Notes under the pieces: generated by a model
Databases searched by the model: none
What the model was told of the DNA's origin: nothing
The model's input: only the letters and a program-made list of their open reading frames with translations
Part shown: positions 1 to 64,000 of the stretch, in pieces
How the letters are laid out: every line of letters begins with the position of its first letter
Numbering within the stretch: position 1 is the stretch's first letter
Origin: Candidatus Nitrosopelagicus sp.
GTDB taxonomy: Archaea > Thermoproteota > Nitrososphaeria > Nitrososphaerales > Nitrosopumilaceae
Length of the DNA: 64,000 bases
Assembly (NCBI GenBank): GCA_022450565.1
Contig: JAKUOP010000008.1
Span: 25,575 to 89,574, forward strand
Direction: 5' to 3'
Program-made: the position numbers and the translations under genes

Positions 1-561
1 TTCACTACTTGGTTTTCTACTTGCTTTAGGCTTGGTTCTTTTTGTTTTAATGAATTTTGTCTTCATAAAATCAAAAAATTCAGCAGAATATTCCCCATCA
101 AAAACTTTGAACAAAGCATTGCCTTTTTTATCTAAAACTTGTTCCATAATTTTTACCGCACTGTAATTTAGAGAAATCTGAGTTGCATGATCTACAGACC
201 AATTTCCAGATACCTGTGGTGATAAATCACAAATTAATGAATCAATCTTCTTTCCAAAATACGACATAATGTCATCTACAACATCAAGATTTTCAATATC
301 AGCTTGAATTATGTTGGTATCTGGAATCTCTTCTACAAATGAAAGATCAATTCCCATTACTTTACCCTGATTACCACTAAGTTTTTGAGCTACTTGTAAC
401 CATCCGCCAGGTGCGCATCCAAGATCCAAGACATACGATCCAGGACCAATTATTCTATATGATTTGTTTAGTTCTTTCAATTTGTAGGATGAACGACTTC
501 GAAAACCTTGTTCATGTGCTAATCTACGATACTGATCTTTTTTTGCATCAATTAGTTTCAT
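1..561 (-). CDS. rlmE: 23S rRNA 2'-O-methyltransferase, RlmE/FtsJ family (3' end cut by window)
   Basis: The reverse strand reads MKLIDAKKDQYRRLAHEQGF followed by a Rossmann SAM-binding motif (LDLGCAPGGWLQVA, about residues 49-62) and later ICDLSPQVSGNW, both typical of FtsJ/RlmE methyltransferases that 2'-O-methylate the 23S A-loop. The K-D-K-E type catalytic Lys near the N-terminus is plausible (DAKKD). The reading frame is open to base 1 with no stop, so the C-terminus lies outside the window; that is why the ORF track misses it. The ATG overlaps the stop of the upstream gene by 4 bp (ATGA), so the two are very likely co-transcribed. The visible end turns Lys/Arg/Ser rich. Family call is secure; the exact target nucleotide is inferred from the family. 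Confidence 0.9.
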   Translation of the reverse strand, partial: MKLIDAKKDQYRRLAHEQGFRSRSSYKLKELNKSYRIIGPGSYVLDLGCAPGGWLQVAQKLSGNQGKVMGIDLSFVEEIPDTNIIQADIENLDVVDDIMSYFGKKIDSLICDLSPQVSGNWSVDHATQISLNYSAVKIMEQVLDKKGNALFKVFDGEYSAEFFDFMKTKFIKTKRTKPKASRKPSSE

Positions 562-1211
562 TTTTTCTTCTTAGATTCTATAATTACCCATTCTTCAATT
601 AATTCACAGTGTTTTGGGCTTGGTTCAGGATATACATTATCAACATTACATTTTTGTTCTACTGGGCAAGTTAAGCATGGTGCATTCTGAATGGATTCTA
701 AACTTATAGGCATCTGTTCAATGATTAACCTGTAAGTCCATCTGCCATTTTGTAATATCTTTTCACGCGTTATCATTCCTCTTCTTTCAAGACGCAGTGA
801 TAAGCGTGAACCATCACGATTAGTAAGTTTTAATCTTTTCCAAACATCACTTTGTAGCATCCCATCTTCTGCATGTTCAGCAAGTATTTCACAAACTCTA
901 TTTGTGAGTTGTTCCATGTCCTTTTTCTCAATTCTGAAATTCCTTAATTCTTCATCACTATATTGATCCTCTAATTCTTCCTCCATTGTTTTTGGAATTT
1001 CTGGTTCAGGTTCTACTTTTTTGATTGCCTTTGCTTTTGATTTGGCTTCCTTCTTTGCTGCTTTTGGTTTGGCTTCCTTCTTTGCTGCTTTTGGTTTGGC
1101 TTCCTTCTTTGCTGCTTTTGGTTTTGGTTTAGATTGACTTTCTAATTGAGCACGCAATTCTGCTAATTCTTTTTTAATTTCATCTGATTCTTTAATTGGT
1201 TTTTTTTTCAT
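558..1211 (-). CDS. TFE-beta/RPC34-like winged-helix transcription factor with Cys cluster
   Basis: A 217-residue protein in three parts: a Lys/Ala/Glu-rich N-terminus carrying three exact 9-residue repeats (KPKAAKKEA type), a winged-helix region (about residues 105-165, with LQSDVWKRLKLTNRDGSRL), and a C-terminal cluster CLTCPVEQKC...C. A winged helix followed by four cysteines matches archaeal TFE-beta (hRPC39/RPC34 homologue), which carries an Fe-S cluster and helps TFE-alpha open promoters. Residues reading LERRGMITREKI fit the wing. It sits directly upstream of rlmE with a 4-bp overlap. Alternative: another winged-helix DNA-binding protein with a zinc-type Cys cluster. The fold and cysteines are visible; the TFE-beta identity is inferred. 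Confidence 0.6.
   Translation of the reverse strand: MKKKPIKESDEIKKELAELRAQLESQSKPKPKAAKKEAKPKAAKKEAKPKAAKKEAKSKAKAIKKVEPEPEIPKTMEEELEDQYSDEELRNFRIEKKDMEQLTNRVCEILAEHAEDGMLQSDVWKRLKLTNRDGSRLSLRLERRGMITREKILQNGRWTYRLIIEQMPISLESIQNAPCLTCPVEQKCNVDNVYPEPSPKHCELIEEWVIIESKKKK
1041..1121 (-). repeat. 27-bp in-frame tandem repeat, 3 copies
   Basis: Three head-to-tail copies of a 27-bp unit (tttggcttccttctttgctg...) encode the 9-residue unit KPKAAKKEA in the N-terminal tail of the TFE-beta-like gene. The copies are identical at the DNA level, which points to recent slippage or duplication. Confidence 0.9.
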
Positions 1212-1232
1212 TAATTTTCACTATCCATATTT

Positions 1233-1709
1233 TTAATTGACTACCAAATTTGCAACAAGTGAACTTGTTTGTTTGTAGGTTTTGTCATATATTTCAACTA
1301 GAAGTTGATAATTTCCAGCCTCATTTAATATTTCGGAGTAATTTTCATCAATTGGTAGATAATTATTATTGGTTCCATAACATTGATTTAAGAATCCACT
1401 TTGTGTTATTACATCTTTTGTGGAATCGGATATTTTGTATATTGTAATATAAAGATCTCCACAAACAAATGTATCATCACCATGAATCTTAATTTGAAAT
1501 TCTATTGGTTCAGATACATCATACTGTGATTCAAGTCCAATAATTTGGATTCTGTCAGTTGTGACTTTATCCGCATATTCAGAACCCGTAAATTGCCACA
1601 TATTTAATGAACGATCAGGCTCATTGAGGGCCTCAGCCATAACCAAAGCTCCTAATCCTACTGAAAGTATTACTGGTAATACATATACTACAAATGGTGT
1701 TTTACCCAA
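1233..1709 (-). CDS. Hypothetical membrane-anchored extracytoplasmic protein
   Basis: I do not recognise a named family. The 158-residue product starts with a single hydrophobic segment (about residues 5-26, VVYVLPVILSVGLGALVMAEA), and the rest is polar and beta-rich with two Cys (FVCGDLYI, NQCYGTNN), consistent with an Ig-like domain exposed outside the cell. The start is a TTG; a TATA-like TTGATATAAG lies about 25-30 bases upstream on this strand, so the mRNA would be nearly leaderless. It lies 21 bp upstream of the TFE-beta-like gene in the same direction and could share its transcript. Confidence 0.6.
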   Translation of the reverse strand: MGKTPFVVYVLPVILSVGLGALVMAEALNEPDRSLNMWQFTGSEYADKVTTDRIQIIGLESQYDVSEPIEFQIKIHGDDTFVCGDLYITIYKISDSTKDVITQSGFLNQCYGTNNNYLPIDENYSEILNEAGNYQLLVEIYDKTYKQTSSLVANLVVN

Positions 1710-1886
1710 TTCGTCTAAACTCTGTTACGCACTTATATCAATTTAGTCATGTAAAAAAACAAGTTTTGAATTGAGAATATTCAAAAATGAGGCTTGAAAA
1801 TAGAAAATAGACAAAAAGGATTCGTTTAAAGCTCTAAGATAATTTGTTCAAACGAGTTAAATCCATGATCTAGTCATCTTTCCCAG

Positions 1887-3974
1887 ATGAGGTTAAGAAA
1901 ATTTAGAGTTAGAGCATATCGTTGCATTCATGATTCTGGTGATATTAGAGTAGGAGATTTGGCTGCATTTGTAGGACGAAATGAAAGTGGAAAAACAACT
2001 ATTCTTCAGGCTTTAACACTACTCAACAGGGAGCATCAATTATCAGAACTTGATCTGTGTGACGAGATGGTTGAAGAGTTAAAAAATGAGGTTAATTTGG
2101 CAGAAGGTGAATTTGACTTAAACCATAATGAGACAAAAATTATCAAAGATTCATTTCCTAATATCCCAGAGATAAAAAAATTACGAATTTTTCGAACTAA
2201 TAAAAATCCAATTGCACAATATGATTTTGGTGATGTAGATATTAGCGAAGCCGAAAATAGTGGATTAAATTCTTGGGAAAATTTTATAGAAAAAATATCA
2301 AACTTTTTAGATACAATTCCAAATCACATAAGAATAAAACTTAACGTTCAATTTTTTGAAGGTCAACCACCAGTATCAGAAGAAATTTTTACAAATCAAA
2401 TGGCAGAGTTTGGAAATAATTTACACGTACTGGCCGTTGATGAACCACAGATAACAGAAGAATGGGAAAAAATTTCTGAAGATCCTAATACAAGTTTTCA
2501 AAATCTTCTGATTGGAACAACAGAGAAAATTGCATTAGAGAATTTCATTGAGACAAATTTACATCCTAGATTTGTTTATTTTTCTGACTACAAAAAAATA
2601 ATTGGAAACATAAATCTTAATGAATATGACCGAGACAAGAATGTACCTAGTATTGAATTTTCTGAAGATGAGTTTGATAAAGCTGAAACTGTAGATAATT
2701 TATTCTATTTAGCAGAACTTGATGTGAATGAATTAAATGAAGCCAAAAATAGTCCATCCCAACTGATAAAACTTTTGAACACATGTAGCAAAAGATTAAC
2801 AGAAAAATTGAATCCTGCATGGAAAGGTGATCCAATACATGTAGAATTGAGACTTAATCCTAATAATATCATGAGTGTAGTTATTTCCGATGTTCATAAA
2901 GATGGAACAGTAACAAATACAGGTCTATTAAATAGAAGAGCAGAGGGATTCAAATGGACATTCTCCTTTATCGTAAATTTTGCTGCCGAGACACAAAGAG
3001 CCGAATTAAAAGAAGCAATATTATTACTTGATGAACCTGCAAGAAATCTACATCCTACTCAACAACGTGGAATCTCTGATTTACTAAAAAACCTGGCAGG
3101 TTCAAACCAAGTGCTTTATGCAACGCACTCACCATACATGATTTTTGATTATGCACCTGGAAATTTATTGGTGGTAGAATTAGATAAGAAAAAACATCTA
3201 AGTAGAATTTATTATGATTATTGGAATGCAGATGATTCTACACTAACTCCTATACTGTACGGTCTTTCAAGAGGTCTAGTAGAATCAATTGTTGATAGAG
3301 AAATTGGTTATAATTCTAGACCTGTTATAATTGTCGAAACTATTGCAGACACGATGTATCTAAATGCTTTTGATAAGTTTTTGGAGGATCCAAATATTTC
3401 AATGAATCCATTAAATATAGTTGCAGCATACAACAAAAACTCAGTATTACCACTTGCAATATTTTATAGAAATCATGGCTACAATACTTTTGTTTTACTA
3501 GACAATACCAAAGAATCTAGAGATATCTCAACACAATTAGTTGCAAATGAATTTTCAAAAATTCAAACAATTTTCTTTGAACATGATGGAAAAGCATTAC
3601 AATCAATAGAAGATTATATGCTAGTTGACGACTATTTACATGCTGTAAATCAGACATATGCAATAAAATTAAGAAAAGAAGGATATGTGAATCTGACAAA
3701 TGAAATAATTAAATCTAAAAGTAAAATTGGCGTTTTAGAAGGACTGGAATCTATCTGGGAAGAGCATAAAGAAGACGGATGGGAAAATTTCGATAATGAA
3801 GAGGTTTGTCGCTATATCTGTGAAAAAATTGCAATAAGTGAGGGTGACTTTTTAACAGATAAAACAAAAGACCGTATTAGATCACTCTACAGACTTATAG
3901 CAGAAAGAATTCGTCAACAACAAAATCTGCTTTCAAGTCAAACTTCTGATAGAAAACGGAAAATGAGCGTTTAA
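1887..3974 (+). CDS. OLD-family-like AAA ATPase with degenerate TOPRIM region
   Basis: A 695-residue ATPase of the RecF/SMC/OLD class. Walker A GRNESGKTT is at about residues 30-38 after an N-terminal 'RLRKFRVRAYR' strand; the Walker B/D-loop region AILLLDEPARNLHPTQ is near 375-390, followed by the H-loop ATHSPYM. The C-terminal third begins VIIVETIADTMYLNAF near 478, in the place of the OLD TOPRIM VEGxxD motif, but the expected DxD is reduced to LLDNTKES. OLD nucleases cut or nick DNA; here the nuclease site looks damaged, so an ATPase-only or altered role is possible. It stands alone: no UvrD-like GajB, reverse transcriptase or other known partner is adjacent, and its 3' end stops one base from the convergent neighbour. 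Confidence 0.75.
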   Translation: MRLRKFRVRAYRCIHDSGDIRVGDLAAFVGRNESGKTTILQALTLLNREHQLSELDLCDEMVEELKNEVNLAEGEFDLNHNETKIIKDSFPNIPEIKKLRIFRTNKNPIAQYDFGDVDISEAENSGLNSWENFIEKISNFLDTIPNHIRIKLNVQFFEGQPPVSEEIFTNQMAEFGNNLHVLAVDEPQITEEWEKISEDPNTSFQNLLIGTTEKIALENFIETNLHPRFVYFSDYKKIIGNINLNEYDRDKNVPSIEFSEDEFDKAETVDNLFYLAELDVNELNEAKNSPSQLIKLLNTCSKRLTEKLNPAWKGDPIHVELRLNPNNIMSVVISDVHKDGTVTNTGLLNRRAEGFKWTFSFIVNFAAETQRAELKEAILLLDEPARNLHPTQQRGISDLLKNLAGSNQVLYATHSPYMIFDYAPGNLLVVELDKKKHLSRIYYDYWNADDSTLTPILYGLSRGLVESIVDREIGYNSRPVIIVETIADTMYLNAFDKFLEDPNISMNPLNIVAAYNKNSVLPLAIFYRNHGYNTFVLLDNTKESRDISTQLVANEFSKIQTIFFEHDGKALQSIEDYMLVDDYLHAVNQTYAIKLRKEGYVNLTNEIIKSKSKIGVLEGLESIWEEHKEDGWENFDNEEVCRYICEKIAISEGDFLTDKTKDRIRSLYRLIAERIRQQQNLLSSQTSDRKRKMSV

Positions 3975-3975
3975 A

Positions 3976-4422
3976 CTAAAAATTATCATCAAGATAATTC
4001 TTCCTTGGTTTTTTTGGTTTTGTCTTTAACAATCTTGAACCAATAAAAATTATAGGAATTGAAACTATCATAAATAATATTGGAGTTATTTCAACCGAAT
4101 CATCAATCAGCTCCTCTTGTATGTTTTCAATCATTGTATATGCATAACCCATTCCAATTAACACTATTATTCCGCCAATAACAATCATTGAACCATTAAA
4201 TCTTGAACCATATCGCTTAGATAAAACAAATGAAACCCCAAACACGATTGCAGCAGGTGCAATACTCATTGATACAAATTGAAATATCTTTGGCTTTGCT
4301 TCAAACAAAAATGTTTCATCACTTAATGGGTTAGACATGAAATTAAAAATTGTAATTATCTCAGCTACAAAAAAAATACAAAGTGCTAGACCAGCGATAG
4401 CCAAATACTTTTCAATTGCCAT
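3976..4422 (-). CDS. Hypothetical four-helix membrane protein
   Basis: A 148-residue protein with four predicted transmembrane stretches (about residues 8-28, 48-66, 78-98 and 113-132) and a basic C-terminal tail (KTKPKKPRKN). No catalytic motif and no family recognised. Its start ATG is preceded by its own intergenic space of 40 bp after the GalT-like gene, which runs in the same direction, so it may be the last gene of that transcript. It is convergent with the OLD-like gene with a single-base gap. Confidence 0.6.
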   Translation of the reverse strand: MAIEKYLAIAGLALCIFFVAEIITIFNFMSNPLSDETFLFEAKPKIFQFVSMSIAPAAIVFGVSFVLSKRYGSRFNGSMIVIGGIIVLIGMGYAYTMIENIQEELIDDSVEITPILFMIVSIPIIFIGSRLLKTKPKKPRKNYLDDNF

Positions 4423-4462
4423 ATTACAACATTTTCTTTCTCAAGTAATAAATCATGAGTAA

Positions 4463-5473
4463 TTAGTCTAGTATGCCCACAAGAAGTGATAACTCCTTTC
4501 TGCAAGAAACACCTAATTCTTCAGCTGCTTTTTCAGGAGATAGCATATTATGATACATGCCAAATCCAATTTCAAGACCAGATGAAGGAGCTATTTTAGG
4601 ATAAACTTCAACATGCCAGTGAATTTGTTTGCTATTTTTCTTTTCTGGTGATAAATGAAATGCCAAACTATAAGATACATTTTTGATTTTTTTAGAAAGA
4701 CCACCAAGAGTGGCACGTAAAATTAAAGCCAAATCGTTAATTTCCTTCTGTGAAATCTTTGAAAAATTTGTAGAATGTTTCTTTGGACAAATCCAAAATT
4801 CATATGGAAAAGATGGAGCCCATGGTGATATTGCAATAAATCCTTCAGTTTGAAGTATTTGTCTTGGACCGCCAACCTCAGCATTTACTAATTGACTCAT
4901 TGGATAAACACCTTTTTCATTAAGAATTCTATGTGATGAATTTGCTTCATCGTCTATAGTAGGTGGTATAGTTGAGAATGCAAGCATGTTAAGATGAGGA
5001 TGATCTACTGTAGTTCCAGATTCTTTACCATGATCACCATAAATTGCAACATATGCAACTCCCTTTTGTGTATATAACCATCTTAACCTGTCTTGTAGAA
5101 CAACAAGAACGTTTGACCATTGTTCCACACTAATTGTTGAAAGTGTTTCTTTTTCATCTGGTGATGCCACTATAACATAATGATAGCCATATGCGGGTTC
5201 ACTGTATAATGGGTGTTCAGAATATGAATTATTTGTTTCAGTACTAACTATAGGGTTTTTTGCAGGGAAAACTCTAACAGACCAATCCTTAACAAAATAG
5301 TCATCTGCATCCTGAAGTCTTTGTAGCATTCCATCTTTGAAAACCAATGATAATACAGATGGATTTGTCATAGATTCATTGCCAGGCTTATATGGATTCT
5401 TTTTTGATTCTTTGATTTTTCCATTTTCTGGGTTTACAATAACAAATCTTTCACATACATGATCTTTCCGCAT
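4463..5473 (-). CDS. Galactose-1-phosphate uridylyltransferase-like (HIT superfamily)
   Basis: The product resembles GalT, which exchanges UMP between UDP-glucose and galactose-1-phosphate. Visible markers are the N-terminal RFVIVNPENGK, an NHGKE-like DHGKESGTTVDHPHLN and the C-terminal IHWHVEVYPK histidine motif. In classical GalT the active site is HPHxQ; here it reads HPHLN, an Asn for the Gln, so substrate or reaction may differ (for example another nucleotidyl transferase). The ORF track extends 23 codons further upstream; I choose the internal ATG at 5473 (MRKDHVCERFVIV) because homologous sequence starts there and the extension reads as hydrophobic filler. Length 336 residues is normal for the family. 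It is divergent from apgM. Confidence 0.75.
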   Translation of the reverse strand: MRKDHVCERFVIVNPENGKIKESKKNPYKPGNESMTNPSVLSLVFKDGMLQRLQDADDYFVKDWSVRVFPAKNPIVSTETNNSYSEHPLYSEPAYGYHYVIVASPDEKETLSTISVEQWSNVLVVLQDRLRWLYTQKGVAYVAIYGDHGKESGTTVDHPHLNMLAFSTIPPTIDDEANSSHRILNEKGVYPMSQLVNAEVGGPRQILQTEGFIAISPWAPSFPYEFWICPKKHSTNFSKISQKEINDLALILRATLGGLSKKIKNVSYSLAFHLSPEKKNSKQIHWHVEVYPKIAPSSGLEIGFGMYHNMLSPEKAAEELGVSCRKELSLLVGILD

Positions 5474-5576
5474 ATTTCCCAAGATATAATATAAAAAATA
5501 ATTGGGTAAAAAAGTGTTAAACGATCTAAACAGTGGTTGCAACGTTTAAAGTGTTGGAAAATATCTGAGAAATTAA

Positions 5577-6866
5577 TTGAGTATTAACAATTCAGAAATC
5601 AAGATTGTTTATGTACTGCTGGACGGCGTAGGGGATCTACCACATCCAGATATAGAAAATAAAACTCCTTTAGAGAATGCAAATACACCAAATTTAGATC
5701 GACTGGCAACAAATGGTAAAATGGGACAGGTAATATCAGTGGGAAAAGGAATTGCACCAGAATCAGATATTGCAGTATTCAATATGTTAGGATACAAATT
5801 TCATCATGCAGATTATGCTGGTAGAGGAGTTATTGAGGCAATTGGAATAGGGATTGATTTTAAGAATGGTGATCTGGCACTACGTGGAAATTTTGCAACA
5901 TTAGATGAAAAAAGTGTGATAATAGATAGAAGAGCTGGAAGGAATATTGAAAAAGACGATGCAACTGGCATTGCTAAAGAAATTGAAGAGAAAATAACAT
6001 TCTCTAGTCCATTAATATCAGTAGTAGTTGCACCAACAATTGGTCATAGAGTAGTGATTAGAATTAGGGATGAACATCCTCTGTCTGCAAATATCTCAAA
6101 TACTGATCCAGCATATGCAAGAGTGGATGGAATGGGAATTGCCAAAGCAGTAGGCGATTTTTTGAAAATTGAGAGATGTCTGCCACTAGATGACACTGAT
6201 TCATCATTGCTCACATCTGATTTGGTAAATGAGTTCACAGAACAATCACTAAAAATAATGAAAGACAGTGAAATTAATAAAAATAGGAATATACAAAAGA
6301 AAAAACTACTTAATAGTATTTTACTTCGTGATGCAGGAAATAAAATTCCTAATGTCCAATACATTAATGAAAAATATTCAATGAATTTTTCATGTATAGT
6401 AGATATGCCAGTAGAAATAGGTATATCAAATATTTTAAAAATGAAAGCATTTAGTGCAGGTGGATTGACAGATTATGAAGAAAAAGCAATTGTTGCTGCA
6501 AAAGCAATGGACACTGAAAATGCAATTTATGTACATTTGAAAGGACCAGACGAATTTGGACATGATGGTGATGCAGTTGGTAAGATGAAAAATATTGAAG
6601 AAATAGATAAAAGATTCTTTGGGACACTTTTGGAAAATATTGATATGGAAAATGTGATGGTAGTAATTTCTGCTGATCATTCAACACCATGTATCAACAA
6701 AGGACATAGTGATGATCCAGTTCCACTATTAGTATCTGGAAATAAAATTAAAAGTGATGAGACAGAAAGATTTACTGAAAATGAATCAAAAAAGGGTGAG
6801 ATTGGAATGCTTGAAGGTGCACAAGTACTTGATACTGTGTTAAATATAATTAAATCAAAAAACTAA
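5577..6866 (+). CDS. apgM: 2,3-bisphosphoglycerate-independent phosphoglycerate mutase, archaeal type
   Basis: ApgM interconverts 3- and 2-phosphoglycerate in gluconeogenesis, in the cytoplasm. The alkaline-phosphatase-superfamily metal motif VYVLLDGVGDLPHP is at about residues 10-23, the catalytic Ser region ESDIAVFNMLGY at 62-73, and metal-binding KGPDEFGHDGD and ISADHSTPC in the C-terminal third. At 429 residues it has the usual ApgM length. The start is TTG; no nearby in-frame ATG precedes the conserved first strand. With PEP carboxykinase elsewhere in this window it supplies the upper part of gluconeogenesis, as an autotroph needs. Its 3' end overlaps the convergent DUF309 gene by 17 bp. 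Confidence 0.93.
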   Translation: MSINNSEIKIVYVLLDGVGDLPHPDIENKTPLENANTPNLDRLATNGKMGQVISVGKGIAPESDIAVFNMLGYKFHHADYAGRGVIEAIGIGIDFKNGDLALRGNFATLDEKSVIIDRRAGRNIEKDDATGIAKEIEEKITFSSPLISVVVAPTIGHRVVIRIRDEHPLSANISNTDPAYARVDGMGIAKAVGDFLKIERCLPLDDTDSSLLTSDLVNEFTEQSLKIMKDSEINKNRNIQKKKLLNSILLRDAGNKIPNVQYINEKYSMNFSCIVDMPVEIGISNILKMKAFSAGGLTDYEEKAIVAAKAMDTENAIYVHLKGPDEFGHDGDAVGKMKNIEEIDKRFFGTLLENIDMENVMVVISADHSTPCINKGHSDDPVPLLVSGNKIKSDETERFTENESKKGEIGMLEGAQVLDTVLNIIKSKN

Positions 6867-7413
6867 AAATTTCTTTACTATTGATCATTTCAATAACAAG
6901 TTTTTTAACTCTATCAATGTCAATATTGTAGTATTTTCCTTTAGCATTTTCAAGCTTTTCAAGTGCTCTCTTAAAAATTGAAATACATACGTCATCTTCA
7001 TCTTTCTGATAGTGAACCAAACCTGCTGCAACTAATATTAATCCATTAACTAGTTTCTTTTCATCACCATCAATGGTCTTCCAAACACCCTCTAGTACTT
7101 CATGACATTCCCAAAATCTTTCATCATTGAAATAGGATATACCTTGTGATACTGCATCATCTTTTTCAAACGTCTCTTCTATGACATGTTTTGCATGATC
7201 TAATTTGCCTATACTAGATAATTTTTGGATTAGATCATCCAGATGATTTTCTGGAATTGAGGTATCAAGTTCAATGTATCGCTTTGAAACCCTACAATCT
7301 CTTAGTATGAGATTCATTCCATATGATAAATCTCGCGAGTCTCTCAATATGGTTTTTGCATTTTTTCTAGAAAATTTAGAATCATTTGTGAGGTGAAGCA
7401 TGTATCGGTTCAT
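6850..7413 (-). CDS. DUF309 domain protein
   Basis: The 187-residue product has the DUF309 signature in its second half: a short helical repeat with YFNDERFWECHEVLEGVWK (about residues 111-129) followed by LILVAAGLVHYQKDE. The His/Glu pattern resembles a metal or ligand site, but no biochemical role is established that I can name. The N-terminal 90 residues are an extra region without a recognised domain. It is transcribed toward apgM, overlapping its end by 17 bp, and is divergent from the S24e gene with about 80 bp between starts. Confidence 0.8.
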   Translation of the reverse strand: MNRYMLHLTNDSKFSRKNAKTILRDSRDLSYGMNLILRDCRVSKRYIELDTSIPENHLDDLIQKLSSIGKLDHAKHVIEETFEKDDAVSQGISYFNDERFWECHEVLEGVWKTIDGDEKKLVNGLILVAAGLVHYQKDEDDVCISIFKRALEKLENAKGKYYNIDIDRVKKLVIEMINSKEIFSFLI

Positions 7414-7462
7414 ATTATTTATGACACAAATTTTCTTAAATTTGTTCGCAATTTCATTGAAG

Positions 7463-7470
7463 ATTTATAA
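7463..7470 (+). promoter_or_regulatory. TATA box of the S24e-S27ae operon
   Basis: ATTTATAA is centred about 27 bases upstream of the ATG at 7494, the spacing expected between an archaeal TATA box and the transcription start. The mRNA would therefore be leaderless or nearly so. Confidence 0.6.
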
Positions 7471-7493
7471 GAACAACTCAGAGGATTTGTTAC

Positions 7494-7919
7494 ATGTCAA
7501 TGATTGAAATCACAAATGATAAGACAAATTCATTTTTAGAACGAAGAGAAATCACATGTAATTTCAAAGCTTTAGGAGGAAAATTAAAGCAAAATGAGGC
7601 TGTAGATATGATTACAAAAGAATGTAAACTTGATGGTAAAACTGTTTTAGCAATAAATATGAAACCACAAACAGGAAGACCAAACATTTCCGCTACATTC
7701 TATGTTTATGACGATGAAAAATTAGCTAGAAAACAAGTAAACCCAGTAATTTTTGAGAGGTTAGATAGAAAAAAGGCTAAAGCTGAAGAAGCTAAAGCTG
7801 AAGCACCAGCTGAAGAAGCTAAAGCTGAAGCACCAGCTGAAGAAGCTAAAGCTGAAGCACCAGCTGAAGAAGCTAAAGCTGAAGCACCAGCTGAAGAAGC
7901 TAAAGCTGAGGAGAAATAA
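7494..7919 (+). CDS. rps24e: 30S ribosomal protein S24e with repeat-expanded acidic tail
   Basis: Residues 1-100 match archaeal S24e (ITNDKTNSFLERREITC, then LDGKTVLAINMKPQTG and a final FERLDRKK). The family normally ends there, around 100 residues; this copy continues for about 40 residues as 4.7 copies of AEEAKAEAP, encoded by a 27-bp tandem repeat. The tail should be flexible and negatively charged on the ribosome surface. A second ATG two codons in (MIEITND) is an equally plausible start. The stop overlaps the S27ae start (TAATG), the standard archaeal S24e-S27ae pairing. Confidence 0.95.
   Translation: MSMIEITNDKTNSFLERREITCNFKALGGKLKQNEAVDMITKECKLDGKTVLAINMKPQTGRPNISATFYVYDDEKLARKQVNPVIFERLDRKKAKAEEAKAEAPAEEAKAEAPAEEAKAEAPAEEAKAEAPAEEAKAEEK
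7782..7910 (+). repeat. 27-bp in-frame tandem repeat, about 4.7 copies
   Basis: Unit gctgaagaagctaaagctga(agcacca) repeats at 7782, 7809, 7836 and 7863 with a partial fifth copy, encoding AEEAKAEAP in the C-terminal tail of S24e. Copies are identical, so the array is probably length-variable between strains. Confidence 0.95.
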
Positions 7920-8101
7920 TGCCTGTAGAAAAGAAAGGTAACAAGGGTTCTAGTCCAAAAATTTATCAATATTTCAAAGTTGATGGTGATAAAGTTTCCA
8001 GAATTAAAAAAAGCTGTTCACGATGTGGAAAGGGTGTATACATGTCAGAACACAAAGATCGACGTACCTGTGGTAGATGTAACAATACAGAATTTATCTA
8101 G
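7919..8101 (+). CDS. rps27ae: 30S ribosomal protein S27ae
   Basis: A 60-residue zinc-ribbon protein of the small subunit: CSRCGKGVYM and CGRCNNTEFI give the C-x2-C ... C-x2-C zinc site, and the start ATG overlaps the S24e stop by one base. Length is normal for archaeal S27ae. Often this gene is followed by Kae1/Bud32 of the KEOPS complex; here it is instead met head-on by a metalloprotease-like gene with which it shares a palindromic CTAG stop overlap. Confidence 0.95.
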   Translation: MPVEKKGNKGSSPKIYQYFKVDGDKVSRIKKSCSRCGKGVYMSEHKDRRTCGRCNNTEFI

Positions 8102-8805
8102 TATAGTTTTTTCTTTCTTAATTTTGAATTTTTTGCTTGAATTATTTCTAACTTCTGTAACAATACTTCATTAAATTTTACACTCGATAATAATTTTGGA
8201 TTAAGTTTTACATTATTAGTGTCTAAAGAAATTTTTGATACCGGTAATTTTTCATTAATCCAAAATTTCATGACCTTATCTTCTAATTTGTAATCCCTAA
8301 ATCCTGAAGGAAACCGTTTTGTAATATGTGATATTAAAGTTGTATCGTTGTTAAAAACACTTCTTGGTTCTAATAAGCGAGTGTTATCAGAATAAACATT
8401 TTCAAATAGATTACTTGAAATTTCATCAGAAATTATTTCCATTTTTGACAGTCTAGTAACTAATTCGAGATAATGAAGGAATTCGTGTGCTAAAACTGCA
8501 TGAATTGTTCCTTTAAGACCATATGCCACGAGAGGAGCAGATATCTGAATAACAACTTGAACTGAATTTTTCAATGTAACTGGAATTGTTCTGGCAAATA
8601 GAATTCCTATATCAACTGAATTATAATTGTCAGCAATTATTATTGATGGATCAACATAAGCAATTGGATAATTAATTTGAGATGCTTTTTCTATACGTTC
8701 AATTCCAGATATAATTAATGAAAAACGTTTTTCAATTAAATCAGAAACTTTTGGTGGTAATATCCCCATATTTTTGGCTTCATTAATTCTTTTTAATGGA
8801 TCCAC
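8098..8805 (-). CDS. HExxH zinc-metalloprotease-like protein
   Basis: A 235-residue soluble protein whose centre reads HAVLAHEFLHYLELV, with HEFLH at residues 107-111, the zincin zinc-binding and catalytic motif. A candidate third ligand (Glu in the following helix) cannot be fixed by eye. No signal peptide or membrane segment, so it would act in the cytoplasm. The C-terminus is Lys rich (KNSKLRKKKLY). I do not recognise a named family. It is the last gene of the minus-strand run Dph6-SRP54-Pus10 and starts 31 bp after the Pus10 homologue; it may be a processing or regulatory peptidase for that group, but that is a guess. Confidence 0.6.
   Translation of the reverse strand: MDPLKRINEAKNMGILPPKVSDLIEKRFSLIISGIERIEKASQINYPIAYVDPSIIIADNYNSVDIGILFARTIPVTLKNSVQVVIQISAPLVAYGLKGTIHAVLAHEFLHYLELVTRLSKMEIISDEISSNLFENVYSDNTRLLEPRSVFNNDTTLISHITKRFPSGFRDYKLEDKVMKFWINEKLPVSKISLDTNNVKLNPKLLSSVKFNEVLLQKLEIIQAKNSKLRKKKLY
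8107..8119 (+). terminator. T-rich tract after S27ae, inside the opposing gene
   Basis: TTTTTTCTTTCTT begins 6 bases after the S27ae stop. Archaeal RNA polymerase terminates at U-rich stretches, so this is a likely terminator; on the other strand it encodes the Lys-rich C-terminus of the HExxH protein. Confidence 0.5.
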
Positions 8806-8836
8806 ATAATATCTAAGAAAATTAGTATAAAAGACA

Positions 8837-10024
8837 TTAATTTTTCCAATTACTACTCATTACATCAATTTGTTTAAAATCAAATTGAACACATGTACAT
8901 CTATTCTGGAGCATATCACTAATGTTAGGTTTAACCCTAGAATTTTCAATAAATGATTTTATTGGTACGCCACCATCAATTAACATAAAAATTTTCAGAG
9001 ATGTTGAATCAGATTTTTTATATTTTATATCATAGATTGATTTTTTAATAATTTTTTCACCGCGATTATGAATTTCCAAAGGAATGTTCTTGATTAATGA
9101 TAATTTTTTTAGTAGGTCATCTTCTAACGGTAGCTCTGACTTTACTAGAATGATTACTTTGGATCTGAATGGTACAGAGTCTTTTGGTTGACTTTTAATC
9201 TGTCGTAAATCATGTAATTTTATTCCGTCTAGATAGTCTTGTTTTTTAATTCTTACATTTCTAATATGCGGTTCAGAAATTTTTAGAAAAAATGGTCTCC
9301 CATTTCCTGAAATTAAACTTGCTTTATCTTCTCCACCAATCCAGTTAATTTTAACTTGTTTCGATTTGAATTTTTTGATAACAAATTGTGCTATTTGGCC
9401 TTCAACACTGTTGAAATTTTCTAATCCATGATAATCACATGAAACACAGCCTTTACCTTGACAATTTTTACATGTATCCTGTTTCTGAGGTAAATTTCGT
9501 CGTACCTTTGTATATCTACCATACAAAAATAAAGATCTTGAATGTATTTTGCATGAATTATCTTTAAAATTTACTTTTAGTGTAAGTTCTGGATCCATTC
9601 CATCAAGTTTTGACTTTGTTCTTCTTCCAAATTTCTTCCCAATTTCATGATTAAGGTGTGTCTTAACATTCATGACTCCTTTTATCTTAAATTTTGATCT
9701 AACCGTATCATCATTATCAGAAATTGATGGTTTTATGATTGACCCTATAAGAAAAGTTGAAAATTGATATGATGATGAATTTTCAATCATATGGGCTACA
9801 ACTTCATCAAGTTTTTCAAAAATGTCTTTACAGATAAAACATTTCTTCAATTCAGATTTTTCTGCCTTAGAATTAAATTTTTTACCTAGATTGCTACTTG
9901 GTTTCAAGCCTAATTCTTTAGATACTAATCTTCCAATACAAAAATTGCATAATGAATAATTTCTTAAAATATTATTTACTAAATGCTGTGTTGAGTTAAT
10001 TTTTTTCATACCAATACTTACCAT
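8837..10024 (-). CDS. pus10: Pus10-family tRNA pseudouridine synthase homologue, probably inactive site
   Basis: Overall architecture is Pus10 (archaeal enzyme for psi54/psi55 of tRNA): N-terminal zinc/THUMP part with CNFC (residues 26-29) and CFIC (about 62-65), then a CKNCQGKGCVSCDYHG segment near 185-200, then the catalytic half. The family active-site motif GREDxDxR...GxGRPF aligns without gaps to GGEDKASLISGNGRPF (about 229-244): the Arg and the second Asp, the expected catalytic acid, are Gly and Ala. The later GTYIKEFVHGD-GRT motif reads GGVPIKSFIENSRV, losing the Tyr and HGD-GR residues. Length 395 is normal. So it is a full-length Pus10 relative that probably binds tRNA but may not modify it. 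Co-oriented with srp54 (34 bp gap). Confidence 0.85.
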   Translation of the reverse strand: MVSIGMKKINSTQHLVNNILRNYSLCNFCIGRLVSKELGLKPSSNLGKKFNSKAEKSELKKCFICKDIFEKLDEVVAHMIENSSSYQFSTFLIGSIIKPSISDNDDTVRSKFKIKGVMNVKTHLNHEIGKKFGRRTKSKLDGMDPELTLKVNFKDNSCKIHSRSLFLYGRYTKVRRNLPQKQDTCKNCQGKGCVSCDYHGLENFNSVEGQIAQFVIKKFKSKQVKINWIGGEDKASLISGNGRPFFLKISEPHIRNVRIKKQDYLDGIKLHDLRQIKSQPKDSVPFRSKVIILVKSELPLEDDLLKKLSLIKNIPLEIHNRGEKIIKKSIYDIKYKKSDSTSLKIFMLIDGGVPIKSFIENSRVKPNISDMLQNRCTCVQFDFKQIDVMSSNWKN

Positions 10025-10058
10025 ATTGTTATTCTAATGAATATTATTTAGGAGGTAT

Positions 10059-11384
10059 TTAGCCAAGACCTAATTTTCGCATCATTCCTTGCATTTGACG
10101 TCCTTTTGATGCCTTCATCATATTCTTTGAATTCTTGTAATTTTTCAATAATTCTTTTACTTCGTGCTCAGGCCAACCTGAACCTCTAGCAATTCTTTTG
10201 ATTCTTGATGCATTAAGTAGATCAGGATCAGCTTTTTCTTTTTTGTTCATGCTTTGTATAATGTATCTCCATTTATCAATACGGTCTTCCATTTGTTCAA
10301 GCTGATCTTCTTTAACCATTCCTGAAAGTCCAGGCATTGTTTCCATCAAACTTTGTAGTGAGCCAACTTTTGTTACTTCCTCTAATTGATAGAAGAAATC
10401 TTCCATGTTCATTTTTCCACTAGATATTCTTTTCATTCGTACATCATCAGCCTCATTTTCAAGGCGTTTTGCTAAATCAAGTACGGCCTGCACATCACCC
10501 ATTCCAAGTAATCTACCAACAAATCTAGTTGGTGAAAATTGTTCTAAATCATCAATTCTTTCTCCAGTACCAACATACATGACTTGAGCGCCTGTAGCTG
10601 CAGATGCAGCCAATGCACCACCGCCTTTTGCTGAACTATCAAGTTTGGTGATTACAATACCACCAACAGGTACAGTCTTATGAAACGCCTGAGCTTGAGA
10701 AAAACACTGTTGACCAATTGTTCCATCTATTACAAGTAATCCTAGATCAGGTTCTGCTACTTTGCTAATATCGACCATCTCATCCAAAAGGTCTTTTTCT
10801 TCTTTATGTCTGCCAGCAGTATCAATTAAAATTATATCTAGATTTGAATTTTCAAAATGTTTTAAACCATTCTTCACGATTTCAGCTGAATCAGTATTAT
10901 TTTCTTCTCCATATACCTCAACACCTGACTTCTCACACATTGTTCGGAGTTGAACTAATGCGCCTGGTCTAAATGTATCAGCACCTACTACGCCAATACG
11001 ATAGCCTTGCTTAGTAAGAAATTTAGCTAATTTTGAAGAAACTGTTGTTTTTCCACTGCCTTGAATTCCTAACATCAGAACTTTGTTTATTTTACCTGAT
11101 TTGAAATGAAATTCTGTATCATTTCCTAAGAGTTTTGCAAGTTCATCGTACAGTATTTTTACAATGTGATCTTTTCTGGACAAGCCTGGTGGTGGAGTTT
11201 CATTTAAAGATCTTTCTTCAAGATTTTTAGTAATTTCTAGAACTAGTTTAACATTTACATCTGATTGCAATAAAGAGCGTTGAACATCCTTAGCAAGCTC
11301 TTTAATTAATTCTTCATCAATACCAGATGAGCTAACAATTTTTTTTATTGCTGAACGAAGTCCGTTTTTGAGATTATCAAGCAT
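10059..11384 (-). CDS. srp54: Signal recognition particle 54 kDa protein (SRP54)
   Basis: The SRP GTPase that binds signal sequences and 7S RNA and docks with FtsY for membrane targeting. N domain (1-90), G domain with P-loop GIQGSGKTT (about 107-115), DTAGRHKEE, and the TKLD guanine-specificity motif in [13 protein letters not shown]; the C-terminal M domain is Met rich and ends [11 protein letters not shown]. 441 residues is the usual archaeal length. The start overlaps the end of dph6 by 8 bp, so they share a transcript. SRP19 is encoded at 16.3 kb in this window; I did not find the 7S RNA. Confidence 0.97.
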
Positions 11385-12066
11385 TATTATCTAATTCAGC
11401 ATCCACTATTTCAAATCTTCCTCTATATCCATCCCAGATTTTTTGGGATTTTATGATTTTAACTGATTTCTGAAACATGGGACAGTCTATGACGAAAGTT
11501 TCTGCTTCTCCACCTTCAAAGTTTAGATTAAAGTGAAATTTCTTTGAAAGATTTTCTAAATTTTGTAGATTATCATAAGTAATTTGCTTCCCCAACCAAT
11601 CATTATCCAGTCCCTCAGTAGTTGTACTGCAAATTATGATTTTGAAATTATCATCTAGTAGGTCTTTCATATATTCTGATGCATTAGTTTTCCATAAAGG
11701 TGAAATTAAATTTAATTTCAAATCATTACATAGTGATTCAAATTTTGATTTTTGAAATTCACTTATTATTCCACCATGAACAATTCCTTCAATTTGAAAA
11801 TCATTTTTAGCATTTTTAATTAATTTGTAGAAAAGTGATACTTCGTCACTAGTTTTAGTAGAGTCTGAAATACCAATTATTTGAGGTATTCTCATAGATT
11901 CAGATTGTAATTTTGTTTGTAAAATGTTATGATAATGAAGAAGATGACTTTCATCTGACTGTGGGATAATTGTAATTAATGCTTCAATGGAATGACCATG
12001 TTTCATAGCCTTGTAAATTGCATAACAACTATCCTTGCCTCCTGAGAAAAAAGATGCTAACTTCAT
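11377..12066 (-). CDS. dph6: Diphthine-ammonia ligase (Dph6)
   Basis: Dph6 is the ATP-dependent amidotransferase that completes diphthamide on elongation factor 2. The N-terminus MKLASFFSGGKDSCYAIYKA carries the PP-loop SGGKDS, and the family motifs EGIVHGGI and FEGGEAETFVIDCP are present. The ORF track begins three codons earlier at a TTG; I choose the ATG at 12066 because the family starts directly at this strand. 229 residues is standard. It lies between the genes for aIF5A and SRP54, so two translation-factor-modification topics (diphthamide here, hypusine on aIF5A) meet in one transcript. Confidence 0.93.
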   Translation of the reverse strand: MKLASFFSGGKDSCYAIYKAMKHGHSIEALITIIPQSDESHLLHYHNILQTKLQSESMRIPQIIGISDSTKTSDEVSLFYKLIKNAKNDFQIEGIVHGGIISEFQKSKFESLCNDLKLNLISPLWKTNASEYMKDLLDDNFKIIICSTTTEGLDNDWLGKQITYDNLQNLENLSKKFHFNLNFEGGEAETFVIDCPMFQKSVKIIKSQKIWDGYRGRFEIVDAELDNNA

Positions 12067-12151
12067 TTTAATCAAAAAATGGTGGATGCCTCAAAACTCA
12101 TAATCCTCATCAAAAATCAGATGGCTTTTCCAATCATCATTAGCATCCAAC

Positions 12152-12565
12152 TTAGGATGTCTTTATTCGCATTATTTTTGTTCTTCCCATTACATCCCAA
12201 TACTCAATATCTTGACCTTGCTCAAGTTTTCCTTCTACCTCTTCATCAATCAATTCAACATCAATCGTTTCAAAACTTTCAGAATCCATTACTTGGATGT
12301 CTGATCCAGTGATTGAAATGATTTGTCCGGTTTTTTTATTGATTAATGGAACATGAATTTGCATGCTAACAGGACCTACATGAGGTCGTTTTTGACCATC
12401 AAAAATTCCAACACCCACAATTCTAGCCTTTGCTGCTCCGTGTTTTCCTGGCTTACTTGTGTCATACTCAACTATTTTACAAGGATCACCAGTTGGTTGA
12501 TCACTAACAGGCAATAAAATGTAAGAACCAATCTTCAAAGAACCTAATTCAGATGGTTTGCTCAT
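12152..12565 (-). CDS. eif5a: Translation initiation/elongation factor aIF5A
   Basis: aIF5A promotes peptide-bond formation at difficult sequences and carries hypusine/deoxyhypusine. The loop TSKPGKHGAAKARI (about residues 38-51) contains the Lys that is modified (KPGKHG). An SH3-like N-domain and OB-fold C-domain account for the 137 residues. The ORF track starts two codons earlier at TTG; the ATG at 12565 (MSKPSELGSLKIG) is the natural start. It is the first gene of the minus-strand group aIF5A-Dph6-SRP54-Pus10, 85 bp before Dph6. Confidence 0.96.
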   Translation of the reverse strand: MSKPSELGSLKIGSYILLPVSDQPTGDPCKIVEYDTSKPGKHGAAKARIVGVGIFDGQKRPHVGPVSMQIHVPLINKKTGQIISITGSDIQVMDSESFETIDVELIDEEVEGKLEQGQDIEYWDVMGRTKIMRIKTS

Positions 12566-12599
12566 ACTCAATCAGATTTTGAGGGATATTTACATTTTT

Positions 12600-13208
12600 T
12601 TATTTCAGTTTTTCTAGAATGGAAAAACTAACAAGATTGTTCATCACAACACCTTTTCTACAGATCTCAAGTCTTGTTTGTTCACAGTATTTGTTATCAC
12701 TTTGATGACTTTTGTCACTTGAAACTTCCATTATCACAATATTATCACTATATGGAAATGTAAATTTTGGAGCAACACTAGAAAAGAGTTCCATATGACC
12801 AAATCCAGAATATCCTACTTTATCACGTCTGGCAACATGAGTTGCTACATAAGTAAGGTCATCATGCGAATCACCATATTCTAGATAATATATTGATATG
12901 AAATTTGGTTTGCCAGTAGTTTGTCTTTCAAACAAAATGTTATCCATTTTAAATATAAACGAAGGATTATCCAGTAAATTCTTAGAAATATCAGTTACAA
13001 TTTTTTTATGGTTTTTGAACTGTGCTAGGATGTAATGATTTGTTGCGTATGAAAAATAAGGTTGGCTATTATCTGAGAATGTGGCTGTAACAAAATACAT
13101 TTCTCCTATATTTTTTGACTTTACCCATAGATCCTTTTGTTCAATTGAATTATGATCATGCAAATATGGGGAACAGATATACCCATTAAACTTGTGTCTT
13201 TGTGTCAT
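12600..13208 (-). CDS. Hypothetical protein
   Basis: A 202-residue soluble protein I do not recognise. It has alternating beta-strand-like segments (YFVTATFSDN, FISIYYLEYG, LTYVATHVARRD, NIVIMEVSSD) and two Cys close together (KYCEQTRLEICR), and no membrane span. The ATG at 13208 is preferred over the TTG two codons upstream used by the ORF track. It runs toward aIF5A, ending about 35 bp before that gene's start, so it may be the leading gene of the same transcript. Confidence 0.55.
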   Translation of the reverse strand: MTQRHKFNGYICSPYLHDHNSIEQKDLWVKSKNIGEMYFVTATFSDNSQPYFSYATNHYILAQFKNHKKIVTDISKNLLDNPSFIFKMDNILFERQTTGKPNFISIYYLEYGDSHDDLTYVATHVARRDKVGYSGFGHMELFSSVAPKFTFPYSDNIVIMEVSSDKSHQSDNKYCEQTRLEICRKGVVMNNLVSFSILEKLK

Positions 13209-13298
13209 AGTCAAAAGCTGAATGAAACATATTTAATTTTTGTTTTGTAGGGTTCAAAAACTAAAGTTAATAATACAAAAAAACCTCAAAACTATAGT

Positions 13299-13421
13299 CC
13301 CCACTTAGCTCAGCCTGGTAGAGCTTCCGGCTGTAGTTGTCGGCTTAGGGCTGAAAAACAGCAGTCTATCAGGCATACAGAAACCGGGTTGTCGAAGGCT
13401 CAAATCCTTCAGTGGGGACCA
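13299..13421 (+). tRNA. tRNA-Tyr(GTA) with 46-nt intron, CCA encoded
   Basis: Acceptor stem CCCCACT/AGTGGGG with the C1-G72 pair typical of archaeal tRNA-Tyr, D arm GCTC/GAGC with GG in the loop, anticodon stem TCCGG/CCGGG, loop C-T-GTA-G / A, T arm GAAGG-CTCAAAT-CCTTC, discriminator A and an encoded CCA at 13419-13421. The anticodon loop is interrupted after position 37 by an intron at 13337-13382. CTGTA in the 5' exon pairs with TACAG near the intron 3' end, forming the core of a bulge-helix-bulge for the archaeal splicing endonuclease. Position 54 is C instead of T. The other three tRNAs in the window do not encode CCA. Confidence 0.93.
13337..13382 (+). other. tRNA-Tyr intron
   Basis: 46-nt intron at the canonical 37/38 position, bounded by a bulge-helix-bulge type fold (CTGTA...TACAG with an AAA bulge on the 3' side). 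Exact cut sites could shift by a base or two. Confidence 0.8.
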
Positions 13422-13435
13422 TTTTTTAATATCTT

Positions 13436-14485
13436 TTATGGATTGATTACAGCTCTTCCTATGATTTTTCGATTTTTTAGATCTTCTAAAGCTTGATTTG
13501 CATCATCTAAAGAATAATGCTTTGAAACAATAGGATTAATCACACCGTCTTGTGCAAGTTTAATTAATTCCACCATATCACTATAATTTCCTGTATATGC
13601 ACCTTGAATTTTAATTGCCTTTAAAGGAATAGACACTAATGGTATCTCAACTGCACCTCCAAATAATCCAACAAGAATGATATTTCCACGTTTTCTAATT
13701 AATGAAAGATTCATCTTGACTGTAGGTGGTGCATTTACAAAATCTATAATACTATCAACGCCCTTTTCATTGCATATTGTCATTATTTGTTTAACAGCAT
13801 CAGGTTGTTTAGTATTTACAATATGAGTAGCACCTAATTCTTTGGCAGAGTTTAATTTTTGATCATCAAGGTCTGCACATATAATATTAGATTTTGTTAA
13901 TGCTTTAGCAATTTGGACACCCATTAATCCAAGACCTCCAGCTCCAACAATGAGAATGTTTTCTGGTTCATTGACTAATGCTTTCTTTATTGCAGTGTAT
14001 GCTGTAAGACCAGAACATGCTAATGATGCGGCGGCGTCAGGATCTAAATTGTTAATTTTTGCTGTAAATTTGTAATCAGGAACTAAAACACTTTCTGCAT
14101 AACCTCCATTCTGGAATACACCTAACGATTGTGGTGCTTCACAAAGATTTGTATCACCTTTTTTACATGTAGGGCATATTCCACATCCCATCCAAGGATA
14201 AACTAACACATTATCACCAACATCTACCCCTACAACTGAATCACCACATTCTTCAACTGTTCCTACAATTTCATGACCTGGAATAACTGGGAATTTCACG
14301 CCCCTGTCTGTTACTTTCATAAATCCATCACCAGTATCGTATCCACCTTCCCAAAGATGGAGGTCGCTATGGCACACTCCAGTTGATTTTACCCTCACTA
14401 AGACTTGATTTCCGTTTGGTTTTGGTTTTTCAACATCACTAATCGTTAACGGTTCATTAGGTTCAATTATCCTAGCGGCTTTCAA
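13436..14485 (-). CDS. Zinc-dependent alcohol dehydrogenase (MDR family)
   Basis: A 349-residue medium-chain dehydrogenase. TGVCHSDLHLWEGG and PGHEIVGTVEE provide the catalytic-zinc ligands, CGICPTCKKGDTNLC the structural zinc (four Cys, about residues 96-110), and GAGGLGLMG (near 181) the Rossmann nucleotide site. It reduces or oxidises an alcohol/aldehyde pair; the substrate cannot be read from sequence. In an autotroph with the 3-hydroxypropionate/4-hydroxybutyrate cycle a semialdehyde reductase is a reasonable but unproven guess. It is divergent from scpA with 33 bp between starts. Confidence 0.88.
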   Translation of the reverse strand: MKAARIIEPNEPLTISDVEKPKPNGNQVLVRVKSTGVCHSDLHLWEGGYDTGDGFMKVTDRGVKFPVIPGHEIVGTVEECGDSVVGVDVGDNVLVYPWMGCGICPTCKKGDTNLCEAPQSLGVFQNGGYAESVLVPDYKFTAKINNLDPDAAASLACSGLTAYTAIKKALVNEPENILIVGAGGLGLMGVQIAKALTKSNIICADLDDQKLNSAKELGATHIVNTKQPDAVKQIMTICNEKGVDSIIDFVNAPPTVKMNLSLIRKRGNIILVGLFGGAVEIPLVSIPLKAIKIQGAYTGNYSDMVELIKLAQDGVINPIVSKHYSLDDANQALEDLKNRKIIGRAVINP

Positions 14486-14518
14486 TGAGTTCTAATTTTT
14501 TAGTTAACAATATAAGAG

Positions 14519-15247
14519 TTGACTGATAACAAGAAAAAATTAGAGCCTTTAGATATTATGGAATATGAACACAATGATTTTGTGAGTGAAACAGATACAA
14601 AAACCCAAATTTCAAAAATACCAATAAATGTTTTATTTGATCCTGAAGGAATAAAAAAGAAAAACGTATGGGATATTGATTTAGTTCAGATCCTTTCTTT
14701 GTTACTTGAGATTCTGGAAAAAGCCGATAAAAAGGATCTTAGAGTTGCAGGGATGGCAGCATTATCATCATCATTAATTTATAGATTAAAAGTGGAAAGT
14801 ATCTTTGCACTTCAAAAAGCTGCTATGGAGAAAAAACCACTAAGACAAAGAAGTGACATAGATATCGAAATGTTGGATATACCATATAGACACGAATCAA
14901 CATATCCTGTATCACTAACTGAACTTTTAGACCTGTTAGAAAATCTAATTGGAACTATCGCAAATCCAAGAGAAAGACGTGGAAGTCAATTAAAATTTGA
15001 GCCAGTAGAGGCTCCAGATTTTAAGAAGTATTTTAATTCACTTGAAAATATAATTGGTCAATATCAAGATCTTGTATTAAATAAACTACAATCTACTCAA
15101 TCATTACTGCTAAAAACTATTACACAAGATTTGGATACAACTGATTCAATTAGATGTTTCTTTGCCACATTATTTTTAGCTAGAGACGAAAAAGTTGATT
15201 TGATGCAAGAAAATGAGGATATTAGGGTCACATTAATCAAAGAATAA
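14519..15247 (+). CDS. scpA: Segregation and condensation protein A (ScpA)
   Basis: ScpA is the kleisin that bridges the two SMC heads and, with ScpB, organises chromosomes. The 242-residue product shows the kleisin N-terminal helix VWDIDLVQILSLLLEILEKADKKDLRVAG and LSSSLIYRLKVESIF, a variable middle, and a C-terminal winged-helix segment (SIRCFFATLFLARDEKVDLMQ). The start is TTG (TTGACTGATAAC). It lies 62 bp upstream of scpB in the same direction, the usual pairing. No smc gene is in the window. Confidence 0.87.
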   Translation: MTDNKKKLEPLDIMEYEHNDFVSETDTKTQISKIPINVLFDPEGIKKKNVWDIDLVQILSLLLEILEKADKKDLRVAGMAALSSSLIYRLKVESIFALQKAAMEKKPLRQRSDIDIEMLDIPYRHESTYPVSLTELLDLLENLIGTIANPRERRGSQLKFEPVEAPDFKKYFNSLENIIGQYQDLVLNKLQSTQSLLLKTITQDLDTTDSIRCFFATLFLARDEKVDLMQENEDIRVTLIKE

Positions 15248-15309
15248 TCACAAATAGATCAAGGATATGTAAAGGATGGTTTTAAGTCAATTCTGAAAGG
15301 TTTGAAAAT

Positions 15310-15891
15310 ATGGTTAAAATTGACAATGAGAATGAATCCATGGCACGCCTAGAGGCTGCATTATATTCAGCAGGAAGACCAATGAGTGTTGAAGAATTAA
15401 TTCGAGCGTCAGGAACAGAATCAAGAGTAAAAACTCTCAATTTGCTTACAAAATTAATTCAAAAGGCAAAAGGTGCCTTTAAGGCAATAGAGATTGTAAT
15501 ACTACCAGATGACTCTTATGTTTTTCAATTAAAACCAGAATATAGTTCAACAATAGGAAGAAGGTATGCATCAAAACCAATCTTACCTAAAGCAACTCAA
15601 AAGACATTATCATACATTGCATATGAACAACCAATTTCAAGTAAACAACTTGTGGAAGTAAGAGGTACTGGAGTCTATTCACATCTAAAAGAATTATCTC
15701 AACTAGATTTCATTGAACACCAAAATGTTGGTCGAATTAAAATTTATAATACAACTGAAAAATTTAGAAAATACTTTGGCATACAAGGTGATGCCGATAC
15801 ATTAAGACAAAAATTATTTAAAAAAGTAAGAACAAGAAATACAAAAGGAAAATCATCAATTACGCCAGAAATACCTGTTAACACACAATAA
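15310..15891 (+). CDS. scpB: Segregation and condensation protein B (ScpB)
   Basis: 193 residues with two winged helices: LEAALYSAGRPMSVEELIRASG (about 14-35) and KTLSYIAYEQPISSKQLVEVRGTGVYSHLKEL (about 98-129), the recognisable ScpB pattern, then TEKFRKYFGI. ScpB dimers bind the kleisin ScpA in the SMC complex. The Lys/Arg/Thr-rich last 25 residues extend past the folded domains. Follows scpA and precedes S8e. Confidence 0.93.
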   Translation: MVKIDNENESMARLEAALYSAGRPMSVEELIRASGTESRVKTLNLLTKLIQKAKGAFKAIEIVILPDDSYVFQLKPEYSSTIGRRYASKPILPKATQKTLSYIAYEQPISSKQLVEVRGTGVYSHLKELSQLDFIEHQNVGRIKIYNTTEKFRKYFGIQGDADTLRQKLFKKVRTRNTKGKSSITPEIPVNTQ

Positions 15892-15942
15892 ATTTTCCAG
15901 AATTTGCGATTTGTATAAATTAGAGTAAAATACAAAAATTTT

Positions 15943-16323
15943 ATGAGAAAATCAGTTGAGAATTTAAAAACAAGTAAAATAACTGGGGGAATTAGACACC
16001 CACTAAAATCAAGAAGAAAATTTCAAATGGATAGATATCCAAATGAAGCGTTAATGGGAGAACAGCTTACGGTTACAAGAAAAACTAGAGGAAACAATAG
16101 AAAGACTGCTATAAAAACTGCAAATGTTGTAAATGTAATTTTGGCAGATGGAAAAATAAAAAGTTCCAAGATTGTAAGAGTTTTAGAAAATCAAACAAAC
16201 AATGACTATCAGCGACGTGGTGTAATTACAAAAGGTGCAATTGTTGAAACAGAAGATGGAAAATGTAAAATTCTTTCTAGACCAGGTCAAGATGGAACAT
16301 TAAACGGAACTTTACTAAAGTGA
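15943..16323 (+). CDS. rps8e: 30S ribosomal protein S8e
   Basis: 126 residues with the S8e pattern TSKITGGIRHPLKSRRKFQMDR and RGNNRKTAIKTANVVNV, ending LSRPGQDGTLNGTLLK. It is a small-subunit rRNA-binding protein. It leads a run S8e-SRP19-Gar1-TFB; the SRP19 start follows 4 bp after the stop. Confidence 0.95.
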   Translation: MRKSVENLKTSKITGGIRHPLKSRRKFQMDRYPNEALMGEQLTVTRKTRGNNRKTAIKTANVVNVILADGKIKSSKIVRVLENQTNNDYQRRGVITKGAIVETEDGKCKILSRPGQDGTLNGTLLK

Positions 16324-16327
16324 TAAA

Positions 16328-16630
16328 ATGAAAGATTACGAACATGTCGTAATCTGGCTGGATTATTTTAACAAAACACTGCCAAGAAACAAAGGAAGGA
16401 AGCTTCCAAAAGAAAAATGTATTTTTGATCCATCACTAAAAGAATTGATAGAAGCATCAAAGGCAGCTGGTTTGGAACCAAAAGAAACAGAAGAACAAGT
16501 CAGATTTCCAAAAAGACCTTATGTTAGATCTGGATATATAGTTCTTGAAAAAAATGCAACAAAGATTAACATCATGAACAAAATTTCAAATAAATTAGTT
16601 TCAAAAAGAGCAAAACAATCAAAAAACTAA
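16328..16630 (+). CDS. srp19: Signal recognition particle 19 kDa protein (SRP19)
   Basis: A 100-residue SRP19, which binds the tips of 7S RNA helices 6 and 8 and prepares the SRP54 site. HVVIWLDYFNKTLPRNKGRKLPKE and the following basic stretch, then FPKRPYVRSGYIVLEK, are characteristic. Spaced 4 bp after S8e, so translationally linked. The Lys/Arg-rich tail is common in archaeal versions. Confidence 0.94.
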   Translation: MKDYEHVVIWLDYFNKTLPRNKGRKLPKEKCIFDPSLKELIEASKAAGLEPKETEEQVRFPKRPYVRSGYIVLEKNATKINIMNKISNKLVSKRAKQSKN

Positions 16631-16700
16631 TCAAAATAGCTTCAAGCTAAAGTTTTGTTGACAGAAGATAATGAAAGTGAATAGATTATAAAAAGTATAA

Positions 16701-16967
16701 TTGCAGGAGGTAGGTGAAATTATGCACTTAGCCAACAGTGGTCGAGTCATAATTAAATTAAGCAAAGGGATCACTGAAGGTCAATTACTCTGTAACGAAA
16801 GTAGTCAAAAGATTGCAAAGGTTACAGAATTAATAGGACCCGTTAAAGATCCATATGCTTCAGCCATTCCGTTGACAAATAATTTAAAGAAAATCAGTGG
16901 AATGAAAGTTTTTGCTTTTGAACAAACTTCTCCTGCAAAAAGAAAAAACAGGAGAAGACATAGATGA
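16701..16967 (+). CDS. gar1: H/ACA RNP protein Gar1
   Basis: Gar1 binds Cbf5 in H/ACA guide RNPs that pseudouridylate rRNA. The 88-residue product follows the family pattern (VGEIMHLANSGRVIIKL, then IGPVKDPYASAIPL) and ends in a basic KRKNRRRHR tail. The TTG at 16701 keeps the family N-terminus (x-VG-x-IMH); however a TATA-like TTATAAAAA at 16687-16694 is too close to that TTG and fits better with the in-frame ATG at 16722, so the start is open. The stop overlaps the tfb start by 4 bp. Confidence 0.88.
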   Translation: MQEVGEIMHLANSGRVIIKLSKGITEGQLLCNESSQKIAKVTELIGPVKDPYASAIPLTNNLKKISGMKVFAFEQTSPAKRKNRRRHR

Positions 16968-17923
16968 ACACATTAGAAATCGAAATTTGCTGTCCTGAAT
17001 GTAAATCTGCAATCATAGATGACATTCATAATGGCGAAAGAATTTGTTCAACATGCGGCATTGTCGTAGAAGAACAAATGGCTGACTTTGGTCCTGAAAC
17101 AAAAGGTGCTAATCTTGAAGATAAGATGAGATTGGCACGAGCAACTGGACAAACAACACTCTCACAACACGATATGGGAATTGCAACTGAAATTTCAGTT
17201 GCAAGTACTGACTATAGTGGAAAGAAAATTAGTAGCGTTACGACCAATCAAATGCAACGATTGGGAAAGTGGCAAAAACGAGTGAGAGTAACATCTCCTA
17301 GGGAAAGAAGACTTACAAATGTACTAGGAAAAATATCTGAGACCTGTGAAAACTGCAATCTTCCAAAAAATGTTGTAGAAACTGCTTCAATGATCTATCG
17401 CAGTTTAGATGGAAAAAATATTGAAGTTAAAGGCAAATCTGTAGTAAGTATTACAGTTGCTGTCATCTATATGGCTTGTAAACAATGTCATATAGTGAGA
17501 TCCTTAGATGATATATGCAAAACTGTATGTGAACCAAAGGATGTAAAAGCGAAAACAAAACTTGCTGCAAAGTATTATCGAAACCTGGTTTTGGACATGG
17601 GTACAATTACAACCCCAATTGTAACTATGGACAAATACATCTCAAAGATTGCAAATCTCACAAAAACAGATGTTCGAGTAGAGAGGCTCGCTTTAGAAAT
17701 AGCTGACAAAACAAAAGACCAAGACATGGCTAATGGTAAAGCACCAAATGGTATTGCATCAGCATATCTTTATGTTGCCTCAATTTTGACAGGTCAAAAT
17801 ATTCTACAGAGAGATGTTTCATCAATTTCTGGAGTGACAGAAGTTACTATCAGAAACAGAGTAAAGGAGATCCTTACTACAAATAAGATAACCTTAACTC
17901 TAAGACCAATATTGGCTAAATAA
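16964..17923 (+). CDS. tfb: Transcription initiation factor TFB
   Basis: TFB recruits RNA polymerase to TBP-bound promoters. N-terminal zinc ribbon CCPECKSAII...CSTCGIVVEE (residues 9-37), B-reader/linker, then two cyclin folds (about 110-205 and 210-310) with CKQCHIVRSLDDI and the C-terminal recognition helix DVSSISGVTEVTIRNRVKEI. 319 residues is normal. It overlaps Gar1 by 4 bp. Thaumarchaea commonly have several TFB copies; only this one is in the window. A C7T5-type run follows directly after the stop. Confidence 0.96.
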   Translation: MNTLEIEICCPECKSAIIDDIHNGERICSTCGIVVEEQMADFGPETKGANLEDKMRLARATGQTTLSQHDMGIATEISVASTDYSGKKISSVTTNQMQRLGKWQKRVRVTSPRERRLTNVLGKISETCENCNLPKNVVETASMIYRSLDGKNIEVKGKSVVSITVAVIYMACKQCHIVRSLDDICKTVCEPKDVKAKTKLAAKYYRNLVLDMGTITTPIVTMDKYISKIANLTKTDVRVERLALEIADKTKDQDMANGKAPNGIASAYLYVASILTGQNILQRDVSSISGVTEVTIRNRVKEILTTNKITLTLRPILAK

Positions 17924-17931
17924 TCCCCCCC

Positions 17932-17946
17932 TTTTTCTTATTTTTT
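17932..17946 (+). terminator. T-rich terminator after tfb
   Basis: Ten bases past the tfb stop the plus strand reads CCCCCCCTTTTTCTTATTTTTT: two T runs preceded by a C run, a plausible intrinsic archaeal terminator for the S8e-SRP19-Gar1-TFB unit. Confidence 0.6.
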
Positions 17947-17973
17947 GATTAGGAATAGCTAAAATTCGTCGAA

Positions 17974-17983
17974 ATTATATATT
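17974..17983 (+). promoter_or_regulatory. TATA box of sufC
   Basis: ATTATATATT is centred about 25 bases before the ATG at 18003, so sufC has its own promoter and probably a leaderless mRNA. Confidence 0.6.
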
Positions 17984-18002
17984 AAAACTAAAGTGCTTAT
18001 TC

Positions 18003-18773
18003 ATGGCAGTTCTTGAAATAAAAGACCTAGTTGTAAAACGTGAAGGAAAAGAAATTCTAAAAGGTGTTAATCTTAAGACAGGACCTGGTGAGGTTCATGC
18101 AATAATGGGTCCTAACGGTTCAGGAAAAAGTACACTGGCCTATACATTACTTGCACACCCAAAATACGAAGTAGTTAGTGGAGATATTCTATTGGATGGA
18201 GAAAGTATACTAGAATTAACAGCTGATGAACGTGCAAAAAAAGGACTGTTTTTGGGATTTCAATATCCTACAGAAGTTTCTGGTGTTGGTTTTTCACATT
18301 TTCTTAGAACATCATACAATGCACTTAGCAAAGCAATGCAAGGTGATGACAGAGAAGTATTCATCACTGTAAGAGAATTTCAAAATTATCTTAAAAAAAA
18401 TATTAATGCAGTAGGTCTGAAAGATGAATTTCTTTCAAGATATCTAAATGAAGGTTTCTCAGGTGGAGAGAAAAAACGTTCTGAAGTTTTACAAATGGCT
18501 GTTTTGAAACCTAAGATTTCAATTCTAGATGAACCTGATTCGGGATTAGATATTGATGCAGTGCAAGCAGTAGCAAAAGCAATTAGCGAAGTTTCAGATA
18601 AAGATTCTACAACAATTGTAATTACACATTATGCACGTATCTTAAATTTCTTGGATAAGTTAGACCATGTTCATGTATTTGCAAAAGGTAAGATTCTAAA
18701 AAGTGGAAATGCAGATCTTGCTCAAGAATTAGAAAAACGTGGATATGACTGGATTACTGAAGGTACAGATTAA
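18003..18773 (+). CDS. sufC: Fe-S cluster assembly ATPase SufC
   Basis: A 256-residue ABC ATPase: Walker A GPNGSGKST (about 37-45), Q-loop FQYPTEVSGVGFSHFLR typical of SufC, signature NEGFSGGEKKRSE, Walker B ISILDEPDSGLDID, and H-loop ITHYARIL. SufC powers the SufBCD scaffold that builds Fe-S clusters, needed here for Nuo, ABCE1 and others. Unusually the gene is alone: sufB and sufD do not follow; a convergent superoxide dismutase lies 33 bp downstream. Confidence 0.96.
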   Translation: MAVLEIKDLVVKREGKEILKGVNLKTGPGEVHAIMGPNGSGKSTLAYTLLAHPKYEVVSGDILLDGESILELTADERAKKGLFLGFQYPTEVSGVGFSHFLRTSYNALSKAMQGDDREVFITVREFQNYLKKNINAVGLKDEFLSRYLNEGFSGGEKKRSEVLQMAVLKPKISILDEPDSGLDIDAVQAVAKAISEVSDKDSTTIVITHYARILNFLDKLDHVHVFAKGKILKSGNADLAQELEKRGYDWITEGTD

Positions 18774-18806
18774 AGAAAACTCTAAGAAATAAAAAAAAGA
18801 AGTGAA

Positions 18807-19427
18807 CTACTTTGCTTTTGAAAGTCGATCATCTACTTCATCCCAATTAACAACATTCCACCATGCTGCAATGTAGTCAGGACGTTTGTTTTGATATTTG
18901 AGATAGTATGCATGTTCCCAGACATCTAGACCCAATAATGGTACAAGACCTTCAGTTCTAGGACTAGTCTGGTTTGGCATTGCCTTGTATTCAACTTTGC
19001 CTGATGATGGATTATAAACTAGCCAACCCCAGCCGCTGCCCTGTATTGGAGCAGTTTTACTTGAGAATTGTTCTTTAAAATCAGCAAAACTTCCAAATGA
19101 GGAATTTATTGCATCGGCTAATTCTCCGCCTGGTTCTCCACCGCCATCTGGTTTCATATTATTCCAGAATAATCTGTGGTTGTCGTATCCACCACCATTG
19201 AAATTAATTGCGCCTCTAACATCTTCAGGTACATCATTGATATTTGATAAAATTTCAATGATATCCTTGCTCTGTAACTCTGGACTAAGCTTCTCCAAAG
19301 CACCATTCATCGTGTCAGTGTATTTCTGATGATGTTTGGTATGATGGATCTCCATTGTTTGAGCATCAATATGAGGTTCTAATGCATCATATGCATAAGG
19401 CATCTCAGGAAGTGTGTATTTTCCCAT
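18807..19427 (-). CDS. sod: Superoxide dismutase (Fe/Mn)
   Basis: 206 residues of the Fe/Mn SOD family. Metal ligands are visible: the N-terminal His of [20 protein letters not shown], a second His in NHRLFWNNM, and the Asp and His of [31 protein letters not shown] completes the active-site shell. Removes superoxide in the cytoplasm, useful for an aerobic ammonia oxidiser. Metal preference cannot be decided by eye. The start is a clear ATG with about 60 bp before the divergent S8 protease. Confidence 0.96.
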
Positions 19428-19487
19428 ATGATGTCAAACACAGAATACAATTTATTGTTTTACAAGTAAGGCATTTTAGATATTAAA

Positions 19488-21530
19488 TTGATTAAAAAAA
19501 TGTGGAAAAATAGTATCATTTTTTCAGGTATTACTCTAATGCTACTTGTATTTTCCATTAATTCACTCAATAATGATGTGAGCCTTGAATTGCTATTAGA
19601 AAATAGCAGACCACATATTGGTGCAGTTTATCCATCAGAAATTGGTATTGGTGGTGAAACAATAAAAATTGCGGTTATAGATACTGGCGTTAATTTTGAG
19701 CATCCAGACCTTTTAGGGATAGGTGAAAATGGGAAAATTGTTGGAGGGTATGATTTTATAGAAAATGATAACTTTCCTCAAGATACTAATGGGCATGGTA
19801 CGCAAGTAGCAGGAATAATTGCTGCAGATGGTGAAACAACTGGTATAGCTCCAAAATCAAAAATTTTAGCTTATAGGGTTTCAGAAGATGGAGAAGCTGT
19901 ATCTTCGGATCTAATAATTAAAGCAATAAAACAAGCTATGGCGGATGAGGCTGACATTATCAATATCAGTTTAGGAGTGGATATTATTCATGATGAAATT
20001 GATTATGCTGTAAATGAGGCTGTAAAGAATGGAATTGTGGTTGTTGCTGCTGCAGGAAATAGTGGACCTGACAATGAAACTATAGGTAGTCCTGGTGCAA
20101 ACCCAAATGCAATTACAGTAGGTGCAACATATAATGACATTGATTCAAGTATTGTTTCAACATTACAGATAGGTGAAGAACAATTTCAGGTTTTACCCAT
20201 GTTAGGAACTGAGATAATTTCTGAAAAAATAATAGAAGAAATTGAATTTGGAGGCTTTGGTAGGGAGCAAGATCTGGAATACCTTGATGTTAAAAATAAG
20301 ATTCTTCTTGTTGAAAGAGGCGGTGAAGTTGAAGACGAGGTAGTATTTTTTTCAGAAAAGGAGTATGTAGCGGCAAATAGTGGTGCAAAGGCAATTATTG
20401 TTTTTAATAATGAACCGGGTATATTTTATGGTGAGCTAATGCATGAATTTATTCCAGAAAACTATGTTCCTTCAATACCAGCAGTATCTATAACTCAAGA
20501 CGATGGTTTGAAAATAAAAAAAATGCTAAATACAAAAACTATAGGAACAATTGATGTATTTAATCATCCAGATTTTGTTGCAATGTTTAGTTCAAGAGGT
20601 CCAGTGTCACCATTCTACGGAAAACCAGATTTGGTTGCACCTGGAGTTTTTGTAAAAACAACATCGTTAGGCGAGAAATACAACATTACTAGTGGAACAA
20701 GCTATGCAGCCCCACATATTGCTGGTGCAGTGGCATTGTTGTTGGAGAAGAATCCTGAATTCACTCCTCACGAAATTAAATCAAAATTAATTACAACGTC
20801 AAATTTGGTAACAGATCCTTTTGGAAATGAATTTCCAATGAATATAGGAGGTGCAGGTAGGGTTAATGTTACAGATGCCTTTAATTCAGAATTATTAATT
20901 TTACCATCTAATTTGAGATTTGATTTATCTACAGAAAAAAATTCACAGACAAAAAATTTACATCTAAATTTAGACAAATTAGACAATCAATTAGAAATAA
21001 AATTTTCAGATTTTGTTAATGTAAATTTTGATTATAATTTGGAAGATAACTTCATACAAGTTACTTCACAATTAGTCTCAAACGAAACAGGTGAATTTGA
21101 AGGTAGGCTATTCATTTTACATAATGGAATTACACACCAAATTCCTATTCATGTAAGAGTTTCAGATGCTACAGTTAACATTATAGAAGAAAATGACGAG
21201 TTATTTTTTGAAATCTTAAAACCATTAGAATGGACATATGCAAAAATATCAGCAGTTAATAAAGAAACATTAGAAAAAGATTCAATCTCATTTTCTTCAA
21301 AGAGTAATTCACCATTAAAGATTTACAAATCTGGAGATTACTGGATTGAAGCAAAAATTAGTACGGATGAAAATACATTTGATGTTTATGATTCAATTAA
21401 AATTAATCTATTATCTGAAAATGAAAAATCTGTATTTTACTATTTAGAAGAAATTGAACGACCTGTTCTTATATTATCTATAATTACAGTTTTAGTAGGT
21501 ATATTTGGTGTTAGAATGTTAAGAAATTAA
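19488..21530 (+). CDS. Subtilisin-like (S8) protease, membrane anchored, with PA domain
   Basis: A 680-residue exported protease. The hydrophobic N-terminal segment (about 9-27) is a signal peptide or anchor. The catalytic triad is Asp65 (IAVIDTGVN), His103 (NGHGTQVAG) and Ser405 (SGTSYAAPH), with oxyanion Asn191 (AAGNSGP). Between them, about 225-365, an inserted PA-like domain (GAKAIIVFNNEPG) probably restricts substrates. A beta-rich C-terminal region and a final transmembrane helix (about 655-675) tether it to the cell surface. Start is TTG; an in-frame ATG at 19500 (MWKNS) is an alternative. Its TAA shares a TTAA with the stop of pckA. Confidence 0.93.
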   Translation: MIKKMWKNSIIFSGITLMLLVFSINSLNNDVSLELLLENSRPHIGAVYPSEIGIGGETIKIAVIDTGVNFEHPDLLGIGENGKIVGGYDFIENDNFPQDTNGHGTQVAGIIAADGETTGIAPKSKILAYRVSEDGEAVSSDLIIKAIKQAMADEADIINISLGVDIIHDEIDYAVNEAVKNGIVVVAAAGNSGPDNETIGSPGANPNAITVGATYNDIDSSIVSTLQIGEEQFQVLPMLGTEIISEKIIEEIEFGGFGREQDLEYLDVKNKILLVERGGEVEDEVVFFSEKEYVAANSGAKAIIVFNNEPGIFYGELMHEFIPENYVPSIPAVSITQDDGLKIKKMLNTKTIGTIDVFNHPDFVAMFSSRGPVSPFYGKPDLVAPGVFVKTTSLGEKYNITSGTSYAAPHIAGAVALLLEKNPEFTPHEIKSKLITTSNLVTDPFGNEFPMNIGGAGRVNVTDAFNSELLILPSNLRFDLSTEKNSQTKNLHLNLDKLDNQLEIKFSDFVNVNFDYNLEDNFIQVTSQLVSNETGEFEGRLFILHNGITHQIPIHVRVSDATVNIIEENDELFFEILKPLEWTYAKISAVNKETLEKDSISFSSKSNSPLKIYKSGDYWIEAKISTDENTFDVYDSIKINLLSENEKSVFYYLEEIERPVLILSIITVLVGIFGVRMLRN

Positions 21531-23131
21531 GGTGTGATTGGTCCTGCCGTACGAATGTTATCTGTGACATTCTTGAACTTAGAAAAGTTTTCTACAAACA
21601 TTTGTGCTAATTTCTTTGCTGAAAGATCATAGGAATCTTTATCGATCCATGTATTTTTAGGATCTAGTATGTCAGAAGGAACGTTAGGACATTCTAAAGG
21701 TACATCTAGGTTAAAGAGATCATCATGTCTAAATTTCACTATATCAAGTGCACCAGTCAGAGCAGCGGTAACCATTGCTCTACTATACTTTATACTGATT
21801 CGTTTCCCAACCCCGTATGGACCGCCTGACCAACCAGTATTAATTAGATAAACTGATGCATTATGTTTTGAAATTTTTTCACCTAGCATTTTTGCATAAA
21901 CTGATGCAGGTCTTGGCATGAATGGTGAACCAAAACATTCTGAAAATGTTGCTTTTGGTTCTTTAATTCCTCGTTCAGTTCCAGCTAGTTTACTTGTATA
22001 ACCAGACATAAAATGAAACATAGCACCATCCTTAGTTAATTTAGACACTGGTGGTAAAACACCCAGTGCATCAGCAGTCAAGAAGATAATTACTTTAGGA
22101 CTTTCACCTACACTTGGAATTATTGCACCTGGAATGTAATCAAGTGGATATGCTGCTCTAGTATTTTCAGTAAGGCTACCATCATCAAAATCAGGTTTTA
22201 GTGATTCTTTGTTAACTACTACATTTTCAAGCACAGTGCCTGATTTTATAGCATTCCAAATCTGTGGTTCAGATTCTTGATTTAGATTGATACATTTAGC
22301 ATAACATCCACCTTCAAAATTAAAAATTCCATCATCAGACCAACCATGTTCATCGTCTCCAATTAACATTCTTTCTGGATCAGCAGATAAACTAGTCTTA
22401 CCAGTACCTGATAATCCAAAAAATAATGCTGTACTTCCATCTTGACCAACATTTGATGAACAATGCATTGGGAATACGCCACGAGATGGCATAAGATAAT
22501 TCATTACGGAGAATAACGATTTTTTCATTTCTCCTGCATAATTTGTTGCACCAATGATTACAATTCTCTTTGATAAATTGATTAGTATGAATGCATTTGT
22601 TCTTGTGCCATCGATTTCAGGTATTGCTTCAAAATCATTTAAGCATAGCACCGTAAATTCAGGAACATGTGTATCTAGTTCTGCTGCAGATAGTCTAACA
22701 AATAATTGTCTACAGAAAAGACTTTGCCATGCATGATCATTCAAAACTCGTATTGGTAATCTATTTTTTCTATCAGCACCAACAAATCCGTCAAAAACAT
22801 AAAGATCTTTACCCTCGGCATGCTTTTTCATCTTTTCAAAAATCTGATTAAATTTTTCCGATGGGAATTGGTGATTAACGTTTCCCCAGTCAACTGTTTC
22901 ATGTGTCTCTTCATCATAAATTATGTATCTGTCCTGAGGAGAACGACCAGTATATTTTCCTGTTTTCACAGATAATGAACCAGAAGATGTTAAAACACCT
23001 TCATTTTTTTCTGTAGAATGTTTTATCAATTCTTCTACTGATAGATTTCTATGAATTTTTTGAGTATTAATTCCAAATTCATTAAGTTGAGAAATAATTC
23101 TAGAATTAAGTGATGATTTAGACAATATCAT
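21527..23131 (-). CDS. pckA: Phosphoenolpyruvate carboxykinase (ATP)
   Basis: Converts oxaloacetate to PEP, the entry to gluconeogenesis. FFGLSGTGKTSLSADP (P-loop, about 233-248) and DDEHGWSDDGIFNFEGGCYAKCI (kinase-2/metal region) identify the ATP-dependent class, with R-binding TGRSPQDRYI near residue 60. 534 residues is standard. It complements ApgM at 5.6 kb. ATG start; about 130 bp of AT-rich DNA separates it from divergent L32e. Confidence 0.96.
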   Translation of the reverse strand: MILSKSSLNSRIISQLNEFGINTQKIHRNLSVEELIKHSTEKNEGVLTSSGSLSVKTGKYTGRSPQDRYIIYDEETHETVDWGNVNHQFPSEKFNQIFEKMKKHAEGKDLYVFDGFVGADRKNRLPIRVLNDHAWQSLFCRQLFVRLSAAELDTHVPEFTVLCLNDFEAIPEIDGTRTNAFILINLSKRIVIIGATNYAGEMKKSLFSVMNYLMPSRGVFPMHCSSNVGQDGSTALFFGLSGTGKTSLSADPERMLIGDDEHGWSDDGIFNFEGGCYAKCINLNQESEPQIWNAIKSGTVLENVVVNKESLKPDFDDGSLTENTRAAYPLDYIPGAIIPSVGESPKVIIFLTADALGVLPPVSKLTKDGAMFHFMSGYTSKLAGTERGIKEPKATFSECFGSPFMPRPASVYAKMLGEKISKHNASVYLINTGWSGGPYGVGKRISIKYSRAMVTAALTGALDIVKFRHDDLFNLDVPLECPNVPSDILDPKNTWIDKDSYDLSAKKLAQMFVENFSKFKNVTDNIRTAGPITP

Positions 23132-23227
23132 AATCCCCCAAATGCAAAATTTTTGTTTTAATCAAGATTTTTAAAAAAAATCAATTCACTTTTATCTCTT
23201 TCTAGATTTTCCTGAACAAGTTAGATA

Positions 23228-23237
23228 CGTATTTATG
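23228..23237 (+). promoter_or_regulatory. TATA-like box of L32e-L19e
   Basis: CGTATTTATG is centred about 27 bases before the L32e ATG at 23260, giving a leaderless transcript. The rest of the 23132-23259 gap shows only AT-rich sequence. Confidence 0.5.
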
Positions 23238-23259
23238 TTAAATTTCAAGTCTTAATTCC

Positions 23260-23658
23260 ATGCCAATTAACAAGGATAAACTAGAAGCAAGGAGACAAGT
23301 TTCGGAGCACAGACCTAAATTTATCCGCCCAGAAAGTTGGAGGTACAAGAGATTAGAGACAAATTGGAGAAAACCAAAAGGAGTTGATAACCATCAACGG
23401 AAGCAAAAAAGTCGAGGTCGTCCGGGACTAGTTAAAATTGGATATGCAACACCAAAAATTGCAAGAGGTTTACACCCATCAGGTTATACAGATAATTTAG
23501 TACACAACCTTAATGATTTAGAAAAGCTTGATCCAAAACAAGATGGAGTTAGATTTGGTCATAGTGTTGGTACTCAAAAAAGAAATGAACTGATGAAAGT
23601 TGTTTTAGAAAAAAAATTCAAAGTATTTAATGCAAGGGTGAGTCAAAATGCCAGTTAA
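23260..23658 (+). CDS. rpl32e: 50S ribosomal protein L32e
   Basis: 132 residues with the L32e pattern RPKFIRPESWRYKRLETNWRKPKGVDNHQRK and RGRPGLVKIGYATPK, then HPSGY. Binds 23S rRNA. Its end overlaps the start of L19e by 11 bp, so the two are translationally coupled, as in the archaeal spc-type cluster; the rest of that cluster is not here. Confidence 0.96.
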   Translation: MPINKDKLEARRQVSEHRPKFIRPESWRYKRLETNWRKPKGVDNHQRKQKSRGRPGLVKIGYATPKIARGLHPSGYTDNLVHNLNDLEKLDPKQDGVRFGHSVGTQKRNELMKVVLEKKFKVFNARVSQNAS

Positions 23659-24103
23659 TCTTCATGCAAAAAAACAACTTGTATCCAGAATTGTTGGTGT
23701 TGGAGTAAACAGAGTAAGATTTGATTCGGATCATCTTGATGATGTTGCTGATGCAATTACAAGAGATGACATAAGAAGTTTAATTACTGCTAACACAATT
23801 ACGATAAAACCATTTAAAGGAACATCTAGAGGTAGGGCAAAAACAAAAAAAATTCAAAAATCAAAACGAGGAGCGACACAGGGTTCTAAGAAAGGAAGAA
23901 AAGGTGCTAGGGTTGGTAAGAAAACCGTCTATGTGAATAAAGTTAGAGCCTTAAGATATATTCTAAAAATTGCCAAAGACAGAAAGGAAATAACAAACGA
24001 TGTTTTTAAAACGATTTATAAAAAAATAAATGGTAACACAGTTAGAAACAAGGCACATCTACGTTCTATAATTGCAGAAACCAAAAGTAACCAGAAATCT
24101 TAG
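23648..24103 (+). CDS. rpl19e: 50S ribosomal protein L19e
   Basis: 151 residues: LHAKKQLVSRIVGVGVNRVRFD and a basic central stretch (RGRAKTKKIQKSKRGATQGSKKGRKGARVGKK) typical of L19e, with the C-terminal helical part. The stop TAG overlaps the stop of the convergent ogt gene (shared TTAG), and a run of nine T follows eight bases later. Confidence 0.96.
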   Translation: MPVNLHAKKQLVSRIVGVGVNRVRFDSDHLDDVADAITRDDIRSLITANTITIKPFKGTSRGRAKTKKIQKSKRGATQGSKKGRKGARVGKKTVYVNKVRALRYILKIAKDRKEITNDVFKTIYKKINGNTVRNKAHLRSIIAETKSNQKS

Positions 24104-24399
24104 AATCGGAATTTTTTTTTCTCAAAATTTATTATCTTATTTCTATGAGTTTCAACGCCTTCATTTAACAGCATGTTTTTTTTAATATTTTCACCGAATG
24201 CATACCCACCTATGCTACCATCTGATTTAACAACTCTATGACAAGGTACTATAACAGGAAATGGATTTTTTTTCATTATTTGGCCGACCAAACGTTGTCC
24301 ATTGTGCAATCCAACAGCTCTTGACAATTCTCCATACGTAACAACACATCCCGTAGGAACTTGTAAGAGTTTTTTGTAAACACGTTGTTCAATATTCAA
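24100..24399 (-). CDS. ogt: Methylated-DNA-protein cysteine methyltransferase (Ogt/MGMT C-terminal domain)
   Basis: A 99-residue single-domain version of the suicide alkyltransferase. The reactive Cys is in VIVPCHRVV (about residue 52), the DNA-binding helix in VVTYGELSRAVGLHNGQRLVGQIMKKNP, followed by GSIGGYAFG. The N-terminal ribonuclease-like domain of Ogt is absent, as in short ATL/MGMT-like forms, but the Cys is kept, so repair activity is likely. Overlaps the end of dtdA by 4 bp. Confidence 0.9.
   Translation of the reverse strand: MNIEQRVYKKLLQVPTGCVVTYGELSRAVGLHNGQRLVGQIMKKNPFPVIVPCHRVVKSDGSIGGYAFGENIKKNMLLNEGVETHRNKIINFEKKKFRF
24112..24120 (+). terminator. T9 tract after L19e, inside ogt
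   Basis: A run of nine T lies 8 bases after the L19e stop; on the other strand it encodes Lys-Lys-Lys near the Ogt C-terminus (EKKKFRF). A likely terminator for L32e-L19e. Confidence 0.55.
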
Positions 24400-25172
24400 A
24401 GCTTGATTACCTCAAGTTCAGTTGTACTTAAAAGATCTAGAACTTTTTGTTTATTTTTTCCTAGACCATTATAATCTAGTAATGCAGCCTCAACTCCAAT
24501 ATTTCTCTCGAGTATATGTGAAAATAATGATTCATTTAAGAAATCTAAACTATGCTTAGGTATGACAGTTCCTAACGCAAATTTCCCATTAATTAATTCA
24601 TTAGAAAATTTTTCCGAATAATGAGTTCCTCCGAAACACATTGCAAAAGGATAATTTGGAATTTCGTTTTCAATAGTTGTTAAAACAACACCTGATACAA
24701 GATTACACAGATCAGTGTCATTCCATTGTTTTGGTGTTGTTCCAATTTCTATGAATATAACTGGTTTTCCAAGTGCAGTAGGACCATGATGAGTAGCTTC
24801 AATTGTAATTTGAAAGTCAGGAAATAGTTCATGACTGCTTGAAAGGTTTTTCATGTATGTCTTTTGAATATTTGGGTGTGGTATTGCTACTTGTTTAGGA
24901 TTGCCACCAAAGTTTGCAATATCAAAATTTCCAGTGCTATGACATGTTAGAGCTAGTGTTCCAGACTCGGCGGCATGTTTTGAAAGAAAAATAAATCCAT
25001 CATAATGAAACTTGTCTTCAAGCCAATCAGCAGATATTGTAGGAGTAGGGATTATTACAAGATCAAAGTTTTTTCCATGAAAAATACCATTTTCCTCTTC
25101 TAAATTTTGAGTGATAAATTTGGCCATATTATAGCCTGCAGGGTCATCCCTGTATGCAACCATTAATTCCAT
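24396..25172 (-). CDS. dtdA: D-aminoacyl-tRNA deacylase, archaeal type (DTD2)
   Basis: Hydrolyses D-amino acids from mischarged tRNA. GFIFLSKHAAESGTLALTCHSTGN and EATHHGPTALGKPVIFIEIG are the DTD2 signatures, with CFGGTHYSEKF later. The ORF track begins at 25193; I take the ATG at 25172 (MELMVAYRDDPAGYNMA) because a TATA-like TTATAAAG lies about 35 bases upstream of it and would be only 14 bases from the longer start, and homologues start at this strand. Result 258 residues. Overlaps ogt by 4 bp. Confidence 0.9.
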   Translation of the reverse strand: MELMVAYRDDPAGYNMAKFITQNLEEENGIFHGKNFDLVIIPTPTISADWLEDKFHYDGFIFLSKHAAESGTLALTCHSTGNFDIANFGGNPKQVAIPHPNIQKTYMKNLSSSHELFPDFQITIEATHHGPTALGKPVIFIEIGTTPKQWNDTDLCNLVSGVVLTTIENEIPNYPFAMCFGGTHYSEKFSNELINGKFALGTVIPKHSLDFLNESLFSHILERNIGVEAALLDYNGLGKNKQKVLDLLSTTELEVIKL

Positions 25173-25241
25173 CAATAAAAGATATATGTTCACATTATTA
25201 ATTTTCTTTATAATTTGAACCCAAGACTCACACTAAGGAAT

Positions 25242-25391
25242 ATGATAAACACAATAAAACTTACCAAGAAATCAGATGCAGACGTCTATAAGCAACATCT
25301 CCGACTAGTCTTATTTGGAATTGCTGCTATAGGTGGATTAGCATTTGTTATTCAATTTACTTTCTCTGTATTCACTATTGGTAGGTCATAA
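25242..25391 (+). CDS. secE: Preprotein translocase subunit SecE (Sec61-gamma)
   Basis: A 49-residue protein below the ORF-track cutoff: KLTKKSDADVYKQHLRLVLFGIAAIGGLAFVIQF. A short amphipathic N-terminus is followed by one transmembrane helix (about residues 22-45), the SecE/Sec61-gamma layout. Its stop codon is directly followed by the TTG of spt5, and secE-spt5-rpl11 is the standard archaeal order, which supports the call strongly. Confidence 0.85.
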   Translation: MINTIKLTKKSDADVYKQHLRLVLFGIAAIGGLAFVIQFTFSVFTIGRS

Positions 25392-25934
25392 TTGTCAGAA
25401 GCAGAAACACCAGTAACAGAAACTGAGCCAGTAACAGAAACTGAGCCAGTAACAGAAACTGAGCAAAGTTTTGATAATACACAAGTTAATACAAATTCTC
25501 ATTTATTTGCAGTTAGAACAACAGGTGGTCAGGAGAAAGTTGTATTAAGATTACTTGAGGCGAAAATGAGAACTGAGAGTATTAATGTTCAATCAATCTT
25601 GTTAGTTGATAATCTAAAAGGCTATGTGGTTATTGAGGCACAAGATCCTCAGATTATGTTTAATGCAATACAAGGAATAAGACATGTAAAGGGACAACTA
25701 AGAGGAGAGCTGCAGTTCAGCGAAATAGAAAATTATTTGGTTAAAAAATCAACTGTTTCAGAGCTAGCGGTAGATGGAACTGTAGAAGTCATTGGTGGAC
25801 CATTCAAAGGTATGAAAGCAACAATTACCAGAATAGATCATGAAAAAGAGGAAGCAACTGTAATTTTACTTGATGCACCATATCAATTGCCAGTTACAGT
25901 TGATGCAAACTATCTCAAACTATCTACATCATAG
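25392..25934 (+). CDS. spt5: Transcription elongation factor Spt5 (NusG-type)
   Basis: Spt5 clamps RNA polymerase for processivity. After an N-terminal acidic tail of three PVTETE repeats (an addition to the usual sequence), the NGN domain begins LFAVRTTGGQEKVVLRLLE (about 37-55) and the KOW domain is VEVIGGPFKGMKATITRIDHEKEEATV (about 133-160). The start is TTG immediately after the SecE stop. Spt4 is not in the window. Confidence 0.95.
   Translation: MSEAETPVTETEPVTETEPVTETEQSFDNTQVNTNSHLFAVRTTGGQEKVVLRLLEAKMRTESINVQSILLVDNLKGYVVIEAQDPQIMFNAIQGIRHVKGQLRGELQFSEIENYLVKKSTVSELAVDGTVEVIGGPFKGMKATITRIDHEKEEATVILLDAPYQLPVTVDANYLKLSTS
25410..25463 (+). repeat. 18-bp in-frame tandem repeat, 3 copies
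   Basis: ccagtaacagaaactgag occurs three times exactly, encoding PVTETE in the N-terminal tail of Spt5. Confidence 0.93.
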
Positions 25935-25969
25935 CAAGGAATAAATCACATAGATGAAGGTTTTATTTT

Positions 25970-26452
25970 ATGGGAGATAAACAAACAATTTCATCATTAG
26001 TAACAGGTGGAGAAGCATCAGCTGGTCCACCATTAGGACCTGCATTAGGACCAATGGGTGTAAACATTATGGAGGTAATTAGTGCTATCAATGAAAAGAC
26101 TGGTGATTTTAAGGGAATGAAAGTTCCTGTTACAGTTAGTGTTGACAGTGATACTAAAAAATGGGAAATTGAAATTGGGATTCCATCTGCATCTGCATTA
26201 ATTTTAAAGGAAGCAAATCTCCAAAAAGGGACTGGTACAGCAGGCACTGAATGGGTAGCAGATATTGGAATGGATGCAATTGTCAAAGTTGCTAATGTGA
26301 AATTAGAATCATCATACGCCTCCAAATTAAAATCAGTTGTGAAGCAAATAATTGGTACCTGCAATTGCCTAGGAATAAAAATTGAAGGTAAAACTCCAAA
26401 AGAAATTACTTTGGAGATAAATGAAGGTAAATGGGATTCTAAGATAGAATAA
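25970..26452 (+). CDS. rpl11: 50S ribosomal protein L11
   Basis: 160 residues; SAGPPLGPALGPMGVNIMEVISAINEKTG is the L11 N-terminal domain and IGTCNCLGIKIEGKTPKEI the rRNA-binding C-terminal part. Forms the GTPase-associated centre with L10/L12, whose genes are at 27.7 and 29.3 kb. Follows spt5 by 35 bp. Seven T directly after the stop may end the transcript. Confidence 0.96.
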   Translation: MGDKQTISSLVTGGEASAGPPLGPALGPMGVNIMEVISAINEKTGDFKGMKVPVTVSVDSDTKKWEIEIGIPSASALILKEANLQKGTGTAGTEWVADIGMDAIVKVANVKLESSYASKLKSVVKQIIGTCNCLGIKIEGKTPKEITLEINEGKWDSKIE

Positions 26453-26453
26453 A

Positions 26454-26912
26454 CTATTTTTTTGATAAATAAATTGGGGCTTTGTCTGTCTTCTCAAGTT
26501 CAACGAATGTTTCTGTGTTTTGAATACCATCAATTTTTCCAATCTTATCAATAATTATTGTATGTAATTGCTCAAGGTCTTCTGCAAGTACCTTAATTAT
26601 GATATCAAATCTTCCAGTAATTTCGCAGATTTCAGCAACCTCGGGCGTACTTAATAGACTTTGTTGAATTTGTTCTTTAAATTTTGGATCACGGTTTATG
26701 CCAACAGATGCTTTTACTTCAAAACCTAATTGCGCATCATCAATTTCAATTGTATATTTTTTTATGAGTTTCTTTTTGATTAGTCTTTTAATCCTGCTAT
26801 AAATTACTGATGAATTAGTTCCTAGTTTTTTTGATAATATTGGAACCGAAATACTACTGTCTTTTTTTAATTCTGATAATAACTGAAGATCCAAATCATC
26901 AAAATGATGCAT
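26454..26912 (-). CDS. Lrp/AsnC family transcription regulator
   Basis: 152 residues with an N-terminal helix-turn-helix (LLSELKKDSSISVPILSKKLGTNSSVIYSRIKRLIKKKLI, about 10-50) and the C-terminal RAM domain (TGRFDIIIKVLAEDLEQL). Such proteins bind small effectors, often amino acids, and control metabolism. No target is evident: it sits between L11 (convergent, 1-bp gap) and L1 (divergent, 158 bp). The 26913-27070 gap contains AT-rich DNA and the L1 promoter. Confidence 0.9.
   Translation of the reverse strand: MHHFDDLDLQLLSELKKDSSISVPILSKKLGTNSSVIYSRIKRLIKKKLIKKYTIEIDDAQLGFEVKASVGINRDPKFKEQIQQSLLSTPEVAEICEITGRFDIIIKVLAEDLEQLHTIIIDKIGKIDGIQNTETFVELEKTDKAPIYLSKK
26457..26463 (+). terminator. 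T7 tract after L11, inside the Lrp gene
   Basis: Seven T start 5 bases after the L11 stop; on the other strand they are the final Lys codons (SKK stop) of the Lrp-type regulator. Probable terminator for secE-spt5-L11. Confidence 0.5.
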
Positions 26913-27032
26913 TTATCATAATACAATTTTTGAGGTATTAAATGTAAGTTTCTTCATTTTTGGTATTATGAATGTAAAAAATTGTAATATGGATATAGAT
27001 TTTGGAAAATTTATGCAATTAACAATTTCATG

Positions 27033-27040
27033 CTATAAAC
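27033..27040 (+). promoter_or_regulatory. TATA-like box of L1-L10
   Basis: CTATAAAC lies about 34 bases before the L1 ATG at 27071, leaving a 5' leader of only a few bases. Confidence 0.5.
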
Positions 27041-27070
27041 GATTTTAAGTAGGCTCTGAAAAAAAAGTCC

Positions 27071-27727
27071 ATGGTAAATGAATCAGAATTGGTTTCACTA
27101 ATTCAAGAAGCAAAAAAATCAGAAAAGGAAAGAAAGTTTAAGCAATCACTAGAACTCTATCTTACCTTCAAAGATATTGATGTAAAGAAAGGATTCGCAT
27201 TAAATGAAATAATCCAACTACCAAAACAAATGAGCCAGCCTGCTGGTGTGTGTGTTATGGCTACGGGTGATATGGGCATCAAGGCAAAAAAGGCAAATGC
27301 AGACCAAGTTTTAGATGGTGATGAATTAAACAAATTAGCAGAAAATAAGCGGGAAACACGAAAATTAATTAACAAATATGATTTCTTTTTGGCTGATACA
27401 AAATTAATGGCAAATGTTGGTAAATCATTAGGACAGTTATTAGGTCCTAGAGGAAAAATGCCAACACCGGTCCCATTTAATGCACCTATTGAAACATTTT
27501 TGAATAGATTCAGGTCATCAATTAGAGTTAGAGTAAAAAATTCACTAGCACTATCATGTAAAATTGGTGATGTTGAAATGGATGAAAAAGATGTTGCATC
27601 AAATGCATTAGCAATTATATCCGCAATTGAGAAAAAACTTCCTAATGGTGACAAAAACTTGAGGAAAATAATGATAAAAACTACAATGGGTAAACCAATA
27701 AAATTAGAAATGAAGGTTAGAAAATAA
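27071..27727 (+). CDS. rpl1: 50S ribosomal protein L1
   Basis: 218 residues; the L1 family motifs GQLLGPRGKMPTPVPFNAP (about 117-135) and the final KIMIKTTMGKPIKLEM are present. Forms the L1 stalk at the E site. One base separates its stop from the L10 ATG region, so they are co-transcribed; in many archaea L1 also represses its own operon through its mRNA leader, but the near-absent leader here argues against that. Confidence 0.96.
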   Translation: MVNESELVSLIQEAKKSEKERKFKQSLELYLTFKDIDVKKGFALNEIIQLPKQMSQPAGVCVMATGDMGIKAKKANADQVLDGDELNKLAENKRETRKLINKYDFFLADTKLMANVGKSLGQLLGPRGKMPTPVPFNAPIETFLNRFRSSIRVRVKNSLALSCKIGDVEMDEKDVASNALAIISAIEKKLPNGDKNLRKIMIKTTMGKPIKLEMKVRK

Positions 27728-27728
27728 T

Positions 27729-28595
27729 ATGTACGAGAATAGAACTGTATATCCAAAAAAGAAAACAGAAATGCATCAATTATTACAAGAGATGCCTAAA
27801 AAATACAAAGTACTTGCATTAGTAAGAATGGAAAAAGTCAGGGCATCACAGTTACTACCACTAAGAAAAAAACTTCAAGATGAAGTAGAAATTTTTAGTA
27901 TTAAAGATAAAATTGCAAAAATTGCATTAAAGGCACTAGATATTCCAGGTTTGGAAAAATTTGCTGAAAATTTGAAAGGTCAATGTCTTTTCATGTTTAC
28001 AAACATGTCACCATTCAAACTTAATGTTCTATTAGGAAAAAATAAAGTAATGCTATTCGCAAGAGGTGGAGATACTGCAAGTATGGATATTGTTATTCCA
28101 CCAAAAAATACTGGAATTGCACCTGGACCAATGTTAACTGACTTTAAGGAAAATAATATTCCAACAAAGATTGATCAAGGTACAATCTGGATAATGAGAG
28201 AGACCATCCCAGTAAAGAAAGGTGAACCTATATCTGAAAAACTTGCTGGACTTTTAACCAAACTAGACATCAAAGCAATTGAGGCAGGAATTGTCTTGAA
28301 TTCAGCATTAGAAGATGGATTAGTTTACGAACAAGAAGAGATGATCATCGACCTTGAGAAATTCAGGAATGATCTGGCTCAAGCACATCAACAAGCAATT
28401 TCTCTTTCAATTGAAGCAGCATATATCACTGCAGATAACATCGAACAAATTTTAGCCAAAGCAGCACAATCAGCACGTTCTGTTTCAACAGAGGCAGGAT
28501 ACCTAACTGACGAAACTAAAGAGCAAGTATTACAAAAAGCACATGGTCAAGCACAAGGCGTAGCCTCTAAAGCAAAAAACTACAAACCGGCCTAA
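27729..28595 (+). CDS. rpl10: 50S ribosomal protein L10 (P0)
   Basis: 288 residues. N-terminal rRNA-binding domain (KYKVLALVRMEKVRASQLLPLRKKL), middle domain GIAPGPMLTDF, then C-terminal helices (about 215-288) that bind L12 dimers (YITADNIEQILAKAAQSARS). L10 is the base of the stalk. Unlike the usual L1-L10-L12 order, L12 is not downstream; instead the L10 stop overlaps a convergent UPF0126 gene by 4 bp (CTAA). Confidence 0.96.
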   Translation: MYENRTVYPKKKTEMHQLLQEMPKKYKVLALVRMEKVRASQLLPLRKKLQDEVEIFSIKDKIAKIALKALDIPGLEKFAENLKGQCLFMFTNMSPFKLNVLLGKNKVMLFARGGDTASMDIVIPPKNTGIAPGPMLTDFKENNIPTKIDQGTIWIMRETIPVKKGEPISEKLAGLLTKLDIKAIEAGIVLNSALEDGLVYEQEEMIIDLEKFRNDLAQAHQQAISLSIEAAYITADNIEQILAKAAQSARSVSTEAGYLTDETKEQVLQKAHGQAQGVASKAKNYKPA

Positions 28596-29233
28596 TCATA
28601 TCTACTTTTTACTTTTGGAAGATTCCAATTATACTTCATAGCTACTAGTCTTAAACCAGTTGTAAGTGCAATACCTATTATTGTCCCAGCATAAATTTCC
28701 CCAGTAATCATTAATGTAAAATAAAACGATATTGCACCTATGAAACTTGCCGAAGCATATAATTCCTTTACAAATACTATGGGTGTCTGATTAACAAAAA
28801 CATCACGTAATATACCTCCTCCAATTCCTGTTAACATTCCAGATAAAACAATAACAAGAAAATTCATACCAAATAGATTATAAGCAAAGGTTGCACCAAT
28901 TACGGTGAAAACTCCTAGACCTATTGCATCAAACTTAAGAAATAGATTCCAATGTTTTCGCATTCTTGAATATAACAAAAATAATACCACTGCAGTTGAT
29001 ATAGTGATTATCACATAACTTGGGTCAATTAACGAATTTGGTAGTTCATTACCAAATATTATATCTCTAATGGTACCACCAGCAACACCTGTAATTGTTG
29101 CCAAAATAATTATGCCAACGATATCTGCTTTATGCTCTATTGCCTTGAATGCTCCTGTTACTGCAAAAGCCATGGTTCCAAATAGATCTAAAATGTAAAT
29201 GAATAATTCAATGGTGGAAGAAGAATCTACCAA
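28592..29233 (-). CDS. UPF0126/TRIC-type membrane protein
   Basis: 213 residues with seven predicted membrane helices and the duplicated motif GVAGGTIRDIIFGNELP / GIGGGILRDVFVNQTP, the hallmark of UPF0126 (TRIC cation-channel-like, bacterial YicG/glycine-transport relatives). Acts in the cytoplasmic membrane. Substrate unknown; ion or amino acid flux is inferred from the family. It is wedged between L10 and L12. Confidence 0.88.
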   Translation of the reverse strand: MVDSSSTIELFIYILDLFGTMAFAVTGAFKAIEHKADIVGIIILATITGVAGGTIRDIIFGNELPNSLIDPSYVIITISTAVVLFLLYSRMRKHWNLFLKFDAIGLGVFTVIGATFAYNLFGMNFLVIVLSGMLTGIGGGILRDVFVNQTPIVFVKELYASASFIGAISFYFTLMITGEIYAGTIIGIALTTGLRLVAMKYNWNLPKVKSRYD

Positions 29234-29286
29234 TTCAAAACTTATAGGAATATTTACTAATTAACAATATTCATAGACGGTTTCAA

Positions 29287-29595
29287 CTAACCAAAGAGTG
29301 ACGACAAACCTTCCATTGCTGCTTCCTCTTGTTTCTCACTAGGAGGCTCAGCTTTTGCCTCTTTCTTTTCTTCTCCTGCAGCTGGTGCTTCTCCTGCAGG
29401 TGCTGCAGCGGCTACTGCTACTGGGGCTGCTTTTATTGCGTCGTCAATGTTTACATCAGCCAAAGATGCTACAAGTGCTTTAACTTGAGCCTCATTAACT
29501 TCAGCACCGCTTGCTTTTACAATATTTGTAACATTTTCTTCAGTTACCTCTTTCTGCAATTTATGCAGCATTAGTGCAGCGTAAACATATTCCAT
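29287..29595 (-). CDS. rpl12: 50S ribosomal protein L12 (P1-like)
   Basis: 102 residues: N-terminal dimerisation part MEYVYAALMLHKLQKEVTEENV, Ala/Pro/Glu-rich hinge (AAPAGEAPAAGEEKK) and the conserved factor-binding end MEGLSSLFG. The charged end recruits translational GTPases. It is on the opposite strand from L1-L10 and separated from them by the UPF0126 gene, so its expression is controlled independently. Confidence 0.95.
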   Translation of the reverse strand: MEYVYAALMLHKLQKEVTEENVTNIVKASGAEVNEAQVKALVASLADVNIDDAIKAAPVAVAAAAPAGEAPAAGEEKKEAKAEPPSEKQEEAAMEGLSSLFG

Positions 29596-29639
29596 TTAGA
29601 AAAATTCTTCAATGGCATAATATAAAACTATCAGAAAAA

Positions 29640-30158
29640 TTATGAATTTGTTAAGATCTTCAAACTTCGACAAACGGAATAAAGATGGGATTTGAGATTT
29701 TTATCATATAGATTTTCCATTCGTTGTTGGAGAATTCTTTTTGCATGATCCTTCTCAGAGCCATCTGGTAGCGATAGAACATTATTGATTAATTCAGACA
29801 GTGACTCCCTAATCCAACCATCAAGAATTGAAAATATTCTTTTTGAAATAATCTCAATCTTATCAGATTTTAAATCTAAAACCTCTGTAAAGTTTTCATA
29901 TTCAATTCTATAGATTAATGCAAATATGCAATTTTCAGAAGTTGGCTCTTTGAGTATTTCAAGGGATCTGCTTCCAGCCTTTCCTTGTGATACTTTATTT
30001 TTGAGACCCACTGGATTAATAATAAATCCATTAACTCCTATCCTATTTCCATCAATTCCTGTCACTGTTCCAAAAATGATATTAGTGAAATCTCCATCAG
30101 GTCTTGAAGTAAAGATATAATCATCAAGTTTCAATTGCCTCTCTTTTTTCCCGAACAT
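29640..30158 (-). CDS. Hypothetical protein
   Basis: A 172-residue soluble protein with no family I recognise. The first half is beta-rich with two Gly-rich turns (GTVTGIDGNRIGVNGFIINPVG); the second half is helical, including IFSILDGWIRESLSELINN and a basic end. It lies upstream of L12 on the same strand (44 bp) and divergent from alaS (77 bp), so it may be transcribed with L12 and be translation-linked, though nothing in the sequence proves it. Confidence 0.55.
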   Translation of the reverse strand: MFGKKERQLKLDDYIFTSRPDGDFTNIIFGTVTGIDGNRIGVNGFIINPVGLKNKVSQGKAGSRSLEILKEPTSENCIFALIYRIEYENFTEVLDLKSDKIEIISKRIFSILDGWIRESLSELINNVLSLPDGSEKDHAKRILQQRMENLYDKNLKSHLYSVCRSLKILTNS

Positions 30159-30235
30159 AGTAAATAGCGGTTTTTTATCTATTTAATTTCTTGTAATCGA
30201 CAATTCTTAATATCGGTTAAAAGCCAAAAGCACTT

Positions 30236-32929
30236 ATGGAAAAAAAAGAAATTCTCTCAAAATTTTCTTCTGAACCTGAAAGATACTATAAAGTAGGTTT
30301 ATTTCAAGAGCAGGGCTTTACTCGTAAATCCTGTACTATCTGCAAACGATTTTTTTGGACATTAGATGAAAATAGAATAAACTGCCCTGATCATTCCGAT
30401 GACACATATTCATTTATTGGAAATCCCCCAACCAACAAGAGATTTGATTACACACAGGCTTGGAAAGAAGTCGAATCATTTTTTACAAAAAATGGTCATA
30501 CATCAGTGAATAGATATCCTGTAGTTTGTAGATGGCGTGATGACTTGTATTTTACAATTGCATCAGTTGTTGATTTTCAAAGAGTGATGGGAAGTAAAGT
30601 TGTATTTGAATTTCCTGCTAATCCATTAATAGTTCCACAAACTTGTCTACGCTTCAAAGATTTAGAAAACGTTGGTGTGACAGGAAGACATTTCTCTAGT
30701 TTTTGTATGATTGGTCAACACAGTATTCCAAACGAACAAGGATATTGGAAAGATGAATGTGTTAATCTTGATTATAATTTACTAACAGAACAATTTGGTA
30801 TTGATAAAAAAGAAATTGTTTTTGTAGAGGATGTATGGGAAGGTGGAGGTTCGTTTGGTTCTTCTCTAGAATATTTTGTTAGAGGTTTGGAGCTTGGTAA
30901 TGCAGTGTTTACCGAATTCCAAGGAAATCTTTCAAGTTACAAAACACTTGATCAACGTATAATTGATATGGGTGCTGGATTAGAAAGATTTGCTTGGATA
31001 ACAATGGGTACTCCAACAGCATATGATTGCTGTTTTGGACCAATAACTAAAAATCTAATTCAACAGGCAGGAATTGAAACAAATTCTGAAATTTTAGTTC
31101 GATATTTTACTGAAATTGCAAAGAACTTAGAAATTCATGAAGAACTGGCTCAAGTCAGAAAAAATGCAATAAAAAATACAGGTTTGTCAGAAAAACAAAT
31201 TAACAAGATTGTAACTCCACTGGAGGGAATTTACCTGATTATTGACCACATTAGGACATTAATCTTTGCTATATCTGATGGAGCACTTCCAAGTAATGTT
31301 GGTGGGGGATACAATCTAAGAATAATGCTTCGAAGAATCATCTCTACTATGAACCGACTTAAATTACAATTCGACATAAATGAAATTATTGATAAACAAA
31401 TTGATTATTTAAAAAACACATATCCAGAGTTGGAAGATACACGTGAGGATGTTAAGGAGATTATTCAAATTGAGATAGAAAGATATGGTGCATCAAAGCA
31501 AAGAATGGAAAAAATTGTAACTAATCTAAATAAGGAACCAACAGTTGATGATTTAATTAGACTCTATGAATCTGATGGAGTCACTCCTGATTACCTAAAA
31601 GAAATGAATGTCATATCAGAAATTCCATCTAAATTCTATAGTAAACTTTCAGAGTTACATCAAGGTAAAAAACAGAAAGAGCAAATAAGTTTTCCATTAG
31701 AAAATATTCCTGACACAGAACTTTTGTTTTATTCCGATGACCCAAAAGAATTTGATGCTAAAGTCTTGAAATCATTTGAAAAATATGTTGTTCTAGATAG
31801 AACATCATTTTATGCTAGAGGTGGTGGTCAAGAGCCAGATCATGGAAAAATTGGCAACTATGAAGTTGTGGACGTGACAAAACATGGTAACATTATAGTT
31901 CATGAATTAAAAGATGGAACCCCAAAACAAGGTGAAACAGTCTCTTGTGTATTAGATGCAACTAGAAGAGATGGAATAACGAAAAATCATACCAGCACTC
32001 ATATAATTAATACATCAGCACGAAGTGTATTAGGCTCATGGGTATGGCAACACTCCGCCTTTAAAGAAGAAGATCATGCAAGATTGGATGTAACACATCA
32101 TTCTGCACTTACTGAAAAAGAAGTAACAGAGATAGAACAAGCTGCAAATTCAATTGTTGAAAAAAACATACCGGTAAAAATAGAAAATTTTGACCGAGGA
32201 ACTGCAGAACAGAAATATGGTTTTAGAATTTATCAGGGAGGTGTAGTACCAGTAAAATCAGTTCGTATAGTTTCAATTGGGGATTTAGATATAGAGGCTT
32301 GTGGAGGAACCCATGTAAAAGAAACATCAGTCATTGAGCAGATAAAAATTATAAAAACAAAAAGAATCCAAGATGGGGTTGTACGAATTGAATTTGTTTC
32401 AGGAGATGGGGCAAAAGAATTTGTGAAAAAAAGACAACTAAATTCAGAGAATAAAGAGATGGTACAGAAATTAAAAGAGCAAGTAAAGGAGAAAAGAATC
32501 GAAAAAAGACAACTAGTTAAGGAAAAAATTCCAATTTTAGTAAAATCATTGTCTGAATGTAAAGAAGGAATGTCTACAATTGAAGATATTACTATGGAAA
32601 TAACAGAATCTGATAAAGCAAACTTTTGTTATTCGGTCAGCAATGATTATGATGATGTTTTTCATATTGGTCTGGGAGAAATCTTATGTGAAAAGGATCC
32701 TAGATTGATATATTGTGGATTGTTTGAAGATGGAGAGAAAATTCGCGTTATAGTATATGCAGGAGCCGAAATTTCAAAACAAAAGAGTGCAGGAGAAATC
32801 GTGAAGAGTATTTCACAGATTTTAGGTGGAGCAGGAGGTGGTAGTCCTAAATTTGCTCAAGGCGGTGGAACTGACAAATCAAAGAAAGAGGATGCAATTA
32901 AAAATGCGAGGACCATAATCTTCGAATAG
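30236..32929 (+). CDS. alaS: Alanyl-tRNA synthetase, archaeal type
   Basis: Charges tRNA-Ala. An archaeal N-terminal zinc-containing extension (SCTICKRFFWTLDENRINCPDH) precedes the class II core (FTKNGHTSVNRYPVVCRWRDDLYFT). The editing domain shows NHTSTHIINTSARSVLG and the metal-binding IEACGGTHV (about 685-700); the Gly-rich C-Ala region GGAGGGSPKFAQGGG ends it. 897 residues is normal. Followed 8 bp later by leuS. Confidence 0.97.
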   Translation: MEKKEILSKFSSEPERYYKVGLFQEQGFTRKSCTICKRFFWTLDENRINCPDHSDDTYSFIGNPPTNKRFDYTQAWKEVESFFTKNGHTSVNRYPVVCRWRDDLYFTIASVVDFQRVMGSKVVFEFPANPLIVPQTCLRFKDLENVGVTGRHFSSFCMIGQHSIPNEQGYWKDECVNLDYNLLTEQFGIDKKEIVFVEDVWEGGGSFGSSLEYFVRGLELGNAVFTEFQGNLSSYKTLDQRIIDMGAGLERFAWITMGTPTAYDCCFGPITKNLIQQAGIETNSEILVRYFTEIAKNLEIHEELAQVRKNAIKNTGLSEKQINKIVTPLEGIYLIIDHIRTLIFAISDGALPSNVGGGYNLRIMLRRIISTMNRLKLQFDINEIIDKQIDYLKNTYPELEDTREDVKEIIQIEIERYGASKQRMEKIVTNLNKEPTVDDLIRLYESDGVTPDYLKEMNVISEIPSKFYSKLSELHQGKKQKEQISFPLENIPDTELLFYSDDPKEFDAKVLKSFEKYVVLDRTSFYARGGGQEPDHGKIGNYEVVDVTKHGNIIVHELKDGTPKQGETVSCVLDATRRDGITKNHTSTHIINTSARSVLGSWVWQHSAFKEEDHARLDVTHHSALTEKEVTEIEQAANSIVEKNIPVKIENFDRGTAEQKYGFRIYQGGVVPVKSVRIVSIGDLDIEACGGTHVKETSVIEQIKIIKTKRIQDGVVRIEFVSGDGAKEFVKKRQLNSENKEMVQKLKEQVKEKRIEKRQLVKEKIPILVKSLSECKEGMSTIEDITMEITESDKANFCYSVSNDYDDVFHIGLGEILCEKDPRLIYCGLFEDGEKIRVIVYAGAEISKQKSAGEIVKSISQILGGAGGGSPKFAQGGGTDKSKKEDAIKNARTIIFE

Positions 32930-32937
32930 GTAGTAAG

Positions 32938-35823
32938 ATGGAATTAAACTGGAATCAAATAGACGACAAATGGAGAAGTAAATGGTATGACTCCAAAGAC
33001 TTTGAAACAGATCCTAATGACAAGCCAAAAAAATTCATAACAGTTGCATATCCATATCCAAATTCACCACAACACATTGGTCATGGAAGAACTTACACCT
33101 TAGCAGACGTTCATTCTCGCTACTATAGAATGAAAGGATACAATGTGTTATTCCCAATGGGATTTCATTATACAGGAACACCAATTCTTGGAATGTCAAA
33201 AAGAGTTCAGGCTAACGATGTTGAATTAATTGAAGCCTTCAAAACACTGTATAATGTTCCTGAAGATAAAATCAAAGAATTTGTAGATCCTGTAAAAATT
33301 GCTGACTACTTCCATGAAGAGATAAAATCTGGAATGATTGAGATGGGATATTCCATAGATTGGAGAAGAGAGTTTACAACAATCATACCTGCATATCAGA
33401 GATTTATTGAATGGCAATTTCGAAATCTAAAAGAGAAAAATTTAATCGTGCAAGGAAATCACCCTGTAGGTTGGTGCCCAAATGATCAAAACCCTGTTTC
33501 ACAACATGACACGCTAGGTGATGTTGAACCAGACTTCACTGAATATATTATAATAAAATTCAACATAGAGGATGCAATTATTCCTGTTGCAACACTACGA
33601 CCTGAAACATTATTTGGTGTAACAAATCTTTGGATAAATCCAGAAATTGTATATAAAAAAGTGAAGGTTGATGGTGAAACTTGGATAATTAGTGCAGAGT
33701 GTGCATACAAGCTAGAGTTTCTTAATAAAAAAATTGAGATTATAGAGGATGTTTTAGGCTCACAATTAATTGGAAAGAAAGCCCATAGTCCAACAAATGA
33801 TGATGAATTTCTGATTCTTCCTGCATCTTTTGTCACAGCAACTATTGGAACAGGTATTGTAATGTCTGTGCCTGCACATGCACCATATGATTTTCAAGCA
33901 TTAGAAGATATCAAAAATGGAAATCAGGAAAACATTGATGATTCTTTACGGAATGAAGTTAGGAACATTCAAGCAATTACAATTATCACCACAGAAGGAT
34001 TTGGAGATATTCCATCACTAGATGTGATCAAAAGAATGAAAATTACAAGTCAAAATGATCCAAAATTAGAAGATGCAACAAAGGAGATATACTCAAAAGA
34101 ATTCTACGAAGGTAAGCTAAATTCCAATACTGGTGAATTTGCAGGTAAAAAAATTACATTTGTCAAAGAAGAAGTGAAAGAATGGATATCTAAAACAGGC
34201 AAATCAGATATTATGCTTGAACTAACAAATGAATCGGTAAAGTGCAGGTGTGGAACAGAATGTGTTGTAAAGCTACTCAACAATCAATGGTTTTTGGATT
34301 ATGCAAATAAGGAATGGAAAGAAAAAGCACATAACTGCTTTGAGTCAATGGACATATTACCAAACGATATCAGAACAGAATTTTTCAATGTACTTGATTG
34401 GTTACGGGAAAGAGCATGTGCAAGACAACATGGATTAGGAACAAAAGTTCCATGGGATAATGATTGGTTGGTTGAAAGTTTAGCAGACTCGGTTATCTAT
34501 ATGTCATTTTACATTATGGCAAAATTTGTCAATTCAGGAGAAATATTGGCAGAGAACATGTCTGACGAATTTTTCAATTATATATTCTATGGAACCGGAG
34601 ATTCTGAAATAATTGCAAAGAGTGCAAAAATTACAATAGAAAAACTAGAAGAGATTAGAAATGAATTTTTGTATTTCTATCCAGTTGATTCTAGGCATTC
34701 AGGTAGAGATTTAGTTCCAAACCACTTAACATTTTTTGTTCTAAATCATGTTGCAATATTTCCTAAAGAACACTGGCCAAAAGAAATTGTTGTGAATGGC
34801 TCCGTCTTGATGGATGGAAAAAAGATGTCAAAATCAATGGGCAACATTATCCCATTACGTGATGCAGTTAGAAAATATGGTGCAGACCCAATTAGATTAT
34901 CAATACTAATCTCAGCCGAACTTTTGCAAGATGCTGATTTTAATCTAGAAACAATCTCAAGTATCAAAAATAGATTGGAATCAATGCATGAAGAATGCAT
35001 AAAACTCAGAAATCCTGGAAAGATAGGAACCGAACCTGAAGATGTCTGGATAGAAAGTAGACTGTCAAAATTAATTACTGAAGTAACTGATTCCATGGAA
35101 AAAATGCGTCTTCGTGAATCATTACATCATATTTTGTATGGATTTGACTCTGATCTTCAATGGTATATGAAAAGGGCAAGTGCAAAAAATAGAGATGACG
35201 TTTCAGGAGTTCTGAATAAAGTTCTTGCAACACGTATTTCTATGCTCTCACCATTTGCACCTCATATAGCCGAAGAAATGTGGGAAAAATTAGGAAATTC
35301 TGAAATGGTTTCAAAATCAGCATGGCCAAAAGAAGAAGAACAAACAGATGATAAGGCAGTACAAAATGAGAGTTTACTTAGTTCGGTAATGAATGATATT
35401 TCAAATATTACCAAAGTGACAAAGATTATACCAAAAAAAATTATAATCTATACAGCAGATAGTTGGAAATCAAAAGCATACCATAAAATTCTAAGCGGTG
35501 TTAATTCAGGAGAGACAAATGTTGGGGCATTTATCAAAGAGTTAATTTCAAAAAAAGAGACAGAAAATGTCAAAAAAGATCCTGACTTTGTAAAGAAAAC
35601 ACTCAAAGATATCTTATCGGAACCAACAGAACTAAGAAAAACAAAGATGAATGCAGGAGAAATTGATGAAAGTAAAATTATTTCTAATGAGCTTTCGTCA
35701 CTAGTAGAAACTGATTATGGAATAAAATTACAAGTATTCTCTGAGAATGATACTGAAAAATATGATCCAAAAAATAAAGCAAGAATGGCAAGACCTTACA
35801 AACCAGCAATATTAATCGAATAA
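32938..35823 (+). CDS. leuS: Leucyl-tRNA synthetase, archaeal type
   Basis: Class I synthetase: HIGH box as PNSPQHIGHGRTYT (about 43-50) and KMSKS in GKKMSKSMGN (near 624), with a large editing (CP1) domain containing TLRPETLFGVTNLWINP. 961 residues matches archaeal/eukaryal LeuRS. It is 8 bp downstream of alaS and almost certainly in the same transcript. The Lys-rich C-terminal domain binds the tRNA long arm. Confidence 0.97.
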   Translation: MELNWNQIDDKWRSKWYDSKDFETDPNDKPKKFITVAYPYPNSPQHIGHGRTYTLADVHSRYYRMKGYNVLFPMGFHYTGTPILGMSKRVQANDVELIEAFKTLYNVPEDKIKEFVDPVKIADYFHEEIKSGMIEMGYSIDWRREFTTIIPAYQRFIEWQFRNLKEKNLIVQGNHPVGWCPNDQNPVSQHDTLGDVEPDFTEYIIIKFNIEDAIIPVATLRPETLFGVTNLWINPEIVYKKVKVDGETWIISAECAYKLEFLNKKIEIIEDVLGSQLIGKKAHSPTNDDEFLILPASFVTATIGTGIVMSVPAHAPYDFQALEDIKNGNQENIDDSLRNEVRNIQAITIITTEGFGDIPSLDVIKRMKITSQNDPKLEDATKEIYSKEFYEGKLNSNTGEFAGKKITFVKEEVKEWISKTGKSDIMLELTNESVKCRCGTECVVKLLNNQWFLDYANKEWKEKAHNCFESMDILPNDIRTEFFNVLDWLRERACARQHGLGTKVPWDNDWLVESLADSVIYMSFYIMAKFVNSGEILAENMSDEFFNYIFYGTGDSEIIAKSAKITIEKLEEIRNEFLYFYPVDSRHSGRDLVPNHLTFFVLNHVAIFPKEHWPKEIVVNGSVLMDGKKMSKSMGNIIPLRDAVRKYGADPIRLSILISAELLQDADFNLETISSIKNRLESMHEECIKLRNPGKIGTEPEDVWIESRLSKLITEVTDSMEKMRLRESLHHILYGFDSDLQWYMKRASAKNRDDVSGVLNKVLATRISMLSPFAPHIAEEMWEKLGNSEMVSKSAWPKEEEQTDDKAVQNESLLSSVMNDISNITKVTKIIPKKIIIYTADSWKSKAYHKILSGVNSGETNVGAFIKELISKKETENVKKDPDFVKKTLKDILSEPTELRKTKMNAGEIDESKIISNELSSLVETDYGIKLQVFSENDTEKYDPKNKARMARPYKPAILIE

Positions 35824-35835
35824 AACTCTAGAATT

Positions 35836-35843
35836 GTATTTAT
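35836..35843 (+). promoter_or_regulatory. TATA-like box before the geranylgeranyl-reductase-like gene
   Basis: GTATTTAT is centred 28 bases before the ATG at 35868, the expected spacing for a leaderless archaeal transcript. Confidence 0.45.
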
Positions 35844-35867
35844 TGGGTACTAACAAATCTACGATAG

Positions 35868-36881
35868 ATGAAAATTGCTGTAATGGGAATGGGTGTAGCT
35901 GGAAGTTATCTCATGGCAAGACTCAAAGATTCGGAACATGAAGTAGTAGGTTACGAAAGAATGATTCAAGAAAAACATGATTCGATTTGTGCATGGGGAA
36001 CAATAAAAGAAGAATTGGTGAATTTTTGTAAAAAGACAGATAGGAATTTTGATGATTTTCTAATTCACGATGGTAAAAACATGCATGTCAAGATGAATAA
36101 TAATGTTAAATTTGATATTGGTTTGAAGGGACTCTGTACCTATAACAAATTAGGATTGATTCAAGATTTCATAAAAGATTCTAACGTGATTTATGGTGAA
36201 GCCCCACCATTAGCAGAACTCGAAAAAGAATATGATATGATTGTAGATTGCACCGGATTTCATAGAGTGTATCTGCCAAAGATGGAGCAGGATTTCTTCT
36301 TACCAACGTATGAGTATAAGGTTGAATATGAAAATGGAGTGCCTTATGATGATTTTTACATTGAGCCTTTCCCAGGAATGTCAGGATATTTTTGGTATTT
36401 CCCACTGGGAGAGAAATTTGCGCATATCGGTGCAGGGGATTACAACAAAAATCATGTTAAAGCAACAGATGACTTTCTAAAAAAACATGGAGGAAAAATA
36501 GTTGCAACCAAAGGACGTCCCATTAGATTGGCTACTCCAGATAGATGCAAGCCATATTATTCTGGAAAAGTTGTTGGTGTAGGAGAATCGATTGGGACAG
36601 TATACGCACTGTTGGGTGAAGGTATTATCCCATCAATGCAATGTGTTGATATTTTCTTAGAGAACATGCACGACTTCAAAGCATATGAAAAGGCAGTTGA
36701 GAAACACTACAAAGTTTATGCTAAAGTGTTCAATTTTGTCAGAGCAAAAATTCATCACAATTTCAGTTTCTTGAAAGCATTACCAGACTTTATTGCAATA
36801 TTTAGATACATGAAAAAGCATGAAGACCGATTTGGAATGCATATTAAAATGGGCGATTTGCTTAAAGTTGCAAAAGCCTAA
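35868..36881 (+). CDS. Geranylgeranyl-reductase-like FAD oxidoreductase
   Basis: 337 residues. N-terminal FAD site MKIAVMGMGVAGSYLMARL (GxGxxG), a conserved SGYFWYFPLGEKFAHIGAG block like the YxWxFP motif of geranylgeranyl reductases, and VVGVGESIGTVYALLGEGI near 225. GGRs saturate archaeal lipid isoprenoid chains; a GGPP synthase gene lies at 47.8 kb. Other possibilities are another flavin-dependent reductase of the same fold. Shares a 4-bp stop overlap with the convergent YkgJ-like gene. Confidence 0.78.
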   Translation: MKIAVMGMGVAGSYLMARLKDSEHEVVGYERMIQEKHDSICAWGTIKEELVNFCKKTDRNFDDFLIHDGKNMHVKMNNNVKFDIGLKGLCTYNKLGLIQDFIKDSNVIYGEAPPLAELEKEYDMIVDCTGFHRVYLPKMEQDFFLPTYEYKVEYENGVPYDDFYIEPFPGMSGYFWYFPLGEKFAHIGAGDYNKNHVKATDDFLKKHGGKIVATKGRPIRLATPDRCKPYYSGKVVGVGESIGTVYALLGEGIIPSMQCVDIFLENMHDFKAYEKAVEKHYKVYAKVFNFVRAKIHHNFSFLKALPDFIAIFRYMKKHEDRFGMHIKMGDLLKVAKA

Positions 36882-37582
36882 GTCATAGTTAAAGAACCAA
36901 AACCATCCTTTAGTGTTCTACTTGACTTGATATTATAATCATAAATTGTTGTAGAATATTCATCAAAAATTTCTTTCATAGAATCTAGGGATTCATCAAG
37001 ATAAAACCCTGGGCAATCACCTGTGAATTGAAATGTGGCATGAACTCTTGCTCTACCTTGATCATATTGTGACCAGGTAGAGAATGGATAGAGATAACAT
37101 ACACCTGGACGTTCTGGATGAATTCCACATGAACCTTCCTTATCTAAAAATCTACATGAAATATGAGTCCCATCATCTGCTTCAGTTTCATCATCCTTTC
37201 TTTTCAAATTAATGTTAGTCATTACAGACAATCCACCTGATGGAGTTGGTTCATCATGTGTGGCAATCAATGTCTCTTTACTAATAAAATCGGAAGTTTT
37301 TTGATATTTTAGACCTGCACCTATTTGGATTAGGTCTTCTGATGTTAAAGGTAGTCTACCTTGTCTATCACAGCAATTATGACAATCAGGCCAATAACAT
37401 TTCCATAGAATGTATTTCTTTTCTTTTGGTAAATAAGGAATATGAAATATTACATCTTTTACTTTCAGAGTAAAATCAGACACATTAGTGTATTTTCCAA
37501 GTATAAACTCACGAATGAGTGGATCAATGTCCCAATCCTTTTCAAGTAGAGTGAGGGAATCTAGAATTTCATTAGTCGACAA
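36878..37582 (-). CDS. YkgJ-type CxxCxxCC cluster protein
   Basis: 234 residues. The motif CYWPDCHNCCDRQGRLPLT (about 65-84) and the later CRFLDKEGSCGIHPERPGVCYLYPF are the YkgJ zinc/iron-chelating Cys pattern. The family is abundant but its biochemical role is poorly known; some members act with flagellar or redox partners. Cytoplasmic. Convergent with the GGR-like gene and nearly divergent (22 bp) from the small ORF at 37605. Confidence 0.85.
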   Translation of the reverse strand: MSTNEILDSLTLLEKDWDIDPLIREFILGKYTNVSDFTLKVKDVIFHIPYLPKEKKYILWKCYWPDCHNCCDRQGRLPLTSEDLIQIGAGLKYQKTSDFISKETLIATHDEPTPSGGLSVMTNINLKRKDDETEADDGTHISCRFLDKEGSCGIHPERPGVCYLYPFSTWSQYDQGRARVHATFQFTGDCPGFYLDESLDSMKEIFDEYSTTIYDYNIKSSRTLKDGFGSLTMT

Positions 37583-37604
37583 TGAGTTATAACCATATTC
37601 TTAG

Positions 37605-37934
37605 ATGTTATTAATGTTGAGAGAAAAGGGAAAATATGCCGCTGCAACAGAGAATAGAAGATTTGTTTGGAAAGAAATTGTTTGGCCATTAGTATTAGAA
37701 GTTAATGATGTATCATTTACGTTAAAACAATATCAACAAAAACGAGACGAAATTTGCAAAAAAATCAATGTAACAGTTTCAAGTACATCTAGGGGATTAG
37801 CATCACTTATCCAAAAGACAATGCTGTTTAAAGAATATGACGTTTATTCCATTCATTATAGACTAATTCCATATATGAGATTAAAAGCAGATTGTGATTA
37901 TGCAACAGCATTACATGAAACTAAGATAAGATAA
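37605..37934 (+). CDS. Small hypothetical protein
   Basis: 109 residues, basic, helical, without membrane segment or known motif. Codon use and position (22 bp from the divergent YkgJ-like gene, followed by tRNA-Gln) suggest a real gene. Starts MLLMLREKGKYAAATENRRFVWKE; the second Met at residue 4 is an alternative start. The middle (KKINVTVSSTSRGLASLIQKT) has a helix-turn-helix-like pattern, but I would not call it DNA-binding on that. Confidence 0.5.
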   Translation: MLLMLREKGKYAAATENRRFVWKEIVWPLVLEVNDVSFTLKQYQQKRDEICKKINVTVSSTSRGLASLIQKTMLFKEYDVYSIHYRLIPYMRLKADCDYATALHETKIR

Positions 37935-37980
37935 TCAAAAACCAAATTATTATATCCTATTTTTTGTAAAATTCCATATC

Positions 37981-38052
37981 AGCCCGGTAGTGTAGCGGCA
38001 AGCATAGGGGCCCCTGGAGCCTTTGACCTCGGTTCGAGTCCGGGCCGGGCTA
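37981..38052 (+). tRNA. tRNA-Gln(CTG), with C33
   Basis: Acceptor AGCCCGG/CCGGGCT with A73, D stem GTGT/GCAT, anticodon stem GGGGC/GCCTT, T arm CTCGG-TTCGAGT-CCGGG. The seven-base anticodon loop reads CCCTGGA, giving anticodon CTG (Gln). Position 33, almost always T, is C. CCA is not encoded. The A1-U72 start and AGCCCGG acceptor fit archaeal tRNA-Gln. Confidence 0.9.
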
Positions 38053-38062
38053 TTCTAATTTA

Positions 38063-38659
38063 TTATCTTGAGGCTTGTGCGACTCGTTCTAGTTCGTTCT
38101 TTTTCTTTATTGAAGGTGAAGTTGTATCATTATTTGCAGACAGAATAAGATGTTCTGCTAGATATTCCTCTATAGGTTTAGGATTTGAAAATGTGGCTTC
38201 TTTAACGCCATCAGCAATAAATCTCAAAGCAAGATCAACTCTACGTATAGGAGCTACGTCAACAGAGACATGATATACTGTTCCACCATAAACAATTCTA
38301 GTAGTATCCTCATTTGGAGCTGAATTTTCAACTGCTCTAACTAAAATTTCAACAGGATTTTTGCCCGTTTTTAAATTAATTATCTCAAATGCAGTTTTGA
38401 CTACATTTAGCGAATGAGTTTTTTTACCTCCCATTCTACCAGTATTTTTTGCATATTTTTTTCCAAAGTGCATTAATTTATTGGCAAGTCTTTCAACAAT
38501 ATTGACTTCAGCCTTATTGAATCGTTTCAATGCAGAACGACCAAAATCTAGGGGAATTATAATTTGTTTAAGAGAGATTGCTGTCTTTAAGCCAATGTCA
38601 TTAATGACAATATCAGTGGTATCCCATTTTCTAAATAAGAGTAGTTTTTGTTCAGTCAT
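38063..38659 (-). CDS. rps7: 30S ribosomal protein S7
   Basis: 198 residues; S7 motifs GRMGGKKTHSLNVVKTAFEIINLKTGKNPVEILVRAVENSAPNEDTTRI and VAPIRRVDLALRFIADG. Small-subunit head assembly protein. Last gene of the run L30e-NusA-S12-S7 and placed 2 bp after S12. In many archaea EF1A follows; here the convergent tRNA-Gln does. Confidence 0.96.
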   Translation of the reverse strand: MTEQKLLLFRKWDTTDIVINDIGLKTAISLKQIIIPLDFGRSALKRFNKAEVNIVERLANKLMHFGKKYAKNTGRMGGKKTHSLNVVKTAFEIINLKTGKNPVEILVRAVENSAPNEDTTRIVYGGTVYHVSVDVAPIRRVDLALRFIADGVKEATFSNPKPIEEYLAEHLILSANNDTTSPSIKKKNELERVAQASR

Positions 38660-38661
38660 TT

Positions 38662-39099
38662 CTATCTCCTTGGTTTTTCTTTCTTACCTAAAACTAATTC
38701 ACGTAAGGAAGTATCATTAACTTTAAAGATTTTAAAACGAACTCCTGGAATATCTCCCATTGCTCCTCCTTGTGTTGCACCCATTCCTTCAACATGTACT
38801 TCATCGTGTTCATCAATGAAATTCATTGCACCGTCACGGGGAAGAAATGCTGTTATAGATTTACCATTTTTAATTAATTGTACTCTGCAACATTTTCTAA
38901 CAGCAGAATTAGGTTGTTTTGCTTCAACACCAACTTTCTCTAAAACAATTCCTCTAGCTTGTGGAGAACCAGCAAAAGGATTGGATTTCTTATCAAGGCC
39001 TAATTTTCTGCGCTTGTATGTAGATATTGCCCAACGTTGTTTTTTTCTTTTTTCTTTTAAATCTCGGCCTGCAAATAATCCTAAAGGTGATTTTGCCAT
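38662..39099 (-). CDS. rps12: 30S ribosomal protein S12
   Basis: 145 residues; decoding-centre protein with [20 protein letters not shown] and [21 protein letters not shown]. The ORF track starts 3 codons earlier at GTG; the ATG at 39099 ([11 protein letters not shown]) is the standard start. Lies 2 bp after NusA and immediately before S7. Confidence 0.96.
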
Positions 39100-39101
39100 A
39101 A

Positions 39102-39563
39102 TTACCACTCGAGTGATATCTCCTCACTATTAATTAATACACTTGTAATATCAAAATATCTTCTTGCAAGTAACCTTGCCTTTTCCGCATTACGACCTTC
39201 TCTGCCAACAACAACACCTTTCTTAGAATTATCAACAATAACAATAGCTTGTTGAGAACCATCAAGTCTTTCAGACATTTTAATTTCTAGGATATATTTT
39301 TCGTTTAAAATATTTTTTAAGAATTTTACAGGATCGTCTGAATATTCAACCAGTTCGACATTCCTATCAATTTTATTTTGGAGTTGTTTGATATGTGAAC
39401 CACCTTTACCGATAGCTAATCCCATTTTTCCTTCATTTACTACAAAGATGATTCTATTCTGTTTTTCATCTTCAACACAGTCTCTAGCTGTTGCTTTTGT
39501 AATATTTTGAAATAAAGACATCAATCTCATCTGATCAGTTGTTAGCTTTATTTCTTGTGTCAT
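39102..39563 (-). CDS. nusA: NusA-like KH-domain protein
   Basis: 153 residues made of two KH domains: [21 protein letters not shown] (GxxG near residue 57) and [22 protein letters not shown]. Archaeal NusA lacks the bacterial S1 and N-terminal domains and binds RNA during elongation/termination. Its place between L30e and S12 is the conserved archaeal arrangement, although the RNA polymerase genes usually upstream are not here. Confidence 0.92.
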
Positions 39564-39648
39564 TATTTCTCGTAAGTGATCCTAAAAATTTTGGAAGTCT
39601 CATTTAAACTTTGATTGCAAATTTTTATTGGAAAGGTATTTAACAACA

Positions 39649-39960
39649 TCATTTAGTTTCAGTTTCTTTTAGTAATGATTTGATATCAGATTCAGAAATT
39701 TTTGGTAGTGATACTGCAGATATTCTAAACTGTAGTCCGCATAACTTACCAAGATTTACTGATGTGTCATCAAATTTTAGAGTGGTAATTTTTGATTTCT
39801 TTGCGTCTGTTTCAATCTTCTTATACATCTCTTCAGGAACAGATTTGGACAAAATAACAAGTTTGGATTTTGATATGGAATTCAATACTTGTTTTGTTCC
39901 TATCGTACATTCATTAGCCTTTAAGGCATCTTTCAAAGTTTTTTCAAGTAGTTTTTGCAT
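39649..39960 (-). CDS. rpl30e: 50S ribosomal protein L30e
   Basis: 103 residues: LEKTLKDALKANECTIGTKQVLNSISKSKLVILSK with the L7Ae/L30e fold, and the typical LGKLCGLQFRISAVSL. The ORF track starts five codons upstream at TTG; the ATG at 39960 (MQKLLEKTL) is preferred. First gene of L30e-NusA-S12-S7; an 85-bp gap separates it from nusA. Confidence 0.92.
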   Translation of the reverse strand: MQKLLEKTLKDALKANECTIGTKQVLNSISKSKLVILSKSVPEEMYKKIETDAKKSKITTLKFDDTSVNLGKLCGLQFRISAVSLPKISESDIKSLLKETETK

Positions 39961-40012
39961 TGTTGTACCTTTCAAAATTCAATTTAGGCGACTTATAGAT
40001 TTATTGGAATTG

Positions 40013-40141
40013 TTAATATCCACGACTATTTCTATCAGGTTTGTCAATGTTTGGATTTCTAAATCCGTGTTTTTCCATCATATGATTCAAAAATCTAATG
40101 TCATTTTCAAATTTTTCTCCACATACAGAACAAACTGACAT
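40013..40141 (-). CDS. C2H2 zinc-finger microprotein
   Basis: A 42-residue ORF, too short for the ORF track: MSVCSVCGEKFENDIRFLNHMMEKHGFRN. CSVC...H-x4-H (C4, C7, H20, H25) is a classic C2H2 finger, and F11/L18 sit at the hydrophobic core positions. The tail (NPNIDKPDRNSRGY) is polar. It lies between the 5S rRNA (50 bp upstream, same strand) and L30e. A role in DNA or RNA binding is inferred from the fold only; the intact frame and finger spacing make it more than chance. Confidence 0.65.
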   Translation of the reverse strand: MSVCSVCGEKFENDIRFLNHMMEKHGFRNPNIDKPDRNSRGY

Positions 40142-40190
40142 ATGATTTTTCTAAAAATCATGTAATTTTAGCGTATTTGAAGATAAAAGA

Positions 40191-40305
40191 TGCCAGTACC
40201 ACTGCTTCCCAACGGCTCTCGCATGTTAGTAACACAGCAGCGACATTGGGTTTGACTTCCAGGTTCGGAAAGGGACTGGGTCGCACCCCAACGCTATGAC
40301 CGGCT
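40191..40305 (-). rRNA. rrf: 5S rRNA
   Basis: The reverse strand from GCCGGTCATAGCG to GGTACTGGC has the 5S layout: closing helix GCCGGT/ACTGGC, loop B/C region CAGTCCCTTTCCGAACCTGGAAGTCAAACCC and the CGATGT...CTGTG / GCGAGAGCCGTTGGGAAGC parts of domains II and III. About 115 nt; ends are uncertain by a few bases. It is separate from any 16S/23S genes, as in other thaumarchaea. The rest of 40306-40424 holds AT-rich promoter DNA. Confidence 0.9.
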
Positions 40306-40424
40306 TATATTTTCTCATTATCTCTTCTCTATTAAGGTAACGAAATTACATTGATTGTTAATAGAAAATCTAGGAATTGTTTATCTTCAAAGAGGATAAA
40401 TTAAACCCATAAAGGAATATCGAT

Positions 40425-42209
40425 ATGACACATCGTGTAGCAGTATTAGATAAGGAACTATGCCAACCAAAGAAATGTGGTTTGGAATGCATAAAATATT
40501 GTCCTGTAAACAAATCAGGTGCAGATTGTATCATATTAAATGAAGAAACAAAAAAAGCACAGATTGACGAAAATATTTGTAATGGTTGTGGTATTTGCGT
40601 AAAAGTTTGCCCATTTGATGCAATCACTATTGTTAATTTAGCAAGTGAATTATCAACAGACAAAGTACATCAATATGGAATAAATTCATTCAGACTATAC
40701 AAACTTCCTACTCCAAAAAAAGGTGAGGTTGTTGGATTGTTAGGACGTAATGGAATGGGGAAAAGTACAGTTGTGAATATTTTATCTGGAAATCTTAAGC
40801 CAAACTTAGGAAATTATTCAGACCCACCGGAATGGGATGATATACTAAAATTCTATAGTGGGACTGAATTGAAATCACATTTTGAAAAAATAAAAAATGA
40901 GCAAATTAAGGCATCAATAAAACCTCAACAAGTTCACAATATTGCAAATGTATTCGATGGTACCGCTAAAGAATTATTAGACAAATATGATGAAAGAGGG
41001 GAAACAAATAAACTAATTAAGAAACTGGGTTTGGAAAACTCTCTTGAACAAAGATTAAATGAACTTAGTGGAGGTGAATTACAGAGAATAGCAGTTGCAG
41101 TTACTGCATCAAAAGAATCAGACTTCTATTTCTTTGATGAACCTTCTTCCTATAATGATGTTTTCCAGAGGACTGGTGTAGCAAGAGTAATACATAGTTT
41201 GGCTAATATTGGAAAAAGTGTTATGGTAGTAGAACACGATTTAACACTGTTGGATTTTTTGAGTGATTATATTGAAGTTCTATATGGTGTTCCAGCTGCA
41301 TATGGAATTGTTTCAAGTGTATTATCTACTAAAGTAGGCATCAATGTGTTTCTTGATGGATATTTGCCAACAGAGAATGTACGATTTAGAGACAAAAAAT
41401 TCACGTTTGATGCATCAACTTCTTCAGATGACACCCATCAAGGTGATGAAATAATCTCTTATCCTAAACTTGAAAAAAAATATTCATCGTTTTCAGTATC
41501 AATAGAACCCGGCACAGTACGAAAAGGTGAATTACTAGGTATAATGGGAGCAAACGCACTTGGAAAAACAACATTTATGAAAATGATTGCAGGTGTAGAA
41601 AAACCAGATTCTGGATCAATTAACAAGAAGATCAAGATTGCTTACAAGCCACAATACCTAACCAATGATATAGATGTTGAAGTAATTTCAGTTTTAGAAA
41701 AGTCAAATGGTACTACAATTGAAGGAAGTGTAGAAGAAGAACAAATTATTGAACCATTAAAAATTAAAAAATTGTACAACAAATCTATAAAAAATTTATC
41801 TGGAGGTGAACTACAAAAAGTTGCAGTGACATCATGCCTTTTGCAAAAAGTTGACTTGTACGCATTGGACGAACCATCCGCATTTTTAGATGTAGAAGAT
41901 AGAATTGCAGTAGGAAAATTTCTACAGAAATTTGTTCGATCTTTTGGAAAGTCAGCTATAATCATAGACCATGATCTACAGTTAATGGATTTAGTTTCTG
42001 ATTCAATGGTTATTTTTGAGGGAACGTCAGGAATAGAGGGTAAAGCTACAAAACCAATGCCAAAACAGACTGCAATGAATCAATTCCTAAGATCTCTTGA
42101 TATTACATTTCGTCGTGATGAGAAAAGTAGTAGACCTAGGGTAAATAAAGACGGAAGTAGATTAGATAAGACACAAAAGGATTCATCAAATTATTATTAC
42201 AAACTATGA
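40425..42209 (+). CDS. ABCE1 ribosome-recycling ATPase
   Basis: 594 residues. N-terminal two 4Fe-4S clusters (CQPKKCGLECIKYCP and CNGCGICVKVCPF), then two ABC domains: Walker A GLLGRNGMGKST (about 103-114) and GIMGANALGKTT (about 370-381), with signature LSGGELQRIAV and LSGGELQKVAV. ABCE1 splits post-termination ribosomes. Depends on Fe-S supply (SufC in this window). Overlaps trm5 by 4 bp. Confidence 0.97.
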   Translation: MTHRVAVLDKELCQPKKCGLECIKYCPVNKSGADCIILNEETKKAQIDENICNGCGICVKVCPFDAITIVNLASELSTDKVHQYGINSFRLYKLPTPKKGEVVGLLGRNGMGKSTVVNILSGNLKPNLGNYSDPPEWDDILKFYSGTELKSHFEKIKNEQIKASIKPQQVHNIANVFDGTAKELLDKYDERGETNKLIKKLGLENSLEQRLNELSGGELQRIAVAVTASKESDFYFFDEPSSYNDVFQRTGVARVIHSLANIGKSVMVVEHDLTLLDFLSDYIEVLYGVPAAYGIVSSVLSTKVGINVFLDGYLPTENVRFRDKKFTFDASTSSDDTHQGDEIISYPKLEKKYSSFSVSIEPGTVRKGELLGIMGANALGKTTFMKMIAGVEKPDSGSINKKIKIAYKPQYLTNDIDVEVISVLEKSNGTTIEGSVEEEQIIEPLKIKKLYNKSIKNLSGGELQKVAVTSCLLQKVDLYALDEPSAFLDVEDRIAVGKFLQKFVRSFGKSAIIIDHDLQLMDLVSDSMVIFEGTSGIEGKATKPMPKQTAMNQFLRSLDITFRRDEKSSRPRVNKDGSRLDKTQKDSSNYYYKL

Positions 42210-43045
42210 CTAAGATGCTAAAAAAAGCATTGGCTAATATCTTAACTGAAAAAGAGATTAGTGAATTAATCTCAGCATTTGATCAAATTGGAAGTATAAT
42301 CATAGTTAGAATTCCTGATTCACTAATTTCCAAAAAAAAAATTATAGGTGAAACACTACTGGAACAAGTAAAAACTACAAAATCTGTATATTACCAATCA
42401 TCACCTGTTGAAGGAGATTTTCGTACAAGAAATCTTGAGATACTTGCTGGTGATGATAAAACAGAGACGGAATACAAGGAAAGTGGTTGTAGATTCATAG
42501 TTGATGTAGAAAAGGCATTTTTTTCACCAAGATTATCTACTGAACGAGAAAGAATTTCAAATTTAATCAAAGATGATGAAATTGTGATTAACATGTTTGG
42601 AGGGATCGGTATGTTTTCAATATTAGCTGCAAAAAAAACACCATGCACAGTTTACAACTTGGATATTAATCCCAATGCATCAAAATTGTGTGAAGAAAAT
42701 ATCAGATTAAACAAATTGAAAGGAAGTGTTATATCACTAAATGGTGATTCTGGAGAAATTATTAAAAATGAATTACAAAACTGTGCAGATAGAATACTAA
42801 TGTTACTTCCAGAACGTTCTGATGAATTTTTAGATTCAGCAATTTTATCTTTGAAAACAAATGCAATGCTTCATTATTATTCCCATGTACATGCTGATAA
42901 AAAACAGGATGCACCAAAATTATCTGAGACACATTTTCTAAAAACTATTAAAATGAATTCTACAATAGTGAATTCAAGGATTGTTAGACCTGTTGGTCCA
43001 AGATTTTATCAAACAGTAGTAGATGTCAACATCAAAAAAAACTAA
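42206..43045 (+). CDS. trm5: tRNA (guanine37-N1)-methyltransferase, Trm5 type, lacking D1
   Basis: 279 residues. D2/D3 features are clear: GDFRTRNLEILAGDDKTETEYKESGCRF, FFSPRLSTERERI, the SAM motif VINMFGGIGMFSILAA and YNLDINPNA. Two differences from typical Trm5: the ~60-70 residue N-terminal D1 domain is missing, and the NLP motif of the active site (DRxxMNLP) reads DRILMLLP, Asn to Leu. It should still bind SAM and tRNA but specificity or rate may differ. Alternatively it is a related wybutosine-pathway methyltransferase. Start overlaps ABCE1 by 4 bp. Confidence 0.82.
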   Translation: MTKMLKKALANILTEKEISELISAFDQIGSIIIVRIPDSLISKKKIIGETLLEQVKTTKSVYYQSSPVEGDFRTRNLEILAGDDKTETEYKESGCRFIVDVEKAFFSPRLSTERERISNLIKDDEIVINMFGGIGMFSILAAKKTPCTVYNLDINPNASKLCEENIRLNKLKGSVISLNGDSGEIIKNELQNCADRILMLLPERSDEFLDSAILSLKTNAMLHYYSHVHADKKQDAPKLSETHFLKTIKMNSTIVNSRIVRPVGPRFYQTVVDVNIKKN

Positions 43046-43263
43046 TCATCATCTGTAATTGTAGATGATGGTTTTGCAGATGTAGTAGCCATCATATAAC
43101 CAATCCAAGATACTATTCCAAGAACACCACCAACGACCATCAAAATTGTAAGTTGTAGTACAATTGGACTCCATTCAGATAACATAAGAAGATATGCATA
43201 AACGAAAAATGAGCCAATAGACAATATGAAAATCATAATACCTATTCCACGTCTTTTTGACAT
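43042..43263 (-). CDS. Small two-helix membrane protein
   Basis: 73 residues, basic N-terminus (MSKRRG), two hydrophobic helices (about 8-27 and 36-57) and an acidic polar tail ending DDD. No family recognised; small membrane proteins like this are common next to information genes in thaumarchaea. It lies 34 bp downstream of rimI on the same strand and shares a 4-bp stop overlap with trm5. Confidence 0.65.
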   Translation of the reverse strand: MSKRRGIGIMIFILSIGSFFVYAYLLMLSEWSPIVLQLTILMVVGGVLGIVSWIGYMMATTSAKPSSTITDDD

Positions 43264-43297
43264 GAGCTACATCGAGAATACAGTTATTTAATTGAAG

Positions 43298-43792
43298 CTA
43301 GAATTCTATTGCCATCATGTAAGCATCTTCACCGTCACGATAATATGCTCTTAATCTTTGTTTTATTATGAAACCTAGTCTCTCGTAAAGTTTTACCGCT
43401 TCATTGTTACTACAACGAACCTCAAGGTAAAATTCATCACATTGTTTAGTTTGAATTCCTTTAATTGATTCCTCGACAAGTGCTGAACCAACTCCATTAT
43501 TACGAAATTCTTCTAAAACAGCTACAGACACAAGATGACCCTTTTTTACAAACCCTAGTTTTTTGAAATTAGAAAATCCAAATTCAGATTTGCACATGAT
43601 ATAGCCTATGTATGTTGAACCTTTTTGTGCAACAAGAAAAGCCTCTGGTAATTCAGCCAACAGACTCTCATAGAAATAATCAGAATAATGCTCAGGCAAT
43701 GTTTTCATATTAATTTCCATAATAGAAATCAGATCACTGGAATCTACTCGTCTTATGATAGAGTCGCCAATCTGCCTTAGAATTACCTGCAT
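43298..43792 (-). CDS. rimI: Ribosomal-protein/N-terminal acetyltransferase RimI-like
   Basis: A 164-residue GNAT acetyltransferase: VSVAVLEEFRNNGVGSALVEESIKGI (acetyl-CoA-binding R/QxxGxG/A) and EVRCSNNEAVKLYERLGFIIKQRLRAYY (the RimI/NAA10 C-terminal pattern). Archaeal RimI acetylates protein N-termini broadly. First gene of a minus-strand pair with the small membrane protein; divergent from the M50 gene by about 65 bp. Confidence 0.88.
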   Translation of the reverse strand: MQVILRQIGDSIIRRVDSSDLISIMEINMKTLPEHYSDYFYESLLAELPEAFLVAQKGSTYIGYIMCKSEFGFSNFKKLGFVKKGHLVSVAVLEEFRNNGVGSALVEESIKGIQTKQCDEFYLEVRCSNNEAVKLYERLGFIIKQRLRAYYRDGEDAYMMAIEF

Positions 43793-43857
43793 AGAACCAG
43801 TATTATTATCAAATATTTAATTCTAGGTAAGAAAGGCAATTATGGAAATAAATTCGA

Positions 43858-44955
43858 GTGATATTATTGATTGAATATACCCAAGAAGATATCAAAAAAC
43901 TTGTTTCATCAGTTTTTAATGTTAGTGAGGTTGAAATTTCACTTTCAAAAATGAGATTTTATATTAGTGATGAGGATTTCAAAACAAAATTTATTCAAAT
44001 TTCTCAAGAATTTGAAGGGAGAAACTTTGTTTGTACACTAAAGAAAAAATCTGGTAGTATAGTATTAGATATCTCTAAACTTCCACCAGCAAAAAAAAAG
44101 AAGTGGCTATCAAAAACATGGATACCTAGAATACTTTTTGTTATAACAGTATGTTTCGTGTTAATAGATGGATTCTATAGAACGATTGGAGTGAATAGAT
44201 TAGCAGAGATTGGTGATCCGTTTGCTGTTGCTGTACTTTATGCATGGGCACTAATAGGAATTTTAGGTGTTCATGAGGCAGGTCATTTAATTGCAGCTAA
44301 ATGGCACAAAATTAAAACAACATGGCCATACTTTATTCCAGGTGTTCCAGTTTATGGAATACCAACATTTGGTGCATTTATACAATCCAGAGGATTAACT
44401 GTCAACCGAGATATCTTATTTGATGTAGCAATTGCAGGGCCAATAGCAGGGCTGGTTATAGCAGTAATAGTTGCAGTATTTGGAGTATATACGTCACCAA
44501 TCATTGATAATGAATTAGCAGAACAGCTTTTTGGTACATCACAACTAATGGAAATGAATGAAAATATCATAATGAAAGTACTAATAATTTTGTTTGAAAA
44601 AGATGGTGACGATGTACAGCTTGTTATGTCGCCAATAATGTTTGCTGCATGGCTTGGATTTTTAATTACATTTCTGAATCTACTGCCAGCATGGCAATTA
44701 GATGGTGGTCATTTAGCAAGAGTACTACTAGGAAGAAAATGGCATAAAATTGCAACATATGCAAGTATGGGAGTTCTTGTCTTGTTAAATTATTGGATGA
44801 TGGCAATTTTAATTTTAATCCTTAGTTCAAGAAGTAAGGATACACAACCACTTGATGATGTATCACCACTATCATTTAATAGAAAAATTATCTATATTGG
44901 TGTGATTGTGTTAGCAGTTTTGTGTGCACCATTACCAAGTTCAATTCTATCTTAA
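43858..44955 (+). CDS. M50 family membrane zinc metalloprotease (site-2-protease-like)
   Basis: 365 residues. Zinc motif ILGVHEAGHLIAAKW (HExxH, about 140-144) is in the first conserved membrane helix and LNLLPAWQLDGGHLARVLLG (the third ligand Asp of LDG) in a later helix. Six to seven membrane spans and a soluble N-terminus of about 75 residues. Intramembrane proteases of this class cleave anchors of regulators. Start is GTG at 43858 (a TTG three codons on is possible). Ends 9 bp into the convergent LarA-like gene. Confidence 0.9.
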   Translation: MILLIEYTQEDIKKLVSSVFNVSEVEISLSKMRFYISDEDFKTKFIQISQEFEGRNFVCTLKKKSGSIVLDISKLPPAKKKKWLSKTWIPRILFVITVCFVLIDGFYRTIGVNRLAEIGDPFAVAVLYAWALIGILGVHEAGHLIAAKWHKIKTTWPYFIPGVPVYGIPTFGAFIQSRGLTVNRDILFDVAIAGPIAGLVIAVIVAVFGVYTSPIIDNELAEQLFGTSQLMEMNENIIMKVLIILFEKDGDDVQLVMSPIMFAAWLGFLITFLNLLPAWQLDGGHLARVLLGRKWHKIATYASMGVLVLLNYWMMAILILILSSRSKDTQPLDDVSPLSFNRKIIYIGVIVLAVLCAPLPSSILS

Positions 44956-46029
44956 GAGAACCCGTGCACCATCTTCAATAATTTGAACTTTCTGGCGTAT
45001 ACCTTGATTCTTTAAAATATAATCCATACCTTTCTTTACACCGTCAAATGGAATCATGTTAAATTTTTTGGTATATGTTTCAGGTAAAATTGATACAAGA
45101 CCAACCTGCATTTTTTTTTGTATTTCGTTCAGATAAAGTAAATTTTCCATTCCATCAATGTATTTTGATGCATTTTTTATTTTTTCAACACTAAGTCTTC
45201 CATCCACAAACTGTTGAAATGATTCTGAACCTAAGCCATTAAGACATTGTGCTAAAAGAATTACTAACCCTTGATTTTTTACAACTGTATTACAATTCCA
45301 TATAGAAGATACTGATTTTGATAGTGTTTGGTTGCTGGCATCTTTCCCAGTACTTAGAATGAATGTTTTATGTGGTTCTAAGGATTGAGAGCATGATTTA
45401 GCAAATAGATTTGATAATGACATGGTAGATTTTGGATGACCTACAGAAAAATCAATCATCCCATTTGAATTAGAGATAATTTCGATTGATGATATGTCAA
45501 ACGAGTCTACAAAATTATTTGCAACTTGAATAGTAGCCAGATTCTGACCAGGGTTTGGAGTATCATTATTTCGTTTTTTAAATGCTTCAAGCATTTCAGA
45601 TTTCCCAAAACGTTTTGTTAATCTAGTTGAATTTGTTTCAAATCCAAATAGTCCGTCAAATTCCATTTCGCTAATAAAAACAAGATTAGAATTTGTTATC
45701 TCATCTTGTTCAAATTCTATAATTGATGTATCTTCGGGATTTTTTGATTTTACTAGAGGTAAAATTCTTTTATCGACTAAAAGTTTAGGTTTTGAAATTG
45801 ATTTATTTTCACATTTTTCAAAAATTTTTGTGAGTATAGTTTGAACAGAATTTGTATAATTTAGTAAAGCAATCTCTACTGATTTTGAAAGATCTATACT
45901 TTCTAATTTTTCATTAATTTCAGATTCGTCCATAGTTTTACTATCTAAAGCGGGTTTTTCATCGAGGTTCTCCGCAAGAATGTCTAAAACAACGTCATTA
46001 TTTCCATAATTTAACCAAATTTCAGGCAT
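44947..46029 (-). CDS. LarA/DUF2088-like protein, C-terminal half best conserved
   Basis: 360 residues from the ATG at 46029 (MPEIWLNYGNNDV; the ORF track adds a TTG-started extension). The N-terminus IWLNYGNNDVVLDILAENLDE resembles the lactate racemase (LarA) start. The C-terminal half reads GLVILLAQCLNGLGSESFQQFV and VGLVSILPETYTKKFNMIP, like LarA/DUF2088. The His residues that hold the nickel-pincer cofactor in LarA are not apparent in the central region, so it may lack racemase activity. Divergent from pyrE by about 50 bp. Confidence 0.5.
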   Translation of the reverse strand: MPEIWLNYGNNDVVLDILAENLDEKPALDSKTMDESEINEKLESIDLSKSVEIALLNYTNSVQTILTKIFEKCENKSISKPKLLVDKRILPLVKSKNPEDTSIIEFEQDEITNSNLVFISEMEFDGLFGFETNSTRLTKRFGKSEMLEAFKKRNNDTPNPGQNLATIQVANNFVDSFDISSIEIISNSNGMIDFSVGHPKSTMSLSNLFAKSCSQSLEPHKTFILSTGKDASNQTLSKSVSSIWNCNTVVKNQGLVILLAQCLNGLGSESFQQFVDGRLSVEKIKNASKYIDGMENLLYLNEIQKKMQVGLVSILPETYTKKFNMIPFDGVKKGMDYILKNQGIRQKVQIIEDGARVLLR

Positions 46030-46080
46030 GATAGATAGAATAATACAAACCAAAATAAATACAGTTAACTAAATTTTGGT

Positions 46081-46683
46081 ATGGGTTTTGTGAAAGAGTT
46101 TGCAACATTTCTTTATGAAAAAAAGATCATTAGATTTGGGGATTTCACGCTGGCAAGTGGAAAAAAGAGCCCGTACTACATTGATCTTAGATTAGTTCCA
46201 AGTTTTCCACATGAATATCGGAAAATGATCAAAAGATTACAAAACTTGATTGCAGAAGATATAGGATTTGAAAATTTCCATTCACTGGTATCAGTTCCAA
46301 CAGGAGGGTTGGTAGTTGCAGCATCACTTGCAACTGAAATTGTTAAGCCACTCATCTATGTTAGAAAACAAGCAAAAGAACATGGAACAAGCAAAGCAGT
46401 TGAAGGTGTAACTTGTCATGATATGAAATTATTAATGATTGAAGATGTTGTAACAAGCGGTGGTTCGGTTATCAACGCAATCAAATCAATTAAGGAAGAA
46501 AAGATGATTATAAAAGATGCATATGCAATAGTTGACAGAATGGAAGGAGCAACACATGCATTACAAGCTGAAGATGTCAAACTCCATAGTCTTTTAACAA
46601 TTAATGATATTACACAAATTTTATTTGAACAGAAATTAATTTCGGAAGATATACTGAAGCAGGTTCAAGACAGAATAAATTAA
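46081..46683 (+). CDS. pyrE: Orotate phosphoribosyltransferase
   Basis: 200 residues. Converts orotate and PRPP to OMP in pyrimidine synthesis. GDFTLASGKKSPYYIDLR, VSVPTGGLVVAASLA and the PRPP loop MIEDVVTSGGSVINAI are the PyrE signature. No UMP kinase or PyrF is attached. A C/D sRNA candidate on the opposite strand begins two bases past its stop. Confidence 0.95.
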   Translation: MGFVKEFATFLYEKKIIRFGDFTLASGKKSPYYIDLRLVPSFPHEYRKMIKRLQNLIAEDIGFENFHSLVSVPTGGLVVAASLATEIVKPLIYVRKQAKEHGTSKAVEGVTCHDMKLLMIEDVVTSGGSVINAIKSIKEEKMIIKDAYAIVDRMEGATHALQAEDVKLHSLLTINDITQILFEQKLISEDILKQVQDRIN

Positions 46684-46684
46684 A

Positions 46685-46747
46685 GGCAGCTCAGACAAAT
46701 GCCTTCACATCATTTTTCAGATATAACTCTGATTCTTCATTGCAGCC
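46685..46747 (-). ncRNA. C/D box sRNA candidate
   Basis: On the reverse strand: terminal stem GGCTGC/GCTGCC (one T-T mismatch), box C variant ATGAAGA, a 13-nt guide ATCAGAGTTATAT, box D' CTGA, 3-nt spacer AAA, box C' ATGATGT, a 12-nt guide GAAGGCATTTGT and box D CTGA. Spacing and order match dual-guide archaeal 2'-O-methylation guides. Located 46 bp downstream of tRNA(CAT) on the same strand, so possibly co-transcribed. Targets cannot be checked here because 16S/23S are outside the window. Confidence 0.65.
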
Positions 46748-46793
46748 AAATATAATGAGAAAAACTCACTATAAAACTAACTGAATGAATTAG

Positions 46794-46867
46794 TGGGCCC
46801 GAAGGGCTTCGCTCCCTTGGCTCCTCGGTTATGAGCCGAGTACTCTACTAGGCTGAGTTACGGGCCC
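46794..46867 (-). tRNA. tRNA(CAT), elongator Met or Ile2, with altered elbow
   Basis: Acceptor GGGCCCG/CGGGCCC with A73, D stem ACTC/GAGT, anticodon stem CTCGG/CCGAG with loop CTCATAA (anticodon CAT), T stem AAGGG/CCCTT. It lacks the three G-C pairs of an initiator, so it is elongator Met or Ile2 (CAT with agmatidine); the GGGCC acceptor slightly favours Ile2. The D loop reads AGCCTAGTA (A at 18, G19 kept) and the T loop AGCGAAG, so T54-psi55 and G18 are all replaced. CCA not encoded. Confidence 0.92.
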
Positions 46868-46909
46868 TATGCAAACAGATTTTTTGTCAGTAAAAAGTGT
46901 TGTAGAATT

Positions 46910-47545
46910 TTAGCAGTATGCCTCATAACAACTATCGAGTAAGAGGTTTTGTGCATCTACCGATTTTTTTGCAATTTTTAATAATTTGTCATGATTTTTT
47001 GAAGATGAATTAATAATTTTTTTCCAAGATGCTGCATGGCGTATATCTGCACTCATATGTTCTTCAAAATATTCAGTTGCATCTTTACTATCCAGTCCAT
47101 AGAAATTTTTTAAACCTTCCATCTTGGTTTTGCTTATTTTAGGTATTTCTTTCTCGAATGCATACATCGCACAGGCGCCTTCATCATAGGATTCCATTAG
47201 TGAAGCAAGATTGTTTACAGCCTCGTTTGTCTTTTTTAATCCCTGATATGATGTTAAATCATCCTTGGTAATTCCCATGGAGAATGCAAAATTTTCCCAT
47301 AATCTAATATGCTCTGTTTCTTCGTTCATATTTGATATTAATTCTGATCTTGCATCACTAGGGGCCATATCAACAATAGGCTCCATAAATTTTGGAACCT
47401 GTTTAGCTAGTTGATAGTATTCCTTAGAATAACCAACTAATGACTGAAATTCGAGTTTTCCTTCCGACCACATTTCATAGAAAGGATGATTCAGTAAACT
47501 TTTATCCTCAATTATTTGATCGATTTTTTTTATTAACTGACTCAT
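46910..47545 (-). CDS. TenA/PqqC-family (heme-oxygenase-fold) protein
   Basis: 211 residues, all helical. HPFYEMWSEGKLEFQSLVGYSKEYYQLAKQVPKF, NMNEETEHIRLWENFAFSMGI and SADIRHAASWKKI show the conserved Glu/His metal-type residues (ExxH and H) of the CADD/PqqC branch rather than the Cys of thiaminase TenA. CADD-like proteins make p-aminobenzoate from Tyr in some organisms; a role in folate-like cofactor synthesis is possible, thiamine metabolism is the alternative. Stands alone between two tRNAs. Confidence 0.75.
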   Translation of the reverse strand: MSQLIKKIDQIIEDKSLLNHPFYEMWSEGKLEFQSLVGYSKEYYQLAKQVPKFMEPIVDMAPSDARSELISNMNEETEHIRLWENFAFSMGITKDDLTSYQGLKKTNEAVNNLASLMESYDEGACAMYAFEKEIPKISKTKMEGLKNFYGLDSKDATEYFEEHMSADIRHAASWKKIINSSSKNHDKLLKIAKKSVDAQNLLLDSCYEAYC

Positions 47546-47593
47546 GCAATTAACCCTAAATTATAATAAAAAAACCTTTGTAGCTTCCAAAAA

Positions 47594-47602
47594 GTTTTAT
47601 GG
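47594..47602 (+). promoter_or_regulatory. TATA-like box of tRNA-Glu
   Basis: GTTTTATGG lies about 26 bases before the first base of tRNA-Glu, the usual TATA spacing. Confidence 0.45.
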
Positions 47603-47623
47603 ATTATAACTGGAGTTCATTTA

Positions 47624-47698
47624 GCTCCTGTAGTGTAGACAGGTCAAGCATTTAGGCCTTTCACGCCTGAGACTCGGGTTCAAATCCCGACGGGAGCA
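47624..47698 (+). tRNA. tRNA-Glu(TTC)
   Basis: Acceptor GCTCCTG/CGGGAGC with A73, D-arm GTGT/GCAT, anticodon stem TAGGC/GCCTG with loop CTTTCAC (anticodon TTC), T arm TCGGG-TTCAAAT-CCCGA with normal T54-T55, and GG in the D loop. CCA not encoded. Confidence 0.93.
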
Positions 47699-47763
47699 TA
47701 CAATATTTTTTGAAAATCAACAAAGTTTAATATTCTAATGACAAAGATGTTGAGTAGATATTT

Positions 47764-48615
47764 TTGAATCGAAAAAATATAGAAACTAATCCTCTACTTG
47801 AAACTTACAAAGAGTATATTGAAAAAATTGACAATGCATTGAATGATGAACTTGAATTGTATTTAGAATCTGAATTCACAGAGCCACTAAAATATGCAAT
47901 TGATGGTGGAAAAAGAATTCGACCAATAATTTTACTACTAGCCGCAGAATGTGTAGGTAAAGTGGATGAAAATACTCTATCTGCAGCTTGTGCAATAGAA
48001 TTTCTTCATACCGAATCTGTGATTCATGATGATATCATTGACAATGAGACAAAACGTAGACAAAAAGATCCATTCCATATAAAATTTGGTTATAATACTA
48101 GTGTCTTAACTGGCGACTTTGTTTTAGGTTTGATTCTAAATATATCATCAAGACTAGATAATCCACGTATTACTAAGGACCTAGCTACTGCTGCAATGTT
48201 AATGAGCGAAGGCGAAGCAATAGAGGGCTTGCTGGAAGAAAGTGAAGATGTTACTTTTGATGATTATGTTAAGGTAATTGAATACAAAACAGCAACAGCC
48301 TTTGAAATGGCTGCAAAATTAGGCGCTATAATTGGGAAAGGCGCTGAGGAAGAAATTCAGGCGTTAGCTGAATATGGAAAAAATATAGGAATCGCATATC
48401 AAATTAGAGATGATTTGTTAGATTGGAAGAATGAGGATAAATTATTTAATTTATTAATTAAAAAGAGCTCTGACCCTAGAGATGTTTTTAATAAAATGGA
48501 TGAAATGTTAAAAACATTTTCTCATCTTGCAGAATCAAGTCTAAGAAAAATTAAAGAAAGTTCAGCAAAAAATAATTTAGAAAATTTAATTAAATTCACA
48601 GAGTTTAAGGCATAA
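47764..48615 (+). CDS. Geranylgeranyl diphosphate synthase (polyprenyl synthetase)
   Basis: 283 residues. Makes the C20 chain of archaeal lipids. DGGKRIRPIILLLAAE, first Asp-rich motif VIHDDIIDNETKRR (about 90-103) and second RDDLLDW (about 220-226) define the trans-prenyltransferase family. Residues before the first motif (small Leu/His) are consistent with C20, but chain length should be tested. Start TTG. Its last 11 bp overlap the end of nuoN. Confidence 0.9.
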   Translation: MNRKNIETNPLLETYKEYIEKIDNALNDELELYLESEFTEPLKYAIDGGKRIRPIILLLAAECVGKVDENTLSAACAIEFLHTESVIHDDIIDNETKRRQKDPFHIKFGYNTSVLTGDFVLGLILNISSRLDNPRITKDLATAAMLMSEGEAIEGLLEESEDVTFDDYVKVIEYKTATAFEMAAKLGAIIGKGAEEEIQALAEYGKNIGIAYQIRDDLLDWKNEDKLFNLLIKKSSDPRDVFNKMDEMLKTFSHLAESSLRKIKESSAKNNLENLIKFTEFKA

Positions 48616-50089
48616 TAGCACCAGTTAATGTTGGGGAAGCCATTTCTGCAAATTTGATTATTGGTTCTGGATAAACACCAATAGTTACCATAAATATTAT
48701 TGAGAAAACCATTACAGCTATAATTGATGCAGGTTCTTTGATTCGTTTTTCAGTTTCTCCTTCAAAGTACATCTTTCTAATAATCCAACCATAGTAAGCT
48801 AATGACAATGCACTGTTTAACACACCAGCTACTGCAAGCCATGGAGCCCACCATAAACTACTGCCAGCATCAATTGCAGCTCCAAACAACATCAACTTAC
48901 TCCAAAATCCATTAAGTGGAGGAACACCAGCCAGAGCTAGTAGAGATATTACTAAACCGAGTGCAGTAATTGGCATTTTTCGTCCAAGTCCTTTAAGTTT
49001 GTCAAGGTGAGTTACTGCTAATGCTGTAACGATTCCGGCTACTGCAATAAATGCAGCACCTTTCATTACTGCATGATTTAGAATATGGAATAATGAAGCC
49101 TGTAATCCAAGTCCGGAAAATGGAGCTATTGAAATACCAATCAAAATGTAACCAGCATGACCAATACTAGAATATGCCAGCATTCTAGCAAGATTCTTCT
49201 GCATTATTGCTGCAATGTTCCCAACTGTCATTGTCATGATGGCAATTACTCCAAGAGCCAATGTCCAATCTAGATTTAATGCAACTGTACCCAGAATAAT
49301 TATTCTCAGAGCAGCAGCAAATCCTGCTTTTTTTGTTCCTGCAGCTAGTAATGCAGTAATAGGTGGCGGTGAACCTTCGTATGTGTCTGGTAGCCACATA
49401 TGGAATGGTACAAGACCCATTTTGAAACCAAAACCTGCAATTAACATACCTACTGCTAGTAATCCAATTGGTAGCATATCTGCATCAAGTGTAGCAAATC
49501 CTTGAATGACATCGCCAATGTTTGTAGAACCTGTTATTCCATATGCAAGTGATATACCATAAATAATAATTGCAGATGATAATGCACCAAACAGGAAATA
49601 CTTTATTGCTGCTTCGTTCGAGATTGGATTCTTTTTATTAAATCCTGCCAGAATGTATGTGGGGATGCTCATTAATTCCCAGCCAACAAATAACATTACC
49701 AAGTCTGTTGAGAATGCAATTAGAACCATACCAATTGTTGAAAGTAGAATTAAAGAGAAGTAAATTCCAGGATTTGCCCTGTTTCTCATATAATTAAAAG
49801 AACCAACAACTGTGATTATCGATACAATTAACATTGCTATTGCAAAGAATGAGCCAAATGAATCATCTACTAAAACATCAGCCGAGAAAATTGCAGCTGG
49901 TGCAATTGACTCACTATAAAATTGGTACATAACAAATCCAATTGAAATAATTAATGCTGCAAATGCAATTGCACCATAAAATGTAGAACTGCCTCTTTCT
50001 TTTCTTATAACATTTATCACAGGAATAGCCATTCCTGCAACACCAAGAATAACCATCAGCATGATTGGAGTGGATGTTAATTCAATCAT
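48605..50089 (-). CDS. nuoN: Nuo complex subunit N
   Basis: 494 residues, about 14 transmembrane helices, the proton-pumping antiporter-like subunit. LFVGWELMSIPTYILAGFNKKNPISNEAAIKYFLFGALSSAIIIYG carries the conserved Glu and Lys; LVPFHMWLPDTYEGSPPPITALLAAGTKKAGF the half-channel. Last gene of the leftward Nuo cluster; convergent with GGPPS, overlapping by 11 bp. Confidence 0.96.
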   Translation of the reverse strand: MIELTSTPIMLMVILGVAGMAIPVINVIRKERGSSTFYGAIAFAALIISIGFVMYQFYSESIAPAAIFSADVLVDDSFGSFFAIAMLIVSIITVVGSFNYMRNRANPGIYFSLILLSTIGMVLIAFSTDLVMLFVGWELMSIPTYILAGFNKKNPISNEAAIKYFLFGALSSAIIIYGISLAYGITGSTNIGDVIQGFATLDADMLPIGLLAVGMLIAGFGFKMGLVPFHMWLPDTYEGSPPPITALLAAGTKKAGFAAALRIIILGTVALNLDWTLALGVIAIMTMTVGNIAAIMQKNLARMLAYSSIGHAGYILIGISIAPFSGLGLQASLFHILNHAVMKGAAFIAVAGIVTALAVTHLDKLKGLGRKMPITALGLVISLLALAGVPPLNGFWSKLMLFGAAIDAGSSLWWAPWLAVAGVLNSALSLAYYGWIIRKMYFEGETEKRIKEPASIIAVMVFSIIFMVTIGVYPEPIIKFAEMASPTLTGAIMP

Positions 50090-50098
50090 TCATATCAC

Positions 50099-52171
50099 CT
50101 AGATTAACAATATCAGGACTACAAACAGTATTCCTGCTCCAAATACGTAAAGATAAGATTGTGCCACACCAGTTTGTGAACCTTGTACAACTTTTGCACC
50201 CCAACCTACTGCTCGTTCTAATCCAACATTCATTCCCTTATCAATGGCGGTTTGCTCAAAGTATCTCCACAAAGCTCTTGCTGCCCAGAGTGGTGCTGTG
50301 ACAAATCCCCAATAGACAAATGCGTTGAGATACCATCTATTGAGGATTAATTTGTGTAAAGCGTAAAAGAAAATGTTAGATTTGATGAATTTTTCAGGAT
50401 CAACCCATCTACCAATATAGAAGATGTATCCCAATCCAAATCCTGTAGCAAATGCAATCAATGATGAGCCTAATGCTATTGGGTTAAGTCCAGATAGGAA
50501 TCCGGGTAAGACAGAGACCTCACCGCTATAGTGTTCTGAGTGAATTCCAAATGAGTGCTCTAGATATTCACCAAACAAATGATGTATTCCTTCCTCTGCT
50601 GATAGACCAACTATACCAATTCCAATAGTTAGTACTGCAAGAATTCCATATGGTATCCACATTGATTTTGGTGCTTCATGTATATGGTGACCTTCGCTTT
50701 CCATCTTTTCAACATGTTTGCTGTTCTTTCCAAAGAATACCATACCCATCATTCGAGTTGTATAGAATGCCGTGATAACAGCAGTTAAAATTGCAATGAT
50801 AAAGATTGGTAATGCCCATTCACTTCCAGATTCATAAACTGCTGCAAAGATTGCATCCTTACTCCAGAAACCTGTAGTGATAAATGGGGCTCCCATCAGT
50901 GCTAGTCCAGCAGCCCACATGAACGCATACGTCTTTCTCATCTTTTTGCGGAGACCGCCCATATCTGTCATGAACCGAGATCCAACCACATGTAACAGCG
51001 AGCCAGCTGCCATGAAGAGTGATGCTTTGAACATTGCATGCGAAATGAGATGGAAAAATCCTGCTGTATAGCCATCTACATATTGTGATGATAGTCCTGC
51101 AACACCTAATGCCATCATCATGTAACCAATTTGTGAACCAGTTGAATATGCTAAAACTTTCTTAATTTCTGGATTAACCATTCCTTGGGTAGCAAGTAAC
51201 AGTGCAGTTATTGCCCCAACCCATGCAACTATTTCAAAGAACTGCTCTGCAAGAATTCCTGCAGCTGCTAATGCAAATACTATTGGTCCAATTCTTGCAA
51301 CCAAAAATACACCTGCTTTAACCATTGTTGCTGCATGAATCAATGCAGAAACTGCAGTTGGACCAGTCATTGCCTCTAAAAGCCATTCGTTAAGTGGGAA
51401 TTGTGCTGATTTTCCTATAGCACCACCAAATAATAACACGAAAGCTGGAACAAGCAATCCTTCTGCAGACATACTTACAGCCCAACTTGTTTCATTCACC
51501 AATTCTCTTAGTCCAAATGTACCTGCATATGCAAAAATCAGGAACATTCCTGCTAACATCATCACATCTCCAACTTTAGTCATGATGAAAGCCTTCATTC
51601 CAGCATGAGTTGGTGAAAAGTATTCCATTACACCTAATGCAGACCGACCCTCCTGACCCACATGATCTTTCTTTTTATCACGATACCAGAAACTGATTAA
51701 AGCATAAGATGCAAGTCCCACACCTTCCCAACCAAAGAATATCTGTAGAAGGTTATCAGATAACACAATCAATTGCATTGAACCAATAAAGAACATCATC
51801 CAGAACCAGAATCTCATTATGTCCTTATCTCCTTTCATGTAACCAGTACTGTAACACATGATTAGGAATGAAATCCAACCAACAACATTAGCCATTATAA
51901 TTGAAAGAGGATCTGCAAGAACACCCGCTTTAATTCCAATCGCGTCAATCCACATTATCTGATGATGAATCTCATGTGCTTCTAGCGCCATCGGTAATAA
52001 TGTTGCAGCAGATATTGCACTCATGGCAGCAAAAGCAACAGCAACTCTACCTGTTGAAATCTTTGAAAACTTGGCAACAGCTGGAATAATTAATGCTGCT
52101 GCAAATGGTAAAATCCAGATAAGCCAGACGTTTATTTCACTTACAGGTATACCAAAGAAATCATATGCCAT
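50099..52171 (-). CDS. nuoL: Nuo complex subunit L
   Basis: 690 residues, the distal antiporter-like subunit with the long lateral helix at its C-terminus. The conserved WEGVGLASYALISFWYRDKKKD and FPLNEWLLEAMTGPTAVSALIHAATMVKAGVFLVAR identify L. Starts 3 bp after nuoM, ends 9 bp before nuoN. In Escherichia coli the order is L-M-N; here M precedes L. Confidence 0.97.
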   Translation of the reverse strand: MAYDFFGIPVSEINVWLIWILPFAAALIIPAVAKFSKISTGRVAVAFAAMSAISAATLLPMALEAHEIHHQIMWIDAIGIKAGVLADPLSIIMANVVGWISFLIMCYSTGYMKGDKDIMRFWFWMMFFIGSMQLIVLSDNLLQIFFGWEGVGLASYALISFWYRDKKKDHVGQEGRSALGVMEYFSPTHAGMKAFIMTKVGDVMMLAGMFLIFAYAGTFGLRELVNETSWAVSMSAEGLLVPAFVLLFGGAIGKSAQFPLNEWLLEAMTGPTAVSALIHAATMVKAGVFLVARIGPIVFALAAAGILAEQFFEIVAWVGAITALLLATQGMVNPEIKKVLAYSTGSQIGYMMMALGVAGLSSQYVDGYTAGFFHLISHAMFKASLFMAAGSLLHVVGSRFMTDMGGLRKKMRKTYAFMWAAGLALMGAPFITTGFWSKDAIFAAVYESGSEWALPIFIIAILTAVITAFYTTRMMGMVFFGKNSKHVEKMESEGHHIHEAPKSMWIPYGILAVLTIGIGIVGLSAEEGIHHLFGEYLEHSFGIHSEHYSGEVSVLPGFLSGLNPIALGSSLIAFATGFGLGYIFYIGRWVDPEKFIKSNIFFYALHKLILNRWYLNAFVYWGFVTAPLWAARALWRYFEQTAIDKGMNVGLERAVGWGAKVVQGSQTGVAQSYLYVFGAGILFVVLILLI

Positions 52172-52174
52172 TGA

Positions 52175-53731
52175 CTATACCCCCAATACTCCCTGCATGT
52201 ATGGCATTATTTGACTCAAGAAAATATCTGGATAAATTCCCACAACTATTGTAAATCCTGCAAGAACCATCATTGGTGCAAGCATATACCAATTACCATC
52301 CTTTACATTTGACAAATTTTCAGGAAGCTTTCCAAAGAATACACGTTTTAGCATCCAAAGCAAGTATGACATTGTAAGTGCGGTAGCAACTAATCCTAAT
52401 GCAAACATGATACTACGTAAATCATTTCCTTCTTCTAATGCAGTTTCTAGTGCACCGTAAAATAACATCCATTCTCCCATAAAACCACTTGTTGGTGGAA
52501 CGCCCATGATTGTTAATGCTCCAATAACAGCACAAACTGCAGTTATCGGCATCTTTCCTGCAAGACCACCAAGTTTGGCTATACTTCGTGTTCCAACATT
52601 TACGATTAACACTCCTGCAGTCATGAAAAGAAGACCTTTTCCGAGTGCATGTGAAACATACATCATTTCAGCTCCTGCAAGACCATATACTGACAATGAA
52701 CCTAATCCAAACAGAAGATATCCCATTTGACTGATGCTGGAATATGCAAGTAAACGTTTGAAGTCATCCTGCATAAGTGCCATTGCTCCTCCGTAGAACA
52801 TCGTTGCAACTCCCCAGATGGTAAGTACTATAGATAGATCAGAATAGGTTTGCGGCAGAAATTCTATAATTAATCGAAATATTCCGTATGCACCAATACC
52901 GATCATTGCTGGAGAAAGTAATGCGCTAATAGGAGTTGGTGCAGCGCCGTGGGCATACGGTAACCAAACATGGAATATGAATGCAGCAAGTTTTACTCCT
53001 AAACCAAGAATTATTGCAACTGCTGATATTACAACAATGTCTTCAGGAATTTCTGACTCTGTAATATCTGCAAAATCAAAACTGCCGACACTTAATCCAA
53101 TTGCTAAAAATCCTAATAATAATACAACCGCACCAACATGTGTCCAGAAAAAGAACATTAATGCAATTCTTCGTCTTGCTCCATCTCCGTACCATGCAAT
53201 TAGGAAGAAAGATGGAATCAACATGACTTCAAAGAAGATATAAAATTCAATGAGATTGGTTGATAGGACAGTTCCAAGCATTCCCATTGCAAAAACCAGG
53301 AACATTGCAAAGTAGAGACCTGACTGATTGTTGATGTATGTCTTTAGTGCTGATGATTCAATTATTGCTGTGCTTTGTCCTTCTGAAGTAGTATTTTGTT
53401 GATAGTGTTCTTTGAACAAGTGTTCAAACTTGTGTATCATGTAAGGTTTTGAATAGATAACTAGTATTGTACATAAGACGTAAATGATTATTGCAAATGG
53501 TGCTGCTAATCCATCTAATAAGAATCCGAATTCGCCAAACAAAGTAGTCCATTCATAGTGTTCCTCGTAGGTTCCACCAATTGATGCTTCAATTAGTATG
53601 ACGGTGCAATATAGCAAAAGTCCAAATGTAAACCACATTGCAGCGTTTGTTCCAACTTTTCTACCTAAGATGTATGCCAAAGGTGACAGTAACAGTGGTA
53701 AAAATACCGCCTGTAGTAGAACATAATCCAT
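52175..53731 (-). CDS. nuoM: Nuo complex subunit M
   Basis: 518 residues, antiporter-like proton channel. EFYIFFEVMLIPSFFLIAWYG is the M-type Glu motif, with AAFIFHVWLPYAHGAAPTPISALLSPAMIGIGAYG. Located between nuoK (1-bp overlap) and nuoL. The C-terminal region is normal. Confidence 0.96.
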   Translation of the reverse strand: MDYVLLQAVFLPLLLSPLAYILGRKVGTNAAMWFTFGLLLYCTVILIEASIGGTYEEHYEWTTLFGEFGFLLDGLAAPFAIIIYVLCTILVIYSKPYMIHKFEHLFKEHYQQNTTSEGQSTAIIESSALKTYINNQSGLYFAMFLVFAMGMLGTVLSTNLIEFYIFFEVMLIPSFFLIAWYGDGARRRIALMFFFWTHVGAVVLLLGFLAIGLSVGSFDFADITESEIPEDIVVISAVAIILGLGVKLAAFIFHVWLPYAHGAAPTPISALLSPAMIGIGAYGIFRLIIEFLPQTYSDLSIVLTIWGVATMFYGGAMALMQDDFKRLLAYSSISQMGYLLFGLGSLSVYGLAGAEMMYVSHALGKGLLFMTAGVLIVNVGTRSIAKLGGLAGKMPITAVCAVIGALTIMGVPPTSGFMGEWMLFYGALETALEEGNDLRSIMFALGLVATALTMSYLLWMLKRVFFGKLPENLSNVKDGNWYMLAPMMVLAGFTIVVGIYPDIFLSQIMPYMQGVLGV

Positions 53732-54042
53732 TATCCTTTCAAACTCCTAAAGTCTGCAATATCGATATTTTTGTATAATCGATAAGCGACAATTACCAAG
53801 GAAAGTCCAACTGCAACTTCAGCCGCTGCTATGGCAATTGAAAACAAAGCAAGTGTTTGACCACCGCTATGCGCCTCCGGCATAAATCTAGCAAATGCAA
53901 TTAAGTTAAGATTTGCAGCGTTAACTATTATTTCCACTGCAAAAAGCATTCGTATTGCGTTTCTTTTAACAGATAATCCATAGATTCCAATGCCCAAAAG
54001 GGCAACTGAGACAAGAACAAATTCAATCAGTTCGTTGGCCAT
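53731..54042 (-). CDS. nuoK: Nuo complex subunit K
   Basis: 103 residues and three transmembrane helices with the conserved Glu pair in MLFAVEIIVNAANLNLIAF and IAIAAAEVAVGLSLVIVAY (proton path). Overlaps nuoJ by 20 bp and nuoM by 1 bp. Confidence 0.95.
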   Translation of the reverse strand: MANELIEFVLVSVALLGIGIYGLSVKRNAIRMLFAVEIIVNAANLNLIAFARFMPEAHSGGQTLALFSIAIAAAEVAVGLSLVIVAYRLYKNIDIADFRSLKG

Positions 54043-54538
54043 TTTCCACTGTATCCTCCCTTCTAGCTAAAACTAATGCACCGATAACAGAACCTGCCAA
54101 TATCAGAGCCATTGCAATCAATGCTGGCCAATAATAAGTAAGAAAGTCCTCACCTATTTCCCTAAAGTCGACAGGTGCAGAATCTGTTGTTATAGTTTTT
54201 ACTCCTGAATCAAGAATGATTGCACCTACTGCAACCATTATAATTAGCATTAAACCAATACCTGCAAGTTTTCTCTTCGGGTCTTCAATTTTTTTGAAAA
54301 TTAATTCTCTTTTTACAAGCATTACCGTAAACAGAATTAATACTGCAATTGATCCGACATAAACTGCAATTTGAAACATTGCAACAAATGGTGAATCTAG
54401 TAAAATGAAAAATCCAGCAATACCTCCAAGTGTTCCCATTAATGCAATTGAACCATAAATTAATGAGCGAAGCTCTAATGCAGCAATTGCAGCACCAATT
54501 GTTAGAACTGACAAAGCAAGAAATAAAACATCAGCCAT
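54023..54538 (-). CDS. nuoJ: Nuo complex subunit J
   Basis: 171 residues, five transmembrane helices, including the conserved VYVGSIAVLILFTVMLVKREL and an internal polar loop. The ORF track begins at 54556; a Shine-Dalgarno-like GAGGTG seven bases before the ATG at 54538 (MADVLFLALS) supports the shorter start. Overlaps nuoI by 8 bp. Confidence 0.92.
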   Translation of the reverse strand: MADVLFLALSVLTIGAAIAALELRSLIYGSIALMGTLGGIAGFFILLDSPFVAMFQIAVYVGSIAVLILFTVMLVKRELIFKKIEDPKRKLAGIGLMLIIMVAVGAIILDSGVKTITTDSAPVDFREIGEDFLTYYWPALIAMALILAGSVIGALVLARREDTVENGQRTD

Positions 54539-55028
54539 GTGTTGCACCTCTATCATCTATCTGAATTTCTGCGTCTTGTTGAACATTTGGTTTTACTTGA
54601 AGTTGTTGTGGTGTGTAAATCAAACCTTCTTTTGTAAAAGAAGATAATTCGTAATCATTTGACATGTAAAGTGCATAGAAAGGACATGCATCAACACAAA
54701 GACCACAGAATACACATTTACCATAATCAATTTGTGGCATTATTGCTTTTTTATTATGTTTCCAAGTGTTTGGAACTTTTACCATGCCAATTGCTTCTGC
54801 AACACCCTCACACGCAATTGAGCATAGGTTACAGCCTGTACAATGATCATGAAATAGCATATGTCTACCTTTGTAACCTGCAATACCTACACCTGTAGCT
54901 GGGTCAAATTGGTAGCCATCACCTACGAGTTTTAGTTTTTGTTCTGGATATCTTAGGGTAAAACGTTTTACTGCAAGATGTTTCACTCCAGAATTTAATG
55001 CTTTGATAATTCCAGTTGCTGTTCCCAT
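54531..55028 (-). CDS. nuoI: Nuo complex subunit I (two 4Fe-4S clusters)
   Basis: 165 residues. Two ferredoxin motifs HDHCTGCNLCSIACEG and YGKCVFCGLCVDACPF carry clusters N6a/N6b between NuoB and the quinone site. The N-terminus is amphipathic and basic, as in the family. Lies directly after nuoH (shared base). Confidence 0.96.
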   Translation of the reverse strand: MGTATGIIKALNSGVKHLAVKRFTLRYPEQKLKLVGDGYQFDPATGVGIAGYKGRHMLFHDHCTGCNLCSIACEGVAEAIGMVKVPNTWKHNKKAIMPQIDYGKCVFCGLCVDACPFYALYMSNDYELSSFTKEGLIYTPQQLQVKPNVQQDAEIQIDDRGATHG

Positions 55029-56404
55029 TAGAATACACCCTCCGGTCCTAAAATTCCTGAATACAACAATCCTAATGCGATAAAGATGTTAACAAATGAC
55101 AAGCCAATTAATTTGTACCAGCCTATGTGAAGTAACATATCAATCCTAATTCTTGGAAAAACACCACGTGGTAATAGTATAAAGAAGATTACAGCTATCG
55201 TTTTGAGAACAAACCAAACTACACCACTAATCAGAAGTTGGCCAGTTGTATACTGCAGCTCCCCCTGTTTTTGCAGAATCCATTCGTTTGGATCTGCATC
55301 AAATAGTGGTAAACCTGGAGTTGAAACGGTAAGGAAAGGATCACCAGTATAGCTTGAAATCTCTAAACCAGTTGTAATTATTTGTTCATCTAAAGGAGGC
55401 CAAAATACAGGACCAGTCCATCCACCTAAGAAGATTACTACAAACAGTGCAGCAAACGCGTATAATTTTACATATGAACCAAGTTGGACTAATCCATACA
55501 TCATGCCTGAAAATTCTGTGAGCCATCCTGCAACAATTTCACTTTCAGCCTCAGGCAAATCAAACGGAATTCGTTCTAACTCAGCTAACATTGCAGTGAA
55601 AAATACAATTGCTCCAATTGGCATGAAAATAATCCATGGAAAATTATGCTGAGACTCGACAATCTCACTTAGATTCAGTGTACCTGTAAGAATTACAACA
55701 CCAAGCAATGATAGAATTAAAGGAATTTCAAAAGATACCATTTGGTGAAGTGCTCTTATGCCTCCAATGAATGGATACTTGCTATTTGCAGACCATGCAG
55801 AAAGAACTGTAATTATTGGAAAGAACCCAATTACTGCAAAGACTGCAAGTAATCCTACATCCAAGTCCGCAACAACCCACCCACCTGGAGCAACTGGAAT
55901 TAACGAAACAAATGCAGCTGCAGTTGCCACGAATAGAACTGGTGCTGCCCAGAAAATTGGTTTGTCAGCTTTTGCAGGTATGATAATCTCTTTTGAAATT
56001 AATTTTAAACCATCACCTGCGAGTTGTAGTATTCCTTCTATTTTTCCACAATAAAATGGACCAACTCTTAATTGTAATTTTGCAAGCATTTTTCTTTCTA
56101 CAAAAATTGTACCTGCTGCAATTAATGCGGCAAAACCAAATCCTGGAAATGCTGCAATTCTAAACAAGTCACTATAAATCAATGATTTGACTAGAGGTAA
56201 AGCCATTGCTGGATTGAATAACCATGTAAATGCTAGAAATGCAGTAAGTAGTTCCCCTTCTATTACGGGTAGATCTCCATAAAATAATCCAATTTGTATT
56301 GCAGGGATTCCAATTAATGTAACTAAAATTATTGCCCAAAAGATATTATCAATTATTGATTTGAGAAAGTACGCTAAACGAAACTTTGGTGCAATAACTG
56401 ACAT
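55028..56404 (-). CDS. nuoH: Nuo complex subunit H
   Basis: 458 residues, longer than the usual ~330 because of an extracytoplasmic insertion near residues 310-390 (rich in Gly/Pro/Trp, GGWTGPVFWPPLDEQ). The quinone-site loop AELERIPFDLPEAESEIVAGW is intact, as is RVGPFYCGKIEGILQLAGDGLKLISKE. Adjacent to nuoD. Confidence 0.96.
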   Translation of the reverse strand: MSVIAPKFRLAYFLKSIIDNIFWAIILVTLIGIPAIQIGLFYGDLPVIEGELLTAFLAFTWLFNPAMALPLVKSLIYSDLFRIAAFPGFGFAALIAAGTIFVERKMLAKLQLRVGPFYCGKIEGILQLAGDGLKLISKEIIIPAKADKPIFWAAPVLFVATAAAFVSLIPVAPGGWVVADLDVGLLAVFAVIGFFPIITVLSAWSANSKYPFIGGIRALHQMVSFEIPLILSLLGVVILTGTLNLSEIVESQHNFPWIIFMPIGAIVFFTAMLAELERIPFDLPEAESEIVAGWLTEFSGMMYGLVQLGSYVKLYAFAALFVVIFLGGWTGPVFWPPLDEQIITTGLEISSYTGDPFLTVSTPGLPLFDADPNEWILQKQGELQYTTGQLLISGVVWFVLKTIAVIFFILLPRGVFPRIRIDMLLHIGWYKLIGLSFVNIFIALGLLYSGILGPEGVF

Positions 56405-57565
56405 TTATCTATCCGCCTCCACTGGCCAATAATTAAGACTCCAGTATACTGCTGGCATGTTACCTAACTTTTCACCTTTTAACAAATATGGCAGAGCAAT
56501 TAGATTCCTAAATGAACCAGGACTTATCTTGACTCTGTATGGTTCAGGTTTTCCGTTAGAAATAATATGCATTCCTGCCGCGCCTCTTCCAGACTCAACT
56601 CTCCTATACACTTCATCGTTTCCAACACCTTTTGGATTTGGTTTTAGTTTTGTCCTGACAGAACCTGACTTTGGCATTTTTTCAAGTGCCTGTCTAATAA
56701 TATTACAGCTTTCTAGCATATCAAGCCAAGGAATTTTTGAACGGGCATAGGAATCACCGTCCTTGAGGACGTTTGTGTGAACATCTAATTCTTCATAGAC
56801 ATCATATGGTTCCTTAACTCTTACATCATAATCAATTCCACTGGCGCGGAGAACAGAACCAGTTGTACCAAGTCTAATTGCATCTTGTGATGAAAGAACT
56901 CCTGTATCTTCTGTTCTTGCTTTAAGGATTGGATTGTCATAAAAAATATCTGCATATTCCTTTATTCGTTTTTCAAAATAGTTTACTTGTCTTAAACATA
57001 CATCTTCAAAATTAGCTGGGATGTCATTTCGTACACCACCAGGAATAAAGTATGAATGTGTTACTCTAGCACCTGTCATTTTTTCTAAAAGATCAATCAT
57101 AAGCTCTCTGTCCCCTGCAGGCCACATGAACATTGTTGAATGTCCAAGAAATATTCCATAAATTGCAAGCCAATATTGAGTGTAAACACATCTGTTCAAT
57201 TCGGCTGCAATAACTCTGACATACTTGGCACGCTCTGGGACTTCTATGCCAACTAGATCTTCAACTCCTAAAACATACGGATAGAGAATATTACATGAAT
57301 CGTGAATAACAGGGCGTTCTAAGTGAGGAATATTTAGTAGGTAGTTTCTAACTTCTGCCATCTTTTCCTCGCCACGATGTACGTAACCCGGATCAGGATC
57401 AGCATCAACTATGTAATCACCGTCGATTCTTACTATTATTCTCATATGTCCAGAGCCTGGATGCTGTGGACCAACGTTAAGTGTCATAATTCGGTCATCA
57501 ACTTTTTCAAGTTGAAGTCCAGGTGGAAGTTCCTTTGTCTGATCAGTTGGTATTTGTTCGGTCAT
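56405..57565 (-). CDS. nuoD: Nuo complex subunit D
   Basis: 386 residues, the 49-kDa quinone-binding subunit. LNVGPQHPGSGHMRIIVRIDGD holds the conserved His (HPGSGH), with GYVHRGEEKMAE and the C-terminal VYWSLNYWPVEADR. Separate from nuoC, not a CD fusion. One base separates it from nuoH. Confidence 0.97.
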   Translation of the reverse strand: MTEQIPTDQTKELPPGLQLEKVDDRIMTLNVGPQHPGSGHMRIIVRIDGDYIVDADPDPGYVHRGEEKMAEVRNYLLNIPHLERPVIHDSCNILYPYVLGVEDLVGIEVPERAKYVRVIAAELNRCVYTQYWLAIYGIFLGHSTMFMWPAGDRELMIDLLEKMTGARVTHSYFIPGGVRNDIPANFEDVCLRQVNYFEKRIKEYADIFYDNPILKARTEDTGVLSSQDAIRLGTTGSVLRASGIDYDVRVKEPYDVYEELDVHTNVLKDGDSYARSKIPWLDMLESCNIIRQALEKMPKSGSVRTKLKPNPKGVGNDEVYRRVESGRGAAGMHIISNGKPEPYRVKISPGSFRNLIALPYLLKGEKLGNMPAVYWSLNYWPVEADR

Positions 57566-57567
57566 GT

Positions 57568-58191
57568 CTATCTACCCTTATTCTTAAAGTCCTTTCGAAG
57601 TGGTGGAAGATCTGCCCAATCTTCAGGAAGTAAAAGTCTACGATTATCTGGATGACCCTCAAAGTGAACACCAAGCATTTCAAAGCATTCTCTTTCATGA
57701 AATTCAACGCTATAGAAAACATCTCTTAAACTTGGTAGTTTGGTAGAATCATTTCCAGGATTAGGAACATCTTCTCTTGGAGCTCTTGTTGATAAAGCCA
57801 AAACTTGTTTCGAGTATCGGTTGTCAGTGTAAGAACCCAAGTGATAAACTACTTCAATTTCATTGTCTTCTGGAAAATCAACTCCAGATACAGATTCTGC
57901 GTGATCAAATGGTGTTTGATCTTTAATAAATTTTGCAACGTCAAGAATTTTTTCTTTTTTAACATTTATTCGTGTTCTATTTTCTTTAACGTAACCAACT
58001 TCTGCATCACCAGAAAATTGATTTACGATTCTATCAGTTAGTTCTTTTTCAAAAGCGGGAAGTGTTTCTTCTGGTTTTGGTGGTGCTGGTTTTTCAGCAG
58101 CTGGTTTTGGTGGTGCTGGTTTTTCAGCAGCTGGTTTTGGTGGTGCTGGTTTTTCTTTAGATGTATCACTCTTTGAATCAGTGGAACTCAT
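57568..58191 (-). CDS. nuoC: Nuo complex subunit C with Pro/Lys-rich N-terminal repeat tail
   Basis: 207 residues. The 30-kDa fold is in the C-terminal 150 residues (DHAESVSGVDFPEDN, FHERECFEMLGVHFEGHPDNRRLLLPEDW). In front is a ~55-residue tail with 2.8 copies of KPAPPKPAAE encoded by a 30-bp repeat, a non-standard addition that is probably disordered. 2 bp before nuoD. Confidence 0.94.
   Translation of the reverse strand: MSSTDSKSDTSKEKPAPPKPAAEKPAPPKPAAEKPAPPKPEETLPAFEKELTDRIVNQFSGDAEVGYVKENRTRINVKKEKILDVAKFIKDQTPFDHAESVSGVDFPEDNEIEVVYHLGSYTDNRYSKQVLALSTRAPREDVPNPGNDSTKLPSLRDVFYSVEFHERECFEMLGVHFEGHPDNRRLLLPEDWADLPPLRKDFKNKGR
58071..58155 (-). repeat. 30-bp in-frame tandem repeat, about 2.8 copies
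   Basis: ctggttttggtggtgctggt(ttttcagcag) recurs at 58071, 58101 and (partial) 58131 with identical sequence, encoding KPAPPKPAAE in the NuoC tail. Confidence 0.93.
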
Positions 58192-58201
58192 TTTTGTTAA
58201 C

Positions 58202-58717
58202 CTATCTAGCCTTCATCCTTTTGATTTTTTCTTGCAGTAACATGCATCCTTGTATCAAGGTTTCAGGTCTAGGAGGACAACCAGGAACATATACGTCGAC
58301 AGGTAAAATTCCATCAATACCTGGTAGTACATTGTATGAATCAAAATACAATCCGCCAGTTATTGCACATGCACCCATTGCAATGACATATTTTGGATCT
58401 GGCATTTGGTCATAAACCAGTCTAAGTCTTGGTGCCATTTTTCTTGTGATAGTTCCTTGGACAACGACTAGATCACATTGACGAAGTGATCCAAAAGCTT
58501 CGATAATACCGAATCTTTCAACGTCGTATCGTGGACCAGAAGCTGCTCCAAACTCAACACTACAACATGCAGTTTCAATATGTACTGGCCATAATGACCA
58601 CATTCTTCCCCAATCAATTGCCATTCCTAATGGTTTGTCAATTGCTTTGTAAAGAATGTCTCCAAGTTTTCCAACAAAGACATTTGCATTCTGTGGTGTA
58701 ACAAGTTCTTTTAACAA
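58202..58717 (-). CDS. nuoB: Nuo complex subunit B
   Basis: 171 residues, holder of cluster N2: ETACCSVEFGAASGPRYD plus later GACAITGGLYF and VPGCPPRPE give the four Cys. The ORF track reaches back to 58813, overlapping nuoA; I take the TTG at 58717 (LLKELVTPQNANVFVG) because a Shine-Dalgarno AGGAGAGG precedes it by six bases and the extension is absent from typical NuoB. Followed by nuoC after 10 bp. Confidence 0.93.
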   Translation of the reverse strand: MLKELVTPQNANVFVGKLGDILYKAIDKPLGMAIDWGRMWSLWPVHIETACCSVEFGAASGPRYDVERFGIIEAFGSLRQCDLVVVQGTITRKMAPRLRLVYDQMPDPKYVIAMGACAITGGLYFDSYNVLPGIDGILPVDVYVPGCPPRPETLIQGCMLLQEKIKRMKAR

Positions 58718-58760
58718 CTTTGTTCCTCTCCTTGTATGTTTGTTTGAGTAGTATTTAGAA

Positions 58761-59141
58761 TTACCATATGTTTTTCCTCTTTGATTGATATAATGCGAAT
58801 GCCATTGCGGCAAACATAATTCCTAAAAATGCAATAATTGGTAAAGTTGCTGTACGTGGCATATTCAAAATAGTACTTCCCCATGCATAGAGGAAAATTG
58901 CCATAACATCAAAAATTACAAACATCAAAACGTAAGCATAATACTGCATCATGAAATGTGTTCGACCTGCACCTGATGGGACTTGACCACATTCCATAGG
59001 AAGCCCTTTTACTGGGTTTGGTCTTTTCTTATTTTCTGGCGAGATCATCCTAGAAATGAGCAATGCTGGTGCTATTGCAACTATTGCAAAACCAAACATC
59101 AGTAACACATTACTGTAAGATGCTACACTTTCGCCAACCAA
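58761..59141 (-). CDS. nuoA: Nuo complex subunit A
   Basis: 126 residues, three helices with the conserved PNPVKGLPMECGQVPSGAGRTHFMMQYYAYVLMFVIFDVMAIFLYAW block (Cys and Glu/Asp near the quinone channel). The ORF track's 239-residue version reads antisense through the peroxiredoxin gene; the natural start is TTG at 59141 (LVGESVASYSNVLL), first gene of the nuo transcript and 106 bp from the divergent peroxiredoxin. No NuoE, F or G in the cluster. Confidence 0.92.
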   Translation of the reverse strand: MVGESVASYSNVLLMFGFAIVAIAPALLISRMISPENKKRPNPVKGLPMECGQVPSGAGRTHFMMQYYAYVLMFVIFDVMAIFLYAWGSTILNMPRTATLPIIAFLGIMFAAMAFALYQSKRKNIW

Positions 59142-59247
59142 GTTAGCACGATTCCATACGTAGAAAATATAAAGGTATGTTGATTTTTTTCGATCAGATT
59201 TTTTCAAAGTAGCAATAATTGATATATGACAAAAATTGCGAATACTC

Positions 59248-59718
59248 ATGGTACTGAATATTGGTGACAAAGCACCAGACTTTGAACTAGTAGATACTGA
59301 ATTAAAATTTAGAAAACTTGATGAATTTGAAGGGAAAAAAGTAGTTATCTCATTTTTTGTGGCAGCCAGTTCTCCAGTATGTGAAGTTGAATTATGTACA
59401 TTCAGGGATAGATGGAATGAAATATCAGAACTTGGTGCGCAGGTGATTGCAATTAGTAATGATGGTCCATTTGCAAACAAGGCATTTGCCGAAAAAAATA
59501 ACTATAATTTTCCAGTCTTGGGTGACTATGAAAGTAAAACCATACGAGACTATGATGTGCTCTTACCAGATTTACTGCATGTAAAAAATTACAACGCTGC
59601 AAAACGTTCAGTGTTCATCTTAGATAGCGACCACAAAATAATTTGGAAGTGGATTGTTGATGACCCATTAAAGGAACCAAATTATGATGAAATTATTCAG
59701 GTTCTAAAATCAAACTAA
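59248..59718 (+). CDS. Peroxiredoxin (PrxQ/Bcp type)
   Basis: 156 residues from the ATG at 59248 (MVLNIGDKAPDFELVD); the ORF track adds four residues from a TTG. The peroxidatic Cys is in VAASSPVCEVELC, with a second Cys five residues on, the PrxQ resolving position; the usual Thr of PxxxTxxC is Ser here. Reduces peroxides in the cytoplasm. Divergent from nuoA and directly abutting the convergent BCCP gene. Confidence 0.92.
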   Translation: MVLNIGDKAPDFELVDTELKFRKLDEFEGKKVVISFFVAASSPVCEVELCTFRDRWNEISELGAQVIAISNDGPFANKAFAEKNNYNFPVLGDYESKTIRDYDVLLPDLLHVKNYNAAKRSVFILDSDHKIIWKWIVDDPLKEPNYDEIIQVLKSN

Positions 59719-60231
59719 CTATTCAATTTCTGCTATAACGTCATTTTTGTTTACAGAATTTCCTTCTTTAATTTTTAAACTCTTAATCTTGCCATCTTTA
59801 TGTGATTTAATTGAAACCTGCATCTTCATTGATTCAAGAACACAAATTATATCGTCCTGCTTAACATCACTACCTTCCTCAACGTTAATCGATACAACTT
59901 TACCGGGAATTTGGCTTCTCAAGTTTAATTGTGCATTTCCAGTCTCTGCACCGCCAGAATTCTTATAGACAATATCATCAAGATGTGTATGCATATTAAT
60001 TGTAATTGATGTACCATCAAGTACAATTTTCATTTCAGCAGTTTGATTTTCAATATATCTTACACTATGAAATTGATTATCTAACACAAACTCCATTTTA
60101 TTAGAATTAATATTTAGAATCTGAAGTTGATGCTCTTTATCTTGAATTTTAATTAGATATTCATCGTTTGAAATTTTCTTAATAACTTCTCCACTAAAGA
60201 TCTCTTCAATATTTTCTACTTTAAAGTCCAT
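59719..60231 (-). CDS. accB: Biotin carboxyl carrier protein of acyl-CoA carboxylase
   Basis: 170 residues ending in a biotinyl domain with the lipoyl/biotin motif CVLESMKMQVSIKSHKDG (Lys of ESMKM is biotinylated). The N-terminal 90 residues form a linking domain. Partner of the biotin carboxylase and carboxyltransferase upstream in the same transcript; 6 bp separate it from the carboxylase. Works in acetyl/propionyl-CoA carboxylation. Confidence 0.94.
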   Translation of the reverse strand: MDFKVENIEEIFSGEVIKKISNDEYLIKIQDKEHQLQILNINSNKMEFVLDNQFHSVRYIENQTAEMKIVLDGTSITINMHTHLDDIVYKNSGGAETGNAQLNLRSQIPGKVVSINVEEGSDVKQDDIICVLESMKMQVSIKSHKDGKIKSLKIKEGNSVNKNDVIAEIE

Positions 60232-60237
60232 TTCTAT

Positions 60238-61722
60238 CTATCCATTAGTTTTCCAATTGGAATTTGTTCCATTTGATGATTGCACTTTACTGTGAAAAAA
60301 TTCAGAATACATGATAGCTGCGGCAGTTGCAGGTAATTGTTTCTCCTTTATTTCGTTTTTAATATCTTCTTTTAGTCTATTTATCATATCATATCTTTTC
60401 AAAAAGTCAGTTGATAACTGACCATTTTTGTATTCATCTGTTTTCAAAATTGTTTTGTAAAGAGGAATTGATGTATCAACACCTTGAATGTAAAAGTCAT
60501 TTAAGGCGTTAAGCATTCTTAATCTTGATTCCTCAAATGTTTGCCCCCATGTACAGAGTTTTGCCATCAAAGAATCATAGAATGGAGATACAGTACATCC
60601 GGGATACAAGTATGTATCACATCTAACATTTGGTCCTGAAGGAATTGTGACGTCTGGAACAGGTCCAGTTGATGGTGCAAAATCTAAGAAAGTATCTTCT
60701 GCGTTAATTCTACATTCAATAGCATATCCATTCATCTTAAGATCACTTTGTTTGAATGGTAATGGTTCGCCATTTGCAATATCTAGTTGAAGTTTAACAA
60801 AGTCTAATCCAGACACCATTTCAGAGATTGGGTGTTCTACCTGAAGTCTAGCATTAATTTCAATGAAGTAGAATTCGCCATTATCTGCTCTTAGAAATTC
60901 TGCAGTTCCTAAGTTAGTATAATCAACAGCTTCTGCTGCTTTGACAACTAATTCGCCTATTTCCTCTCTTTTGGCTTCATCGACTACAGGAGATGGTGTT
61001 TGTTCAATTAGTTTTTGATTTCGTCTTTGAATGGAGCATTCTCTCTCAAAGAGATGTACTGCGTTACCATGATTGTCTCTACACATTTGATATTCAATGT
61101 GTCTTGTTTTTTCTAGGAATTTTTCAACTATAATTGCAGATTTTCCTACTGCTGCAATTGACTCTGCTGTAACTGTTTCATATGCATCCCGTAATTCTTG
61201 ATCAGTATTTACAATTCTAATTCCTCGTCCACCTCCACCATAAACAGACTTTAGCATTACAGGATAGCCAATATCATTTGCAATTTTTTCTGCATCATCA
61301 GCATCTTTCGTTAAATCTGGACTTCCAGGTACTGTTGGAACTTTTGCTTTGAGCATTGCTTCTTTACAACGCATCTTATCTCCGCAAAGATTCATTGAAT
61401 CTGCAGAAGGTCCGATGAAGTTGATTTTGTTCTTTTCACATAATCGTGCAAAGTCATCATTTTCTGAAAGGAAACCATAACCAGGATGTACAGCATCGGT
61501 ACCAGAAGATAACATGACATCAAGGATTTTTTCTTGGTTAAGATAGCTTTTTGCAGGGGCAGCCTCACCAATGTAGTATGATTCTGTAGCATTTTTTACA
61601 TGAAGTGAGTTTCTATCTTCGTCAGAAAATACTGCAACAGTTTTAATTCCTAATGCCTTACATGTTTTAATTACACGTAGTGCAATTTCACCTCTATTAG
61701 CAATTAGTACTTTCTCAATCAT
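60238..61722 (-). CDS. accC: Biotin carboxylase of acyl-CoA carboxylase
   Basis: 494 residues, ATP-grasp. KVLIANRGEIALRVIKTCKALGI at the start, ATP-grasp loop VYGGGGRGIRIV (about 161-172) and EINARLQVEHPISEMVSG. Carboxylates biotin on AccB with bicarbonate. A C-terminal ~40-residue extension follows the core. Middle gene of the carboxylase operon, 6 bp from each neighbour. Confidence 0.96.
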   Translation of the reverse strand: MIEKVLIANRGEIALRVIKTCKALGIKTVAVFSDEDRNSLHVKNATESYYIGEAAPAKSYLNQEKILDVMLSSGTDAVHPGYGFLSENDDFARLCEKNKINFIGPSADSMNLCGDKMRCKEAMLKAKVPTVPGSPDLTKDADDAEKIANDIGYPVMLKSVYGGGGRGIRIVNTDQELRDAYETVTAESIAAVGKSAIIVEKFLEKTRHIEYQMCRDNHGNAVHLFERECSIQRRNQKLIEQTPSPVVDEAKREEIGELVVKAAEAVDYTNLGTAEFLRADNGEFYFIEINARLQVEHPISEMVSGLDFVKLQLDIANGEPLPFKQSDLKMNGYAIECRINAEDTFLDFAPSTGPVPDVTIPSGPNVRCDTYLYPGCTVSPFYDSLMAKLCTWGQTFEESRLRMLNALNDFYIQGVDTSIPLYKTILKTDEYKNGQLSTDFLKRYDMINRLKEDIKNEIKEKQLPATAAAIMYSEFFHSKVQSSNGTNSNWKTNG

Positions 61723-61728
61723 TTTTTC

Positions 61729-63276
61729 TCACAAGTTGATGTTACCGTGTTTACGAGGCAATTGTTTGTCTCGCTTATTAGAGAGCATTTCTAAGGCTTT
61801 AATTAACATTGGGCGCGTTTCTGCAGGATCTATCACAGTATCAATAGTACCGTGTGATGCCGCAACGTATGGATTAGCAAATTTCTCAGTAAATTCGTCA
61901 ACAAGTTGTTTTTTTAGGGCTTCAGGATCATCTGAATTTGCTAATTCTTTTCTATTCATAATTTTCACAGCACCTTCAGAGCCCAAAACTGCAATCTGTG
62001 CAGTTGGCCAAGCATAGTTAATATCTGTTCTCAGATTCTTGCTTCCCATTGCAATGTATGCACCACCATAAGCTTTACCAATTACAATTGTAATTTTTGG
62101 GACAGTAGCCTCACAATAAGAATATAGTAACTTACTACCATGTCGAATTATTCCATTGTGTTCCTGATTAGTACCTGGCATGTAACCCGGTGTATCAACT
62201 AAAGTTATAATTGGAATTCCGTAACTATCACAAAAACGTATGAATCTTGCAGCTTTGTTAGATGAATCAATATCAAGTGCACCTGCAAGATACATTGGTT
62301 GATTTGCAACAATTCCAACTGTTCTTCCATTCATTCTTCCAAAACCAACAACTACATTTTGTGCAAAGAGTTCATGTATCTCAAAGAAATTATTATTATC
62401 AAGAATTGATAAAATAATTGGCTTCATGTCATAAGGTTTTAAGGAGTCTTCAGGTTTCAGATTAATCAAATTATGATCTAATCTGTTTGGATCATCATCG
62501 CTTTTGATTCTTGGAGGTTCTTCGGTACTATTTTGTGGAATGTATGAAAGTAATGTCTTGATATAATCCATGCATTCATATTCATTTTTTGCAACAAAAT
62601 GTGCTACACCACTTTTTGTACCATGAGTCATTGCACCACCTAATTCATCAAATGAAACTTCTTCGCCAAGAACCGTCTTAACAACATCAGGTCCTGTTAC
62701 AAACATTGTTGCAGCCTTGTCAACCATTATTACAAAATCAGTCATTGCAGGAGAATACACCGCACCACCAGCTGATGGACCAATACTTGCAGTAATCTGT
62801 GGTACCACACCTGATGCCAATTCGTTGTGATAGAAAATGTCTGCAAATCCATCAAGGCTCAGAATTCCTTCTTGGATTCGTGCACCACCGGAATCTGCAA
62901 TTCCAACTATAGGACAACCATTCCGTGTTGCATGATCCATTAATTTAGTAATTTTTTTTGCACCCATTTGACTTAGTGTACCGCCAAGAATTGTGAAATC
63001 ATATGCAAATACATAGACCTGACGATTATGGATAGTTCCATATCCACCAACTACACCATCATTGTAAAACTTCTTTTTCTGCATATCATATTCATGATAA
63101 TGATGAGTTGTTAATGCGTCAATTTCAACAAAACTGCCTTCATCAAGCAAAAGATTGATTCTTTCTCTTGCAGTTAATTTGCCCTTATCATGCTGAGCTT
63201 TGATTCTATCCTGACCACCACCTTGTGTGGCGGATTTCTTCTTTTCCAAAAATTCGTTAATTTTGTTAGAATGCAT
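61729..63276 (-). CDS. pccB: Acetyl/propionyl-CoA carboxylase carboxyltransferase subunit
   Basis: 515 residues of the PccB family. ALTTHHYHEYDM, CPIVGIADSGGARIQEG, ASIGPSAGGAVYSPAMTDF and TLVDTPGYMPGTNQEH with GGAYIAMGSKNL are the two crotonase folds forming the acyl-CoA and biotin sites. In archaeal autotrophs this enzyme takes both acetyl- and propionyl-CoA in the 3-hydroxypropionate/4-hydroxybutyrate cycle. First gene of the operon PccB-AccC-AccB; TTAATATATGA about 29 bases upstream is a likely TATA box. Confidence 0.96.
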   Translation of the reverse strand: MHSNKINEFLEKKKSATQGGGQDRIKAQHDKGKLTARERINLLLDEGSFVEIDALTTHHYHEYDMQKKKFYNDGVVGGYGTIHNRQVYVFAYDFTILGGTLSQMGAKKITKLMDHATRNGCPIVGIADSGGARIQEGILSLDGFADIFYHNELASGVVPQITASIGPSAGGAVYSPAMTDFVIMVDKAATMFVTGPDVVKTVLGEEVSFDELGGAMTHGTKSGVAHFVAKNEYECMDYIKTLLSYIPQNSTEEPPRIKSDDDPNRLDHNLINLKPEDSLKPYDMKPIILSILDNNNFFEIHELFAQNVVVGFGRMNGRTVGIVANQPMYLAGALDIDSSNKAARFIRFCDSYGIPIITLVDTPGYMPGTNQEHNGIIRHGSKLLYSYCEATVPKITIVIGKAYGGAYIAMGSKNLRTDINYAWPTAQIAVLGSEGAVKIMNRKELANSDDPEALKKQLVDEFTEKFANPYVAASHGTIDTVIDPAETRPMLIKALEMLSNKRDKQLPRKHGNINL

Positions 63277-63300
63277 TCCCGCGAATTAAATTTAGTTCAA

Positions 63301-63311
63301 TCATATATTAA
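63301..63311 (-). promoter_or_regulatory. TATA box of the acyl-CoA carboxylase operon
   Basis: Reverse-strand TTAATATATGA is centred about 29 bases before the pccB ATG at 63276; gives a leaderless or near-leaderless mRNA. Confidence 0.55.
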
Positions 63312-63312
63312 T

Positions 63313-63627
63313 TTAGGGAATGTTGAGTAGTGAAAATTTCTTTTTAACCGATTTTTGATACAGGTCAAAAGTGCCTCCTTTCTGCTCGCATTTTTTACAA
63401 ATACATAATTGAGATACTGTAGAACGATCGCAGTCTTCCTGAAACTCACATGTAGGGCAACCAGCAGATCTGCCGCATATTATGCAATCAAGTTCGTCTA
63501 TTTCAGCACATTTTTCATGTTTGACTCCTAATCCTTTAGACCACAAACCGATCTCATTTACTTTGATTTTTTCTTTACATACAATACATGTTCCATCAAA
63601 TTTCATGGAAATTTTTATCCAGCTCAT
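63313..63627 (-). CDS. Cys-rich zinc-finger-like hypothetical protein
   Basis: 104 residues with Cys pairs CIVC, CIIC, CPTCEFQEDC and CICKKC, enough for two or three zinc sites of ribbon type. Not a family I recognise; probably a DNA/RNA or protein adaptor. Its ATG overlaps the stop of the replication factor C large subunit by 4 bp, so it is transcribed with that gene and may work in replication. Confidence 0.6.
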   Translation of the reverse strand: MSWIKISMKFDGTCIVCKEKIKVNEIGLWSKGLGVKHEKCAEIDELDCIICGRSAGCPTCEFQEDCDRSTVSQLCICKKCEQKGGTFDLYQKSVKKKFSLLNIP

Positions 63628-64000
63628 TCTAAAAGTTCAATCTCCTTTTCTATTAATTCGTCAAATGATTCATCAAGTTCTAAATCCAAAGAATCATTTT
63701 TCATACAAAATAATATGTATGGAAGATACAGTGTTGAAAATGTACTGGATGACACGTGCATTTTTTTTGCAAGTAATTTAGTAATTGATTTAATTTTTGA
63801 ACCATCCCAGCGCAATCTATTGAGTAATGGCCATGATAGATTATACTGAGAGTATCTAACTCCGGAATTATTGGTGTATAATCCCAAAAGTATGGAATCT
63901 AGATAACGCAATAAACGCCACTGCTGTGTTTTCATAATTCTTCCATAAAGAATGTCTGCTTCTGAAATAATTGATAAGAACTTCTCCAGATCATTTGCTG
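63624..64000 (-). CDS. rfcL: Replication factor C large subunit, C-terminal fragment (5' end outside window)
   Basis: The frame is open to the window edge and reads NDLEKFLSIISEADILYGRIMKTQQWRLLRYLDS before the ORF-track ATG at 63935, so that ATG is internal. EADILYGR...TQQWRLLRYLDSILLGLY matches the helical collar of the archaeal clamp-loader large subunit, then the C-terminus shortens to an acidic tail with DLELDESFDELIEKEIE. Archaeal RfcL usually ends with a basic PIP-like motif; none is evident here. Loads PCNA on DNA. Confidence 0.85.
   Translation of the reverse strand, partial: ANDLEKFLSIISEADILYGRIMKTQQWRLLRYLDSILLGLYTNNSGVRYSQYNLSWPLLNRLRWDGSKIKSITKLLAKKMHVSSSTFSTLYLPYILFCMKNDSLDLELDESFDELIEKEIELLE

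Follow-up and report, generated by a model that had tools for sequence, protein, structure and literature searches.

The contact between G18 and pseudouridine 55 (Psi55) is nearly invariant among tRNAs. One CAT tRNA gene in the 64,000-nucleotide stretch of Candidatus Nitrosopelagicus sp. DNA analysed here (contig JAKUOP010000008.1; hereafter the window) encodes neither partner, which raises the question of whether the elbow of this tRNA is damaged or has been rebuilt. Normally, G18 is inserted between residues 57 and 58 of the T-loop, where it forms a bond with Psi55 (PMC4810234). The gene and its variant positions were located as follows:

46794..46867, minus strand: gene assigned to tRNA-Ile2(CAU), with an A18/A54/G55 elbow (ARAGORN; Rfam RF00005, 55.3 bits; isotype by comparing all three CAT tRNAs).
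46849, minus strand: A18, where nearly all tRNAs have G18 (sequence; present in 18 of the 25 Nitrosopelagicus genomes with the gene).
46807..46813, minus strand: T-loop A54 G55 C56 G57 A58 A59 G60 (sequence; A54 and G60 family-wide, G55 only in this genome and two relatives).

The ends of the gene were set by ARAGORN and Rfam RF00005 (55.3 bits) at 46793/46794 and 46867 on the minus strand. The tRNA reads GGGCCCG-TA-ACTC-AGCCTAGTA-GAGT-A-CTCGG-CTCATAA-CCGAG-GAGCC-AAGGG-AGCGAAG-CCCTT-CGGGCCC-A, with every stem completely paired, AGCCTAGTA as the D loop and AGCGAAG as the T loop (A54 at 46813, G55 at 46812). Both programs and the sequence thus agree with the original prediction, which had described four perfect stems, A18 and this T loop. 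The canonical pairs G18-U(Psi)55 and U54-A58 are absent (A18, G55 and A54 instead), whereas G19-C56, R57 (as G57) and A58 are present, the retention of G19-C56 and A58 having also been predicted; U8-A14 and G15-C48 are kept as well. Among the approximately 39 tRNAs parsed in this genome, A18 or G55 occurs in no other. A54 stands beside a normal G18-U55 in tRNA-Thr(CGU) (L005) and tRNA-Arg(UCU) (L016) of the same genome and is, judged by these sequences, a wider lineage trait that extends beyond tRNA-Ile2. Two further peculiarities were observed. The gene has A10-U25 instead of G10-C25, as do all Nitrosopumilaceae Ile2 genes seen, so that the usual G10 methylation site is lost; A10 is found in no other fully parsed tRNA of this genome. 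At 13299-13418 (plus strand), an intron-bearing tRNA unseen by ARAGORN (Rfam, 47.1 bits) has the T-loop CTCAAAT, with C54.

The isotype was assigned by comparison of the three CAT tRNAs in the genome. The initiator (L008) has A1-U72 and a GGG/CCC anticodon stem, and the elongator methionine tRNA (L034) begins with GCCGGGG and bears an intron; the third begins with GGGCCCG, carries A73 and resembles archaeal Ile2 genes phylum-wide. Since its CAU anticodon sits in a tRNA matching neither of the others, it is by elimination classed as tRNA-Ile2(CAU) and not as a methionine tRNA. It shares with archaeal tRNA-Ile2(CAU), the substrate of TiaS, the anticodon loop CTCATAA, the acceptor stem GGGCCCG/CGGGCCC and A73, and TiaS is encoded in the genome (PF08489, 131.6 bits). 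Agmatidine at C34 and charging with isoleucine are expected, and the tRNA would read AUA once TiaS has modified C34.

46831..46833, minus strand: anticodon CAU, with agmatidine expected at C34 (sequence; TiaS family PF08489 encoded in the genome).

Among the tRNAs of the genome, no tRNA-Ile(UAU) was found, the isoleucine-type tRNAs being GAT and CAT only, and the assembly (a 63-contig draft) contains no second, normal Ile2 copy; at 95% completeness, there is a small probability that such a copy was missed. In the window, AUA accounts for 464 of 1632 isoleucine codons (28%) and is used in 57/57 large ORFs. As far as these searches reach, tRNA-Ile2(CAU) is the sole AUA reader found in the assembly. 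The gene is very likely essential, given its isotype, the lack of a UAU tRNA, the presence of TiaS and the use of AUA in every ORF. The original prediction had allowed for a pseudogene should a second normal tRNA of the same identity exist; the gene proved to be single-copy and intact. A tRNA standing outside ordinary translation, either as a pseudogene or as a special-purpose tRNA freed from the elongation cycle, might be suspected because some non-standard tRNAs lack the classical elbow contact and because the 18-55 pair was reportedly found important for rapid translocation by Pan et al. in 2006 (cited in PMC4810234). This explanation is very improbable in view of the AUA usage, the lack of another AUA-reading tRNA, the presence of TiaS and the conservation of the gene together with its promoter; a pseudogene was rejected on the basis of identical copies in relatives and the missing alternative AUA reader.

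46889..46897, minus strand: TATA-like promoter element CTTTTTACT, at about -30 (similar element at the same place in 25/25 compared genomes).

The distribution of the variant was determined in 31 Nitrosopelagicus genomes, of which 25 yielded the gene: 15 with A18-U55, three with A18-G55 and seven with G18-U55. A BLAST survey had suggested that 13/31 genomes were without the gene; this was rejected for seven of them, in which a neighbour-gene search recovered a diverged copy with G18-U55 in the same syntenic position, and the remaining 6/31, all incomplete drafts, gave no match. The A18-G55 carriers are this genome (G000), AH-558-D10 (G036) and AG-464-N14 (G121), the latter two being independent single-cell genomes whose Ile2 gene is identical to the present one over 74 nt. 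The adjacent TenA-like protein shares 84% identity with its counterpart in AH-558-D10 and 67% in AG-464-N14. In a draft of 63 contigs, the variant might be imagined to stem from faulty sequencing or assembly, or from a mutation confined to one strain, and the original prediction had named sequencing error and strain-specific mutation as possible outcomes; identical copies in independently sequenced relatives rule out chance and error and make this explanation hardly credible.

The gene is intact, its synteny is conserved, and the locus is the identical syntenic one across Nitrosopumilaceae. In the other genera of the family, every sampled Ile2 gene has G18-U55 with A54 and G60, whereas those sampled from other Thermoproteota families combine G18 with a TTCRAAY-type T-loop, in contrast to A18, A54, G55, G60 and A10-U25 here. 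The standard form that might have been expected in other strains was thus encountered in part: G18 occurs in deeper Nitrosopelagicus and in other genera, but the T loop there reads ATC (A54-U55) and not TTC. From this distribution, A54 is placed as old and A18 as younger, arising inside Candidatus Nitrosopelagicus, with G55 younger than A18 or of the same age. A joint origin of all three changes was rejected for A54, which is family-wide. Of the proposal that 18, 54 and 55 change together, the coupling of 18 and 55 stands, and their joint origin survives as one of two histories. In a tree built from seven syntenic proteins, AG-464-N14 branches with full support outside the group that joins this genome plus AH-558-D10 to the A18-U55 clade. 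Two histories of three changes each would explain this equally briefly: A18 and G55 arose jointly and G55 later changed to U55, or G55 arose twice on A18. Under both, G55 would be tied to A18, and within the genus G55 is confined to an A18 background. A18 occurs without G55 in 15/18 A18 genomes, a complete 1.23-Mb genome among them; with A18-U55 steady in these 15, A18 does not strictly depend on G55 in the genus.

Recurrence in other archaea was examined by scanning 300 Thermoproteota genomes with a fixed D-arm/T-arm pattern, which covers some tRNAs per genome and thus represents a sample. One pattern match (G318) was discarded as chance; the A18 tRNAs otherwise recovered were Nitrosopelagicus Ile2 and the tRNA-Thr(UGU) and tRNA-Thr(CGU) of a family designated f4. 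The f4 genes (L245-L254, L258-L260) comprised 11 with A18-G55 and two with A18-U55, all with A54 and G60, and their A18-G55 elbow is, by sequence comparison, of separate origin from that of Nitrosopelagicus Ile2. The corresponding scan for G18-G55 returned no match in the 300 genomes.

In viral contigs, the pattern matched at least 120 A18-G55, 53 A18-U55 and 9 G18-G55 tRNAs, some of the A18-U55 matches possibly being misparsed GGAG loops; among the matches listed, 120/122 A18-G55 cases had a full cloverleaf. Selection on the result was avoided by tabulating the other tRNAs on those contigs and leaving out the search probes, with positions 18/19 set by rule from ARAGORN loops. On the contigs of the matches listed, which were chosen for holding non-standard tRNAs, these non-probe tRNAs comprised 619 G18-U55, 78 A18-G55, 6 A18-U55 and 4 G18-G55. 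The association of 18 with 55 gave a Fisher p of about 4e-91, which was hardly altered by clustering and allows for shared ancestry by this simple clustering only. On contigs picked for a normal tRNA, A18-G55 was present in 3/374 other tRNAs, with no A18-U55 and no G18-G55. Phage A18-G55 spans about 20 isotypes on 87 contigs among the matches listed. Most of these tRNAs keep U54: in the listed set, A54 goes with G60 in 14/14 and U54 with a pyrimidine at 60 in 144/147. The cultured Salmonella phage PVP-SE1 carries a tRNA-Ile(GAU) with A18 and the T-loop AGCAAAG, alongside a normal tRNA-Ile; it has the same A18 plus A54-G55-G60 set as the archaeal tRNA but is viral and of another isotype. The tRNA-Ile of Escherichia phage 4MG, considered as a possible K-12 model, has a normal elbow, and the Nitrosopelagicus Ile2 gene in its exact form gave no match when viral sequences were scanned. 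Apparent covariation was also observed at positions 19 and 56, whose G19-C56 pair is universal in tRNAs: A19-U56, U19-A56 and C19-G56 occur in phage tRNAs (L358, L375, L384, L390, L376 and other viral loci).

In both the phage tRNAs and the f4 tRNA-Thr class, A18 and G55 are joined far more often than they occur apart. The covariation of 18 with 55 seen in the genus, where G55 goes only with A18, recurs in both groups, and with intact stems and identical copies in relatives it bears out the original view of a compensated variant, not decay. Under neutral drift, tRNA-Ile2 of a small, streamlined genome could do without the 18-55 contact, and A18 and G55 would be mildly deleterious changes, independent of each other, that selection failed to remove. 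The persistence of A18-U55 in 15 genomes and the additional loss of U54 and the G10-C25 pair from tRNA-Ile2 would fit this explanation. It is unlikely nonetheless, as G55 on G18 was never seen in the genus or the 300 genomes, A18-G55 recurs independently in f4 tRNA-Thr and is strongly associated in phages, all stems and other tertiary positions are intact, and the 74-nt identity spans a deep divergence.

Very probably, the gene encodes a functional tRNA-Ile2(CAU) that reads AUA, with an elbow rebuilt by A18-G55 pairing. The coupling of 18 and 55 is strongly supported by the comparisons, and the few phage tRNAs with G18-G55 count against strict pairing. In the most likely geometry, reasoned by analogy, A18 would take the place of G18, still stacked between T-loop residues 57 and 58, and pair with G55 in place of Psi55, the elbow being closed by the usual G19-C56. 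G55 would substitute for U55 in the turn, since T-loop motifs elsewhere have G here together with an intercalated A. The FMN riboswitch T-loops (UGAAA) take such an intercalating A (PMC3764141); like its L2/L5 T-loop, AGCGAAG has G at position 2, a purine at 4 and A at 5, and an A would be expected between residues 4 and 5 here too. It differs in belonging to a tRNA elbow, in having A and not U at position 1 and in pairing position 3 with G19. A54 would pair with A58; the same pair occurs in eukaryotic initiator tRNA (PMC7912444), where A54 likewise replaces U54. That tRNA is usually described with U55 and G18, whereas the present elongator has G55 and A18.

8867..9976, minus strand: Pus10 pseudouridine synthase gene (TIGR01213, 218.7 bits; contig 34441-35550).

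Pus10 acts on U54/U55 of tRNAs and is retained in this genome for its other tRNAs; with A54 and G55, tRNA-Ile2 would offer no target to 54/55 uridine-modifying enzymes, as had been anticipated. TrmY was considered as a co-lost enzyme and rejected, being absent genus-wide and hence without correlation to the variant.

No description of A18-G55 in natural tRNAs was found in the accessible literature, which did not include older suppressor-tRNA selections and T-loop motif reviews; the older work on selected suppressor tRNAs may include such 18/55 combinations. The portion consulted of a review of non-canonical natural tRNAs contains no A18-G55 case (PMC7609411). Because other archaea and numerous phage tRNAs show the same swap with an independent origin, A18-G55 seems to be a genuine alternative elbow and not a product of decay. 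On balance, it would probably be a general, self-consistent second elbow solution of many origins that occurs in most isotypes, archaeal and phage, is independent of Psi55 and has been overlooked as annotation tools silently accept it. That a very likely essential archaeal tRNA and many phage tRNAs carry a covarying natural substitute for this pair suggests that pseudouridine is not needed to rebuild the elbow. The substitute pair offers sequence features for tRNA engineering and raises the question of why phages carry such tRNAs. Nitrosopelagicus, whose nearly identical Ile2 tRNAs exist in A18-U55, A18-G55 and G18-U55 versions, provides ready sets in which the contact and its modification may be tested.
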